Part shown: positions 1 through 46,639 of the stretch, one piece after another
Layout of the letters: the number at the start of each line of letters is the position of its first letter
Position numbering within the stretch: the stretch's first letter is position 1
Virus record (IMG/VR): IMGVR_UViG_3300020477_000048
Location: 1-46,639 of that record
Reading direction: 5' to 3' (one strand)
From: a virus
DNA length: 46,639 nucleotides
Position numbers and translations under genes: made by a program
The notes under the pieces: model-generated
The model's database searches: none
What the model was told of the DNA's origin: nothing
What the model saw: the letters and a program-made list of their open reading frames with translations, nothing else

Positions 1-315
1 ACAGGAAGAAAGTGGGAAATTGTTCACTTAAAAGGCTCTGCTTTATATGAGGCTAGACCTAATCCATATAGAGCTGACACCCAGATACCAGATGAATTTG
101 TTGGTAAGTGGACTAAACATACTTTATTAAATGATCAAATTAATTTATATTTAAATAGAGTTTGGGATGCATCTGAGCTAGCTACTAAGAAGAATGCACG
201 TAAAGCATATGCTTCTAAACAGTCTAAACAGAAGAAAGCAACCAAGGAAGAGATCAATGATCTCTCTGCTATCCCTGATAAAATTAAAAAATCTCTTGGC
301 GCACTAGTGGAGTAA
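1..315 (+). CDS. Conserved virion-module protein, 3' part only (second allele)
   Basis: This is the C-terminal 104 residues of the gene found whole at 46169-46540; the first 19 codons lie beyond the left edge. Compared with the complete copy it carries four conservative changes (Ala to Val, His to Tyr, Asp to Glu, Arg to Lys) and five silent differences, a pattern expected of a functional allele. The C-terminal half is rich in Lys, Ala and Gln and probably helical. I do not recognise a catalytic motif. Its position between the tail adaptor and tail nozzle genes points to a virion assembly or tail role. Confidence 0.85.
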   Translation, partial: TGRKWEIVHLKGSALYEARPNPYRADTQIPDEFVGKWTKHTLLNDQINLYLNRVWDASELATKKNARKAYASKQSKQKKATKEEINDLSAIPDKIKKSLGALVE

Positions 316-321
316 ATTATT

Positions 322-393
322 ATGCCGAAAGGAAAAGGAACCTACGGAAAGAAACGAGGCAGACCCCCTGCAAAGAAACGTAGGAAGAAATAA
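322..393 (+). CDS. Small very basic peptide, 23 aa
   Basis: A 23-residue reading frame starts with ATG seven bases after the preceding stop and ends in TAATG, overlapping the tail nozzle start by one base. More than half its residues are Lys or Arg, with an AT-hook-like GRPPAKK core. The same frame is intact at 46547-46618 and the only difference between the copies is silent, which supports coding. No strong Shine-Dalgarno is visible, so translation may be coupled to the upstream gene. Function unknown; nucleic-acid binding or DNA packaging contact is a guess from composition. Confidence 0.7.
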   Translation: MPKGKGTYGKKRGRPPAKKRRKK

Positions 394-3300
394 TGCCTGA
401 AATCCAGCGGGAACGAAACTACTTATCGTTACGTAGAGGCTTAAACACTGTTTCAAATGAGATAACTTTCCCAGATGAGTTTACATCGGATGAGTTAAAC
501 TATACTATTGAACCAGATGGTAGTCGTAAGCGTAGGCGTGGCCTGAAGGAAGAGTCGGGAGGTACACCTATTGAGATACAAACAGGAGGTACATACTGGC
601 AATCGACTAAGGATGATTACTCACGTAGCTTTAAGTGGCCCGCTGCTGGGGGTATACCAGACAATGATTTGATCGTTCATCAATTTGGTAAAAGCCTTTG
701 GTTTACAAAAGATGATGAAACTCTTTCTGCTAATGTTATCACAAGAGAAATAGCACGATCAGACTTAGTGAGTACTGGTGACTTTGCATCAGACACAAAC
801 TGGACGAAAGGAACGGGCTGGACAATCTCAGGAGGAACAGCAACTCATGCCGCTGGATCAGCCAGTTCTTTATCACAGGCTGACACTGGTATAATTAATA
901 CTTATTGGTATCGAGTAACATTTGATGTTAGTGGTAGATCGGCTGGCACAGTCACTCCAAGTATAAAAGGCAGAAGTGGTACAGCCGTTAGTGCTAATGG
1001 TACAACAATAACACAAGATATACAAGCAAGTACTGGTGGTACTAGTACAGCCATTTCTTTTGCCTGTTCGTCAGACTTTGATGGTAGCCTTGATAATGTA
1101 ACTGTAAAATATTTAGAGCCACTTAAAGTTCGTCTACCACTTACTGAAAAATCTTTTTGGGCTGATCCACAATCAACCACAATTACAGCGGCAATGATTG
1201 CTGCTGAACCGTGTTCTTTTTCTGTACATCGTGGAATGCTTGTAATAACACATAAGTATCTTAAGCCTATGTATATTGAAGCTCTTCCAGAACCATCACC
1301 GTCTAGTAATCAGATTGATGATGATCTAGAAGTTAGGCTTTATATTAATAGAATTAATTTACGTATCCGTGACTTTGAGGGTATTGAAGATGGTGTTACC
1401 AATACACAGAAACTCACTGGTACTATTACAGCAGATCATAACTACAACCTAAGAAATCGAGGATGGATGACCGATGATATCACAGCATTTAAAACAGCTA
1501 AAGGTTTTCATCCTACCAAAAATATGCAGTGGTGGAAAGGATATACTAGAGCTGCTACTTATACACCTAATGACGGTAGTTCGCCAGTAGCAGCAGCAGA
1601 TGGTTTTGGTGACTATGTATTCAGTTCTTATAAACTAGATACAGAAGTATTTGGAGATGCTAGTGCTCCTCAAGGAGCTTTAGTTATATCTCCACTTGAT
1701 ACTACAGTTGGATTCGGTACATCAGGATATACATATTCTGCTAATACTGCTGAGATACCGCTAATTGCTGACCCTAGTGCAGCCGATAGCAGTACTTTTT
1801 ACTGGACAAATTCTAGTGGCGTAAAATCTAATGTAGATTCTGGTAAAGGTAGTGCCACTACAGTATATATAACTCTAGAAGCAGCTCATAATTCAACAAC
1901 GGCTCTTGTAAAAGATTCTACTTTTATTATAGACGAACAAAACTGGACATACATCTCTAACGATGATGGTAATGATGTAGAATGGACAGGATTAAATAGA
2001 ATATTTTCTGTTCGAGATCGTTTTGATTCTAATAATAGTTATACAGGAGCAGGAGGAGCAACATTAGTAGCTCCAACAGTAGCTGATACAGCAAATAACA
2101 CAGCAGCCATAGCAAATATTATTACAGATGGCGCTGGTGCTTCTACTGCAAATGATTTAATACAAGTTGCTGTCTATCAAATTGCTACTGATATAGCAGA
2201 TTGGCAACCGGGTGACTATAGTCGAGATGGTTTCTTTCAAAGCCAATCAATTTCTAATTCATCAGGAGATGTTTCTGATACTGCTCCAGCAGTTACAGCA
2301 GCTTTTGCTGGACGAGTTTGGTACGCAGGTATGTCACATTCAGATTATGCAGATACTGTTTTCTTTTCTCAAGTAGCTCAAAAACCAGAGACTTTCGGTA
2401 AGTGTTACCAAGTAGCTGACCCAACCTCAGAAAATATTAACCAACCTGTAGATTCTGATGGTGGTACAATAATTATTGCTAACATGGGGGCTGTAAGACA
2501 GCTTCTTGCTACTCGGAATGCTGTTCTAGTATTTGCTAGGCATGGGGTCTGGGAAATATCAGGAGGTCGGGGTGGGTTCTCTGCACTCGACTATAGTGTA
2601 CGCCAGATTACTGATGCTGGCTGCTCATCATCTACCTCAGTAATTAGATTTGATAGTAATATAGTATATTCTGGCCCGAAAGGAATAATGATACTTTCTC
2701 CAAATCAATATACAGGGATGTTAGAAGTTTCTAATATGACAGCAGACACTATCCAACCAACATGGAATGCTATTACTAAAGCTGCACAAGAAAGAGTACA
2801 AATACAATATGATGATGCTAAGAAAAGACTGTATGTAATATATCATGAAGACTCTGTAGTTGCTGGACCAACAACGCAAATAGGGGGTTACGATAAAGCA
2901 TTAGTATATGATTTTAATAATCAAGGTTGGTACAAATTAGGCTTTAATCATCCAACTGTAGATAATAATGACTATGGAAATATTCGATCAATTATAGCTA
3001 TTTCTCAATCTGATAGTTCTGATTCAGATAGAAAAATAAAGTTCATGGTATCAGTTCCTGATGGGGATTTTGATTCTACTTATACAGAGGTACATAGAGT
3101 AATTGCTTGTGATATGAACCAGACAGATTATCTTGATTTTGAAAACTACGATGGAGATTCTGGTAATGAAATGGATTATGTTGAAAGCCCCCTTCCTTAT
3201 CTGGTGACAGGGTGGGATAGTTCAGTGGGTTCTAACAGAAGACGGCAAGCTCCTATTATTACAGTCTACAACAAGAGAACTGGTACAGCTTGGGTTGATA

Positions 3301-3938
3301 ACGTCATTCGAGGAGCTACCAGTACAGCAGCTACAGAAACTACTATTACATTAGATGCTAGTGCATCAGGCTCTAATGATACATATAACACTAATAAAAT
3401 TTATATTCATTCAGGCGCACACACTAATCCTCTACAAGAAAGAACTATTACAGATTATGTAGGAAGTACTAAAGTAGCTACTGTTGATAGAGCATGGGAT
3501 GATCCGCTACCTACATCGGCAGCATTTAGAATATATGCTGCTTCTCATAGTAATGATACAGATACCCACGCTGGTGGTGGTCATTGGACAGAAACAAATG
3601 CTGGCTCTACTCTTATGACACCCTTCTGGGATTGGACAGAGGAAATAGAATTCACTAACGATGCCGGATATGGAGCACAACGAGCATTTTCAGGCACAGC
3701 CGGTAACCACGGTGTCTCAGGTAAGATAGGAAAGCAAGTACAAACCTATAAGCATCCTCGTGCTTTTACCCCAACTACTGGTTATACAACACAGGTTGAT
3801 GGATATCCAATCATCGCTACACGCAATAAAGTCAGGGGACGAGGGCGTACACTATCCATACGTTTTGATGGAGAAGCAGCTAGAGATAGTCACCTGTTAG
3901 GATTTACAATTAATTACAAAGTCTCAAGGAGAGTGTAA
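393..3938 (+). CDS. Tail nozzle protein (T7 gp12 / tail tubular protein B-like)
   Basis: A protein of 1181 residues, well above T7 gp12 (about 794). The N-terminus (RERNYLSLRRGLNTVSNE) and the sequence around residues 690-760 (TRNAVLVFARHGVWEISGG) have the form of podoviral nozzle proteins. The extra length comes from inserted modules: residues about 122-241 look like a beta-sandwich (jelly-roll/CBM-like) domain with the GDFASDTNWTKGTGW signature, and residues about 973-1050 carry a small repeat (TITDYVGSTKVATVDRAW) also found in the fibre protein at 37458-38738. The gene follows the gp11-like adaptor gene across the contig junction and overlaps its downstream neighbour by one base (TAATG). 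Assignment as nozzle rests on order, size and these motifs; the inserted domains probably face outward and bind receptors. Confidence 0.78.
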   Translation: MPEIQRERNYLSLRRGLNTVSNEITFPDEFTSDELNYTIEPDGSRKRRRGLKEESGGTPIEIQTGGTYWQSTKDDYSRSFKWPAAGGIPDNDLIVHQFGKSLWFTKDDETLSANVITREIARSDLVSTGDFASDTNWTKGTGWTISGGTATHAAGSASSLSQADTGIINTYWYRVTFDVSGRSAGTVTPSIKGRSGTAVSANGTTITQDIQASTGGTSTAISFACSSDFDGSLDNVTVKYLEPLKVRLPLTEKSFWADPQSTTITAAMIAAEPCSFSVHRGMLVITHKYLKPMYIEALPEPSPSSNQIDDDLEVRLYINRINLRIRDFEGIEDGVTNTQKLTGTITADHNYNLRNRGWMTDDITAFKTAKGFHPTKNMQWWKGYTRAATYTPNDGSSPVAAADGFGDYVFSSYKLDTEVFGDASAPQGALVISPLDTTVGFGTSGYTYSANTAEIPLIADPSAADSSTFYWTNSSGVKSNVDSGKGSATTVYITLEAAHNSTTALVKDSTFIIDEQNWTYISNDDGNDVEWTGLNRIFSVRDRFDSNNSYTGAGGATLVAPTVADTANNTAAIANIITDGAGASTANDLIQVAVYQIATDIADWQPGDYSRDGFFQSQSISNSSGDVSDTAPAVTAAFAGRVWYAGMSHSDYADTVFFSQVAQKPETFGKCYQVADPTSENINQPVDSDGGTIIIANMGAVRQLLATRNAVLVFARHGVWEISGGRGGFSALDYSVRQITDAGCSSSTSVIRFDSNIVYSGPKGIMILSPNQYTGMLEVSNMTADTIQPTWNAITKAAQERVQIQYDDAKKRLYVIYHEDSVVAGPTTQIGGYDKALVYDFNNQGWYKLGFNHPTVDNNDYGNIRSIIAISQSDSSDSDRKIKFMVSVPDGDFDSTYTEVHRVIACDMNQTDYLDFENYDGDSGNEMDYVESPLPYLVTGWDSSVGSNRRRQAPIITVYNKRTGTAWVDNVIRGATSTAATETTITLDASASGSNDTYNTNKIYIHSGAHTNPLQERTITDYVGSTKVATVDRAWDDPLPTSAAFRIYAASHSNDTDTHAGGGHWTETNAGSTLMTPFWDWTEEIEFTNDAGYGAQRAFSGTAGNHGVSGKIGKQVQTYKHPRAFTPTTGYTTQVDGYPIIATRNKVRGRGRTLSIRFDGEAARDSHLLGFTINYKVSRRV

Positions 3939-4408
3939 TGGCATTACTCGGTAAACTTTTATGGGCGACTGCTTCAGCGGCTGTAAAATTTAGAGGAAAG
4001 AAACAAGCAATTGGCTTCAAATCACAAGCTGCCATTAAAGGACAACAACTCGCTGCATTACAAGCGATGAGAACTAAAAGAAACTTCTATCAACAATATA
4101 GATTACGTAAAGGAGCGGCTTTAAATATCGGAGCTAATATTGGAGCCGAGCTAGGTTCATCTAGAACACAAGGTTTATTGGCCTCTCTTACTACCCAAGC
4201 ATATACTAGTATGGAGGATATGAACCAGCAAGTTAGTTTAAGTCGAGGAATGGAACAAGACTTAAGAGCAGCACAATCAGCTATCAACAGAGGGCAGAGC
4301 CTCTCTAATGTTATGAGCTTTATGGAAGGAGTTCCAAAGTTCCTAGATAATTTTGAAGTTGGATCAACTACAGATGAAAATACTATTCCAAAACCCGGAG
4401 ATATATAA
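3938..4408 (+). CDS. Small internal virion protein (T7 gp14 position)
   Basis: A 156-residue, Ala- and Gln-rich, largely helical protein. Its basic N-terminus contains a hydrophobic patch (MALLGKLLWATASAAVKF) that could insert in the host envelope. It sits directly after the nozzle gene and before two very large virion proteins, as gp14 does before gp15 and gp16 in T7, and overlaps both neighbours by one base (TAATG). T7 gp14 (196 aa) forms the outer-membrane part of the ejection channel; the same role here is inferred from position, size and composition, not from sequence identity I can see. Confidence 0.6.
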   Translation: MALLGKLLWATASAAVKFRGKKQAIGFKSQAAIKGQQLAALQAMRTKRNFYQQYRLRKGAALNIGANIGAELGSSRTQGLLASLTTQAYTSMEDMNQQVSLSRGMEQDLRAAQSAINRGQSLSNVMSFMEGVPKFLDNFEVGSTTDENTIPKPGDI

Positions 4409-7400
4409 TGACTGAGACTACTACGTCTTCAGAAACATATAACGATCCACTAGTTTCACAAATACAGCAAACAGAAGCTGAACAAAATGTTGTTAGTTAT
4501 CAGCCTCCGGTAAGTGTATTTAATCCTAGTAGTGAAACAGAGCCTATGTCTACTAATTTTGCTGCTGATGATGCATTTAATAAATCTCTGTTTACTCATG
4601 GTACATCTGATTTCCAAACTACTTATGCAAAAAATATAGAAACTGGAACTGTTTTTGATGAGGTATCAACCTTGTTTAAAGACTCATCAGTTGCTGCTAT
4701 GGTTGAGGATTTTATTTTTAAGCCCGACTATACTATGAAAGAAAAGAAAGATTATGTTTTTCATATGTATAATAAACATGCTAGCTGGAGGGAATTAACT
4801 CCGTGGACAGCTTTTCTATATACTTTATTTTCTCAGCCCTATCTTGAAGATGCATCAGGAAATAAAATTCCAACAGAAACGATACCCATTGAAAAAGCAC
4901 GTATCTTATATAGACAACTAACGCCGGAACAGGTAAATGCTTTTGTTTTTAATATACGTTTTCAACTTACCCAACAAGCTAGGGATATATCCAATGATTT
5001 CATTGCTAACAAAGGATGGGCTGATGGTTCACCTATAGAAACATTTGCAGACATGGGGTTAGATGTACTTATACAAGATTTTACACCCTTTGCTAATATT
5101 ATATCCCGTGTTGGGCTAGCTAAAGAAATGGCTGCTTTAAGTGATACTAAAATAAATTGGTATAACATCCTCCCCGGATCAATAGGGGCAGCTATCAGAG
5201 AAAACTTAGTTGCTATGTCTCCACAAGAACAAAGAGATACAATAGAGTATATGTCAAAGGAGTTGAATAAAGCATTAAAGAGTCCAACATATGGCCCTGC
5301 TATGACTAGATATAATCTAGTAGAACAATGGTCATCTGTCTTCAATGATGAAGTACTGATGCAAGGAGATCCTAAAGATACAGTAGATGAGTGGGCAAGA
5401 AATATTGAAGCTGTATTAGACGGATTCCTCTATTCTTTTATCCTAGCAAAGATGGCTTTAAAAACTTCTATAAAAGGTTTAATGTATATTGGAGATCATG
5501 TAGAAGCTCTTAAAGTAGCACGACATTCACATAATGGTGAGGCTGTTCAGGCATTAACTCAAATGCTAAAGAATGATGATGTAGCAGGGAAGTTTGGAAT
5601 TGAAATTGAGGATACAGTTTTTGCAGGGATTGTAAAACCAAAAGTAAAAGAAATTGTTGACAGTATTCCATTCTTACCAGAAGATTTTAGAGAAGTTGCA
5701 ACGCACCATAAGAAAGAACTGTACAAACTTGCTAACGATGCAACAGTCAGAGTGCAAATGCAATTAACTGACTCGTCAATAAAAAAAGCAATCCTTGATC
5801 GTCTTAAAATTGTTGAAGAAGCTTCTTCTTATGGTTCTGTATGGTCAAAAATGTCAACTATTAAACTAAATGAGTTAGGAGGCGGTGTAGAAATTACAGC
5901 TACTATAGGAAAGACAGATACAAAACCATTTGACTCTCTTTCGGAAGCAGCAGAAGTTGCATTAGAACTCGATCCCGGCTTAGACTACTTTACAATTGCT
6001 AAACTAAATGATGCTGGAGTACTAGAACCATTAACACTAAACTCTAAGCAACTAAATGATTATTTAAAAGGTACTGTTAAACCCCAGATGATTAGTGGGA
6101 TGAATCCTAGTACCAGTAAAGTTACTCAACCAAAATATTTTTTACAATACATAGATAACAGACCGTGGAATCCTATTGATGCTCATATGTTTACTCCAGA
6201 TTCAATATCACAGTCAATGTTTAGATTTTTATTTACTCCAAACTATAAGTTTGGGTCAGAATTTTTTAATCCTTTTTCGTTAGGATATAAGGATCAACAA
6301 AGAGCAGCCCGTTTATTAAAAGAATTAGCAGAACCTTGGGATGCATTAAAACCAGCAGATAAACAGCTTGTACAAAGTATGTTTGAAACTGCTGAAGAGT
6401 GGGGTAAAGCAAACAACCAAGTTATTCCTATTGAGGAACTAGCTACCAGATTTGGATTAGATGCAACTAGCGATCAAATAGTAGGCTTTGTAGCATTGCG
6501 TAATATGTATGATACAATGAATGAGATGCTTCAAATTCGGATATATAATGAATGGAAAGCTGCTAATTATAAAACAGCTCGTCCATTAAATAAAGAGATG
6601 GCTAGTTATAGCGGTAAAGTTTTTCCAGATGGTGAAGCTCCAGTAGGTAAGGCAAAAAGTAAACTGCCTAATGATAAAAATCAATACAAGCTTGAGGCAT
6701 TAGACCCTGAAACATTTACTCTTGTTCCATTAGATAAAACATTCGTTGATGATTTGTATGCCAATGGTGGAAAAATCATGGAGGTAGAAATACCTATTGA
6801 GCTAGGTAAAAAAGCTACTAAGAGTAGCTCTTATATTATACTAAAACCAGAAGTATACCGTATAGGAGACTTAACAAGAGCACCACTACATTATCAAGCT
6901 GGATACTCATTTCGATTCTACGATGATCCGTATTTTATTTTTAGAACTACTACCACATTAGTAAATGGGATACCAACGCTATCAAAACGAGCATATATGA
7001 CGGCAGCAACATCTCGATCTGCCGACAGGGCAGTACGTGAACTGCAAAATAATCTTGCTGACGGTACTTATACAAAAGAAAGAGCTAATGATCTCGCTCA
7101 AGTTGATAGTGACTTATATCAAAAGCAGGTCTTTCAAATGGAGGGGCGGCTGTTCTATGATAGTCGTATGCGTGATAGGCTTACAGATACAACAGGTAAT
7201 TTAGCTTCTATTGAAGACCCTGCCTTGGCTATTGAAAGAGGAATACAATTACTAGCTCGTGAGATATCTAATACTAATCCATTGGCAGCAGCTAAACGTG
7301 CATGGATGGGTACTTATGGAGAAAAAGCAAAACAAATACTACGTAGAGATGTTGATTTAGAAAAAGAACCACTCAATACTTTACAAAGTGCTTTAAAAGA

Positions 7401-9363
7401 AGAGACTAAAAATCTTGTGGGTTTAGACAGAACAAATATGTTAGATGCTATTGAATATATTAAATACTTTAGACTAACAGAAGGAACAATGGGAGGTTGG
7501 GCAACCACAGGATTACGTTCAGGGTTAACACGACTTGCCGAATCAATGGAATCTAAATCTGGAGGGACTTATAATAGAGCACCATGGCGAGGAGTACAAA
7601 AATGGGCGCAGACTACTCAGCCTATTCGTACAGCAAAGAGTACAGCTTTCACTATGTTTATGCGTTTACGTCCCTTTAGGCAATTCATTCTTCAGTCAGC
7701 ACAGCCGCTGTTCTTAGCTGCAATAGACCCAGCTTATTTTGCTACTGGTAGAATTATTAATGATACAATGGCTTTACTGCAAGGAGCAACCATTGTAAGA
7801 AGAGGGCAACAAGCTATCCCCATTAAAACTAAAGCACTAGCAGCTTCAATGGGAATGTCAACAAAAGAATTTTTGTTCTTGTCTAAACAATTTGACCGTT
7901 CTGGTCTTACAGACTTAGTTGACTTAGTAGATTATACTGGTAAGGTGGTAAAAAAATCAGCAAAGGCTACCCGCTTACCGACTGAAGGTAGTTTTATATC
8001 AAAAGCATCCTACTATACAAAGCGAGTATTTACAAATGCTGCTGATATGGCAGGTAGTGGTTTTAGATTAGGAGAAACTAACAACCTTGCTGCTACATAT
8101 ATGCTAGCTATACGCAGATATATGAAATCAAAGAATATAAAATCTGTTTTGGAAATAGACCCTAAAGCTTTTGACCACATTAGAGTAGATGCTTCTAATC
8201 TGGCACTTGCTATGATTAAGCCAAATAATATGGTATACCAAACAGGACTCTTTGGATTGACTACTCAATTTCTAAGTTTCCAACATAAAGCTTTACTAGC
8301 ATTGTTTATGAAAAATCCAGCTATTACCAAAAGCCAAGCATTAAAAATGTGGGCAACAGGTACTTTATTATATGGTGGAGATTTTATAGGACATGCTGCT
8401 TTTGTTTCTGCTGTTCTTAGAGACTCAGGATTAGATTGGGCTAATCATACTATCATTCCTGATACTGAATATACAGTGGCTGATCTTATAACAGAAGGTT
8501 TAATACAAAGTAGTATTAATCAAATAGGTAACACATTATCAGAAGATTGGATAGACTTGGATTTCAAAAGTTTCAGTCCGGGGCCAGATGCTGAGAGGAT
8601 GGAACTACTTATTACTGGAGTCTTTGATGATCCATTAGGAAAAGTACTTGGCCCTGCTGGTAGTATCATGGGATCATTAAGTGAATCAATAGGATTAGCA
8701 CAGACGATGGCTTCTGGTTATCAAGGAATGCCTCCACTAGAAGCCTTTATTGGAATGGCTGATGTAGTAGTAGCTGGACTTATTCCTCAATACAGTGACA
8801 TACAACGAGCACTTCTCATGGCTAAATTTCAACGTGAGTTTACAAAATTAGGAGAGCCATTAGAATTAGAATCTACATTTAATACTGTTATGGCTAGACT
8901 ATTCGTTGGTGTAGGAACAGAACAATACACAGCATACAGACATATTAATGAGAAAATATATGAAGATGCAAAAGAATATAGCGATCTTGTCAATAGAACG
9001 TCTGACCATATCAATATTATTTTAGATAGGCATTACGGTGGAGAATTAAGTTACAAACGTGCTAGTGATGCTTTAAGATTTGTGGTTGATGTTTGGGATG
9101 AGATTCCATATGGCAGGAGAGCAGAGTTTGAAAGAGCTATATATAATAGAACTGGCCCACGAAGAGAGCAGTCTATTTTACAGCGTACCGCAGAACACGG
9201 TGCAAAGAATCAATTAACTTCAGAAATGAAGTATCATATACGCAAACTAAGTGACTCATTTAATGAAGCAGAAATAGAGAGGTTACTCTTTATGGCAGAA
9301 GATGCTTGGGGTGGAGCTAAAGAGCGTGATGACGTACTATACTGGAAAATGAGGGAAGACTGA
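4408..9363 (+). CDS. Large internal virion / DNA-ejection protein
   Basis: At 1651 residues this is the largest protein in the genome. It is mostly helical, starts with a polar Thr/Ser-rich segment, and has several moderately hydrophobic stretches in its C-terminal third (for example around TGLFGLTTQFLSFQHKALL). Position after the gp14-like gene and size match the T7 gp16 class of ejection proteins, but I find no transglycosylase motif at the N-terminus as in T7 gp16. Muralytic activity may instead come from the GH24-like protein two genes downstream. It is separated from the next gene by only one base after the stop. Role inferred from context. Confidence 0.62.
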   Translation: MTETTTSSETYNDPLVSQIQQTEAEQNVVSYQPPVSVFNPSSETEPMSTNFAADDAFNKSLFTHGTSDFQTTYAKNIETGTVFDEVSTLFKDSSVAAMVEDFIFKPDYTMKEKKDYVFHMYNKHASWRELTPWTAFLYTLFSQPYLEDASGNKIPTETIPIEKARILYRQLTPEQVNAFVFNIRFQLTQQARDISNDFIANKGWADGSPIETFADMGLDVLIQDFTPFANIISRVGLAKEMAALSDTKINWYNILPGSIGAAIRENLVAMSPQEQRDTIEYMSKELNKALKSPTYGPAMTRYNLVEQWSSVFNDEVLMQGDPKDTVDEWARNIEAVLDGFLYSFILAKMALKTSIKGLMYIGDHVEALKVARHSHNGEAVQALTQMLKNDDVAGKFGIEIEDTVFAGIVKPKVKEIVDSIPFLPEDFREVATHHKKELYKLANDATVRVQMQLTDSSIKKAILDRLKIVEEASSYGSVWSKMSTIKLNELGGGVEITATIGKTDTKPFDSLSEAAEVALELDPGLDYFTIAKLNDAGVLEPLTLNSKQLNDYLKGTVKPQMISGMNPSTSKVTQPKYFLQYIDNRPWNPIDAHMFTPDSISQSMFRFLFTPNYKFGSEFFNPFSLGYKDQQRAARLLKELAEPWDALKPADKQLVQSMFETAEEWGKANNQVIPIEELATRFGLDATSDQIVGFVALRNMYDTMNEMLQIRIYNEWKAANYKTARPLNKEMASYSGKVFPDGEAPVGKAKSKLPNDKNQYKLEALDPETFTLVPLDKTFVDDLYANGGKIMEVEIPIELGKKATKSSSYIILKPEVYRIGDLTRAPLHYQAGYSFRFYDDPYFIFRTTTTLVNGIPTLSKRAYMTAATSRSADRAVRELQNNLADGTYTKERANDLAQVDSDLYQKQVFQMEGRLFYDSRMRDRLTDTTGNLASIEDPALAIERGIQLLAREISNTNPLAAAKRAWMGTYGEKAKQILRRDVDLEKEPLNTLQSALKEETKNLVGLDRTNMLDAIEYIKYFRLTEGTMGGWATTGLRSGLTRLAESMESKSGGTYNRAPWRGVQKWAQTTQPIRTAKSTAFTMFMRLRPFRQFILQSAQPLFLAAIDPAYFATGRIINDTMALLQGATIVRRGQQAIPIKTKALAASMGMSTKEFLFLSKQFDRSGLTDLVDLVDYTGKVVKKSAKATRLPTEGSFISKASYYTKRVFTNAADMAGSGFRLGETNNLAATYMLAIRRYMKSKNIKSVLEIDPKAFDHIRVDASNLALAMIKPNNMVYQTGLFGLTTQFLSFQHKALLALFMKNPAITKSQALKMWATGTLLYGGDFIGHAAFVSAVLRDSGLDWANHTIIPDTEYTVADLITEGLIQSSINQIGNTLSEDWIDLDFKSFSPGPDAERMELLITGVFDDPLGKVLGPAGSIMGSLSESIGLAQTMASGYQGMPPLEAFIGMADVVVAGLIPQYSDIQRALLMAKFQREFTKLGEPLELESTFNTVMARLFVGVGTEQYTAYRHINEKIYEDAKEYSDLVNRTSDHINIILDRHYGGELSYKRASDALRFVVDVWDEIPYGRRAEFERAIYNRTGPRREQSILQRTAEHGAKNQLTSEMKYHIRKLSDSFNEAEIERLLFMAEDAWGGAKERDDVLYWKMRED

Positions 9364-9364
9364 T

Positions 9365-11533
9365 ATGGCTGACAATACACTTGGGAGTATGACCTTTAAT
9401 TATACTCCTACCGTACCGCCGGATGATTCATCGGCAACTGTAGCGTTAACGGAAACAATAAATAATGTACTGGGAACGGCTACTGATCTTGCTAGAGAAG
9501 ACAAAGTAGAAAAGTTTGGAGAGCTAATTGATAATACTATTGATGCTGAACTAGAAGCTTCTGCCCAACCAATAAGTATAGAGACTCCAGTATTTCCTGA
9601 TGAGCAATCACAAAATTATTATAATGAATATAAAAGATATGCTAGTGCAGCAACGGCTGGTATGGCAAACAAAGCCCAGCTTGCTAACTTAAAAATTGCA
9701 GGGCAACGAGCTTTAGCAAACGCTATCAGGGGAACCTCTGATCCTAAGACTAGACAAATGTTGTCACAAGAATATAATGCTACCTTCTCTACTAATCCTG
9801 CTGTAGTCCAACTGTCAGCAGAAGTTAACAGGCAGCAAGGATCGGCTCAAGCTCAAGAAGCAACTCTATTTTTTGAGGATGTCAAAGAAAGAACAACAAT
9901 AGATTTAAGAGTAGAGTCAGACCCTGAAATAATAACTGAAGCACTACGAGCTTATCATAACAGGAAAGAGATTGACTTGCGTAAGACAGAGAACGAAACC
10001 GCTCAATTCATTAGAGAGATGGAAGGAAAAAGGGATGCTAGGCAGGATGCAATATCTAACAAAACAGCAATAGATTTGATTAAAATGGGTCTGGCACAAA
10101 ATGAAGAGTTGTATTTTGCAAAAGCAGATCAATTCAGGCAGTATATAGAAAGCTTTAATGATACAGGTGATCCACGGTTTTTGCAAGCTAGCCGAAACTT
10201 TGATGTGCATAAAGCTAAAAGACTCAGAGAAATAGACCGAGCAGTAGTTGAAATTATACAGCAAAAAGCACTGCTGGAAGACAGTGGCTACAGCACTCCA
10301 GAACTACAAGGGGCTATATCATATGCTACAACAAGTATTGAAGCATTACGGCAAGAGAAAACAGCTATCGCTAATGATAACTTTGATCTGCAAAAAGAAA
10401 TAAAAAGTGCTAACGAACTTTCTGCTTTTACATACGCTTTTGGAATGGGGCCAGAGTATAGAAAAAACGCGTGGCTTATGGAGGAGATTGCGAATTGGCC
10501 TGAAACTGCACAACGAAATTATGGTGACACAACATTATCAACTCTTGGACAGGCGCAAGGTTCAATAATAAATCATAGTTTGGCACTGAATGCTTTATTT
10601 ATTCAAGGACTTCCCGTTAATCCTAATCCATATGCTATTGAATACTATGATATAATGAATGTAAATCCAGAATTATATAATATATTACATGCAAGAAAAG
10701 CCATAAATCAGACACCACCTAATAAATGGTTAGCTCTAGGGGGAGCTGGTACTGATCCTGTACAGCAAGCAAAAGGTGCTATGAATCACTTACCAAAGCA
10801 ATTAGAATTTTTAGACCACCTGCTAGCACGAAGAGAGACTGCATATTTACATGCTAATGTTGGAGCTGTGTCATTACATTTATTACATCTAGAACGTCTG
10901 GGTAAATTTGAAGGAGTTACTGATGATTCAAATGTATTATTACGACAACTAGGTAGTGAACGATTAATGGCTTTTGCACAAGAGTTATCTAACCATCCTA
11001 CTAACCCTAAGTATGCTGAAGAGCAAACAAAATCTATACAATTGCTTGGTGATGTGATGAATGAGGCATCTCAAGCACAACAAATGGATTTCCAAAAACG
11101 TCGAGCTACTATAGCAGGAACATTAAATGCGTTTCATAACTGGGGTGGTCATCAAAATAAAATAGATGACACAATAACATTGGCAGACATCATATCAATA
11201 GTACCAGATTTTGAAACTGGTGCTGTTAATTTTACTATTAATGAGAATGTTGTTAACGATATGTATCTTTCCGATAAGACAATAACACTCGGTGTAAGAA
11301 CTGCTGCAAAAAATCGCACAAGAGGTTATGCACAGCCTGTCGAGAACGAGATAAAACGTATTAGAAAGATTGCTGAATCATATGCTAATGCATTAACGTA
11401 CATGACACGCTATGATGCAATCGCACAAGCCTTTTTATCTGGGGGACGCTACGCACCAGACCTCCGTGAAGCATGGGGAATGAGCACTGCCAATAGAAGT
11501 ATCTATCCAGTTGAACCAATAGGTAGTAACTGA
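9365..11533 (+). CDS. Internal virion protein (T7 gp15-like position)
   Basis: A 722-residue protein, close in length to T7 gp15 (747 aa). It is rich in Ala, Gln, Glu and Asn, with long predicted helices and coiled-coil-like stretches (residues about 100-350) and no membrane segment or enzyme motif that I can recognise. It starts two bases after the stop of the 1651-aa protein and shares the A of its TGATG with the lysozyme-like gene downstream. Probably part of the ejected periplasmic tunnel or inner core; assignment rests on position and composition. The order (large then medium) is reversed relative to T7 gp15-gp16. Confidence 0.58.
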   Translation: MADNTLGSMTFNYTPTVPPDDSSATVALTETINNVLGTATDLAREDKVEKFGELIDNTIDAELEASAQPISIETPVFPDEQSQNYYNEYKRYASAATAGMANKAQLANLKIAGQRALANAIRGTSDPKTRQMLSQEYNATFSTNPAVVQLSAEVNRQQGSAQAQEATLFFEDVKERTTIDLRVESDPEIITEALRAYHNRKEIDLRKTENETAQFIREMEGKRDARQDAISNKTAIDLIKMGLAQNEELYFAKADQFRQYIESFNDTGDPRFLQASRNFDVHKAKRLREIDRAVVEIIQQKALLEDSGYSTPELQGAISYATTSIEALRQEKTAIANDNFDLQKEIKSANELSAFTYAFGMGPEYRKNAWLMEEIANWPETAQRNYGDTTLSTLGQAQGSIINHSLALNALFIQGLPVNPNPYAIEYYDIMNVNPELYNILHARKAINQTPPNKWLALGGAGTDPVQQAKGAMNHLPKQLEFLDHLLARRETAYLHANVGAVSLHLLHLERLGKFEGVTDDSNVLLRQLGSERLMAFAQELSNHPTNPKYAEEQTKSIQLLGDVMNEASQAQQMDFQKRRATIAGTLNAFHNWGGHQNKIDDTITLADIISIVPDFETGAVNFTINENVVNDMYLSDKTITLGVRTAAKNRTRGYAQPVENEIKRIRKIAESYANALTYMTRYDAIAQAFLSGGRYAPDLREAWGMSTANRSIYPVEPIGSN

Positions 11534-12276
11534 TGGCATTACGTAAGATCATATATGGTGATAAGGGGGGAACACTTAATCCGAATGAGCTTGGTGGTAC
11601 AATTTTTCCTATAACAAGAAAGAAAAAAGCAGCTCCTCCTGTAAGACCAGTTATCTCTATGTATCGTAAATATATGCCTAGACTTGAGGGAATGCATCAT
11701 CATATAGATATAGCAGGAAATGATACAGCACCTTGGGGAGTTAATAAACAGTGGTATAAAAAAGAAATACAAGAGCTTGTACGGCTACGAGAATACTCGT
11801 CTGATGAAGAACTAACGATTGACGATTGGGGAATCATCGGAGAGAACGCATGGAAGAATAGGATAGACGATCTAGATAAGAATGTTCCAGAGTTTAGTAC
11901 TTTATCTGATGAGCACCAGTTTATAATAGCAGATGCATACTACAATACAAATAATCGGTACAAAGGTTTGGCTACTGCATTAGCAGCTTACGAGGCAGAT
12001 GACTCACATGAAAACTGGATAGCAGCTCTTAATCAAGCAAGGCGTATATCTGGAGGTAAAGCAGTAAAAGGTTTAGATAATCGTGTTATTCGTGTATTAG
12101 GACTAGCTGACTTCTTTCATACTGATCGCTCAGATCATGTAACAGAAGTACAAAGAAAGTACAGGAGTTTGCAATCAACACTAGTTTTTAATGATCTTGA
12201 AATATGGAGAAAAGAAGATATAAAAAACGAAGCTAGAGATAACTGGCATCCCCCATTAGTACATCCTGATGGCTAG
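11533..12276 (+). CDS. Lysozyme-like muramidase (GH24-type fold), likely virion-associated
   Basis: A 247-residue protein. Residues 51-70 (RLEGMHHHIDIAGNDTAPWG) resemble the GH24 phage-lysozyme start, with Glu52 as candidate acid, Asp59 and Thr65. T4 lysozyme uses Glu11, Asp20 and Thr26, so the Glu-Asp spacing is two residues shorter here. A second block at about 128-195 (ADAYYNTNNRYKGL ... KAVKGLDNRVIRVLGLADFF) fits the C-terminal GH24 pattern ending in a GLxNR motif. A basic N-terminal extension of about 45 residues precedes the domain. It sits between ejection-protein and M15 peptidase genes, overlapping the latter by 8 bases, so it may be a virion peptidoglycan hydrolase or part of lysis. 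Activity is inferred; the changed spacing leaves doubt. Confidence 0.6.
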   Translation: MALRKIIYGDKGGTLNPNELGGTIFPITRKKKAAPPVRPVISMYRKYMPRLEGMHHHIDIAGNDTAPWGVNKQWYKKEIQELVRLREYSSDEELTIDDWGIIGENAWKNRIDDLDKNVPEFSTLSDEHQFIIADAYYNTNNRYKGLATALAAYEADDSHENWIAALNQARRISGGKAVKGLDNRVIRVLGLADFFHTDRSDHVTEVQRKYRSLQSTLVFNDLEIWRKEDIKNEARDNWHPPLVHPDG

Positions 12277-12640
12277 CTTCGGAAGCAATAGCCTTAAGCA
12301 CAGGAATACTTGTCACTCTGATCTACAAGCTATATTAGATAGAGCCATTAAGAAGTATGACTTCTCAGTTATATGGGGACACCGTAACAAACAACAACAG
12401 AATCAGGCTTGCGCTGACGGATACAGCGAATTAGAGTGGCCTCGTTCTAAGCACAATAAATATCCATCTATGGCATTTGATGTAATACCCTACCCAAATG
12501 GGTTTAGAAGTTCAGATGCAGAGTTTTATAAGATGGCAACCTACATACTAGCAGCGGCTAGTGATCTTCAGATACCATTACGATGGGGAGGACATTGGGA
12601 ATCAATTAAGGATATGGCTCACTTTGAGCTAAGGAGCTAA
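12269..12640 (+). CDS. Endolysin, M15-family peptidase (VanY / L-Ala-D-Glu type)
   Basis: A compact 123-residue single-domain enzyme with the M15 zinc-peptidase signature: SKHNKYPSMAFDVIPYPNG supplies the first His and Asp ligands and the C-terminal HFELRS supplies the His and catalytic Glu region, preceded by the typical WGGHW. Such proteins cut peptide stems of peptidoglycan, as in the phage T5 endolysin. There is no signal peptide, so it would rely on the holins encoded just downstream. The start overlaps the lysozyme-like gene by 8 bases, and the stop is followed after two bases by the next gene. Confidence 0.85.
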   Translation: MASFGSNSLKHRNTCHSDLQAILDRAIKKYDFSVIWGHRNKQQQNQACADGYSELEWPRSKHNKYPSMAFDVIPYPNGFRSSDAEFYKMATYILAAASDLQIPLRWGGHWESIKDMAHFELRS

Positions 12641-12642
12641 GG

Positions 12643-12903
12643 ATGCATTGGGATAAACATATACTACAGATTGCTGCTATTATCTTCCTAGCTGGCGGGG
12701 GATGGATGACCCTATCTCAAGTGCAAGCAGTGGCAGAGGAGAACAAAGCAAAAATAGAATTAGAGAACGCACGATCTCAAGAGATTGAAAAGAAATTAGT
12801 TAGGATAGAAACGAAACAAGAATTAATTGCAGAAGATGTAGATGATGTCCAAGAGAAATTGGACACTATTTTAGAAGCGATAAGAGAGAGACACGGAGAA
12901 TAA
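12643..12903 (+). CDS. Small membrane-anchored coiled-coil protein (spanin- or holin-like)
   Basis: 86 residues: a short N-terminus, one transmembrane segment (residues about 7-27, ILQIAAIIFLAGGGWMTLSQ), then a charged helix with heptad character up to the C-terminus. That topology is that of an inner-membrane spanin subunit (Rz-like). It is also seen in some small lysis regulators. It lies between the endolysin gene and two further membrane protein genes, preceded by a good AAGGA-type ribosome site. No Rz1-like lipoprotein is nested in it. Lysis role from context; subtype unsure. Confidence 0.6.
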   Translation: MHWDKHILQIAAIIFLAGGGWMTLSQVQAVAEENKAKIELENARSQEIEKKLVRIETKQELIAEDVDDVQEKLDTILEAIRERHGE

Positions 12904-12904
12904 C

Positions 12905-13012
12905 ATGACAGGATTTTTAGGTTTTGTAGCTTTCGTAGGTTTTGTAGCTTGCGTTATATATTTTTATAATCGAAGCAGAAAGAAAAAGAAAGGCGAGAGA
13001 TTTATTCTCTGA
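12905..13012 (+). CDS. 35-aa single-span membrane peptide in the lysis cassette
   Basis: ATG at 12905 shares sequence with the upstream TAA region and reads 35 codons. A hydrophobic segment with a repeated GFVAF/VGFVA pattern (residues 3-20) is followed by a strongly basic tail (NRSRKKKKGER). Size, single span and place between the spanin-like and holin genes fit a small holin, antiholin or pinholin-like peptide. It ends five bases before the next start. The frame is short, but composition and spacing support it. Confidence 0.62.
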   Translation: MTGFLGFVAFVGFVACVIYFYNRSRKKKKGERFIL

Positions 13013-13017
13013 TCTAA

Positions 13018-13413
13018 ATGTTTTCTTCAATACTGACCGCCCTTCTTTCTAAGGCGTTACCTGCTGCTGCTGATTTCTTTATGGCTAAAGAACAGTTGAA
13101 GCAAGAGGTAAAGCTGGAAGAACTCAGGGGTAAGAGAGCGTGGGAACGGGCGATGACCCAGAGAGCAGAGGCCAGTGAAGGACGCGACCACGAGTGGGAG
13201 TTGGCTAGGCTAGCCGATTCGCGTAATAGCTGGAAGGATGAATGGGTACTGATCCTATTATCAATACCCCTTATACTTGTCTTCATCCCAAGCGCACAAG
13301 AATATGTGCTTAATGGATTTGGTGTGTTAGCGCAGACTCCTGAGTGGTATCAGTGGATGATCGGTGTCATCTTTACTGCTATCTATGGAGTGCGCATATG
13401 GAGGCGTAAGTAG
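13018..13413 (+). CDS. Holin of the 3-TM / GTA type
   Basis: 131 residues. The first 20 residues are weakly hydrophobic and are followed by a charged helical segment rich in Glu, Arg and Lys (residues 23-72). Two clear transmembrane helices come next, at about 76-91 (WVLILLSIPLILVFIP) and 112-127 (WYQWMIGVIFTAIYGV), with a basic end (RIWRRK). The layout, with an SIPLI...IP turn and a PEWYQWMIG segment before the last helix, matches the holin family first named from gene transfer agents (GTA_holin_3TM) as I know it. It is the last plus-strand late gene; its end meets a convergent gene four bases away. Confidence 0.75.
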   Translation: MFSSILTALLSKALPAAADFFMAKEQLKQEVKLEELRGKRAWERAMTQRAEASEGRDHEWELARLADSRNSWKDEWVLILLSIPLILVFIPSAQEYVLNGFGVLAQTPEWYQWMIGVIFTAIYGVRIWRRK

Positions 13414-13438
13414 AAACCTATGTACTATCCTTACCTCC
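13401..13438. terminator. Imperfect inverted repeat at the convergent junction
   Basis: GAGG-C-GTAAG (13401-13410) pairs with CTTAC-CTCC (13430-13438), giving nine pairs with one bulge and a 19-nt loop. It lies exactly where the rightward late operon and the leftward operon meet and overlaps both coding ends. There is no clear U-tract, so it would be a weak or bidirectional transcription stop. Assignment rests mainly on location. Confidence 0.35.
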
Positions 13439-13669
13439 CTTCCGTTTGTCCTTAGCAAAGCTTTTAATAGGCTTTGTACTGTAGTCCCTAAAGGTATCTA
13501 AATAATCATACGGGTCTTTAGCTAGACCAGACCTAAACGTAGAGGGTATCCTCTTAGTAAAGCCAGAGCCACAACAAGGACAGGTAGCCACAGGCACACC
13601 TACTTGTGGTATTGTATCCTCGAATACATGTAAGCACTCGTTACATTTAACATCAATAACAATTCCCAT
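13418..13669 (-). CDS. Small zinc-ribbon protein (FmdB-like)
   Basis: 83 residues with two Cys pairs, Cys9-x2-Cys12 and Cys30-Pro-Cys-Cys33, spaced as in FmdB-family zinc ribbons, then a polar basic tail ending in a Lys-rich stretch. It is the last gene of the leftward operon, eight bases after the ribonucleotide reductase gene. Function is unknown; a small nucleic-acid or protein adaptor is possible. Confidence 0.65.
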   Translation of the reverse strand: MGIVIDVKCNECLHVFEDTIPQVGVPVATCPCCGSGFTKRIPSTFRSGLAKDPYDYLDTFRDYSTKPIKSFAKDKRKGGKDST

Positions 13670-13677
13670 TATACCCC

Positions 13678-15579
13678 CTATAATTCACATGCACCACCAG
13701 CACAAGCCAACTCTTGGCTACTGGTAGTTTCGTCGTGTTCTTCTTTAATGTCCCAATCTATTTCAGATGGGAACTTCTTCATTAGTTTATTGTACTCCTT
13801 CTTAGTTATCTTCTCATAAGGAGCCTGTCTGTATGTGTGGTCATCGACAGGAAAGAAACTTATACCACTAATGTGGTCAAAGTTCTTATACACCCACGCC
13901 CCTACCAACAACCACTCATCCTCTTTCACATAAATAGAAACACTGGGCTTGTGTTCACAGTAGTACTTGTTGAATAACTTCCAGTGTTCTAGTTGTGTCA
14001 GTGCGTTAAGGTCACTGATACACACTGCTAATTCTGGTGAGGCAATAGGGAAATCAAATACCCATTGTAACTCATTAGTTACGTCTGTTTCATAGGGGAT
14101 ACCTGCTTTGATAAGAGCCTCACTGATAGGGTCGGCTTTGGACTGTCTAACTCTCCGAATATAATATGGTGCATATCTAGGATGTATCCCACTGGCTGAT
14201 CCCGTAAGTTGGCTAACTGTTCCAGATGGCTTAACACAAGTAATTGCAGCCGAAGGTTGTACTCTAAGGTTTTTAGCCCATATTTTATTGGCATGTATAG
14301 CTTCATTGCGTAGCTCCTTAAGTTTATTTGCTAATAAATCAGGAGCCTTACAGCCTTCCCATCTATGAGCAGATAATAAATAGTTATCCATGATACCAGT
14401 TAAGGATACGCCAAGTAATCTTTCCTCCTCGCAATTGCTTTTCCATTTAGCAGATAGATATCTAAAGTTAGTTAATGTAGATTGGAACGTACCAAGGATA
14501 GTAGCTAGCTTTATCTTATTCTTAAGATCAGCCATACTATCATCAGCACGAGCTACTACTTCTGTGAGATTACAGAACTGTCTAGGTCGGAGGATGATTT
14601 CGGAACACGGGTTCGTTCCCCATCCGTGATCGCTCTCTCTACGTTCCGGCAATTCCCTGTTACATGCAGCTCTCGAAAAGATTCCCCGTTCTCCTGATTT
14701 ACTCTCATAAAGGGCTGACCACTCTTTAAGGAACACTCCAGTATCAGGCTGCTCCGTGTAACAGACCGAGTTATTAGATAATGCACGTTGCGGGTCAGCG
14801 TAATACCAAGTTCCTGACTTCGCTGTTCTAAGGCGTTCACTTTGAAGATTAGATAAACTAAGCAAAGCAGAACGACGAACACCGCCACAGACAACACTTT
14901 CTGCAATTTTACAAACGACATCATGGCATTCGATATCATGAAGTTTTCTCCCTTTAGCACCCTTAAACACATTAATAATAAAAGTAAACAGTTCTTCCAA
15001 TGGCTCTGGGCCACTAGCTCTACCACCAAATGTTTTCAGGGGTGCTCCTGCTGGTCGTATTCGTGAATAGTCTATGTCTGGTACTTGTCCATCATATAGT
15101 AAAGAGATGAGCTTACGTAAGGCAGAAGCCCAACCAATCTTGGAATCTGCTACATGTATAGTAGCATCAGCATCGTGGAACTTATCAGGTATATCAGGTA
15201 AACTGGAAACGTATTCACGTTCAACACTAAACCCTACACCTGTACCACACAACAAGATGTACATAATCTCATCAAAGACTTTACGGTTATCTATCGGTAC
15301 ATAAGCACAGTTATATCCAGCTACGTGATCTCTTTCTAATGCTGGCCCTGCCGTCATCAATGCTCTCATGCTTGGCATGATCTCATGATTTAGTATTGCA
15401 TTGCGTAATTCATTATATAACCTAGTACTTAATTCGTAGTCATTATTTTCTTTCAAGTGTTCTCGCATAAAATTCATATAGCGATTCACTGTTTCTTCCC
15501 ATGTCTCCCGCCTTTGCTTGTCAGGCAGGTATCTAGCATAGCGTGACTTGTGTATAAATTGTTCGTATATGTCACTCAC
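13678..15579 (-). CDS. nrdJ: Class II (adenosylcobalamin-dependent) ribonucleotide reductase, monomeric type
   Basis: Reduces ribonucleotides to deoxyribonucleotides using coenzyme B12, feeding phage DNA synthesis. Hallmarks match the Lactobacillus leichmannii enzyme: GYNCAYVP carries the first active-site Cys, NPCSEIILRPRQFCNL carries the Cys-x-Glu plus the second Cys 11 residues on, and the C-terminus CAGGACEL carries the redox pair five residues apart. I chose the GTG at 15579 because AGGAG lies seven bases upstream of it; an ATG at 15594 in frame would add five residues. The chosen start overlaps the upstream gene by 8 bases. Being B12-dependent, the enzyme needs host or environmental cobalamin, which may relate to the CobS/CobT-like pair upstream. 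Confidence 0.93.
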   Translation of the reverse strand: MSDIYEQFIHKSRYARYLPDKQRRETWEETVNRYMNFMREHLKENNDYELSTRLYNELRNAILNHEIMPSMRALMTAGPALERDHVAGYNCAYVPIDNRKVFDEIMYILLCGTGVGFSVEREYVSSLPDIPDKFHDADATIHVADSKIGWASALRKLISLLYDGQVPDIDYSRIRPAGAPLKTFGGRASGPEPLEELFTFIINVFKGAKGRKLHDIECHDVVCKIAESVVCGGVRRSALLSLSNLQSERLRTAKSGTWYYADPQRALSNNSVCYTEQPDTGVFLKEWSALYESKSGERGIFSRAACNRELPERRESDHGWGTNPCSEIILRPRQFCNLTEVVARADDSMADLKNKIKLATILGTFQSTLTNFRYLSAKWKSNCEEERLLGVSLTGIMDNYLLSAHRWEGCKAPDLLANKLKELRNEAIHANKIWAKNLRVQPSAAITCVKPSGTVSQLTGSASGIHPRYAPYYIRRVRQSKADPISEALIKAGIPYETDVTNELQWVFDFPIASPELAVCISDLNALTQLEHWKLFNKYYCEHKPSVSIYVKEDEWLLVGAWVYKNFDHISGISFFPVDDHTYRQAPYEKITKKEYNKLMKKFPSEIDWDIKEEHDETTSSQELACAGGACEL

Positions 15580-15727
15580 TATCAAACTCCTCATGTAAAT
15601 GTTGTCTTACCTTCTCAGGGAAGGCTTGTATTAATTCCTCGGTAGTTACTTGTAACACATCTACCACATAATCTGGATCAGATTCTATTAAAGTACCTAG
15701 TCGGTATTCCCATTCTTCCGGTGACAC
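15572..15727 (-). CDS. Small acidic protein of unknown function
   Basis: About 51 residues, acidic and probably helical, starting MSPEEWEYRLG if the GTG at 15727 is used. That GTG shares one base with the stop of the upstream exonuclease gene (TAGTG), the coupling style used throughout this operon. An in-frame ATG at 15802 would give 76 residues but would overlap the exonuclease by 76 bases, so I prefer the shorter form. The end overlaps the reductase start. No motif is recognised. Confidence 0.6.
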   Translation of the reverse strand: MSPEEWEYRLGTLIESDPDYVVDVLQVTTEELIQAFPEKVRQHLHEEFDSE

Positions 15728-16482
15728 TATCTTGGTATCCTCTGTGTAAGGTTCCGACTTGCTGCATTTAATGATTCTCCTGCTCGTAATGGTGTGCTGC
15801 ATCCTTCACATAAGTAGGCTTCGTATTCTAATGCCTTGCTCTTGAATGTAGTAGATAACCGTTGCAGCTTAGTACTTCCACATTGAGCACATGTCCTACG
15901 TGTACGATTTTTCCATAAACCTACATTGGGATGATCTGTTATCCAAGGTAGGAGTGTATGATATAACTTAGGTAATAATCTGACATCTTGTTTATTATAC
16001 TTTTCCATTTGCTTCCATGCTGTAGGATTGTCAGCCATACAGTCATACCATAACTGAATACCCTTGTGCTGTACCTTAGCACCAAGCCCAAGCAATTGAC
16101 ATACGTAGTCCAGCTTGTTAGATTCAAATCTAAACTGTGCTCGCACAGTCTTAAGTAAATCTATCTGGTGATAATGGGTAACGGGTGGTAAGCCCATCTT
16201 TATAAACTCCCTGTTCAATGTCGGCATATCAAACTTACGTCCATTGTAATGTACGACTGCATCTGCTTCTGTTAGAAGCTCGTGCATTTGTTGTAGCATA
16301 TTCTCTACTGTATTATCATGCAATCCAGAATATATAACTTCTCTTTGTCCTTCCCACTTAGCTGCCCAGCACAATGTATAACCTGCACTAGTTATGTACT
16401 TGGGATTAATATATCTTTGACGTAGAGAAAATATCTTAGCATCAGCAGGTGCTGTCTCTATATCTAGATACAGTATCTTCAT
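15727..16482 (-). CDS. DnaQ/RNase H-like 3'-5' exonuclease with C-terminal zinc ribbon
   Basis: 251 residues from ATG 16482. The DEDD exonuclease motifs are visible: LYLDIETAP (Asp-x-Glu) near the N-terminus, NGRKFDMP in the middle, and YNKQDVRLL as motif III. The C-terminal 60 residues add two Cys pairs (CAQC and CEGC), a zinc ribbon. I chose MKILYLD over an ATG seven codons upstream because GGAG precedes it by about ten bases and the exonuclease core begins there. Likely a stand-alone DNA exonuclease for repair, or for host DNA turnover alongside the polymerase's own exonuclease. Confidence 0.82.
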   Translation of the reverse strand: MKILYLDIETAPADAKIFSLRQRYINPKYITSAGYTLCWAAKWEGQREVIYSGLHDNTVENMLQQMHELLTEADAVVHYNGRKFDMPTLNREFIKMGLPPVTHYHQIDLLKTVRAQFRFESNKLDYVCQLLGLGAKVQHKGIQLWYDCMADNPTAWKQMEKYNKQDVRLLPKLYHTLLPWITDHPNVGLWKNRTRRTCAQCGSTKLQRLSTTFKSKALEYEAYLCEGCSTPLRAGESLNAASRNLTQRIPR

Positions 16483-16486
16483 TGGG

Positions 16487-16609
16487 TTACTTCTCCGTGC
16501 CATAATCCTTCTCCAGTTCTTCTATCTTCACCCCATTTTCTATCTCTACAAGTAACACCCATGTTTTAAAGTTAAGCCATTCTAAGAATTGTTTCCATAA
16601 CTTCTTCAC
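16487..16609 (-). CDS. 40-aa amphipathic peptide between two nucleases
   Basis: Starts with GTG at 16609, overlapping the endonuclease stop in a GTGA junction. An AAGGAGG ribosome site lies seven bases upstream, and the ATG two codons earlier is too close to it. The product, MKKLWKQFLEWLNFKTWVLL followed by an acidic half, is a Trp-rich amphipathic helix with a short hydrophobic stretch. Its stop is four bases before the exonuclease start. It fills an otherwise unexplained 100-base gap with operon-like spacing. Function unknown. Confidence 0.6.
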   Translation of the reverse strand: MKKLWKQFLEWLNFKTWVLLVEIENGVKIEELEKDYGTEK

Positions 16610-17043
16610 AACCATTCCTCCTTTAGTTCTGTGCCAACAGTATAGTCTATGCCATGCTTGTCACACCAATCGGTGTACTTACTGTTAGCCCTACGGTTTA
16701 GTTTATTGTTACGCATAAACATCATTACTAATTTCTCATTTAGTTCGGGGATACACTCCCTGACTGCGAGTATTTTTCTACGGTCAGCCGCAGTAAAACG
16801 TCCCTTTGCCTCAATAATGAGGTGATTTCCCACAAAGAAATCGGGCGTATACCATGCATAGCGCACAAGATTCGTAGACCCACAGTCCCCACACTTTGCC
16901 CTGTTCTTCCGCAAAGTTTCATGGTATTCAAACCTCTTAGCTTCATACTCATATTTTATTTTATTCTCCTTTAACCATTGCCCGATGTTCTCCTCATATA
17001 GTGATCTAAAAGGGTGGGTCGGGGATTTCTTCTTCCGTGCCAT
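16606..17043 (-). CDS. Endonuclease I, Holliday-junction resolvase (T7 gp3-like)
   Basis: 145 residues. The active-site layout Asp68 (YTPDFFV), Glu78 and Lys80 (IIEAKG), with an upstream Glu17/Glu18, reproduces the spacing of T7 endonuclease I (Asp55, Glu65, Lys67; Glu20). It resolves branched DNA before packaging and degrades host DNA. A CGDCG pair (Cys51, Cys54) is inserted just before the catalytic strand; it may bind metal. ATG is preceded by AAGGAG at a good distance. The start overlaps the upstream gene by 38 bases. Confidence 0.88.
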   Translation of the reverse strand: MARKKKSPTHPFRSLYEENIGQWLKENKIKYEYEAKRFEYHETLRKNRAKCGDCGSTNLVRYAWYTPDFFVGNHLIIEAKGRFTAADRRKILAVRECIPELNEKLVMMFMRNNKLNRRANSKYTDWCDKHGIDYTVGTELKEEWL

Positions 17044-17245
17044 AGCAAAACTCCTTCAGTAATTGCAGGTAGTGTATTGCTTTGTCTATATCCTGCACAC
17101 CATTCTTAATATGGTGTCTACAAATATACTTAACAGCATTACCCTCATGCCATCCTAATCCATTAGAGGCTATGAAATTTGTAGGTTGTATAGGTAGTGT
17201 CCTATAATGATCTCCACCTATTTGTGTCTTTGATGGTTGCGTCAC
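17006..17245 (-). CDS. DUF3310-family small protein
   Basis: 79 residues with the recognisable pattern QIGGDHYR ... IQPTNFIASNGLGWHEGNAVKY ... KNGVQDIDKAIHYLQLL, shared by the DUF3310 family common in phages, often called nucleotide kinase-like, although no kinase motif is visible. The family function is not established to my knowledge. It lies among recombination and nucleotide genes and extends 38 bases into the endonuclease start region. Confidence 0.82.
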   Translation of the reverse strand: MTQPSKTQIGGDHYRTLPIQPTNFIASNGLGWHEGNAVKYICRHHIKNGVQDIDKAIHYLQLLKEFCYGTEEEIPDPPF

Positions 17246-17254
17246 TCTATTCTC

Positions 17255-18136
17255 CTATATTATTGGTGGTACTCGTGGTTCTCTCTTAACATCTGTCAAC
17301 CAGACGGGGCCATAGTTATAAGCGTACCCCTTTAGTCCCTGTCCACCATTAGCATCACGCCAACAGTGCTGCTTGAAATCACAGTAGCTACATTTGATAC
17401 CCAGTTTCATGTTACCAGACTTACCTTCAGGTATTGCTACCTCTCCTCTGGCTGGTGCTTCATCACCAAGAATTGTATGTGCTATTGCAGTTGCTCTCTT
17501 TTTAATAGAATTCTTACTTGGTAAGTCATCTACCTTATTATACAGTACGTGTCCATTCTGTTTATCTATCCATAGAAATCCTGCCTCCTCTACTGGTAAC
17601 TTAATAAAGTGTTTGTAGTATCCTAATTGCCAGCGATACCCAAAGGAATCATTGTTCGCATTTAATCCTTCTCTGGAATACTTCTTGAATCCAAAGCTGG
17701 ATGTAGATTTAACATCCACTAGTACGTTATTTATAACAGCATCAATCCTACCTGATACCTGCCAAGGGTCACCATCAACTGTAAAGTTAAACTTAACTGG
17801 AGCTTGTTGTTGCTCTACTGTATACCCTGCTTCTTCAGCTAGATACAAGACAGCCTCCTCTAGTATGTTACCATACAAGAATTTAAAACGTGTGTGTCCT
17901 TGCAATGGTTCGGCTATATCATTAACACTCCATTTGTAATAAGTCTTACGTGGGCAAGATTCTCCTAAGTCTGAAGCCCATAACTTACCATGCTCTCTAT
18001 CTCTATGCCTGAATGTAGTAGCTTTAGCAAGCTCGCCACCTATGCGCATGGCATAGGCAGCGGCTTGTTCGCTATTAGGCTCATGAGATATATTTGTATC
18101 AAGGATATTATATATATCCTTTGTTATCTCTTTCAT
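17255..18136 (-). CDS. PD-(D/E)XK exonuclease, Cas4/RecB-like with likely Fe-S cluster
   Basis: 293 residues. Motifs in order: ESCPRKTYYKW (first Cys), VSGRIDAVI (Asp), VDVKSTSS (Asp-x-Lys), QLGYYKH (motif IV), and C-terminal CSYCDFKQHC supplying three more Cys. Four Cys placed this way define the iron-sulphur type seen in Cas4 and AddB. It probably takes the place of the T7 gp6 exonuclease in recombination and host DNA breakdown. I start at the ATG at 18136 because AGGAG is seven bases upstream and it shares one base with the previous stop (TAATG); a TTG two codons upstream is unlikely. Confidence 0.85.
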   Translation of the reverse strand: MKEITKDIYNILDTNISHEPNSEQAAAYAMRIGGELAKATTFRHRDREHGKLWASDLGESCPRKTYYKWSVNDIAEPLQGHTRFKFLYGNILEEAVLYLAEEAGYTVEQQQAPVKFNFTVDGDPWQVSGRIDAVINNVLVDVKSTSSFGFKKYSREGLNANNDSFGYRWQLGYYKHFIKLPVEEAGFLWIDKQNGHVLYNKVDDLPSKNSIKKRATAIAHTILGDEAPARGEVAIPEGKSGNMKLGIKCSYCDFKQHCWRDANGGQGLKGYAYNYGPVWLTDVKREPRVPPII

Positions 18137-18408
18137 TACCAATCTCCTAACATGCGATTTACCTCACGTTCAGAAACACAACGCTCCCCTCTATGATCTC
18201 GATAACGTACATAAGATGGAGGACAGGTGCCTCTAACACGCCTGTCTTTTATCGCTGCAAGCCTATCAGCTTTTTTACGTAAGGTTACACACTCGTCACT
18301 TTCAACAGGCTTACAAAATATAGCTTGTTCTTCTATCGGAGTAGATTCACAAGCATACAACTCAAATACTAGCAGCCAGCCGAGAGCTAAGATTAACAGT
18401 ACTTTCAT
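18136..18408 (-). CDS. Small exported or membrane-anchored Cys-rich protein
   Basis: 90 residues with an N-terminal hydrophobic segment (KVLLILALGWLLVFELYAC) ending in LYAC, a near-lipobox, then several more Cys and a basic C-terminal half with CPPSYVRYRDHRGERC. It may be a lipoprotein or a periplasmic disulphide-bonded protein. The location among replication genes is odd for an exported protein; an outer spanin or superinfection factor are possibilities I cannot separate. Start overlaps the upstream stop by four bases (ATGA). Confidence 0.6.
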   Translation of the reverse strand: MKVLLILALGWLLVFELYACESTPIEEQAIFCKPVESDECVTLRKKADRLAAIKDRRVRGTCPPSYVRYRDHRGERCVSEREVNRMLGDW

Positions 18409-18878
18409 TCTGAAGTAGCCGTATCTGGAAGCACTTTGGCATCCAATGATCCCATACCAAATCCTACAAGATTATAAGCCACCTTAATCACCTCATTGTA
18501 GACATCATCTGGTGTCTTAGGCTTGAATACTCCTGCTGCTATAGCACTACCTACTGCTGTATTAGCATTGGTCAATGCGTTCTGCCTAATGATACTATGA
18601 TCCTTAGTGTTAGGGTCTACTGGAAACATCTTCTTTGCAGTATGAGCAGGAGCAGGACTAGCTTGCTGTGCTGGTGCAGCACCACTGCTTCTCCTCTTAC
18701 TTGGAACTTGTAGTCCCCATTTAGTAGACTCTACCTCAACACTAACAAATTCACCTTCTGAATAAGCACAGCTAAAACCTAAGTTAACATCAGTCCCATC
18801 TATCACAGCCGTGTATACAGTACCACCATTGCTAACAGTACGTGTACGAATCTCACTTATAATACCTTCTACTTTCAT
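18405..18878 (-). CDS. Putative single-stranded DNA-binding protein (OB-like)
   Basis: 157 residues. The first 60 (MKVEGIISEIRTRTVSNGGT onward) read like five beta strands of an OB fold, followed by a low-complexity Ala/Pro/Gln linker and a helical C-terminal region. Placed directly after the DNA polymerase gene (9-base gap) and before nuclease genes. A replication SSB role is inferred from fold pattern and context; the acidic tail typical of SSBs is weak (TATSE). Confidence 0.5.
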   Translation of the reverse strand: MKVEGIISEIRTRTVSNGGTVYTAVIDGTDVNLGFSCAYSEGEFVSVEVESTKWGLQVPSKRRSSGAAPAQQASPAPAHTAKKMFPVDPNTKDHSIIRQNALTNANTAVGSAIAAGVFKPKTPDDVYNEVIKVAYNLVGFGMGSLDAKVLPDTATSE

Positions 18879-18887
18879 TTGTCTCTC

Positions 18888-20765
18888 CTATAACCAATAT
18901 ACTTCGTGTTCAATATCAAACATAAGAGGAACCTTAATATCAAAGGCTTCCCTTACATACTTTACTACATGATCCATTAACGCTCGTAGTTCCTCCTCTT
19001 TATTCTTTTCCCAATCCACAACTATACTATCATGTACAGTCATGCGTAGTTTTGCACTCGTCCCTGATAATATGCTATCCAATATAGATAGTGCAGTCAT
19101 AACAATATCCCCACCTGCAAATCCTTGTATGGGGTAGTTCTTAGTTTCTGTTGGCTTGAAGCTAAAGCTCCTGCCCTCTTTAACCTTGAGCCAGTACGGT
19201 GATTTACTCTCTGTAAATGTAAACTTCCTGCGACCATGTTCATGTGGTATCCACCAACAGGCTCTATTATATGATTCATTATCAATCCACCCATGTGGAT
19301 GAGAGTTAGCCTTTACTGCATCAAGCACCTCATCCTGCCACTTTCTAATTGTAGGGTACTTAACATAGAAAGCATCAATCAATTGTCTAATCAGATTGAT
19401 ATTCTGTCCGGTCTGTTCCGATAAACCTTTAGCTCCACCACCATACAGTACCCCAAAGTTTACATTCTTAACTAACTTGCGATCTTTCTTAGTCATATCA
19501 GCAGGTGTTTGCCAGCCAAATACTATCCGTCCTGTTTCAAAGTGTATGTCTTTACCTTGCAGTAAATCTCTCCGTAAATCAAGGCATCCTGATAGGGTAG
19601 CTGCACCTACAATCTCTAACTGTGCAAAGTCTATCTCATATAGCTCACCCTCTGTAGACTTAAAAAGCTCTCGTGCTTTTGGTGGGATATTCTGCCCATT
19701 AGGATTGGAGCTAGATAATCTACCAGTAGCAGTTGCAGTAGTATTTATCTTTGGGTGTACAGTGCCTCCTGTATCCTTTGCTTGCGTTAGAAATGGATTA
19801 CAATATGTTTCTAGTAGCTTTCGCTTATCCTTTGCTAACTTATAGTTAGATATAAGTGGATATTTTAACAGCTTATCTAATACACTTTGATTAATAGGAT
19901 AGCCTAGATGTAAATTAGGTACTATATCTTTCCATATTTTTTCTATAGAATCCTTATCTAATAAAGGCTGTTGGTTTAGTAGTAGCTTCCTCTTTGCCTT
20001 AGCTGATCCACCAATGCCATGCTCCGGTAAACCTGTCAGTATATAGGACATGGTACGTGGAGCCAATGGCTTGAAATCTTCTGGATCAACAGGCTTGTGA
20101 TCGTCCCACTCAACGGCTGCTAGTACCATATGTGATACTAATTCTGTATGAGAATCAATAGACGTAATTAAATCCTTAGCTAATGTCTTACATTTATCTA
20201 CATCTAAAGGTAGACCATTCACTTCCATCTTAGCCAATGGTAAAATGTAATCCATATCACGATCAGTATCTTGGTGTAAATGTATTTCCTTTAGTACTTT
20301 GACATCTGCTTCTAGATACTGTCTCAATTCGTGCACATCTATATCAGAGATATCTACACCTTGTGCTATGTATGCACCAAGGTCAATAGACTTCTCGAAC
20401 TCTATACCATAGGCATTAGCTGCATCTTCTAAGCTAATAAACTTAGTACTATGTCCAGATATTAAATACTCTGCTGTCATAGTGTCATAAAACTTAAGCT
20501 TATGCCAAGGAAAATCAGGGTACTCACGAACCAGATACTTTAAATCGAACTTTAAATTGTGTGCTACTAAAGTTATATCAGATGCAAATGACATTAGCTC
20601 AGACAATTCACGTACAAGAGGATCGAGATTGTTCGTTACTGTTATAGCATCACCTAGTAAATACCCACATAGTACTACTTCATTCTCCTTGTAGTGTGCT
20701 TCGGGACTATTGTCTGGGCCTCTAGCTGTAGTCTCTAGGTCTAGAAAGATTGTTATTTTTTCCAT
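18888..20765 (-). CDS. polA: Family A DNA polymerase with 3'-5' exonuclease
   Basis: 625 residues, T7/Pol I type without the 5' nuclease. Exonuclease motifs: FLDLETT (Asp9, Glu11), VAHNLKFDLKYL and YLEADVKVL. Polymerase motif A is EIDFAQLEIVGAA, motif B KNVNFGVLYGGG (the residue equivalent to E. coli 762 is Phe), and motif C VHDSIVVDW. Motif C is unusual: the usual His-Asp-Glu reads His578-Asp579-Ser580. The catalytic Asp is kept, so activity is expected. The start lies 13 bases inside the helicase gene end. Replicates the phage genome. Confidence 0.95.
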   Translation of the reverse strand: MEKITIFLDLETTARGPDNSPEAHYKENEVVLCGYLLGDAITVTNNLDPLVRELSELMSFASDITLVAHNLKFDLKYLVREYPDFPWHKLKFYDTMTAEYLISGHSTKFISLEDAANAYGIEFEKSIDLGAYIAQGVDISDIDVHELRQYLEADVKVLKEIHLHQDTDRDMDYILPLAKMEVNGLPLDVDKCKTLAKDLITSIDSHTELVSHMVLAAVEWDDHKPVDPEDFKPLAPRTMSYILTGLPEHGIGGSAKAKRKLLLNQQPLLDKDSIEKIWKDIVPNLHLGYPINQSVLDKLLKYPLISNYKLAKDKRKLLETYCNPFLTQAKDTGGTVHPKINTTATATGRLSSSNPNGQNIPPKARELFKSTEGELYEIDFAQLEIVGAATLSGCLDLRRDLLQGKDIHFETGRIVFGWQTPADMTKKDRKLVKNVNFGVLYGGGAKGLSEQTGQNINLIRQLIDAFYVKYPTIRKWQDEVLDAVKANSHPHGWIDNESYNRACWWIPHEHGRRKFTFTESKSPYWLKVKEGRSFSFKPTETKNYPIQGFAGGDIVMTALSILDSILSGTSAKLRMTVHDSIVVDWEKNKEEELRALMDHVVKYVREAFDIKVPLMFDIEHEVYWL

Positions 20766-22027
20766 CTTGAGTTCCCCGAAAATAATTTGGATTGGAATCT
20801 TCCAGTTGGTAAGTCAAAGCGTACCTCTGACATTAGATGTTTACATGTCAGATCACAGCATTTGGCTGGTGGTATCTTATTCTTAGCCACGTTAAAGAAA
20901 CGCACATCATCAGGCTCATCATGATCCTTACCTATCATAAGTAAGACATCAGCTTCGCCCTGAATGGCGGTCTTAGATTTATATAGCCTGTCTTGATGTA
21001 TATATTTAACTCCCTCTGCTGATGGGTCAGCTTGGGTTACTACATATACAGGGCCATAGTCTTGTGCGATCCTTCGCATTTCTTCTCCTAAAAATTGTAG
21101 CTTATCATGGTCTTCCATCTTACCCGATCCTTTTACTTTAAGTAAGACGTTTACCCCTATCAATCCGTAGTTACCTTTTTGTAATCTGTTACGAATACTA
21201 GCAACGGACATTTGTGTATCATGCTCAATGTCAAACCGTCTACCATCTAACCATACTTTAAACTCTCTATCATACTTCGCTGCATTTGTCATTAGTGTCC
21301 TATAATCTACACCTAATGCAGCAGATACTAACCGAGTGTATACTTTATCGGGAGCCTCCTCATTATTAAAGATGATAGCATCCTTACCATCGAGTTGTTC
21401 AAACATATGAGCTAATTCAGAACAGATAAAAGATGTGCCTCCTACCTCTGGTCGTTTACCAATAACTATTAAATCCCCCTGTCTTATGGGGCCAATAGCT
21501 TGGTTCAAGTCCTCACATCTCCAGTAGTATCCTTCATCATCCCTTGTGTGTTCTGATAAGTCTTCAAGCGACATGTTAACAAGCGTGTCAGTGCTTCCAT
21601 TCGTTGTCTCTGCATTGCTTATAATCTGTGTCGCTTGAGACATAAACTCATCAAGTTCCTTCTTACCTTCTTGTATATCCTGTACTAATACAGACAGTTC
21701 TTGCTTGGTTTTACTTTCTATCAGTGTACTAACAAACTCATCAGACACACCATCACTACGCTTTTGTTCTACATTAGTAACTATCTTACCATAGAACTCA
21801 TGCTCATCCGGTTTCATGTTAGGATACTTGTCTACCCTAAACCATAGGGTAAAGTCTGTATCTATTTCATTACTATTAGGATGCTTATCAAAGTATTCAC
21901 CGAACGCTTTGATTAGGTTCCAAGAATATTTGGTACATAATCCTTTGTTGATGTACTCGCTGTACATAGTATGGTTTTCTTTGGTACTAAGGAAGGCGAG
22001 TAGTTGTAAGTCAAGTGCATCCATCAT
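20753..22027 (-). CDS. DnaB-type replicative helicase with degenerate Walker motifs
   Basis: 424 residues with a RecA-like C-terminal half: QGDLIVIGKRPEVGGTSF at the P-loop position, AIIFNNEEAPDKVYTRL with the catalytic Glu region, and VYVVTQAD as the sensor strand. The P-loop reads KRPEVGGTS where RP..GKT is expected, so the Walker A Lys is Gly, and the Walker B strand reads LIGVNVLL with Asn where Asp is usual. I confirmed both on the bases. The N-terminal part is the usual helical linker domain. The start overlaps the primase stop in an ATGA junction after GGGGGAGG. Separate helicase and primase genes differ from the fused T7 gp4. Confidence 0.85.
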   Translation of the reverse strand: MMDALDLQLLAFLSTKENHTMYSEYINKGLCTKYSWNLIKAFGEYFDKHPNSNEIDTDFTLWFRVDKYPNMKPDEHEFYGKIVTNVEQKRSDGVSDEFVSTLIESKTKQELSVLVQDIQEGKKELDEFMSQATQIISNAETTNGSTDTLVNMSLEDLSEHTRDDEGYYWRCEDLNQAIGPIRQGDLIVIGKRPEVGGTSFICSELAHMFEQLDGKDAIIFNNEEAPDKVYTRLVSAALGVDYRTLMTNAAKYDREFKVWLDGRRFDIEHDTQMSVASIRNRLQKGNYGLIGVNVLLKVKGSGKMEDHDKLQFLGEEMRRIAQDYGPVYVVTQADPSAEGVKYIHQDRLYKSKTAIQGEADVLLMIGKDHDEPDDVRFFNVAKNKIPPAKCCDLTCKHLMSEVRFDLPTGRFQSKLFSGNSRWKK

Positions 22028-22899
22028 GTAGCCTCCCCCATACTTAATGTCCTTTGTATCTCCACAGTACTAATGTGTTTCGGTTCTTCAGTTCGTGTTA
22101 CCAAGTAAGTATCAAAGCCAAGTAACTGGCATACTGCTTGCATGTCTCTAGCTTTCTTCTTTACATGAGGGCTATCATTATCTAACCAAATGTATACTGG
22201 TTTATCATCAGGTAGCTGGCTCAATATTTCCGGCTTAATTTGTACACCATAATTACACACTACATTCATGGCGAGGAATGCGTCGGTGTATTTACAACGA
22301 TGAATAGATACAGCACTGATATAATCCTCAACCACTACTGTTCCCTTTGCGTCCTTGTGTCGAAGCAAACCACCTAACGGTACAGTCTCATCCTTTAAAT
22401 GAGTTATATATTTTGCTCCTTCATTTGTTAAAGGTCGTAGCTGATACCCATTGAGATCAACAAAGCTATGCTGCATAGTCCTAATAGGTGTATAGATAGC
22501 GTGTTCATCTGCTACATATTTAATACAGTAGTCCTCACACTCCCTCATTGACAAACCATTCTTCTGTCTCCATATAGTTACTTCAGCAGGAGAATGGCTA
22601 TCTATGAGTTCAGTGCATGGGTATGCAAACACCTTATCTGTTTCTGTTTTCTCTTTAGATACTCGTCCATGATAGGGTTTGAACCTGTCCTTAGCTGCTA
22701 TATACCTAGCAGCAGATTGCTGGCAATTATGACAATAACCTAATATCACTTGTGGTTTCTTGGTTATATATAATCTACGTCTTGTATCTGTACCAGCAGG
22801 ACAGTCATCATGGTTTATACGAATCGTTTCGTTCTCATTTAATTCATCTGAGTACTCATCTATAAACTTACGAATCATCTTGTCCTGTGTGTTTGTCAT
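22024..22899 (-). CDS. DNA primase (zinc ribbon plus Toprim)
   Basis: 291 residues. An N-terminal zinc-binding motif uses His30/Cys33 and Cys56-x2-Cys59 (GYCHNC). A Toprim core follows with VVVEDYISA (the Glu) and WLDNDSP (Asp-x-Asp). This is the architecture of the T7 gp4 primase half on its own. It makes RNA primers for the polymerase encoded downstream. The start at 22899 overlaps the previous gene by 32 bases; an ATG at 22878 with AGGA closer by is an alternative start. Confidence 0.88.
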   Translation of the reverse strand: MTNTQDKMIRKFIDEYSDELNENETIRINHDDCPAGTDTRRRLYITKKPQVILGYCHNCQQSAARYIAAKDRFKPYHGRVSKEKTETDKVFAYPCTELIDSHSPAEVTIWRQKNGLSMRECEDYCIKYVADEHAIYTPIRTMQHSFVDLNGYQLRPLTNEGAKYITHLKDETVPLGGLLRHKDAKGTVVVEDYISAVSIHRCKYTDAFLAMNVVCNYGVQIKPEILSQLPDDKPVYIWLDNDSPHVKKKARDMQAVCQLLGFDTYLVTRTEEPKHISTVEIQRTLSMGEAT

Positions 22900-23197
22900 C
22901 TTCTTTATCTTGCTCCTCTTTATTTAGACCATTCGTTTCATAATAAGTTCTAACTAAATCATGAATGTTTTCAGTAACTTGTAAGCTGATTACTTTATTT
23001 AGGTAGTCAACACAGGCATTTATCTGATGGTGTAGTAAAGCAAACAAACCTAGAGCTACTGCTCCATTGATTGTACCCAAACCTATAGATTGTTTGAGAA
23101 TAAAAGTTTCTATTAACATATTAGATACTAATATTCCGTACACTATGGACGCTCGTACTCCACCTATCTTGCTCTTTGCAATGTCTATCTCAAGCAT
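22868..23197 (-). CDS. Two-span membrane protein of unknown function
   Basis: 109 residues from ATG 23197 (MLEIDIAKSK), which overlaps the CobT-like stop by 8 bases behind GGAG; an earlier in-frame ATG would add 32 residues deep inside the CobT gene. Two hydrophobic helices (about residues 17-36 and 42-62) are followed by a long polar, acidic C-terminal tail. It lies between the CobT-like and primase genes. Possibly anchors a complex at the membrane; no family recognised. Confidence 0.65.
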   Translation of the reverse strand: MLEIDIAKSKIGGVRASIVYGILVSNMLIETFILKQSIGLGTINGAVALGLFALLHHQINACVDYLNKVISLQVTENIHDLVRTYYETNGLNKEEQDKEDDKHTGQDDS

Positions 23198-25016
23198 ACT
23201 CCATTCCCTCCTTAAGCACATTAAGTAGTGCCTCATTAATATCTTCAGGTTCTCTAATAACTTGGTGGTTCCTGTAATATTCTGATACTGCATCTGATTT
23301 AATACCTAGACCAAAGACTTCAACCTTGCCTTCGTGTTCTATTCTATTCACAGCAGCCATTAAGGAATCATGTGATGAACCATAAGCATAACAACTAGCT
23401 GGTGCACCGTCAGACAGTACAATTAATAACTTACGGGGTTCCTTTCTTTTACGTAGTCTATTGTATGCCCACATTACAGCATCAGCATCTGCATTAGCAG
23501 ACATGACCCTATACCATTGACCAAAGCGAGCAGCTATTTGTTTCTCAGTAGCTGGCTTATCGAAGTGCTTGATAATGCCTATGTCTGAATTAGTAATGCC
23601 ATTAGTAAAGGAGGAGATCATAGTAGGAATCCTTAAGCTTCTACTGAATACTTCTGCTGCTCTTTGTGTAGCCATAGCAGCATAGATCTGCTTATCTCCT
23701 TGCATAGAACCAGACCAATCCACTAGTATATGAATAGCTGTATTCAATGCTCGCTTATTATTTCTAGTGTAAAAGATTTTCTTATTCCATTCACCCTTAT
23801 CAATAGGTGGTAGTGCAACTCGCATTAGTGACCGCTTATCTAACCGCCCATGTTTTTGGTCTGACTTAAACTTACTACGTGTTTGGGATTGCACATATCT
23901 CCTGATTCTGTTAGCTAATGCTCGCCCTGCTTTGTCTTTCATCATGAACCACTTGGCGGCTTTACCCTTACTATTCCACGGCATTGCCTCATCTAGAACT
24001 TCTTTCATATTATCTTTAGTTAAATCATAGATAGTGTTGAGATGGTCAGGTCTTATTGCAATTTGTTGTTTATGTTCTTTACCCTCCCATGTTATACCCA
24101 TTGCACCGCCAGCATTACCTTCAGGATGGTCACTAATTACAGCATCTTGCCAATTGACAACATATCCCTGTTGTGTCTGGTCTTCTGTTTCACTAACACC
24201 TTCCTCTTTACTAGCTGATGAACCAACATCCTCCTCTATTATCATATCAGATTCAGCTTTGATATCTGGTGTTGGTTTGTCTTCAGGTACACCATCAGGA
24301 TAGAGCCTATCAAATAAGGCACAAGCTACATCCCATGTATCATATGGAGTTTTAGTAGCTCGGAACTTCTCAACCCATCCCTCTTTGACTAGTGCTGTTA
24401 GTAATGGTTGTCCTTCTTCAGGCATAACTCGTAGCCACTCATCTACTGCATCTCTTGACCAACCATCCCAACTCCTACGTGATAGTTGATTCAATGCTAT
24501 AGTAATCATAGGCTTAAGAGAATCTTCTGTAAAAGTATCACCATTAGTACGCCATTGCTGTACCTTATCTAGCCAGAACTCCTTACCACTCTCACATATG
24601 AGAACATTACCTTGACCTAATACCTTAGCATCACCTAGATGTCTGTTCGCCATGTCTCTTTCCATGCCATCATCCTCTACTATATTATATATAGAGTGCA
24701 ACTCTGGTGATGGTTGCTCTTTCTTACATATCTCAAAGGCTTCCGGTCTAAGTAAATGTCCACATTCATGTACTACATACATGTGTGTCTTAGTTAAGTC
24801 ATCCTTAGTTATTGGCTGCTTGATTACAGGTAATGTAATTTGTCCTATTGAATTAGTGCTAGCTGTTGAAGCTTTTTTACACCACTTTACTGTGATCTCA
24901 TGCTTCTCTGCTCTACGTCTACATATCTCTGTGATCTTATCTACATCCAGAACAGATGCCATATCATCTGTAAAACCTAAGTCTTCATATGTTTCTGTTC
25001 TATTATAATATCCCAC
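23190..25016 (-). CDS. CobT-like VWA protein with N-terminal HExGH metallopeptidase-like motif
   Basis: 608 residues. The C-terminal von Willebrand A domain has a complete MIDAS: DWSGS (Asp433), a central NADADA loop and LSDGAP (Asp536). The N-terminal third contains VVHECGHLL (His83, Glu84, His87) followed by NIVEDDGMERD, a typical zinc metallopeptidase arrangement with Glu114 or Glu119 as third ligand. The middle (about 250-290) is an acidic low-complexity linker. It starts with GTG, sharing one base with the CobS-like stop (TAGTG). CobT works with CobS in aerobic cobaltochelatase, but no CobN is present here, so a chaperone or remodelling pair of MoxR-VWA style is equally likely. Confidence 0.85.
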   Translation of the reverse strand: MGYYNRTETYEDLGFTDDMASVLDVDKITEICRRRAEKHEITVKWCKKASTASTNSIGQITLPVIKQPITKDDLTKTHMYVVHECGHLLRPEAFEICKKEQPSPELHSIYNIVEDDGMERDMANRHLGDAKVLGQGNVLICESGKEFWLDKVQQWRTNGDTFTEDSLKPMITIALNQLSRRSWDGWSRDAVDEWLRVMPEEGQPLLTALVKEGWVEKFRATKTPYDTWDVACALFDRLYPDGVPEDKPTPDIKAESDMIIEEDVGSSASKEEGVSETEDQTQQGYVVNWQDAVISDHPEGNAGGAMGITWEGKEHKQQIAIRPDHLNTIYDLTKDNMKEVLDEAMPWNSKGKAAKWFMMKDKAGRALANRIRRYVQSQTRSKFKSDQKHGRLDKRSLMRVALPPIDKGEWNKKIFYTRNNKRALNTAIHILVDWSGSMQGDKQIYAAMATQRAAEVFSRSLRIPTMISSFTNGITNSDIGIIKHFDKPATEKQIAARFGQWYRVMSANADADAVMWAYNRLRKRKEPRKLLIVLSDGAPASCYAYGSSHDSLMAAVNRIEHEGKVEVFGLGIKSDAVSEYYRNHQVIREPEDINEALLNVLKEGMEYA

Positions 25017-26116
25017 TACTTTAACTCCTCTGCAAATACTTGGAAGTATAATTCCTTAGCTATAGATTTGTCAGCCTCTGTTAGCTTGTCATACCAACTA
25101 ACCTTGAGTGCTGTTGCTATACCACCAAAGATATTAACCTTGTCTGCCCAGTTAAGTAAGGTACGTACTGATATAGTATCAAGTAACTCGTGTCTCTTGA
25201 ATGATCTCCGTATACCCTTAGCAAAGTCTAACATACAATTGACTTGCTGTTCATTAAGGTGCGGAGCATAGCCTGATAGTATCTTACGCTCTTGTGGTTT
25301 ACCTAAGTAATCCACTTCAATGACGCTATCAATACGATCAAGTGTACTCATGTCTTGTACTTCAGCATCAAATGTACCTGTCTCATCACCTAATCCAGTA
25401 GTATTATCAGTCATTACATACCACCACTTATTGAATGGTGCTACTAGCTTGCGCTCATCAGCACTACGATTAGGTGCATCAGGTAACACTAAGAATCGTG
25501 ATGACTTCTCTCGTAGTGATTGTAATACTAGAGCAGAGCTATGTCTAAAGCACTCATCCTCACAGAATATACCACCATACTTCAAGCTATCTGTTAGGTG
25601 TGTTGGTTCTTGCTGTATATTGATACGGTCTTGTTCATCATATGTAATACCTACAGCACCAACAAAGTGTGTCTCTCTAGTTTCAGCGTGACAATTCATA
25701 CGCCAGAATGGTATTCTGAATTTAGCACACCACTCTTTAACTAGGTCAGACTTACCTGATCCCTTGTTACCAAACAATAAGGTAGTGTCATTAGTATACA
25801 AAGCAGCAGCTAATTTCTCAGTTGCTTCTCTGTTCCATTCCCAATTAGGATTAGGATCAGGTATCATGGGTCGTGCTTGTTCATCCCAATCTGTATCCTT
25901 GAATACCCTGATAGGAAGGTCTAAGTCTATCAACTTAGGCTTCCAGAAAGCCTTATGAAATGGTACTGTACCTGCATCAGCATTGTATTCACGTACCGTT
26001 ATAGTTGCTAGTCGATCAGCAACCTCATTAGTTTCTTCCTTAATGTTATCTGCATCTCGGTCTTCAACCATCTTCTTAATAACATCAGGATCATACATGC
26101 CTTTAAGACTCGGCAT
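25016..26116 (-). CDS. cobS: CobS-like AAA+ ATPase (MoxR class)
   Basis: 366 residues. Walker A is LLFGNKGSGKSDLV and Walker B is GGIFCEDEC, followed by a sensor strand (WWYVMTDNT) and an arginine-rich region near LDRIDSVIEVDYL, as in CobS of the cobaltochelatase complex and MoxR-family ATPases. It is a known marker of the cobavirus group. It lies directly upstream of and coupled to the CobT-like VWA gene, the classic ATPase-VWA partnership. It could support insertion of cobalt, or act on an unrelated target by ATP-driven remodelling; the sequence cannot decide. Confidence 0.87.
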   Translation of the reverse strand: MPSLKGMYDPDVIKKMVEDRDADNIKEETNEVADRLATITVREYNADAGTVPFHKAFWKPKLIDLDLPIRVFKDTDWDEQARPMIPDPNPNWEWNREATEKLAAALYTNDTTLLFGNKGSGKSDLVKEWCAKFRIPFWRMNCHAETRETHFVGAVGITYDEQDRINIQQEPTHLTDSLKYGGIFCEDECFRHSSALVLQSLREKSSRFLVLPDAPNRSADERKLVAPFNKWWYVMTDNTTGLGDETGTFDAEVQDMSTLDRIDSVIEVDYLGKPQERKILSGYAPHLNEQQVNCMLDFAKGIRRSFKRHELLDTISVRTLLNWADKVNIFGGIATALKVSWYDKLTEADKSIAKELYFQVFAEELK

Positions 26117-26339
26117 CGCTCATCTCCTCTAGTAATGTGCCATTGATAGATACGATAGACAAGTCCATCATAACAGTTGCTTCATTAGGTAAGCCTTCAT
26201 TTACTGTTACCTCTAGTGTAGCAATGCTATTATCCATGTCTAACATTTTCTCTACAATCATACGTACTCCCTTGTCCATTGTGATTTCGGTAGCTTTACC
26301 AAAATCTATGGTGGGTTCATACTCTACTTCTAATCCCAT
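26103..26339 (-). CDS. Small acidic protein, unknown
   Basis: 78 residues, acidic, beginning MGLEVEYEPTIDFGKATEIT, with alternating hydrophobic strands suggesting a small beta-rich fold. It overlaps the CobS-like gene by 14 bases and the preceding gene by 10. The tight packing suggests a partner of the CobS/CobT pair or a regulatory protein, but no family is recognised. Confidence 0.6.
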   Translation of the reverse strand: MGLEVEYEPTIDFGKATEITMDKGVRMIVEKMLDMDNSIATLEVTVNEGLPNEATVMMDLSIVSINGTLLEEMSDAES

Positions 26340-26641
26340 AAGTTCACCCTCAATATAAATATATTGTCATCCTTGATATCCTCACTAACGTGAGCTATAT
26401 CTTCTATGACTTTAGTTAATTCTTTATCTACTTCCTCATCCTCACAAGGATGAGGTAAACTTTCTACTTCATCATCTCTAGAGTGAGTAGAAGATAATCT
26501 CTCTACTTTCACCTTGTAAAACTGTGTAAACAAGGGCATTGTAGCTAACACCTTAAACGCTGTCCTTTCATTACCTAACCAAATACCTGACAATTTAATA
26601 CCTGACAATTTAATACCAGCTTGTCGCTTTAATCTTACCAT
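26330..26641 (-). CDS. Hypothetical protein with duplicated GIKLS pentapeptide
   Basis: 103 residues: a basic N-terminus with a perfect 15-bp duplication (GIKLSGIKLSGIW), a middle of hydrophobic residues and a strongly acidic C-terminal half. It begins the section of the leftward operon downstream of the sigma factor gene; a 63-base gap with a hairpin precedes it. AGGAG occurs at a suitable distance before ATG. No function can be assigned. Confidence 0.6.
   Translation of the reverse strand: MVRLKRQAGIKLSGIKLSGIWLGNERTAFKVLATMPLFTQFYKVKVERLSSTHSRDDEVESLPHPCEDEEVDKELTKVIEDIAHVSEDIKDDNIFILRVNLWD
26582..26611. repeat. Two tandem copies of a 15-bp unit
   Basis: The unit AATACCTGACAATTT occurs twice in a row (26582-26596 and 26597-26611) inside the start of the 103-aa gene. 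It keeps the reading frame and adds five residues, consistent with a recent slippage duplication. Confidence 0.9.
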
Positions 26642-26669
26642 AGGTTTCTCCTCTGTCTTCCCCCTTTAC

Positions 26670-26692
26670 GCGTGACGGCTTCGCCGTTGCGC
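26670..26692. other. GC-rich hairpin between sigma factor gene and downstream operon
   Basis: GCG-TG-ACGGC, loop TTC, GCCGT-TG-CGC: five inner and three outer pairs around a mismatch. No U-tract follows on the minus strand. It occupies the only notable gap within the leftward operon and could be an RNA-processing, stabilising or partial termination element separating the early genes (27-28 kb) from the replication genes. Confidence 0.5.
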
Positions 26693-26704
26693 ACATGTGT
26701 AGCA

Positions 26705-27268
26705 TTAAGTAGTCCTTTCTACTTGATTTAATATTATTTGTCTAGCTCTGTGTAATCTCGAACGTACTGTACCTAACGCCCATCCTAGTTTGTCACTAAT
26801 CTCATGGTAGCTTAGGTTATGTTCTTCTCGTAGTAAGAACACCTCCCTCAACTCAGTAGATAGGTTAGCTAGTGCTTTGTCTATACTATCCTGTGTCTCC
26901 CTTGTTACTAGTAATGCTTCAGGTGTATCATTGTCATGTGTCTTAATGCTAAGATCAGTAAACAAATCGGGATCATCTATATGTACTTCTAGTTTCTTAT
27001 TACTATTACTGCTTGATGTCAAGTAATTCTGTGCTGTATTAATTGCTATCCTATACAACCATGTATAGAAAGCACTATCTCCCTTGAAAGAATCCAATGC
27101 TATATATGCTTTCATGAATGTATCTTGAACAAGATCATCCACTTGATTAGCATCCTTAACATACTTGTATATTAGTTTATATATACGTTCTTGATACTTC
27201 AATACTAAAGAATTGAATGCATCAGTATCACCAGCTTGTACCTTATGTACTACAGTAGCATCACTCAT
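26705..27268 (-). CDS. RpoE-like ECF sigma factor
   Basis: 187 residues, the usual ECF length. Region 2 is nearly that of E. coli sigma-E: the stretch ALDSF-GDSAFYTWLYRIA-NTA-NYL is shared (from memory of RpoE). Region 4 ends GTVRSRLHRAR against GTVRSRIFRAR, the -35 reading helix. ECF factors bind core RNA polymerase and direct it to GGAACTT / GTCTAA type promoters. The start overlaps the lipoprotein stop (ATGA), so the two are translationally coupled. No anti-sigma factor (RseA-like) is encoded nearby. The genome has no phage RNA polymerase, so this factor is the best candidate late-gene activator; a matching promoter precedes the late operon at 30883-30910. The close similarity suggests capture from a gammaproteobacterium. 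Confidence 0.92.
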   Translation of the reverse strand: MSDATVVHKVQAGDTDAFNSLVLKYQERIYKLIYKYVKDANQVDDLVQDTFMKAYIALDSFKGDSAFYTWLYRIAINTAQNYLTSSSNSNKKLEVHIDDPDLFTDLSIKTHDNDTPEALLVTRETQDSIDKALANLSTELREVFLLREEHNLSYHEISDKLGWALGTVRSRLHRARQIILNQVERTT

Positions 27269-27585
27269 ACTCCACCTACTTTCATAGTTACACCATACTG
27301 ATTGATGCTATCATCTTGTGTCTTATTATTAAATGGGAAGCCACATGTTATATGTGACAAGTGTTCATAGTGACTAGCTAATACTATTAAATCTGATATT
27401 CTATGTTCTAATCCCAATTCAAAGCTAGAGTTCTCTGATGTACAGGCTGACCAATCACTATTGATGTCTTTATATATACCTATCTTAGCATACGGTTGAG
27501 TACCTGCACATCCTGATACATTAAGTGCTATCACTATAAATACTAGTAATAACAATAGTCTTTGCCAAGTATTTAATGCAATCAT
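27265..27585 (-). CDS. Lipoprotein coupled to the sigma factor gene
   Basis: 106 residues with a lipoprotein signal: positive start, hydrophobic core LLLLLVFIVIALN and lipobox VSGC (Cys about 26). The mature part is about 80 residues with alternating strand pattern and two further Cys. It overlaps both neighbours by four bases (ATGA). Early phage lipoproteins often block receptors or superinfecting phage (for example T5 Llp). A link to envelope stress signalling is possible given the RpoE-like neighbour, but is only an inference. Confidence 0.78.
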   Translation of the reverse strand: MIALNTWQRLLLLLVFIVIALNVSGCAGTQPYAKIGIYKDINSDWSACTSENSSFELGLEHRISDLIVLASHYEHLSHITCGFPFNNKTQDDSINQYGVTMKVGGV

Positions 27586-27791
27586 TTAAACATTCTCCAT
27601 TTTAATCTAGGATTGATGTGTCTCCATTCTAATGGGTACACGAGCGTGTTCATCTCAGCTTCCCTATTAGTAAAGAGCATGACATCTTCAAGCCCTTGTA
27701 TTACAGTGCTACGCTTAGTAACTTCAAGGTCTGTCCATCCTTCATATGTTTTAAACTTACGTGTATTTGTATTAAAGATTCCCTTCATCAA
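27582..27791 (-). CDS. Small early protein, unknown
   Basis: 69 residues, basic, mixed alpha/beta character (MMKGIFNTNTRKFKTYEGWT ...). Four-base overlaps with the genes on both sides place it in the early leftward operon, typical of small host-takeover proteins. No motif is recognised. Confidence 0.6.
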   Translation of the reverse strand: MMKGIFNTNTRKFKTYEGWTDLEVTKRSTVIQGLEDVMLFTNREAEMNTLVYPLEWRHINPRLKWRMFK

Positions 27792-27994
27792 TGTATACTC
27801 CTACTAAATGGTATTATATTACTAGGGATATCTTCAGTGCCATCTAACTGCCCTAATGTACGATATCCTTGTCGATGTGCTACTGCTAATCTATTGACTT
27901 CCTGCCATGCATCTTGAATAATAGTTAATATACCCTGTATCTCATCCTCAATTAATACATCTTCCCAACCTTCAGGCTTGTCCTCAATGCTCAT
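27788..27994 (-). CDS. Small early acidic protein, unknown
   Basis: 68 residues, acidic N-terminal half (MSIEDKPEGWEDVLIEDEIQ) with a helical middle. It overlaps the upstream gene by 11 bases and the downstream gene by four. Possibly a DNA-mimic or host-binding protein judging from charge, but nothing specific is visible. Confidence 0.58.
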   Translation of the reverse strand: MSIEDKPEGWEDVLIEDEIQGILTIIQDAWQEVNRLAVAHRQGYRTLGQLDGTEDIPSNIIPFSRSIH

Positions 27995-28172
27995 TAGCCA
28001 CCTCCCATGTTACGTTCTTATCCTTATAGAATAGAAACACATCACCAAACTTAGGGACATAAGCTAAGAACTGTGACGCTAGTGTAACACGTACCCGTGC
28101 ATGTTTAGCAACCTTAAACATATCACCTTCTAATATTACTATCTTATCCCCTATTTCTACATTCTGTTTCAT
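27984..28172 (-). CDS. First protein of the leftward operon, small beta-rich
   Basis: 62 residues from ATG 28172 (MKQNVEIGDKIVILEGDMFK), a short beta-rich protein with an SH3-like pattern (GDKIVILEG ... FGDVFLFYKDKNVTWEV). An upstream in-frame ATG at 28226 lies inside a terminator-like hairpin, so I reject it; AAGGA precedes 28172 at a good distance. First gene after the promoter at 28242-28250. Function unknown. Confidence 0.65.
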   Translation of the reverse strand: MKQNVEIGDKIVILEGDMFKVAKHARVRVTLASQFLAYVPKFGDVFLFYKDKNVTWEVANEH

Positions 28173-28191
28173 TGTGCAATCCTTGAGTTGT

Positions 28192-28224
28192 AAAAAAAGT
28201 GGCTTGGTCTTTCCGTGCCAAGCC
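28192..28224 (-). terminator. Leader terminator/attenuator before the leftward operon
   Basis: Read leftward: GGCTTGG, a ten-base loop, CCAAGCC, two bases, then seven T. This is a standard intrinsic terminator placed only about 20 bases downstream of the extended -10 promoter and just before the first gene. Unless read through, it would stop almost all transcripts of the early/middle operon, so it looks like a control point for antitermination. Confidence 0.65.
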
Positions 28225-28241
28225 ATGACGCTATTTTTCCT

Positions 28242-28250
28242 ATTATATCA
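28242..28250 (-). promoter_or_regulatory. Extended -10 sigma-70 promoter, leftward
   Basis: The minus strand reads TGATATAAT, a perfect extended -10 element (TGnTATAAT). No good -35 lies 16-18 bases upstream, which extended -10 promoters tolerate. Predicted start near 28235, driving the operon from 28172 to 13418. Confidence 0.6.
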
Positions 28251-28307
28251 CGTTAACAAATTAAATACCACGATTAACAGTACTGCCATCATCCACAATC
28301 CTAACAT
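28248..28307 (-). CDS. 19-aa hydrophobic peptide
   Basis: MLGLWMMAVLLIVVFNLLT is a single membrane-spanning helix without charged residues. GGAGGT sits six bases before ATG, one of the strongest ribosome sites in the region. It lies between the terminator at 28320-28345 and the extended -10 promoter, whose TG overlaps its stop codon. Could be a tiny membrane effector or a leader peptide; short length limits confidence. Confidence 0.42.
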   Translation of the reverse strand: MLGLWMMAVLLIVVFNLLT

Positions 28308-28319
28308 GTGTTGACCTCC

Positions 28320-28345
28320 AAAAAAAAGGGGAGCCGAAGCTCCCC
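28320..28345 (-). terminator. Strong intrinsic terminator after the first leftward gene
   Basis: Read leftward: GGGGAGC, a UUCG tetraloop, GCTCCCC, then eight T. It lies seven bases past the stop of the 130-aa gene, making that gene a separate short transcript from the divergent promoter. Confidence 0.92.
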
Positions 28346-28351
28346 TTAATG

Positions 28352-28744
28352 TCACGGGTTGATAATACCTGACGTACCGTCCTTGAACTTGTCAACAGTA
28401 GTCACGAAGCTGGGTTGACTCCTGAACTTGTCAATCTCTGCCAGCTTGCAGTAAGCAACACCGTACTTACCGTCAGCCTTGGTACGAACATACATCTGCA
28501 CTGGTTCGCCCCACTTAGTCGCACTTACTTGTGCTCCTTCACGCCGCCGGACTACCTGATGCACTGGAACTTTACCAGCAATGCTACTCATGTCCGTCTT
28601 CTGCACGACAACTTCACGTTGCGTTGGAGCCGGAGCAGGTGCATCTGCCTGTAACGTTGCAATCCCCTGTGCGATCACCTGAATACTCGCTTCAAGTGCA
28701 TCTAGCCGTGTGGCTAGTTCCTGCGTAGTTACTCGCTTTGCCAT
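28352..28744 (-). CDS. Early protein, 130 aa, singly transcribed
   Basis: ATG at 28744 (MAKRVTTQELATRLDALEAS) is preceded by GGGAGG at eight bases; a longer in-frame form exists but lacks such a site. The N-terminal 35 residues form an amphipathic or coiled-coil helix, then an Ala/Pro linker, then a compact C-terminal domain containing WGEPVQMYVRTKADGKYGVA. Codon use is more GC-rich than in the late genes. The dedicated promoter, strong ribosome site and terminator imply high early expression. Function unknown. Confidence 0.75.
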   Translation of the reverse strand: MAKRVTTQELATRLDALEASIQVIAQGIATLQADAPAPAPTQREVVVQKTDMSSIAGKVPVHQVVRRREGAQVSATKWGEPVQMYVRTKADGKYGVAYCKLAEIDKFRSQPSFVTTVDKFKDGTSGIINP

Positions 28745-28796
28745 AGTGAACCTCCCTTGGTCACGTTGTCTTGGAAAATTTTCTCGTTCACTCTCT

Positions 28797-28825
28797 CGCG
28801 TGACGACTTCGTCGTCGATCACGCG
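28797..28825. other. Long hairpin in the leader of the 130-aa gene
   Basis: CGCGTGA pairs with TCACGCG around an inner CGAC/GTCG stem with a three-base loop. It lies in the presumed 5' leader of the leftward 130-aa transcript, about 50 bases before its ATG, and may stabilise or regulate that mRNA. It resembles the hairpin at 26670-26692 (both contain GCGTGACG followed by a TTC loop). Confidence 0.5.
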
Positions 28826-28875
28826 TGTCACACGTAGCAGTTTCGTTTCATTCTGTCAACACTGTGTTTATATAC

Positions 28876-28903
28876 AGTATAAATGTGGATAAAATAGGGA
28901 CAA
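28876..28903 (-). promoter_or_regulatory. Sigma-70 promoter, leftward, for the 130-aa gene
   Basis: Minus strand TTGTCC (28903-28898), 16-base spacer, TATACT (28881-28876). The -10 has one mismatch to consensus and the -35 two. A perfect DnaA box fills most of the spacer. TTGACA just upstream, at 28916-28911 on the minus strand, is an alternative -35 for another start. Confidence 0.5.
28884..28892 (+). promoter_or_regulatory. Isolated DnaA box inside the leftward promoter
   Basis: TGTGGATAA is a perfect match to the DnaA box (TTATCCACA on the other strand). It sits between the -35 and -10 elements of the leftward promoter, about 1.7 kb from the DnaA-box cluster at 30562-30701. Confidence 0.6.
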
Positions 28904-28910
28904 AATGCTA

Positions 28911-28950
28911 TGTCAAGAAGTGTTAAGATTTGTCAAGAATTGTTAAGATG
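28911..28950. repeat. Four phased 10-bp repeats at the divergent promoter
   Basis: TGTCAAGAAG, TGTTAAGATT, TGTCAAGAAT and TGTTAAGATG follow each other without gaps: two near-identical 20-bp units, each made of two 10-bp halves of pattern TGTYAAGAWK. Spacing of one helical turn puts all copies on the same DNA face. Likely an operator for a cooperative regulator acting on both divergent transcripts. Confidence 0.75.
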
Positions 28951-28966
28951 ACTTTATTATTATAAC
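28930..28966 (+). promoter_or_regulatory. Candidate rightward early promoter
   Basis: TTGTTA (28940-28945) followed after 15 bases by TATAAC (28961-28966), or TTGTCA (28930-28935) with TATTAT (28955-28960) at 19 bases. Neither spacing is ideal, but the AT-rich block lies just before the first rightward gene and the -35 elements fall within the phased repeats. Confidence 0.38.
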
Positions 28967-29018
28967 AATGTCAGGCATAAGGGACACTCAATTAACGTAA
29001 CAACAAGGAGCAAGACAC

Positions 29019-29174
29019 ATGTACCAATTTGACGACAACGTAAACGACACAATGACGCTAGAAGCAGCACTAGAAATCGTAGAGAACAGAGAAGAAGGAA
29101 TAGGTGTTGATTATGACGCTGACCTCCCATTTGAAATAGCAGCACTTAATGCTGCACTGGATGCACAAGAATGA
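29019..29174 (+). CDS. 51-aa acidic protein, first gene of the small rightward operon
   Basis: ATG at 29019 follows AAGGAG by eight bases. The product begins MYQFDDNVNDTMTLEAALEI and is strongly acidic and helical. Its stop overlaps the next start as ATGA. Position right after the divergent promoter marks it as an early gene; small acidic early proteins often bind host enzymes, but no motif supports a specific role. Confidence 0.72.
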   Translation: MYQFDDNVNDTMTLEAALEIVENREEGIGVDYDADLPFEIAALNAALDAQE

Positions 29175-29545
29175 GTGCAACAGATGCTGAGCTTGTTGAG
29201 GCAATGAATCAGAATATGTGGCTAGGAATTGAAGGGACCATGTTCGGTGAAATTGCCCGCTATTACGCCGTGGATAAGGGTGCTGGAAAAACGGTCTACC
29301 GTGATCCAGAAACACCGGCAACAATCACGCTATCCGGTAGGCAATATGATGACGATGCTCTGGGAATGCTTGATGGCCCATTTCGGTATGTTGCATGGGA
29401 CTTGATCGACGGTACTCTACAACGCAAGATCAGTGCCAATATCCGACGACGAAAGAAGGGTACAAAGCGTCAACAAAAAGCAGCTAAAAGGGCTGCTGCA
29501 AAAGCACGAAAATTATTAGCTAAAAGTGGAGAGTTTGTACTATGA
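29171..29545 (+). CDS. Early protein with very basic C-terminal tail, 124 aa
   Basis: The N-terminal 85 residues are mixed and mildly acidic; the last 35 are packed with Lys, Arg and Ala (RRRKKGTKRQQKAAKRAAAK) like a histone-type tail. This suggests DNA or RNA binding. Four-base overlaps link it to both neighbours. Family not recognised. GC-richer than the late genes. Confidence 0.7.
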   Translation: MSATDAELVEAMNQNMWLGIEGTMFGEIARYYAVDKGAGKTVYRDPETPATITLSGRQYDDDALGMLDGPFRYVAWDLIDGTLQRKISANIRRRKKGTKRQQKAAKRAAAKARKLLAKSGEFVL

Positions 29546-29814
29546 AATTATTAATAGAAGTAGAGGGCATCGAGCAGCGCATCGATGAATTATTATATGA
29601 TTTAGTACGCGTAGATTGCACCGAAGGAGAGATCGACAAGTACGATTATGGCATGATTCCTGAGCCTCAATCGATGGTCATTTGGGATTTGATTTCCGAC
29701 GCTCAAGACAACATCCATCATGTCCGCAAAATTGTAGCTGCCACTCGTAGGCAGCTAGCCGCTGAAAAGCAGATATCTAAACTATGCACTGGGGCAAAGA
29801 AAAAGCTCGACTAG
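29542..29814 (+). CDS. Early helical protein, 90 aa
   Basis: Starts MKLLIEVEGIEQRIDELLYD with an acidic N-terminal helix, followed by a basic C-terminal helix (KIVAATRRQLAAEKQISKLC). Overlaps the upstream gene by four bases and is followed by a strong terminator 24 bases after the stop. Function unknown. Confidence 0.7.
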   Translation: MKLLIEVEGIEQRIDELLYDLVRVDCTEGEIDKYDYGMIPEPQSMVIWDLISDAQDNIHHVRKIVAATRRQLAAEKQISKLCTGAKKKLD

Positions 29815-29838
29815 ACACCCTTAGCATGCACCACTCAA

Positions 29839-29863
29839 GGGCCGCGACTGCGGCCCTTTTTTT
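29839..29863 (+). terminator. Intrinsic terminator
   Basis: GGGCCGC, loop GACT, GCGGCCC and seven T on the plus strand. Ends the 29019-29814 operon. Confidence 0.95.
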
Positions 29864-29926
29864 GACAACGCCATCATATGAGCTTATGGTGCTCGCACCA
29901 TTTAACTACATCAGGAGCGCTACAAC

Positions 29927-30115
29927 ATGGAAATTATTCGCATTCGAAAGAACCAATACAAAGAGTATGAAGTGCCGGCCCCGACACCTAAATCAATCTA
30001 TTACACCGACGATCTTGCTGACGCAATTGCAACAGCCAAAATGATGCATGGTGATGGCCCTACAGACCCCACCATTCAGGTCAAGGTTAGACACGGCAGT
30101 TATACGTCAGACTGA
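29927..30115 (+). CDS. Early protein, 62 aa
   Basis: ATG is preceded by AGGAG at nine bases. Product begins MEIIRIRKNQYKEYEVPAPT and has a short strand-helix-strand pattern. It is bracketed by two near-identical terminators, so it forms its own transcription unit or depends on read-through. No family recognised. Confidence 0.7.
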   Translation: MEIIRIRKNQYKEYEVPAPTPKSIYYTDDLADAIATAKMMHGDGPTDPTIQVKVRHGSYTSD

Positions 30116-30135
30116 CCCACTACAGCACCATCTAG

Positions 30136-30161
30136 GGGCCGCCTTGTGCGGCCCTTTTTTT
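30136..30161 (+). terminator. Intrinsic terminator, second copy of the GGGCCGC type
   Basis: GGGCCGC, loop CTTGT, GCGGCCC and seven T. The stem is identical to that at 29839-29863, suggesting duplication of a gene-terminator cassette or recombination between such cassettes. Confidence 0.95.
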
Positions 30162-30558
30162 GTCCAGCCCTTAACCCTGTATCCAGTCTTTAGAGATCGT
30201 CCCGTAGAAGCGCTCTAAAACGCTCCTTGGTCTGGTCTGGTAATCACTCGCGGCGTACGTTCTTTTAATGCTTCCGTGGCGGGCCAGATTTACGGGCCGG
30301 TGAATCCGTGTTTGTTTCCATAATGCCAAACAGATTTGGATTATGTACCAGACGGCCTGTACTGGACGATCAGGAGGCACCCTAAACAGTGACGGCCCTA
30401 TCCAGTATCCGGTGATCTGACGGCCTCTGACATTGGCCTATCACTATTATTAATGTGGTGGCTGTCATTTCTATTACCAGCTGGTTAAATATTGACCACT
30501 TGCTATCAAAATAGAAGCAACAAACAAATAGAATTCATCTAATAGAATCAATAACTTA
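30162..30558. other. Non-coding segment upstream of the DnaA-box cluster
   Basis: I see no supported gene here. The left part (30162-30430) is GC-richer than the rest of the non-coding region and contains three direct copies of GACGGCC at 30351, 30391 and 30419, plus a TGGTC triplet near 30228. From about 30440 it becomes AT-rich. The short repeats may be protein sites flanking the origin. Confidence 0.4.
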
Positions 30559-30561
30559 GAC

Positions 30562-30701
30562 TGTGGATAACTTCAATAATATTGGTAGTAAGCTGTGGAT
30601 TCCTTGTTAGTATCTTGTTAATTAGTGTTAATATCCTGTGCATAACTTGTTAACAACCTGTGGATAAACTTGTGCATAACTTGTGGATAAGTTGTGGATA
30701 A
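30562..30701 (+). other. DnaA-box cluster, probable replication origin
   Basis: Six perfect boxes of form TGTGSATAA, all in the same orientation, begin at 30562, 30637, 30659, 30671, 30682 and 30693, with a degenerate one at 30594. The last four start 12, 11 and 11 bases apart, about one helical turn. This matches how DnaA filaments form at bacterial origins. AT-rich sequence lies on both sides (30440-30560 and 30870-30940) and could be the unwinding element. The region is non-coding and sits between the early genes and the late promoter. Confidence 0.75.
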
Positions 30702-30720
30702 CTTTCGCTTCGGCGGCGGG

Positions 30721-30777
30721 CGTTCCGTGCTTGCACGAACGGCTTTAGCCGATCAATGGACGTATCGCTTTAGCGAT
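30721..30777. other. Three adjacent small hairpins next to the DnaA boxes
   Basis: CGTTCCGTGC/GCACGAACG with one bulge (30721-30741), GGC-TTTA-GCC (30741-30750) and ATCGC-TTTA-GCGAT (30764-30777). The last two share the loop TTTA. Could be single-strand initiation signals or primase sites in the origin. Confidence 0.55.
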
Positions 30778-30882
30778 CCTGCAATCGGTCTATAGGGGGA
30801 GGGGGTCACTACCCCTAGACCTTCCTTATAAAGCCACACTGAAATTATCTCGGAGAAATGTTGGGAAGCTTGGAAAATAATC

Positions 30883-30910
30883 AGAACTTTTCATAAAAAA
30901 TATTGTCTAA
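30883..30910 (+). promoter_or_regulatory. Sigma-E-type promoter for the late operon
   Basis: AGAACTT (30883-30889), 15 bases, then GTCTAA (30905-30910). The sigma-E consensus is GGAACTT and GTCTAA; seven of seven but one match at -35 and all six at -10, with the same spacing as the E. coli rpoE P2 promoter (from memory). It points rightward into the late genes starting at 31060, with a leader of about 145 bases. Confidence 0.65.
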
Positions 30911-30931
30911 TACCTTTAGAAGGTTTATAGT
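30903..30931 (+). promoter_or_regulatory. Overlapping sigma-70-like promoter candidate
   Basis: TTGTCT (30903-30908), 17 bases, TATAGT (30926-30931): four and five matches of six. It overlaps the sigma-E element and its -10 lies at the centre of the 20-bp palindrome, so host polymerase could use it unless a repressor is bound. Confidence 0.4.
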
Positions 30932-30940
30932 TATAAACCT
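30921..30940. promoter_or_regulatory. 20-bp palindrome at the late promoter (operator-like)
   Basis: AGGTTTATAGTTATAAACCT has perfect nine-base arms around GT. It covers the -10 of the sigma-70-like promoter and the expected start region of the sigma-E-like promoter. Size and symmetry fit a dimeric regulator site. Confidence 0.7.
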
Positions 30941-30946
30941 ACGTTA

Positions 30947-30977
30947 GGAGTCGTAGCCTCCCTAGAGGGTCGGCTCC
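30947..30977 (+). other. Structured RNA element in the late leader
   Basis: GGAGTCG pairs with CGGCTCC (one G-U pair), enclosing an inner CCTC-ccta-GAGG stem. It falls within the untranslated leader of the late transcript and may protect the 5' end. Confidence 0.55.
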
Positions 30978-31010
30978 GAATAACGTTACTAGTAAAAATG
31001 CATGGGGGTC

Positions 31011-31038
31011 TATCTGAAGAGTCAGATAAACTCTTTTT
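31011..31038 (+). other. Hairpin with T-run before the late genes
   Basis: TATCTGA, loop AGAG, TCAGATA, five bases, then five T. Weak AU-rich stem, so at best a pause or partial terminator in the leader, 22 bases before the first late start codon. Confidence 0.45.
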
Positions 31039-31059
31039 CGTATCTCAATTGGAGTATGT

Positions 31060-31659
31060 ATGGGCTTAGTACGTAAAGCAGATAAAAAGAATCCTCCGAC
31101 TTACCCCGTAGGGGTAAAACCGGATGCATCAATCGAGATGGACGGGAACCTTGGAGGTTTCGCCGCACTCAAGGACGATCAGGGGCGGTTCCGCACCCAG
31201 TCCTTATTCTGGGAGATGCGTAACCCTAAATTCCCGCCCGTCTTTACAACGAAGCGGTACGATCACGAAGGTTGCCTGTCAATGTACCAGAAGTACATGG
31301 ATATAGCTGATCCGACTGAGTACGAGGTAGCCATAAGGCTACTCGGCTCTTGGGATCACTGGAAAGCCTTGTGCTCTAGCAAATGGTTCGAGGAAATGGT
31401 ATCAGAGTGGCGAGAAGAGCTTAAGATACGTATGGACTCGGAAAGATACTGGGAGATGAAGAACGCCGCTGACAAACACGCAGGAACCCCCACAGGTATC
31501 CAAGCGACCAAGTGGCTTTCAGAAAGGTACGGAGAGAAACGTCCCGTCAAGCGGGGCCGTCCGTCTAAGGCTGAGAAAGCAGCAGCTCTCAAAGAAAAGA
31601 TTGAAGAAGATACTTACTTAACCGAAGACGCAAACATAATAGGACTAAAGACAGTATGA
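31060..31659 (+). CDS. terS: Small terminase subunit (putative)
   Basis: 199 residues. The C-terminal part has the GIQATKWLSERYG ... KRGRPSKAEKAA arrangement common in podoviral DNA-packaging small subunits, with an AT-hook-like KRGRPSK for DNA contact and a charged helical tail. First gene after the late leader, with GGAG before ATG. The large subunit lies 7 kb downstream behind the tail-spike genes. It would recognise phage DNA and regulate the large terminase. Moderately sure from motif style and position. Confidence 0.65.
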   Translation: MGLVRKADKKNPPTYPVGVKPDASIEMDGNLGGFAALKDDQGRFRTQSLFWEMRNPKFPPVFTTKRYDHEGCLSMYQKYMDIADPTEYEVAIRLLGSWDHWKALCSSKWFEEMVSEWREELKIRMDSERYWEMKNAADKHAGTPTGIQATKWLSERYGEKRPVKRGRPSKAEKAAALKEKIEEDTYLTEDANIIGLKTV

Positions 31660-31979
31660 CAAACATTAATCTACCAATATCCCAAGGTGGGGTACCTGTT
31701 CAGGTATTATCGTTTAAGGGCGATCCCACAAAGATCGCTGTAGCCAGCTCATCGGCTCGTGCAGCCTTGCCCACGGGGGCAGCTTCTGGCGATGTTATTC
31801 GTATAGGCAGTACAACAGACTGCTATATTGTATGGGGGTCATCAAGTATTGATGCTGACTCTAACGACCACATGTTTACATCTGGCGTAGAGTATATGAC
31901 AATTCCAGCAGGTGTTACACATTTAGCAGCTATAAGGGTCGCAGCAGACGGTGTACTTACTTTGTCCCTTATGGACTAA
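31656..31979 (+). CDS. Small structural protein, 107 aa
   Basis: Beta-rich and Ser/Ala/Gly-rich, with strands such as DCYIVWGSSSIDADS and EYMTIPAGVTHLAAIRV, the style of small phage head- or tail-associated beta-sandwich proteins. It overlaps the terminase gene by four bases (ATGA) and precedes the tail-spike gene. Role in the virion inferred from composition and place. Confidence 0.6.
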   Translation: MTNINLPISQGGVPVQVLSFKGDPTKIAVASSSARAALPTGAASGDVIRIGSTTDCYIVWGSSSIDADSNDHMFTSGVEYMTIPAGVTHLAAIRVAADGVLTLSLMD

Positions 31980-32004
31980 ACTTAAGACTTGCTGGAGAAC
32001 CAGA

Positions 32005-35000
32005 ATGGGTTCAGGTATATCAACAGCAGGAATGACTCTTGCTAATGTCTACGAGTATACCGATGAAGGTAATCCCATCGTTAGTAATGATGGGCCAGTA
32101 ATACAAACGACACCAGCTCCTGTCTTTACTGAGGGAACCGCCGCCTCATACGACCTTCTTCAACATGCTGTAGACCCTAACGGGGATACCCTGACCCTAG
32201 CCGTGTCAGGTGCACTTCCTCAAGGAATTTCACTGAGTGGAAATTCATTAGTCTATGACGGCGTAGAAGGCGCGACCAGCTCGGCGGGACATGTACTTAC
32301 CGCGACCGATCCGGGTGGTCTATCAGATAGTTCTAGCGCGTTCACTGTAACAGTAAATACTGTAACTGTAGAGACTACAACAGCAGTACCGAACTTGCAA
32401 AATGCTTGGGGCGGTATTCCAACAGCCGATATAGCTAATATCCACGATGAGACACATCCGTGGTATCTATGGGGCAGGACAGCAATGTTTGCTTCTGTGC
32501 AGATGCAAGGAGCATTTACAACAGGGTCTAATGAACGAACACCCTTTGTAGCAAACTGGACAGCACTACACAATGATAATCCGCTAAACCATCTTGTGCT
32601 GCACATGTTCCCTACGCATAACATTCCCGGTTCTAGAGTAAGGAAACGAGAGAAGTACAGCGCAATACAAGATTGGGCATTGTCTACTGACAATGTTGCT
32701 CGTAATGAAGTGGCATTAAGTCTAGATGGGTCACAGTCAGCCGTCTTTTATGGAAACGATACGACATCTTCGACATCTTCATCTAAACAAGCCGGCTGGA
32801 ATATTAATTTATATAGTGAAGCAGTACGAGACAAGTTCGCAGAACAGTCTTGTGACTTACTTACCGGAAGCAATAAAAGTGGGCATTACTCTTGGGCAGA
32901 TGGTGAAGGAGGTGATGTATCTTCTTTCATGCACATCCACCATGACGGATCAGATGTCATACAACCTAAAGGTAATGATGCTCTCTTAAAGAAATTTTCT
33001 ACTGGAACAATCGTTTCTATTCTGTCTCTTAATTCGCAACAGCCTATTGAAGTACGAATTAGTGACAAGCTTTCTATTAATGATGGAGAGATACCAACCT
33101 CTGGTTATGTACCAGCAGCTCGGGGATATAGTGGTAAAGACCCTACTAGTTACTTAGCCTTTGCAGACAAAGCACATCAATTCTGGGTTTTACCAGATGG
33201 TAACAGAGGGTTTATAGGATTCCATATTCTTGGTATTAAATTTAATACGGGAAGCTCAGGAAATAATACAGACTTATTTTTAAAGAAGCTTTCTAACCAA
33301 GCACACAGTACACAGTTCCATACACCAGCCGCTGGAGAACGCTACACTATTAATAGCGTTAGAGATTCAGAACGTTCAGCTACTGTAGATTACGATAGAG
33401 ATGGTATTAAAGAAGATAAGTTTAATGCCATGATGGATAACTGGGCTACTGGCTTTGACGGGTACTGGGATTTATTACGAGACAAGGTTAAAGCAATAAC
33501 TGGGCATGGTACAGGGCGTGGGTGTAATACTGGATCAGGTTCTTCAATAGTAAAAAGGAATCAGGGGCTAAAAAAGATACACGGACAGTACGAAAAGTTT
33601 GATTGGGTTCAAGCTGAAGGTATGAATGGTACTAGGGGTGCAGCCTTTGCAATTAAGTTTGATGAGGATGGTAACTACCCACACGAGTATGATGTATCAA
33701 GCTTTAAACCTAATGTAGGAATGCAGGATTTAAGCTTTCTATCATCCTTTATTGCTCCTCAGCCAACTACAACCTTTATGACAGGTAAACTGCGTAAGGT
33801 TATGTGTGAGTTTAAAGTCTGGGGAGATTCAGCAACAGTAAATACCCCAGCAATGTATGATTCATTAAATGATGTGGATGCTAGTTATCTACGCTTCTGT
33901 TGGGGAGTAACAAAAGTAGTCCCTAATATAGGATTCATGGCAGCTTTTGAAGCTAAGTCACCTTCTGGTGTAGGTGCTCATAACTATCCAATCGCTATTG
34001 AAGAATGCTTTATAGATTTAGATACAAACTATACAGCACCAGAACCAGTAGGAACATACTATCCTGAGCTAGGAAGAACTGGAGAAAATGGTTTCCGTAA
34101 AGGAAAATTTACTTTTAAAGCGGCAGATGCTGGACAGAAAATATATCTCAGGAGAATAGGCAACTGGTTACTTGCAATTAATTTTAGAGATGATAGTAGT
34201 TATACAACCTATGCACCATCACACTTAAATACAAGCACCTCATATACATCTAAAGATAAGATTAGTGCTGCTGCTTTTTCAAAGTTATATACCGATGGGG
34301 TATTAGCTGCTGGTGAAACATTACAGCATTTTAAGCCATCAACATATGTAAATGATAAAGTTACAACGTGGCTCAAAGAACAAACTGGATCAACGTGGGG
34401 AGATGGACATTACTATGGCCCTCGACAAGAACATCCAGCAGATAAAGATAATCGAGCTGGGTCTACATACTCATTAGCTACTGCTCCGTTTATAGCTAGA
34501 GACGATACAAAAAATGACGGGTCAATAGTAAATACAGATGCTGATTATATCCTTGGCCCGATTGAAGCAGTCATCTGGGAGATCAAACCTCCATCTGGAA
34601 GTGTAATTATAGAAGATGATACTCCTCCTGTTATTATAGACGATTCAGATATACAGTTTCCAGCGCAACATAATACCTTTGGTGGTTCTGTTCTTGGATA
34701 TAGTAAGTATCTATGGGATGATACGAAACCACATTTTATATATGGTAGACTTGCACAGTGGCTGCTAGCACAACAAACAGGTATGTTCGCAGATGATGAT
34801 AGACCAAACGAATGGATACAATTAAAAGAAGATAATCCATTACTGTTTGCAACAATGCACGGGGATTCTCTTATGGGTTGGTCTGCATATAGAAAAAAAG
34901 CCCATGTCGAACATAGCAGACCATATGACTTTGCTATAACAAAGGATTGGAAAGATGTATTATTACTAGAGGATGCTACCTCAAATGTACTTAATACAGT

Positions 35001-36765
35001 AGAAAGACCTGTATCTGCTGGTAGTGGCGGTCGCCAAATTGATATACATCTCCGAATAGCTAGTTCTACAATGCGGAGATATCTAACTAAGTTCTGGCAC
35101 GATCTCCTCACAGGAGGAGATAAAGTCTTATCAGAAGGAACAGATGTAGTTAGGACAGGCCCAGATATCTCAGACTTCTCAGGGCCATTCCATGATACAA
35201 CCTCTATATCACAATTACGAGGTAATCAAGAAATATATACAACTGTTCTTGCTCAGGGAACAGTTGATAGCCTTAGAAGTACCGTAGAAGAAGGTGATCC
35301 TAAAAGTGGAGCATATACAGCCGCTACAAAAGATTTACCAACTCATGCTAGAGTAGTTCGTATTGATTCGCAGCCCGGATCAGACTGTATTAATCAGGAT
35401 ATAATATTCTATGCCACATCCGCTAACGGTAATGACAATGATGGTAAGGGTTTCATTGGGTATGAGATTGAAGACTATGAAGCAGTAAGTGGTGGTAAAT
35501 CAGATATAACTTTAAAACTTATACGGACTGCTCATGATACACAATTAGTTACCCCATCATCTGGTATGCAGTATTGTATATTAAATACAGGTGGAAGTCT
35601 AGTTACTGCTACTGATTGGAGAGCTAACGGAACACAGTTAGGAAATACAGGAGCTGCACCATACTGGATTCCAGAATGGAAAGAATACTTTCAAGGGATT
35701 GATGACTTAATATATGATACTACAGGCCACCCCTCTGGTGTAGGCTGGAACGGAATGTCCAATGGTTTTGGTGTAAAAGAATCTGAGGGATGGACAACTC
35801 CTCATGATATGACAGAGATGAGTGACTATTGTATAGGAGAGAATGTCTCTAAATTCAGAATGAAGTACACACCAACTGGTACTCCAAATGAATACACAAT
35901 ATCTAGTGCTGATATAGAAACAAATATGAGGCTTTACCACTACGGAAGTACTTATAAAAGAGAACCTAGTGATTGGATGAAGCAGAAAGCACATGGAATT
36001 GCTTGCGAAACAATAATTGCGGTACAAGCAAATAATGCTTTACCTAGGTCAAGCGAAGTAGCTAATGAAGTATCTGCTAGTCTTGCACGTTTTCATTACG
36101 CAATTATGAAAACAGTGCCGGGAATTATCCCAAGCGCACTTACTAACGAGGGTGATCCACAACATCCATTCATACTAGAGGAGTGGTTCTTAGACTTCAC
36201 AACGAATTGGAAAACTCCAGACACACTAGGAACATATCGTGAAAACGATACAGCAATAAGTGCTGGTACTAGGGGGCCAAAGCATAGCTTTACAATGGCA
36301 ACAGCAGATTGGGGAACACATGGTTATGTAAGGCGGTACGGTAATACATTATGTATTATGAACTGTGCTCCCTTCAGTGCTTTCTCTGGTTACGGTACTG
36401 TATATAATCCTAGTCACCTGACAAATACATATACACCACATACGTTTACAACATCGGATCAAGCAGCACTCCGACCATCAGGTGGAGGTAGTCTCTTAAC
36501 AGAAGGTGAGAGTTTACGTAGATATGATTTTGATACATATTATAATGATAGGATTACACAGTACTTAAGAACACATAGTTCTTCATGGACGAGCGCACAT
36601 AGATATGGCCCCAACCAGCCTTCGCCTTTTGATTACTCTGTATATAGTGTATCTGGGCATCCTTTTATTCTTCGTGATTCTATTTTGAATACAGGAGCTA
36701 ATGTAAGTACGACTGATACTATACTGCTTGGCCCACATGAAGCAATCTTTTTGGAGATATATTAA
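32005..36765 (+). CDS. Large tail-spike/fibre protein with internal tandem duplication
   Basis: 1586 residues from ATG 32005, which has GGAG seven bases upstream; an earlier in-frame ATG overlaps the previous gene. Residues about 37-117 form a cadherin/He_PIG-like Ig domain (AVDPNGDTLTLAVSGALP). Then come two long homologous halves, about 130-860 and 881-1586: both begin with a YLWG/FIYGR-type segment (HPWYLWGRTA, KPHFIYGRLA), share WTALHNDNPL/WIQLKEDNPL, YNDKVTTWL/YYNDRITQYL and end in ILGPIEAVIWEI/LLGPHEAIFLEI. Duplicated halves suggest a host-range protein evolving by copy and divergence. Adhesion function is inferred. Confidence 0.75.
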   Translation: MGSGISTAGMTLANVYEYTDEGNPIVSNDGPVIQTTPAPVFTEGTAASYDLLQHAVDPNGDTLTLAVSGALPQGISLSGNSLVYDGVEGATSSAGHVLTATDPGGLSDSSSAFTVTVNTVTVETTTAVPNLQNAWGGIPTADIANIHDETHPWYLWGRTAMFASVQMQGAFTTGSNERTPFVANWTALHNDNPLNHLVLHMFPTHNIPGSRVRKREKYSAIQDWALSTDNVARNEVALSLDGSQSAVFYGNDTTSSTSSSKQAGWNINLYSEAVRDKFAEQSCDLLTGSNKSGHYSWADGEGGDVSSFMHIHHDGSDVIQPKGNDALLKKFSTGTIVSILSLNSQQPIEVRISDKLSINDGEIPTSGYVPAARGYSGKDPTSYLAFADKAHQFWVLPDGNRGFIGFHILGIKFNTGSSGNNTDLFLKKLSNQAHSTQFHTPAAGERYTINSVRDSERSATVDYDRDGIKEDKFNAMMDNWATGFDGYWDLLRDKVKAITGHGTGRGCNTGSGSSIVKRNQGLKKIHGQYEKFDWVQAEGMNGTRGAAFAIKFDEDGNYPHEYDVSSFKPNVGMQDLSFLSSFIAPQPTTTFMTGKLRKVMCEFKVWGDSATVNTPAMYDSLNDVDASYLRFCWGVTKVVPNIGFMAAFEAKSPSGVGAHNYPIAIEECFIDLDTNYTAPEPVGTYYPELGRTGENGFRKGKFTFKAADAGQKIYLRRIGNWLLAINFRDDSSYTTYAPSHLNTSTSYTSKDKISAAAFSKLYTDGVLAAGETLQHFKPSTYVNDKVTTWLKEQTGSTWGDGHYYGPRQEHPADKDNRAGSTYSLATAPFIARDDTKNDGSIVNTDADYILGPIEAVIWEIKPPSGSVIIEDDTPPVIIDDSDIQFPAQHNTFGGSVLGYSKYLWDDTKPHFIYGRLAQWLLAQQTGMFADDDRPNEWIQLKEDNPLLFATMHGDSLMGWSAYRKKAHVEHSRPYDFAITKDWKDVLLLEDATSNVLNTVERPVSAGSGGRQIDIHLRIASSTMRRYLTKFWHDLLTGGDKVLSEGTDVVRTGPDISDFSGPFHDTTSISQLRGNQEIYTTVLAQGTVDSLRSTVEEGDPKSGAYTAATKDLPTHARVVRIDSQPGSDCINQDIIFYATSANGNDNDGKGFIGYEIEDYEAVSGGKSDITLKLIRTAHDTQLVTPSSGMQYCILNTGGSLVTATDWRANGTQLGNTGAAPYWIPEWKEYFQGIDDLIYDTTGHPSGVGWNGMSNGFGVKESEGWTTPHDMTEMSDYCIGENVSKFRMKYTPTGTPNEYTISSADIETNMRLYHYGSTYKREPSDWMKQKAHGIACETIIAVQANNALPRSSEVANEVSASLARFHYAIMKTVPGIIPSALTNEGDPQHPFILEEWFLDFTTNWKTPDTLGTYRENDTAISAGTRGPKHSFTMATADWGTHGYVRRYGNTLCIMNCAPFSAFSGYGTVYNPSHLTNTYTPHTFTTSDQAALRPSGGGSLLTEGESLRRYDFDTYYNDRITQYLRTHSSSWTSAHRYGPNQPSPFDYSVYSVSGHPFILRDSILNTGANVSTTDTILLGPHEAIFLEIY

Positions 36766-37458
36766 ATGGCATTATCAAGAGTAGGCAGTTGGTTAGCCTT
36801 TACTGATGGAACAAACGCCTATGATGGCAGCTCTGTTGATCCAACAGGGTCTGTTACTATTGGAGCAGGTAATAATCGTATGCTTGTCTTTTTAGTTTGG
36901 TGCGAACTTGGATCACAGTTAACCGTAGGCACTTTTACAATAGGGGGACAATCAGCATCATATACTGGTAATGTATATCAAAATGCAACCCCTGATCTTA
37001 ATATATTAGCTTTCGTATGGAACGAGTCTGCCATAGGAAGTATGTCAGGTTCTACCATATCATACTCAGATTCTCAATCAAGTAATAAAATGGGATGGTC
37101 ATACGCTACATATCAAGACGTTAAACAAGCTAGTCTCACTATGACCACTGGCGATGCTACAGGCGGTGATACGATTAATGTAACAACCACCAGTACTGCC
37201 TCTGATATGATTATTGCAGCAGCAATAGATAAATCAGCAAACCGCTATCCCTTTTCATATGATACACTTACAGAGCAAAGAGAATGGCATGGCGATCAAT
37301 TCGCTATCGGAGTCGCTGATGGGGCTGGGGGCGATGGTACTACTACTGTAGAAAATGATGGAACTAACTCAAATATGGCAGCATTGTGTATGGTACTATT
37401 ACCAGCCACTGCTATACCCGTAATTCACCACCACAGAAAACAAATAGGAGCTGTATAA
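36766..37458 (+). CDS. Structural protein, tail-associated, 230 aa
   Basis: Beta-strand-rich, Ser/Thr/Gly-rich protein (MALSRVGSWLAFTDGTNAYD) with the character of phage adhesin or baseplate-type sandwich domains, ending in a His-rich, basic tail (IPVIHHHRKQIGAV). It starts directly after the spike stop and overlaps the next gene by one base (TAATG). Function inferred from neighbours. Confidence 0.6.
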   Translation: MALSRVGSWLAFTDGTNAYDGSSVDPTGSVTIGAGNNRMLVFLVWCELGSQLTVGTFTIGGQSASYTGNVYQNATPDLNILAFVWNESAIGSMSGSTISYSDSQSSNKMGWSYATYQDVKQASLTMTTGDATGGDTINVTTTSTASDMIIAAAIDKSANRYPFSYDTLTEQREWHGDQFAIGVADGAGGDGTTTVENDGTNSNMAALCMVLLPATAIPVIHHHRKQIGAV

Positions 37459-38738
37459 TGGCATTAATACTCAAACAGTCCACAGCGGTAGATGTACTCA
37501 TAGGGCCGTTTGTAGACGAATCAGACGGCAAGACTGCCGAAACTAGTTTAACTATTGCGAGAACAGACGTTAGATTATCTAAGAACGCACAGAACATGGA
37601 GCAAAAAAATGATGATACAACGTGTGTTCACGATGAGATAGGATACTATAATTGTGAATTGGATGCTACTGATACCGAGGATGTTGGTACACTGGTACTT
37701 GCTATTCATGTATCAGGAGCACTACCAGTACGTCATGAGTTCCAAGTTGTAGAAGAAGCAATCTACGATACTATTTATGCAGATGGTGCTGATCTGGAAT
37801 CTCAGATTCAAACGATTGATTCTAATGTAGATGCTATTCTGGTAGATACTGGTACTACCTTGGATACTAAGATCAATAATATACAAGGAGCAAGCTTCTC
37901 TACATCTACAGACTCACTAGAAGCTTTACGTAACCGAGGAGATGCAGCATGGACAGGTTCTATGCCTACTTCACATGCCGATACAGCACAAGGTGGTTCT
38001 AGTACAACCATTACTTTGGCCTCTGGTGCATCTAGTACTAATGATATATATAACGGACAGTTATGTTATATCCATACTGGTACAGGAGCCGGACAATCAA
38101 GGGCTATTAGTGATTATGTCGGTAGTTCTAAAGCGGCAACTATCATCGGAACATGGGCAGTTAATCCATCATCTGATTCTGAATACTCTATATATCCAGA
38201 TGATATTGATGAGTTTACAGCAGCTCCAACAGCCGCTGCCGTAGCAGATGCTGTATGGGATGAGGCTACATCAGGACACACAAGCTCTGGTACATTCGGA
38301 GAGCAAGTGAAGAATGATATTGATGCTATCCTAACGGATACAGGTACTACATTAGATAATGCCCTTGCTGTTGTAGACGGTAACGTAGATTCAATACTAG
38401 CAGATACAAACGAGATGCAAGGTGATCTAGTAAACGGTGGACGCATAGATGCTTTGATTGATAGCATCTTGGCAGATACTGCAACACTAGGTTCGCCAGC
38501 AGGAGCCAGCCATGCAGCAGATATAGCTGCTATTAAAGTTGATACTGCTGCTGTACTTGTTGACACTGGAACTACACTCGATGGTAAGATTAATACTGTT
38601 GATACCGTAGTTGATGCCATTAAGGTACAAACAGATAAGCTGGCCTTTACGGTTACTAATCAGGTAGATGCTAACATCCAATCTATTAACGATGTTACAA
38701 TAGCTGGAGATGGTGACGGAACGCCATTTAACGTCTAA
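37458..38738 (+). CDS. Tail fibre-like protein with heptad repeats, 426 aa
   Basis: I use ATG 37458 in the TAATG junction; the longer form begins inside the previous gene. Residues 1-95 form a beta domain, about 181-248 carry the same module as in the tail nozzle (ISDYVGSSKAATIIGTW), and the rest is a chain of AILVDTGTTLD / SILADT / VDAIKVQT repeats typical of trimeric coiled-coil fibres. Probably a fibre or spike connector. It ends one base inside the next small gene. Confidence 0.7.
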   Translation: MALILKQSTAVDVLIGPFVDESDGKTAETSLTIARTDVRLSKNAQNMEQKNDDTTCVHDEIGYYNCELDATDTEDVGTLVLAIHVSGALPVRHEFQVVEEAIYDTIYADGADLESQIQTIDSNVDAILVDTGTTLDTKINNIQGASFSTSTDSLEALRNRGDAAWTGSMPTSHADTAQGGSSTTITLASGASSTNDIYNGQLCYIHTGTGAGQSRAISDYVGSSKAATIIGTWAVNPSSDSEYSIYPDDIDEFTAAPTAAAVADAVWDEATSGHTSSGTFGEQVKNDIDAILTDTGTTLDNALAVVDGNVDSILADTNEMQGDLVNGGRIDALIDSILADTATLGSPAGASHAADIAAIKVDTAAVLVDTGTTLDGKINTVDTVVDAIKVQTDKLAFTVTNQVDANIQSINDVTIAGDGDGTPFNV

Positions 38739-38899
38739 TGAGTTTATCACGAACTGGGGTTTGGGCAATAGGTGTCTGGAACACCGGAGTGTGGGCGCAG
38801 GATGTCTGGTACGAATCATCTGCTTCAGCTAGTACAGCTTCTTCTGGTAAGGGCCAGAATCGTAGAAAGGTGATTGGCGCACGATTCGGTCAGAGATAA
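38738..38899 (+). CDS. 53-aa protein with Trp repeats
   Basis: ATG sits in TAATG with the fibre gene stop, and the stop TAA is immediately followed by the large terminase ATG. The N-terminal half repeats GVW every four to five residues (TGVWAIGVWNTGVWAQDVW), the C-terminal half is basic (GQNRRKVIGARFGQR). Tight packing on both sides supports it as a gene. Function unknown; Trp repeats suggest binding to a capsid or tail surface. Confidence 0.7.
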   Translation: MSLSRTGVWAIGVWNTGVWAQDVWYESSASASTASSGKGQNRRKVIGARFGQR

Positions 38900-40432
38900 A
38901 TGGCGACTAAAGACCAGATCAGGCAAGCTGCTGAAGACGATCTCTTAACTTTTATCAGACTAGTAGCACCCCATAGGGTACTTGGTAAGTGTCACGAAGA
39001 CTTGATTAAGTGGTGGACACGGGAAGATGCATCAGATCATCAGATGTGTCTTCTTCCACGAGATCACCAGAAGAGCACAATGATAGCGTATCGGGCTGCT
39101 TGGGAGATAACCAGAAACCCAGCAACTACAATATTATATATAAGTGCTACATCAAGTCTAGCAGAAAAGCAGTTGTTCTTTATCAAGGATGTATTAACAT
39201 CTGCCAGATATAGAAGGTACTGGCCTGAGATGGTTAACCTTGATGAAGGTAAACGTAAACGATGGACTAACTCAGAGATCATGGTAGACCATCCTAAACG
39301 TGAGGCAGAAGGAGTACGTGATCCAACAGTATTTACAGCAGGACTGACAACATCTATTACAGGAATGCATTGTAACATAGCAATCCTAGATGACGTAGTG
39401 GTAAATGAGAATGCTTACACACGCGATGGTAGGGACAAGGTTGAGAAACAGTATTCGCTCCTAGCTAGTATTGAAACAACTGATTCGCAAGAGTGGATTG
39501 TTGGAACCAGATACCACCCTAAAGATTTGTATGGTACTCTTATTCAAATTACACAGGACATAGTAGATGAACAAGGCGAAGTTTTGGAATCCAAACCCGT
39601 ATATGAAGTATGGCAAAAGGAAGTTGAAGGAGTTGGCGATGGTGCTGGTGAGTACCTATGGCCTCGAATGCAACGAGGAGATGGTCGATGGTTTGGTTTC
39701 AACGCTCAAATACTTGCGCAAAAACGTGCGAAGTATCTTGATCGAACCCAGTTCTATGCTCAGTACTATAACAACCCTAACGATCCGGGCGAGGAAGCAA
39801 TTTCGTCAGAACATTTCCAATACTATAATAGGGAATTTCTCACCCAGACGGGGGGTAAGTGGTTCTATAATGGTAGACAACTTAATGTTTTTGCTTCAAT
39901 AGACTTTGCTTTTAGTGTTAAGACACGAGCTGACTATACAGCTCTTGTTGTAGCTGGTATAGATGTAGACGGTTACATATATGTTCTTGATATAAAACGA
40001 ACAAAGACCAACAAGATAGCAGACTACTTCGACATGATATTACAATCCCATATGAAGTGGGGATTCAAACGAATGCGAGCAGAGGTAGTTGGAGGGCAAG
40101 CTGTCATTGCTCAACATATTAAAGATGAAATACGTAGAGAGGGTTTAGCATTAATTGTTGAAGATTATCGACCAACAAGAACTATGGGTTCTAAAGAAGA
40201 ACGTATACATGCTACACTAAAACCACGTTATGAAAACCAAACAATCTACCACTACTCTGGTGGTTTATGCGAAGACCTAGAACAAGAGTTAGTTATGTAT
40301 AACCCACCTAACGATGACATTAAAGATGCCTTTGAATCAGTAGTAGGCATTCTTCGACCACCCCAAGCTCGGAGTTTGTATCGAAGAGAAAAGAATGTGA
40401 TAACCCATGCTAGATTTGGAGGAGTATTATAA
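38900..40432 (+). CDS. terL: Terminase large subunit (ATPase-nuclease)
   Basis: 510 residues. ATPase: variant P-loop LLPRDHQKST (residues 51-60), ILYISAT strand, and Walker B IAILDDVV. Nuclease: FASIDFAFS with the first catalytic Asp, ADYTALVVAG, and later acidic residues near DIKDAFESV. This is the packaging motor and headful or site-specific cutter. It shares one base with the portal start (TAATG), as expected for coordinated motor-portal assembly. Confidence 0.93.
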   Translation: MATKDQIRQAAEDDLLTFIRLVAPHRVLGKCHEDLIKWWTREDASDHQMCLLPRDHQKSTMIAYRAAWEITRNPATTILYISATSSLAEKQLFFIKDVLTSARYRRYWPEMVNLDEGKRKRWTNSEIMVDHPKREAEGVRDPTVFTAGLTTSITGMHCNIAILDDVVVNENAYTRDGRDKVEKQYSLLASIETTDSQEWIVGTRYHPKDLYGTLIQITQDIVDEQGEVLESKPVYEVWQKEVEGVGDGAGEYLWPRMQRGDGRWFGFNAQILAQKRAKYLDRTQFYAQYYNNPNDPGEEAISSEHFQYYNREFLTQTGGKWFYNGRQLNVFASIDFAFSVKTRADYTALVVAGIDVDGYIYVLDIKRTKTNKIADYFDMILQSHMKWGFKRMRAEVVGGQAVIAQHIKDEIRREGLALIVEDYRPTRTMGSKEERIHATLKPRYENQTIYHYSGGLCEDLEQELVMYNPPNDDIKDAFESVVGILRPPQARSLYRREKNVITHARFGGVL

Positions 40433-42246
40433 TGGCACGAGTGTCAAAGTCCGTACAAGAAATCAGAAAGATACTAGATGGTCGTGATACAATTGCTGCT
40501 TTTGTAGCAAATAAATATACAGCATATCGTAATAACCAGATACAATGGCGAAGCGATATGAAAGAATTACGTAATTATATTTTTCAAACCGATACAACTA
40601 AGACAAGTAATAGTAAATTACCGTGGAAGAATAAAACAAGTGTCCCTAAGATTTGCCAAATCAGGGATAATCTCCACGCAAACTACATGGCAGCTCTGTT
40701 CCCTCATGACGATTGGTTCAAGTGGGAAGCAGAAACACAAGACTCAGTTGACAGGGATACTGCTAGAGCTATAGAAGCTTATATAAAGCAGAAGATTAGA
40801 GAGTCTAATTTTAAAGATACAATCTCTGATCTAGTGCTCGATTATATTGATACGGGTAATTCATTTGCCGAAGTTATCTATGATCTTGAGCAACATGAGA
40901 CAACAGATGGGACAAGCTTTGTACCATATGTTGGCCCTAGAGTTCAACGGATATCACCATATGATATAGTCTTTGATCTGTCTGCCACCTCATTTAGAAA
41001 TGCTGGAAAACTGACAAGAACTCTTGTTAGCGTAGGGTCTTTACAGCAAGCCTCAGAAACAATTCCCGGCTATGAATGGGCTGTTGAAGCTGTTACTAAA
41101 GCTAAACATCTTCGTATGGAACTTTCACTATATGGTGACAGTGATTTAGATAAAGCGGAAGGGATAGATATAGATGGCTTTGGTTCATTACGTGAGTACT
41201 TAGGTTCTGGAATGGTAGAACTGTTAGAATATGAAGGTGATACATTTAATCCAGAAACTGGAGACTTACAAACTAATCGACGTATCATTGTAGCAGACCG
41301 TAGATTTGTAGTACTAGATGAGCCAATAGATTCATGGTTAGGTTATACAAATAAAGAACACGTAAGCTGGAGAAAGCGTCCAGATAATCTTTGGGGTATG
41401 GGACCACTAGCTAATCTAGTTGGTATGCAATATAGACTAGATCATTTAGAAAACCTAAAGGCTGATGTCTTTGACCAGATTGCTCATCCTATTGTAGTCG
41501 TAAGAGGAGTAGTAGAAGACTTTGAATGGGGGCCAGATGAGCGTATATATGCAGATATAGATTCTGATGTCTCAGTGTTACGTCCAGATTCCACAGCATT
41601 AAATGCTAACTTTGAGATGGACATTCTAATGCGTAACATGGAAGAGATGGCAGGTGCTCCCCGACAAGCTATGGGAATTAGAACTCCGGGGGAGAAGACA
41701 GCCTTTGAAGTGCAAGCCTTAGAAAATGCTGCTGGTAGAATCTTTCAACAAAAGATACAGCACTTTGAAGAACAATTTATTGAGCCATTACTAAATCAAT
41801 TTCTTGCATCAGCAAGACAACATGTTACAGCAATTGAACTAGTAAGAGTACAAGATGAAGATTTTGGATTGTCAGAATTTCTACGTGTATCACCAGAGAC
41901 ATTAGCAGCTAAAGGAAAACTCCGTCCCATAGGAGCACGGCATTTTGCAAGACAAGCACAGATAACCCAGAACTTGATGGGCTTTATTAATAGTGCTGCT
42001 TATGCAGATCAAGCAGTAGCAGCTCATATGTCAGGTAAACGTATTGCTGAATTGTTTGAGGAATCATTAGGATTAGGGAAGTATGATATTGTTCAGGATA
42101 ATATACGAGTTGCCGAACAGCAGGAAACTCAAGCACAGATTGCAATGGCAGAACAGAATGTGATGGAAGAAGTTACCGATAGAGAAGCTCTAACATCAGA
42201 ATCATTAATGGCACAAGAAAGTGCCTTACTAGAAGAGGAAATATAA
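40432..42246 (+). CDS. Portal protein (head-tail connector)
   Basis: 604 residues. Features of T7 gp8-type portals: KLPWKNKTSVPKICQIRDN near the N-terminus, PHDDWFKWE, a long central region with RPDNLWGMGPLANLVG and helical MEEMAGAPRQAMGIRTPGEK, then a Gln/Glu-rich C-terminal helix. Length agrees with podoviral connectors. Follows TerL and precedes capsid genes. Forms the 12-subunit ring through which DNA passes. Confidence 0.9.
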   Translation: MARVSKSVQEIRKILDGRDTIAAFVANKYTAYRNNQIQWRSDMKELRNYIFQTDTTKTSNSKLPWKNKTSVPKICQIRDNLHANYMAALFPHDDWFKWEAETQDSVDRDTARAIEAYIKQKIRESNFKDTISDLVLDYIDTGNSFAEVIYDLEQHETTDGTSFVPYVGPRVQRISPYDIVFDLSATSFRNAGKLTRTLVSVGSLQQASETIPGYEWAVEAVTKAKHLRMELSLYGDSDLDKAEGIDIDGFGSLREYLGSGMVELLEYEGDTFNPETGDLQTNRRIIVADRRFVVLDEPIDSWLGYTNKEHVSWRKRPDNLWGMGPLANLVGMQYRLDHLENLKADVFDQIAHPIVVVRGVVEDFEWGPDERIYADIDSDVSVLRPDSTALNANFEMDILMRNMEEMAGAPRQAMGIRTPGEKTAFEVQALENAAGRIFQQKIQHFEEQFIEPLLNQFLASARQHVTAIELVRVQDEDFGLSEFLRVSPETLAAKGKLRPIGARHFARQAQITQNLMGFINSAAYADQAVAAHMSGKRIAELFEESLGLGKYDIVQDNIRVAEQQETQAQIAMAEQNVMEEVTDREALTSESLMAQESALLEEEI

Positions 42247-42815
42247 TGTCCGTAAATGATAATCGCTTCCGAGGAATCCATGAGATGGAAGCAGACAAAT
42301 TTGATAGGTTCACTCGTGCTGTAACAACACTTGATTGGCACGAAAGAGCTGTACATGAAGGCTTTTTATTTACAGCTAGTTATGAAAATACAAGTCTATC
42401 TAATAACGGAAAGCTAGATATTCTAATAGAAACTCCTAGTAATGGACATCCTCATTTGGAATCTATAGACTATAGTACAGACGGTGGGCCAATCACACTA
42501 GAGATATTTGAAGCTCCTGTTGTGGCAAGTAAGGGAACAGAACTTACTGGAATTAATAGAAATAGATGTAGTGCTGTCTCTTCAGGGGTACTTATATATC
42601 ATTCACCTAGTATTACACATACTAATGTATCTCTAGTAAAAGCCCGTAGTCCTATTGCCGTGCGAGATACTTTTAATATAGGTGGTGAACTAGCTCTTCA
42701 TTGTGACCAATTATATCTGATACGGATTAAGAACGAGTCCGGCGGCTCTCGCCAAGTAGATGTACAAGTTACTTGGTGTGATATAGATTGGCAAAAAGTT
42801 GTATCTTGCGGGTGA
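42246..42815 (+). CDS. Capsid-module protein, 189 aa, unknown
   Basis: Starts MSVNDNRFRGIHEMEADKFD, then beta-rich (GKLDILIETP, GGPITLEIFEAPV, QVDVQVTWCDIDW). Overlaps the portal stop by one base. Position between portal and scaffold suggests a head-surface or connector accessory; strand-rich pattern suits a decoration or head-fibre protein. Not identified. Confidence 0.6.
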   Translation: MSVNDNRFRGIHEMEADKFDRFTRAVTTLDWHERAVHEGFLFTASYENTSLSNNGKLDILIETPSNGHPHLESIDYSTDGGPITLEIFEAPVVASKGTELTGINRNRCSAVSSGVLIYHSPSITHTNVSLVKARSPIAVRDTFNIGGELALHCDQLYLIRIKNESGGSRQVDVQVTWCDIDWQKVVSCG

Positions 42816-43084
42816 GCAAACAACGGAAGCTTGATTCTCGCTGGTTCAAAGAAGATTACGTAGCAGGAAACAAACAACAAACGTCCGAAAATAAGATAGC
42901 TTCAGAGAAAGCTATTCGGGCAGCAACCGTTAGCCATCGTAGGCTAACAAATATTTTAAAAGAGGAAGTACAGAAAACTTACTCTACAGAAGAGGACTTT
43001 GGCGATCCCGCTTGGGAGCGTAAAGTCATTGCTTCTGCATCTCGTAGGAAAACCCTCCTAGAGATAATTAATTTACTACCATAA
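42812..43084 (+). CDS. Small basic helical protein, 90 aa
   Basis: GTG at 42812 overlaps the previous stop as GTGA and gives MSKQRKLDSRWFKEDYVAGN; a TTG start 24 bases upstream is possible but less likely. Charged and helical throughout, with many Lys, Glu and Arg. It lies just before the scaffold gene. Function unknown; could be a scaffold partner or a regulator. Confidence 0.6.
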   Translation: MSKQRKLDSRWFKEDYVAGNKQQTSENKIASEKAIRAATVSHRRLTNILKEEVQKTYSTEEDFGDPAWERKVIASASRRKTLLEIINLLP

Positions 43085-43098
43085 AAGGAACATGACCA

Positions 43099-43827
43099 AT
43101 GTCCGATAATGAAACGGCTCCTGACCAAGGGGCAAATGTAGAAGGGAGCATCTTAGACGCTCTCGTTGGGGAAGGAAAAAAATATGCTAATCTAGAAGAG
43201 TTAGCCAAAGGTAAAGCGGAGGCTGATTCTTTTATAGATAAACTAAAGGATGAGAACTCTGATCTTCGCAAACAAGCAGAGGAGAAGACAACCATCATGG
43301 ATTTAATGGAAGCATTTAAAAGCCTGAACCAAGAACAGGAATCTAACTCAGAAAGTGTGACACCACTAGATGACGAGGTTCTTCAAGGGAAACTAGAACA
43401 GATGATTAAGGAGAGGGAAGCCCAGCGTACCAGCGAAGCTAACCGTACCGAGGCGAAGAAGTTAGTGTCAGAAAAACTGAACGGTGATGAAAAAGCTGTA
43501 GATTTATTTGTACAGCAAAAAGCTCTGCAACTAGGAATGGAAGCAGATAAGCTTTGGTCACTGAGCGAGGAATCGCCAGCAGGTTTTGCTCAGATCATAG
43601 GTTTGGAATCCCAGCCGATACAACAAGCTACACCAATGGCTCTACCACACCAAAATACTGAAGCTGTAAGTTCTGGCCCAAGTATGGAGGTTGACGGTTT
43701 TAAAACCAAAAACTGGTTCGATCAGCAAAGACGAGAAATGGGTAATAAGAAATTTATCAATGACTCGACTATACAAAGACGAATGATAGAGTCAAGGGAA
43801 AAGCTTGGAGATCGGTTTTATTCATAA
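43099..43827 (+). CDS. Scaffolding protein
   Basis: 242 residues, highly charged, Glu/Lys/Gln-rich with coiled-coil stretches (residues about 35-75 and 90-135) and a basic C-terminal segment (RREMGNKKFINDSTIQRR) as capsid-binding scaffolds often have. Located immediately upstream of the major capsid gene, the standard position in the T7 group. AAGGA precedes ATG. Chaperones procapsid assembly and leaves before DNA entry. Confidence 0.82.
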   Translation: MSDNETAPDQGANVEGSILDALVGEGKKYANLEELAKGKAEADSFIDKLKDENSDLRKQAEEKTTIMDLMEAFKSLNQEQESNSESVTPLDDEVLQGKLEQMIKEREAQRTSEANRTEAKKLVSEKLNGDEKAVDLFVQQKALQLGMEADKLWSLSEESPAGFAQIIGLESQPIQQATPMALPHQNTEAVSSGPSMEVDGFKTKNWFDQQRREMGNKKFINDSTIQRRMIESREKLGDRFYS

Positions 43828-43858
43828 ACTTTAATCTATATAGTTAGGAGAACTATCC

Positions 43859-44815
43859 ATGTCTATGACAACTGGAAATAGTACCGTACTAACACGTAGT
43901 GAAGTTTGGGCTTCTCAGTTAAAAGAGGTTCTGCAAGATGATTTGAGCGCACAAGGCTGGGTTAACTGGCTGAGTGAGTTTCCTGATGGGGATCAGTTTA
44001 CTGTTCCATCCATTGGCGAATCAACTTTGCGTGACTATGTTGAAGACACTGATGTTGTCTTTGATGCTCTTGATACTGGTGAGTTCACTTTCACAATTTC
44101 AAACTACGTAAGTGCTGGTCACTACATCACGGAAAAAGCCCGTCAAGACCTGTACTATGCTCAACAGCTAGAGTCTAAATTCGTGCCTTCACAGGCTCGT
44201 GCTCTAGGTGAACGCATGGAAACAGATATCTTGGCACTCGCTGCTGGTGGTGCTTCAGGTGGTCAAACGGCTGCAAATGCTAACCAGATCAATGGTGCGG
44301 ATCACCGCTTCATTGCTACTGGCACAAACGAAACCATGGTTGTTGCTGACTTCGCTAAAGCTCTTTATGGCTTGAAGACAGCTAACGTACCGGGATCGTC
44401 GCTTATTGCAATCGTTGACCCATCTGTTGAATACGCGATCAATACGATCACGAATATCACCAACATATCTAATAACCCCCGTTGGGAAGGTATCATTGAA
44501 TCTGGTATTGGTTCCGATATGACGTTCATTAAGAACATCTTCGGATTCGATGTCTATGTTTCAAACTACTTACCAACCGCTAACGAAAACATCGGCAGTC
44601 CAACTACTGCCGCTGGTAAGGCAAACATCTTCATGAGTGCTGCAAGTTCTGAGCTGCTACCATTTATGGGAGCCATGAGGCAGATGCCTAAAGTTGATGG
44701 TGAATACAACATTCACAAACAGCGTGAAGAGTATGTTACCACAGCCCGTTACGGTTTGAAAGTATACCGACCTGAAAACCTTGTTTGCGTTCTCGCAGAC
44801 ACTGACCAAGTATAA
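43859..44815 (+). CDS. Major capsid protein
   Basis: 318 residues, HK97-type by length and pattern: an N-arm, WVNWLSEFPDGDQFTVPSIG, a central helix with YYAQQLESKFVPSQARALGE, and the C-terminal REEYVTTARYGLKVYRPENL common in T7-group capsids of marine phages. AGGAG lies ten bases before ATG. Codon use is richer in C-ending codons than in the flanking genes, as expected for the most highly expressed protein. Confidence 0.9.
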   Translation: MSMTTGNSTVLTRSEVWASQLKEVLQDDLSAQGWVNWLSEFPDGDQFTVPSIGESTLRDYVEDTDVVFDALDTGEFTFTISNYVSAGHYITEKARQDLYYAQQLESKFVPSQARALGERMETDILALAAGGASGGQTAANANQINGADHRFIATGTNETMVVADFAKALYGLKTANVPGSSLIAIVDPSVEYAINTITNITNISNNPRWEGIIESGIGSDMTFIKNIFGFDVYVSNYLPTANENIGSPTTAAGKANIFMSAASSELLPFMGAMRQMPKVDGEYNIHKQREEYVTTARYGLKVYRPENLVCVLADTDQV

Positions 44816-44826
44816 GGAGAATAATC

Positions 44827-45321
44827 ATGGCTAGAAATGCAATATGGTCAAACTCCGATGGCTTGGCTGTCGGTTTTGGTACACGAACTGCTCTTACAAC
44901 TGGTTCAAATCGTGTCGCAGAAAATGGTATGTTAGAATCACTGTATCTGGTAATTAAAGCTACAGAGTTAACGGATGCTGTTTCTGCAACAACTGACCAA
45001 GTTATACATGCCCCCATTATACCAAATGGTGCAACCATTATGAGTGCTACACTAAATGTTACTACCGCCTTTACAACTAGCGCGTCAGGCACATTAGATA
45101 TTGGTGTATACGATAAGGATGGAGGTATTGTTGATGATGATGGTATTGATGCTGGCGTTGCCGCAGGTGCTCTCCTTCTTGGTGCAGAGATTGCTTGTGA
45201 CGGGGCAGATATTAATACTGTTGTTGCTACAACTGGAGGTGTAAAAATCTGTGCTTCTTATGACACAGGCGTTTTCACCGCAGGAGAAGGTATTCTTGAA
45301 GTTGTATACGCACCAGCATAG
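44827..45321 (+). CDS. Capsid decoration-like protein, 164 aa
   Basis: Beta-rich, Ala/Thr/Gly-rich (ATIMSATLNVTTAFTTSASG, TLDIGVYDKDGGIVDDDGID) with few charges except Asp, typical of capsid-stabilising or decoration proteins. Directly follows the major capsid gene after an AAGGAG site and precedes a strong hairpin. Role inferred. Confidence 0.65.
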   Translation: MARNAIWSNSDGLAVGFGTRTALTTGSNRVAENGMLESLYLVIKATELTDAVSATTDQVIHAPIIPNGATIMSATLNVTTAFTTSASGTLDIGVYDKDGGIVDDDGIDAGVAAGALLLGAEIACDGADINTVVATTGGVKICASYDTGVFTAGEGILEVVYAPA

Positions 45322-45353
45322 TATAAACCAAGTCATTCGTGACTAACTGGAAT

Positions 45354-45371
45354 CCCCTCCTTCGGGAGGGG
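45354..45371 (+). terminator. Stable UUCG hairpin after the capsid genes
   Basis: CCCCTCC, TTCG, GGAGGGG with no T-run after it. It stands where T7 has its Tphi terminator, between capsid and gp11-type genes. Without a U-tract it is more likely an mRNA 3'-end stabiliser or partial terminator that boosts capsid over tail expression. Confidence 0.6.
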
Positions 45372-45391
45372 AGACCTTAACGAGAAATATA

Positions 45392-46156
45392 ATGGCAAAA
45401 GATACCTTACTTAATATTATACAAGATATATTATCCGATGCAGATGGGGATGACGTTGGGACATACAATGAAACTGTAGAGTCTGAACAGCTTGCACGTA
45501 TTATACGCAATGAGTTCTTAGATATTGTAGATAACTATGATTTAGAGCACCATAAAACTATATCAAGATTAACAGCTACATCAGATAGTACACCTGCTCA
45601 AATGACTAGACCAGAAGGTTTCTATGATATTGAGTGGATTAAGTATGATAAACGTCTTACGTCAGGTGGTGCTCCAGAATATAAAACAATAAATTATTTA
45701 TCAGCAGATGAGTTTATAGAACTATCTGTAAATCTACGAGAGTCTGATAGTAATACTGTAGCAATGGCTGTTAATAGCCATTCCTTAAATATTAGAAATG
45801 ATAAACATCCAACATACTGGACATTTATAGACGGATATGATAATATCATATTTGATAGCTGGTTAGATTCATTAGATACAACATGTTTAGTAGCAGCTAA
45901 ATCTTTAGCTTATGGGAAACAACGTCCTACATTAACATTAGCTGATGGATCAATCCCTGATCTACCTCAGAACCAAATGCAGTTACTGAAGAATAGATCA
46001 CGGGCTATGTATTTTGATCTCTTTAAAGATGGTACAACTAAAGAGATAGATAAGAGAATGCGTAACTCTGAGATTAGAGCACAACGCATGAGGCATATCG
46101 CTGGTAAAGCTAGACGTAATAACCAGCGTAGAACTCCCGACTATGGGAGAAAATAA
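45392..46156 (+). CDS. Tail adaptor protein (T7 gp11 / tail tubular protein A-like)
   Basis: 254 residues. Begins MAKDTLLNIIQDILSDADGD with helical adaptor character, then EFLDIVDNYDLEHHKTISRL and a beta segment, ending in a basic tail (RRNNQRRTPDYGRK). Size is slightly larger than T7 gp11 (196 aa). Lies after capsid genes and shortly before the nozzle gene, as in all T7-group phages. Joins portal to nozzle. Confidence 0.78.
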   Translation: MAKDTLLNIIQDILSDADGDDVGTYNETVESEQLARIIRNEFLDIVDNYDLEHHKTISRLTATSDSTPAQMTRPEGFYDIEWIKYDKRLTSGGAPEYKTINYLSADEFIELSVNLRESDSNTVAMAVNSHSLNIRNDKHPTYWTFIDGYDNIIFDSWLDSLDTTCLVAAKSLAYGKQRPTLTLADGSIPDLPQNQMQLLKNRSRAMYFDLFKDGTTKEIDKRMRNSEIRAQRMRHIAGKARRNNQRRTPDYGRK

Positions 46157-46168
46157 AGGAGTCAGACC

Positions 46169-46540
46169 ATGACTGAAGAATATAATCTTGACCGAGAGAT
46201 TGCAGTAGAGAAAAACGTAGACCCCACAGGAAGAAAGTGGGAAATTGTTCACTTAAAAGGCTCTGCTTTATATGAGGCTAGACCTAATCCATATAGAGCT
46301 GATACCCAGATACCAGATGAATTTGCTGGTAAGTGGACTAAACATACTTTATTAAACGATCAAATTAATTTATATTTAAATAGAGTTTGGGATGCATCTG
46401 AGCTGGCTACTAAGAAGAATGCACGTAAAGCACATGCTTCTAAACAGTCTAAGCAAAAGAAAGCAACCAAGGACGAGATCAATGATCTCTCTGCTATCCC
46501 TGATAAAATTAAACGATCTCTTGGCGCACTAGTGGAGTAA
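46169..46540 (+). CDS. Conserved virion-module protein, 123 aa, complete copy
   Basis: Starts MTEEYNLDREIAVEKNVDPT behind AAGGAG. N-terminal half is mixed with aromatic residues (WEIVHLKGSALYEARPNPYR), C-terminal half is Lys/Ala/Gln-rich and helical. The same gene, minus 19 codons, begins this contig. Lies between adaptor and nozzle genes. Homologues of this type accompany gp11-gp12 pairs in marine podoviruses as far as I recall; function not known. Confidence 0.75.
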   Translation: MTEEYNLDREIAVEKNVDPTGRKWEIVHLKGSALYEARPNPYRADTQIPDEFAGKWTKHTLLNDQINLYLNRVWDASELATKKNARKAHASKQSKQKKATKDEINDLSAIPDKIKRSLGALVE

Positions 46541-46546
46541 ATTATT

Positions 46547-46618
46547 ATGCCGAAAGGAAAAGGAACCTACGGAAAAAAACGAGGCAGACCCCCTGCAAAG
46601 AAACGTAGGAAGAAATAA
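46547..46618 (+). CDS. Small very basic peptide, 23 aa (second copy)
   Basis: Same 23-residue protein as at 322-393, differing by one silent base. It ends in TAATG at the start of the nozzle gene. Confidence 0.7.
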   Translation: MPKGKGTYGKKRGRPPAKKRRKK

Positions 46619-46639
46619 TGCCTGAAATCCAGCGGGAAC
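46618..46639 (+). CDS. Tail nozzle protein, 5' end only
   Basis: The first seven codons (MPEIQRE) of the gene that is complete at 393-3938; cut by the window edge. Confidence 0.85.

Follow-up and report, generated by a model that had tools for sequence, protein, structure and literature searches.

Chromosomes and plasmids offer many familiar examples of origins built on DnaA boxes. In Escherichia coli oriC, exact R1-type boxes and same-orientation strong and weak boxes approximately 11 bp apart are accompanied by an IHF consensus, and unstable DNA is located 5' of the TGTGGATAA boxes. In P1 oriR and other replicons in which DnaA assists a Rep protein, DnaA boxes adjoin AT-rich DNA and the host initiator is recruited, the boxes being paired with Rep-protein iterons. 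With regard to phages, an injection stop signal with DnaA boxes has been proposed for T5 (PMC13250531). T5 is a siphovirus in which repeats and DnaA boxes are found near the genome end and DNA is transferred in two steps. This was the sole mention of DnaA boxes at phage ends in the literature that we searched, and a role of DnaA in T5 is as hypothetical as it is here. Members of the Cobavirinae (ICBM1, SIO1, and P12053L) have divergent arms with a terminal repeat with a G-rich end at the junction, but carry repeats other than DnaA-box clusters there. No account of how replication starts in the Zobellviridae, a family without a T7-type RNA polymerase, was found in the literature searched.

The window, that is, the whole stretch of viral DNA that we analyzed (46,639 nucleotides; IMG/VR record IMGVR_UViG_3300020477_000048), harbors genes for a ribonucleotide reductase, a family A polymerase, a DnaB-like helicase, a primase, CobS/CobT-like proteins, an ECF-like sigma factor, a terminase, and a portal protein (Table 1). 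The phage primase, helicase, and PolA named in a preliminary description of this DNA are thus all encoded. The two ends of the record overlap by 414 bp, and as the overlap falls inside structural genes, we take it to be one of circular assembly, with the physical ends of the genome situated elsewhere; the overlap fits with the record being a complete genome assembled as a circle. The ORF map and the assigned functions place the replication genes on one of two oppositely transcribed arms and the structural genes on the other. The best matches of TerL are proteins of Roseobacter and Lentibacter cobaviruses and other Zobellviridae (approximately 50 to 58% identity), the portal and capsid proteins are 45 to 53% and 33 to 56% identical to those of Zobellviridae members, and the tail appendage is also homologous. 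Judged from these proteins, the genome is that of a Zobellviridae/cobavirus-like phage related to Cobavirinae in terminase, portal, and capsid, and the label "T7-group" that it had been given applies only in the wide sense of a T7 supergroup, not to T7 proper. A tblastn search with the RNA polymerase of phage A7 as the query found no match to a T7-type RNA polymerase in the window; the positive controls P483 (99%) and BD5 (31%) both gave strong matches. SIO1 has likewise been described as lacking an RNA polymerase (PMC6775973). Together with the affiliation to the Zobellviridae, this makes the expectation that T7-type phages prime replication by transcription the wrong baseline for this genome. 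The virus is of the lytic type, and no tyrosine integrase was detected in the window. The ORF at 31951 to 36765 (1,604 amino acids), without a PHROGs match and with a weak Ig-like match at its N terminus only, probably encodes a tail fiber.

Table 1. Coordinates of the array and of the surrounding and related features in the window
Feature	Position	Strand	Remark
Family A (PolA-type) DNA polymerase	18888..20765	-	
DnaB-like replicative helicase	20753..22027	-	
DNA primase	22024..22899	-	
Isolated exact DnaA box	28884..28892	+	Between divergent genes
Intrinsic terminator	30134..30156	+	Closes small plus-strand genes before the array
AT-rich stretch of low helical stability (candidate unwinding element)	30485..30635	.	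Overlaps the 5' half of the array
Exact IHF consensus, WATCAANNNNTTR (AATCAATAACTTA)	30546..30558	+	Stops 3 bp short of the first box
DnaA-box array	30562..30701	+	Six exact TGTGSATAA boxes and phased near-boxes
Near-boxes	30583 TGGTAGTAA, 30594 TGTGGATTC, 30605 TGTTAGTAT, 30616 TGTTAATTA, 30626 TGTTAATAT, 30648 TGTTAACAA		
Hairpin-forming GC-rich stretch	30702..30821	.	G-run element GGGGGAGGGGG (30795-30805) at its end; proposed site of the physical genome end
Conserved leader	30831..31059	+	Approximately 94% identity in L011; strong hairpins
Promoter-like TTGTCT-N17-TATAGT	30903-30931	+	Inside the leader
First gene of the late arm, phrog_8035	31060..31659	+	
Terminase large subunit	38900..40432	+	Approximately 48 to 58% identity to Zobellviridae

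The array is located in a 944-base noncoding stretch (30116 to 31059) that fills the gap between 30115 and 31060, and no ORF of 60 amino acids or more runs over it. Six exact TGTGSATAA boxes, all on the plus strand, start at 30562, 30637, 30659, 30671, 30682, and 30693, and the last four are spaced by 12, 11, and 11 bp. The number, common orientation, close spacing, and noncoding position of the boxes agree with the preliminary description, and the array proved to be longer than had been claimed. Near-boxes hold a step of 11 +/- 1 bp, resulting in a chain of approximately 13 units from 30562 to 30701. When the exact boxes were kept fixed and only the intervening DNA was shuffled, the chain score was matched in 0.12% of 5,000 trials (P = 0.0012). 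Position 5 of the exact boxes is G in some and C in others, and the repeat units vary outside the box. Counting boxes against shuffled sequence, as had been proposed, gave 9 exact boxes in the whole window versus 1.32 expected, a number reached in 0 of 100 shuffles, and 6 boxes in the densest 250-bp cluster, where none of 40 Markov shuffles gave more than 1. These counts, along with the reversed-pattern control described below, reject chance clustering. Contamination with host DNA was also dismissed, as the neighbors of the array in the window are phage genes and the array-bearing viral loci lack dnaA. Direct capture of a host oriC was likewise set aside: a scan of species genomes, for exact matches only, found no identical copy of a 33-base segment of the array.

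The AT-rich DNA that had been noted beside the boxes consists of the array itself and its 5' side. At a scale of 150 bp, the candidate unwinding element ranks within the lowest 0.2% of the genome for stability (0.2 to 0.4% for the flank), and several places rank lower still. The isolated exact box at 28884 is a second candidate site; the 100 bp around it (28869 to 28968) are also among the least stable in the genome. The window shares with E. coli oriC the R1-type exact boxes, the strong and weak boxes in one orientation at steps of approximately 11 bp, the IHF consensus, and unstable DNA 5' of the boxes. It differs from oriC in belonging to a phage, in having no dnaA/oriC gene neighborhood, and in that its exact boxes are tighter and more numerous. 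Its similarity to P1 oriR and related replicons lies in boxes next to AT-rich DNA and a candidate recruitment of the host initiator; no Rep initiator gene adjoining the array was recognized with Pfam or PHROGs. The small genes at 29171 to 30044 matched no Pfam or PHROGs family, and the gene at 31060 to 31659 matched phrog_8035 only. Since homologs of the latter adjoin terL in ICP2 and other phages, its product is probably the small terminase subunit. Cumulative GC skew has its minimum at 28,862, and because this coincides with the switch of the gene strand, it was not used as evidence for an origin.

A close relative (contig L009/L011), whose helicase and 31060-31659 protein are 98% and 99% identical to those of the window, allows the array to be compared with its surroundings. 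The DNA of L011 is homologous to the window over approximately 30830 to 31060 and at the terminator (near 30124 to 30167). Between the terminator and the leader, the two sequences are unalignable, and blastn gives essentially only matches of box against box. Exact boxes are nevertheless present in L011, starting at 4648, 4665, and 4710, with TGGGGATAA, TGTGAATAA, and TGTTAGTTT in phase between 4665 and 4710, at spacings of 12, 11, 11, and 11 bp; the chain score was reached in 0 of 5,000 shuffles. An IHF consensus, AATCAATAGCTTA, is found at 4572. By this comparison, the array is the part that has been retained in L011, through either rapid divergence or exchange of what surrounds it. Taken together with the exact boxes, the phased chain, the IHF consensus, and the unstable DNA, the persistence of boxes amid unalignable DNA makes it likely that the site binds host DnaA.

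The distribution of the array beyond this pair is patchy. Among more distant relatives, L016 has three exact boxes 11 to 12 bp apart and PQ867843 has two exact boxes 34 bp apart, in both cases at the divergent junction. A box cluster was found in none of eight reference genomes of the family (CRP-5, T5S1, ICP2, SIO1, P12053L, MEP401, ctOsX528, and GX1) and in none of 80 loci of terL relatives, many of which perhaps do not reach the junction, and it was missing from 12 of 13 longer relatives. As most relatives lack the array, a family-wide origin is ruled out. The junctions of ICBM1 and P12053L carry other repeats, of the TAGGTAACA type as judged by eye, and those of L275 and L010 carry hairpins. 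Perfect short hairpins (stem of 8 or more, loop of 3 to 6) occur at 0.99 per kb in L010 (IMGVR_UViG_3300010412_000024), at approximately 0.4 to 0.6 in L277, L281, and L275, and at 0.15 in the window, with 0.05 to 0.11 in shuffled sequence. A link between a phage sigma factor and the array was considered and found to be unsupported, as a sigma homolog is present in the record of L275, which has no array, and missing from that of L016.

To the 3' side of the array, the leader has a core, AATTATCTCGGAGAAAT, that is common to L275 and less exact in L010, and the DNA fold of 30920 to 31060 has a z of -5.5. The AATTATCTCGGAGAAAT block is a conserved element adjoining the inferred end of the genome. 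A tRNA-like sequence, recognized by eye, is present in the divergent junction of L275 (1715 to 1788), just before the homolog of the 31060-31659 gene.

The geometry of the array is not peculiar to this phage. A scan of 2.9 million viral contigs for three boxes at steps of 10 to 14 bp identified at least 120 loci, versus 1 viral match for the reversed control pattern. Among the 120 viral loci listed, 316 of the 323 close box pairs were 11 or 12 bp apart (179 at 11 bp, 137 at 12 bp, none at 10 bp, 3 at 13 bp, and 4 at 14 bp); these loci share kinship, and the counts are not test statistics. The spacing in bacterial arrays also peaks at 11 and 12 bp, and dnaA, dnaN, or rpmH was present in 50 of 118 bacterial array loci. 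From these spacings, the geometry of the viral arrays is that of real DnaA clusters. IHF sites near the viral arrays listed numbered 32, against 4.6 expected, the loci not being independent. A uniform order as in E. coli, with the unwinding element 5' of the boxes, was not found across viral arrays: AT content was higher on the 5' side in only 32 of 105 and was more often higher on the 3' side, opposite to the window and E. coli oriC. Tight DnaA-box arrays were seen in many unrelated phages, including Microviridae (single-stranded DNA), Lactococcus 949-type phages, and T5-like records.

The position of the array relative to the physical end of the genome can be estimated from ICBM1, which has an annotated direct terminal repeat of 172 bp located 252 bp upstream of its homolog of the 31060-31659 gene. 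The gene-facing end of this repeat is G rich (CTAGGGGCGGGAAGGGGGGTTAGGGGGTGGCC), and the repeat contains no DnaA boxes. Just before the conserved leader, the window has GGGGGAGGGGG and L011 has GGGGGTAGGGGAGGGGG at the matching place. Based on the position and the G-rich end of the ICBM1 repeat, we infer a terminal repeat at approximately 30.64 to 30.83 kb of the window, overlapping or abutting the array. The array is thus probably at or in a terminal repeat, with the physical genome end near the divergent junction.

Clusters of exact boxes are also found at the termini of short-tailed phages of the genera Berlinvirus (Shigella phage A7 and Escherichia phage P483) and Eapunavirus (phiEap-1). 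In phiEap-1 (KT321314), each copy of the 195-bp terminal repeat contains five exact boxes 21 to 30 bp apart, and in A7 (MK685668), four exact boxes lie inside the 177-bp terminal repeat. In P483, nasanit, and NJ2, the array has the terminase gene on one side and the early genes on the other, which is where T7-like phages have their terminal repeat. The Berlinvirus and Eapunavirus phages differ from that of the window in that they are Studiervirinae (T7-like) with a T7-type RNA polymerase, and in that the terminus in the window is a predicted one. Berlinvirus has a T7-like RNA polymerase and yet carries DnaA boxes in its terminal repeats, where a standard origin is unexpected, and the boxes of the T7-like Eapunavirus are also within terminal repeats. 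The boxes in the repeats of phiEap-1 (71 to 174) and A7 (22 to 135) overlap or adjoin CTTTAGG/CCTAAAG motifs, which we take to be the short repeat from the ends of T7 DNA. These cases raise the possibility, as yet a doubtful one, that DnaA-box arrays recur at the ends of short-tailed phages of the T7 supergroup, convergently acquired, with host DnaA acting on the termini; the proposed carriers are a subset of the Zobellviridae, Berlinvirus, Eapunavirus, and possibly Vibrio BD1/BD5. In the part of the literature that was searched, we found no precedent for a phased array located where a Zobellviridae-like genome is predicted to end, or for DnaA boxes that recur within terminal repeats among unrelated short-tailed phages.

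The sequence of the window itself displays the binding sites and how they are arranged, along with a candidate IHF site and unstable DNA; from these we infer DnaA binding, opening, loading, and initiation. The statement best supported by these features is that DnaA would bind as a filament, probably aided by IHF, and the array suggests that the virus borrows or captures the host protein. We propose that it is a cis site for host DnaA, placed where the divergent arms meet and where the genome probably has its physical end. Host IHF would bend the DNA at 30546, DnaA would nucleate on the exact boxes and then extend as a filament along the weak boxes phased at 11 bp, and the strain of the filament would open the adjoining AT-rich DNA. 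The phage DnaB-like helicase (or host DnaB), the primase, and the PolA-type polymerase would then load, so that DNA synthesis starts early in infection. With strong and weak boxes in phase, IHF, unstable DNA, a phage helicase, primase, and polymerase, and no recognized initiator, an origin would be the most economical use of the array. A DnaA-dependent start of phage replication at this site is therefore our leading reading, adopted tentatively. Of the host-DnaA-dependent origin put forward in the preliminary description, what is well supported is a host-DnaA-binding element with origin-like geometry: its boxes match the consensus exactly and are phased at 11 bp, an IHF site and unstable DNA accompany them, and L011 has retained such boxes. 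The absence of the array from most relatives counts against the remainder.

This patchy distribution, along with the boxes in T7-like terminal repeats, makes two other functions serious rivals. The array might serve as a datA-like sponge that, with a growing number of phage copies, deprives the host origin of DnaA, phage replication starting elsewhere; new rounds of host replication would then halt, freeing nucleotides and replisomes. Several perfect high-affinity boxes with an adjoining IHF site, which is also a feature of datA, would suit such a function, the sporadic distribution fits an accessory role, and boxes are present in unrelated lytic phages not known to need DnaA, such as Berlinvirus. 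We nevertheless consider it unlikely, as a sponge has no need of phased weak boxes or of a fixed position at a genome end or divergent junction, and six exact boxes per genome are a modest dose early in infection. Rather unlikely, too, is a function at the genome end itself, in which DnaA at the terminal repeat would control DNA entry (a role put forward for the T5 injection stop signal), protect the end, or prime the synthesis that duplicates the repeat during concatemer processing. The repeat of the window would overlap the array if placed as in ICBM1, and the boxes within the repeats of phiEap-1 and A7, those between the terminase and early genes of P483, nasanit, and NJ2, and the stop signal of T5 all point in this direction. 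On the other hand, the physical ends are putative and the contig breaks elsewhere, in structural genes; the ICBM1 repeat is free of DnaA boxes and SIO1 and P12053L are free of box clusters; and any mechanism that ties DnaA to ends would be hypothetical.

The two further explanations that we weighed are less probable. DnaA, a known transcription factor (PMC8203912), could regulate the late-arm promoter at 30903 to 30931 or act as a roadblock to transcription crossing the junction, and the promoter-like site is conserved in L011. This site is approximately 200 bp 3' of the array, its -35-like TTGTCT is retained in L275 and L010, both without boxes, and promoter matches are no more frequent in the region than in shuffles, all of which makes such a role quite improbable. 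Least probable is that the units are iterons for a phage-encoded protein that happen to resemble DnaA boxes, or the product of neutral repeat expansion. The junctions of relatives do usually hold repeats, but an exact R1-type consensus, with either G or C as its fifth base, recurs in unrelated phages at bacterial spacing, and the units vary outside the box while the boxes are retained amid unalignable surroundings.

The phased array at the inferred genome end provides a concrete candidate site for the start of replication in the Zobellviridae. As E. coli, Shigella, and Enterobacter phages also carry boxes within their terminal repeats, the question can be approached in laboratory hosts, with strains that are temperature sensitive for dnaA. 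If host DnaA does act at these termini, it may do so in the start of replication, in priming the duplication of the terminal repeat, or in gating the entry of DNA.
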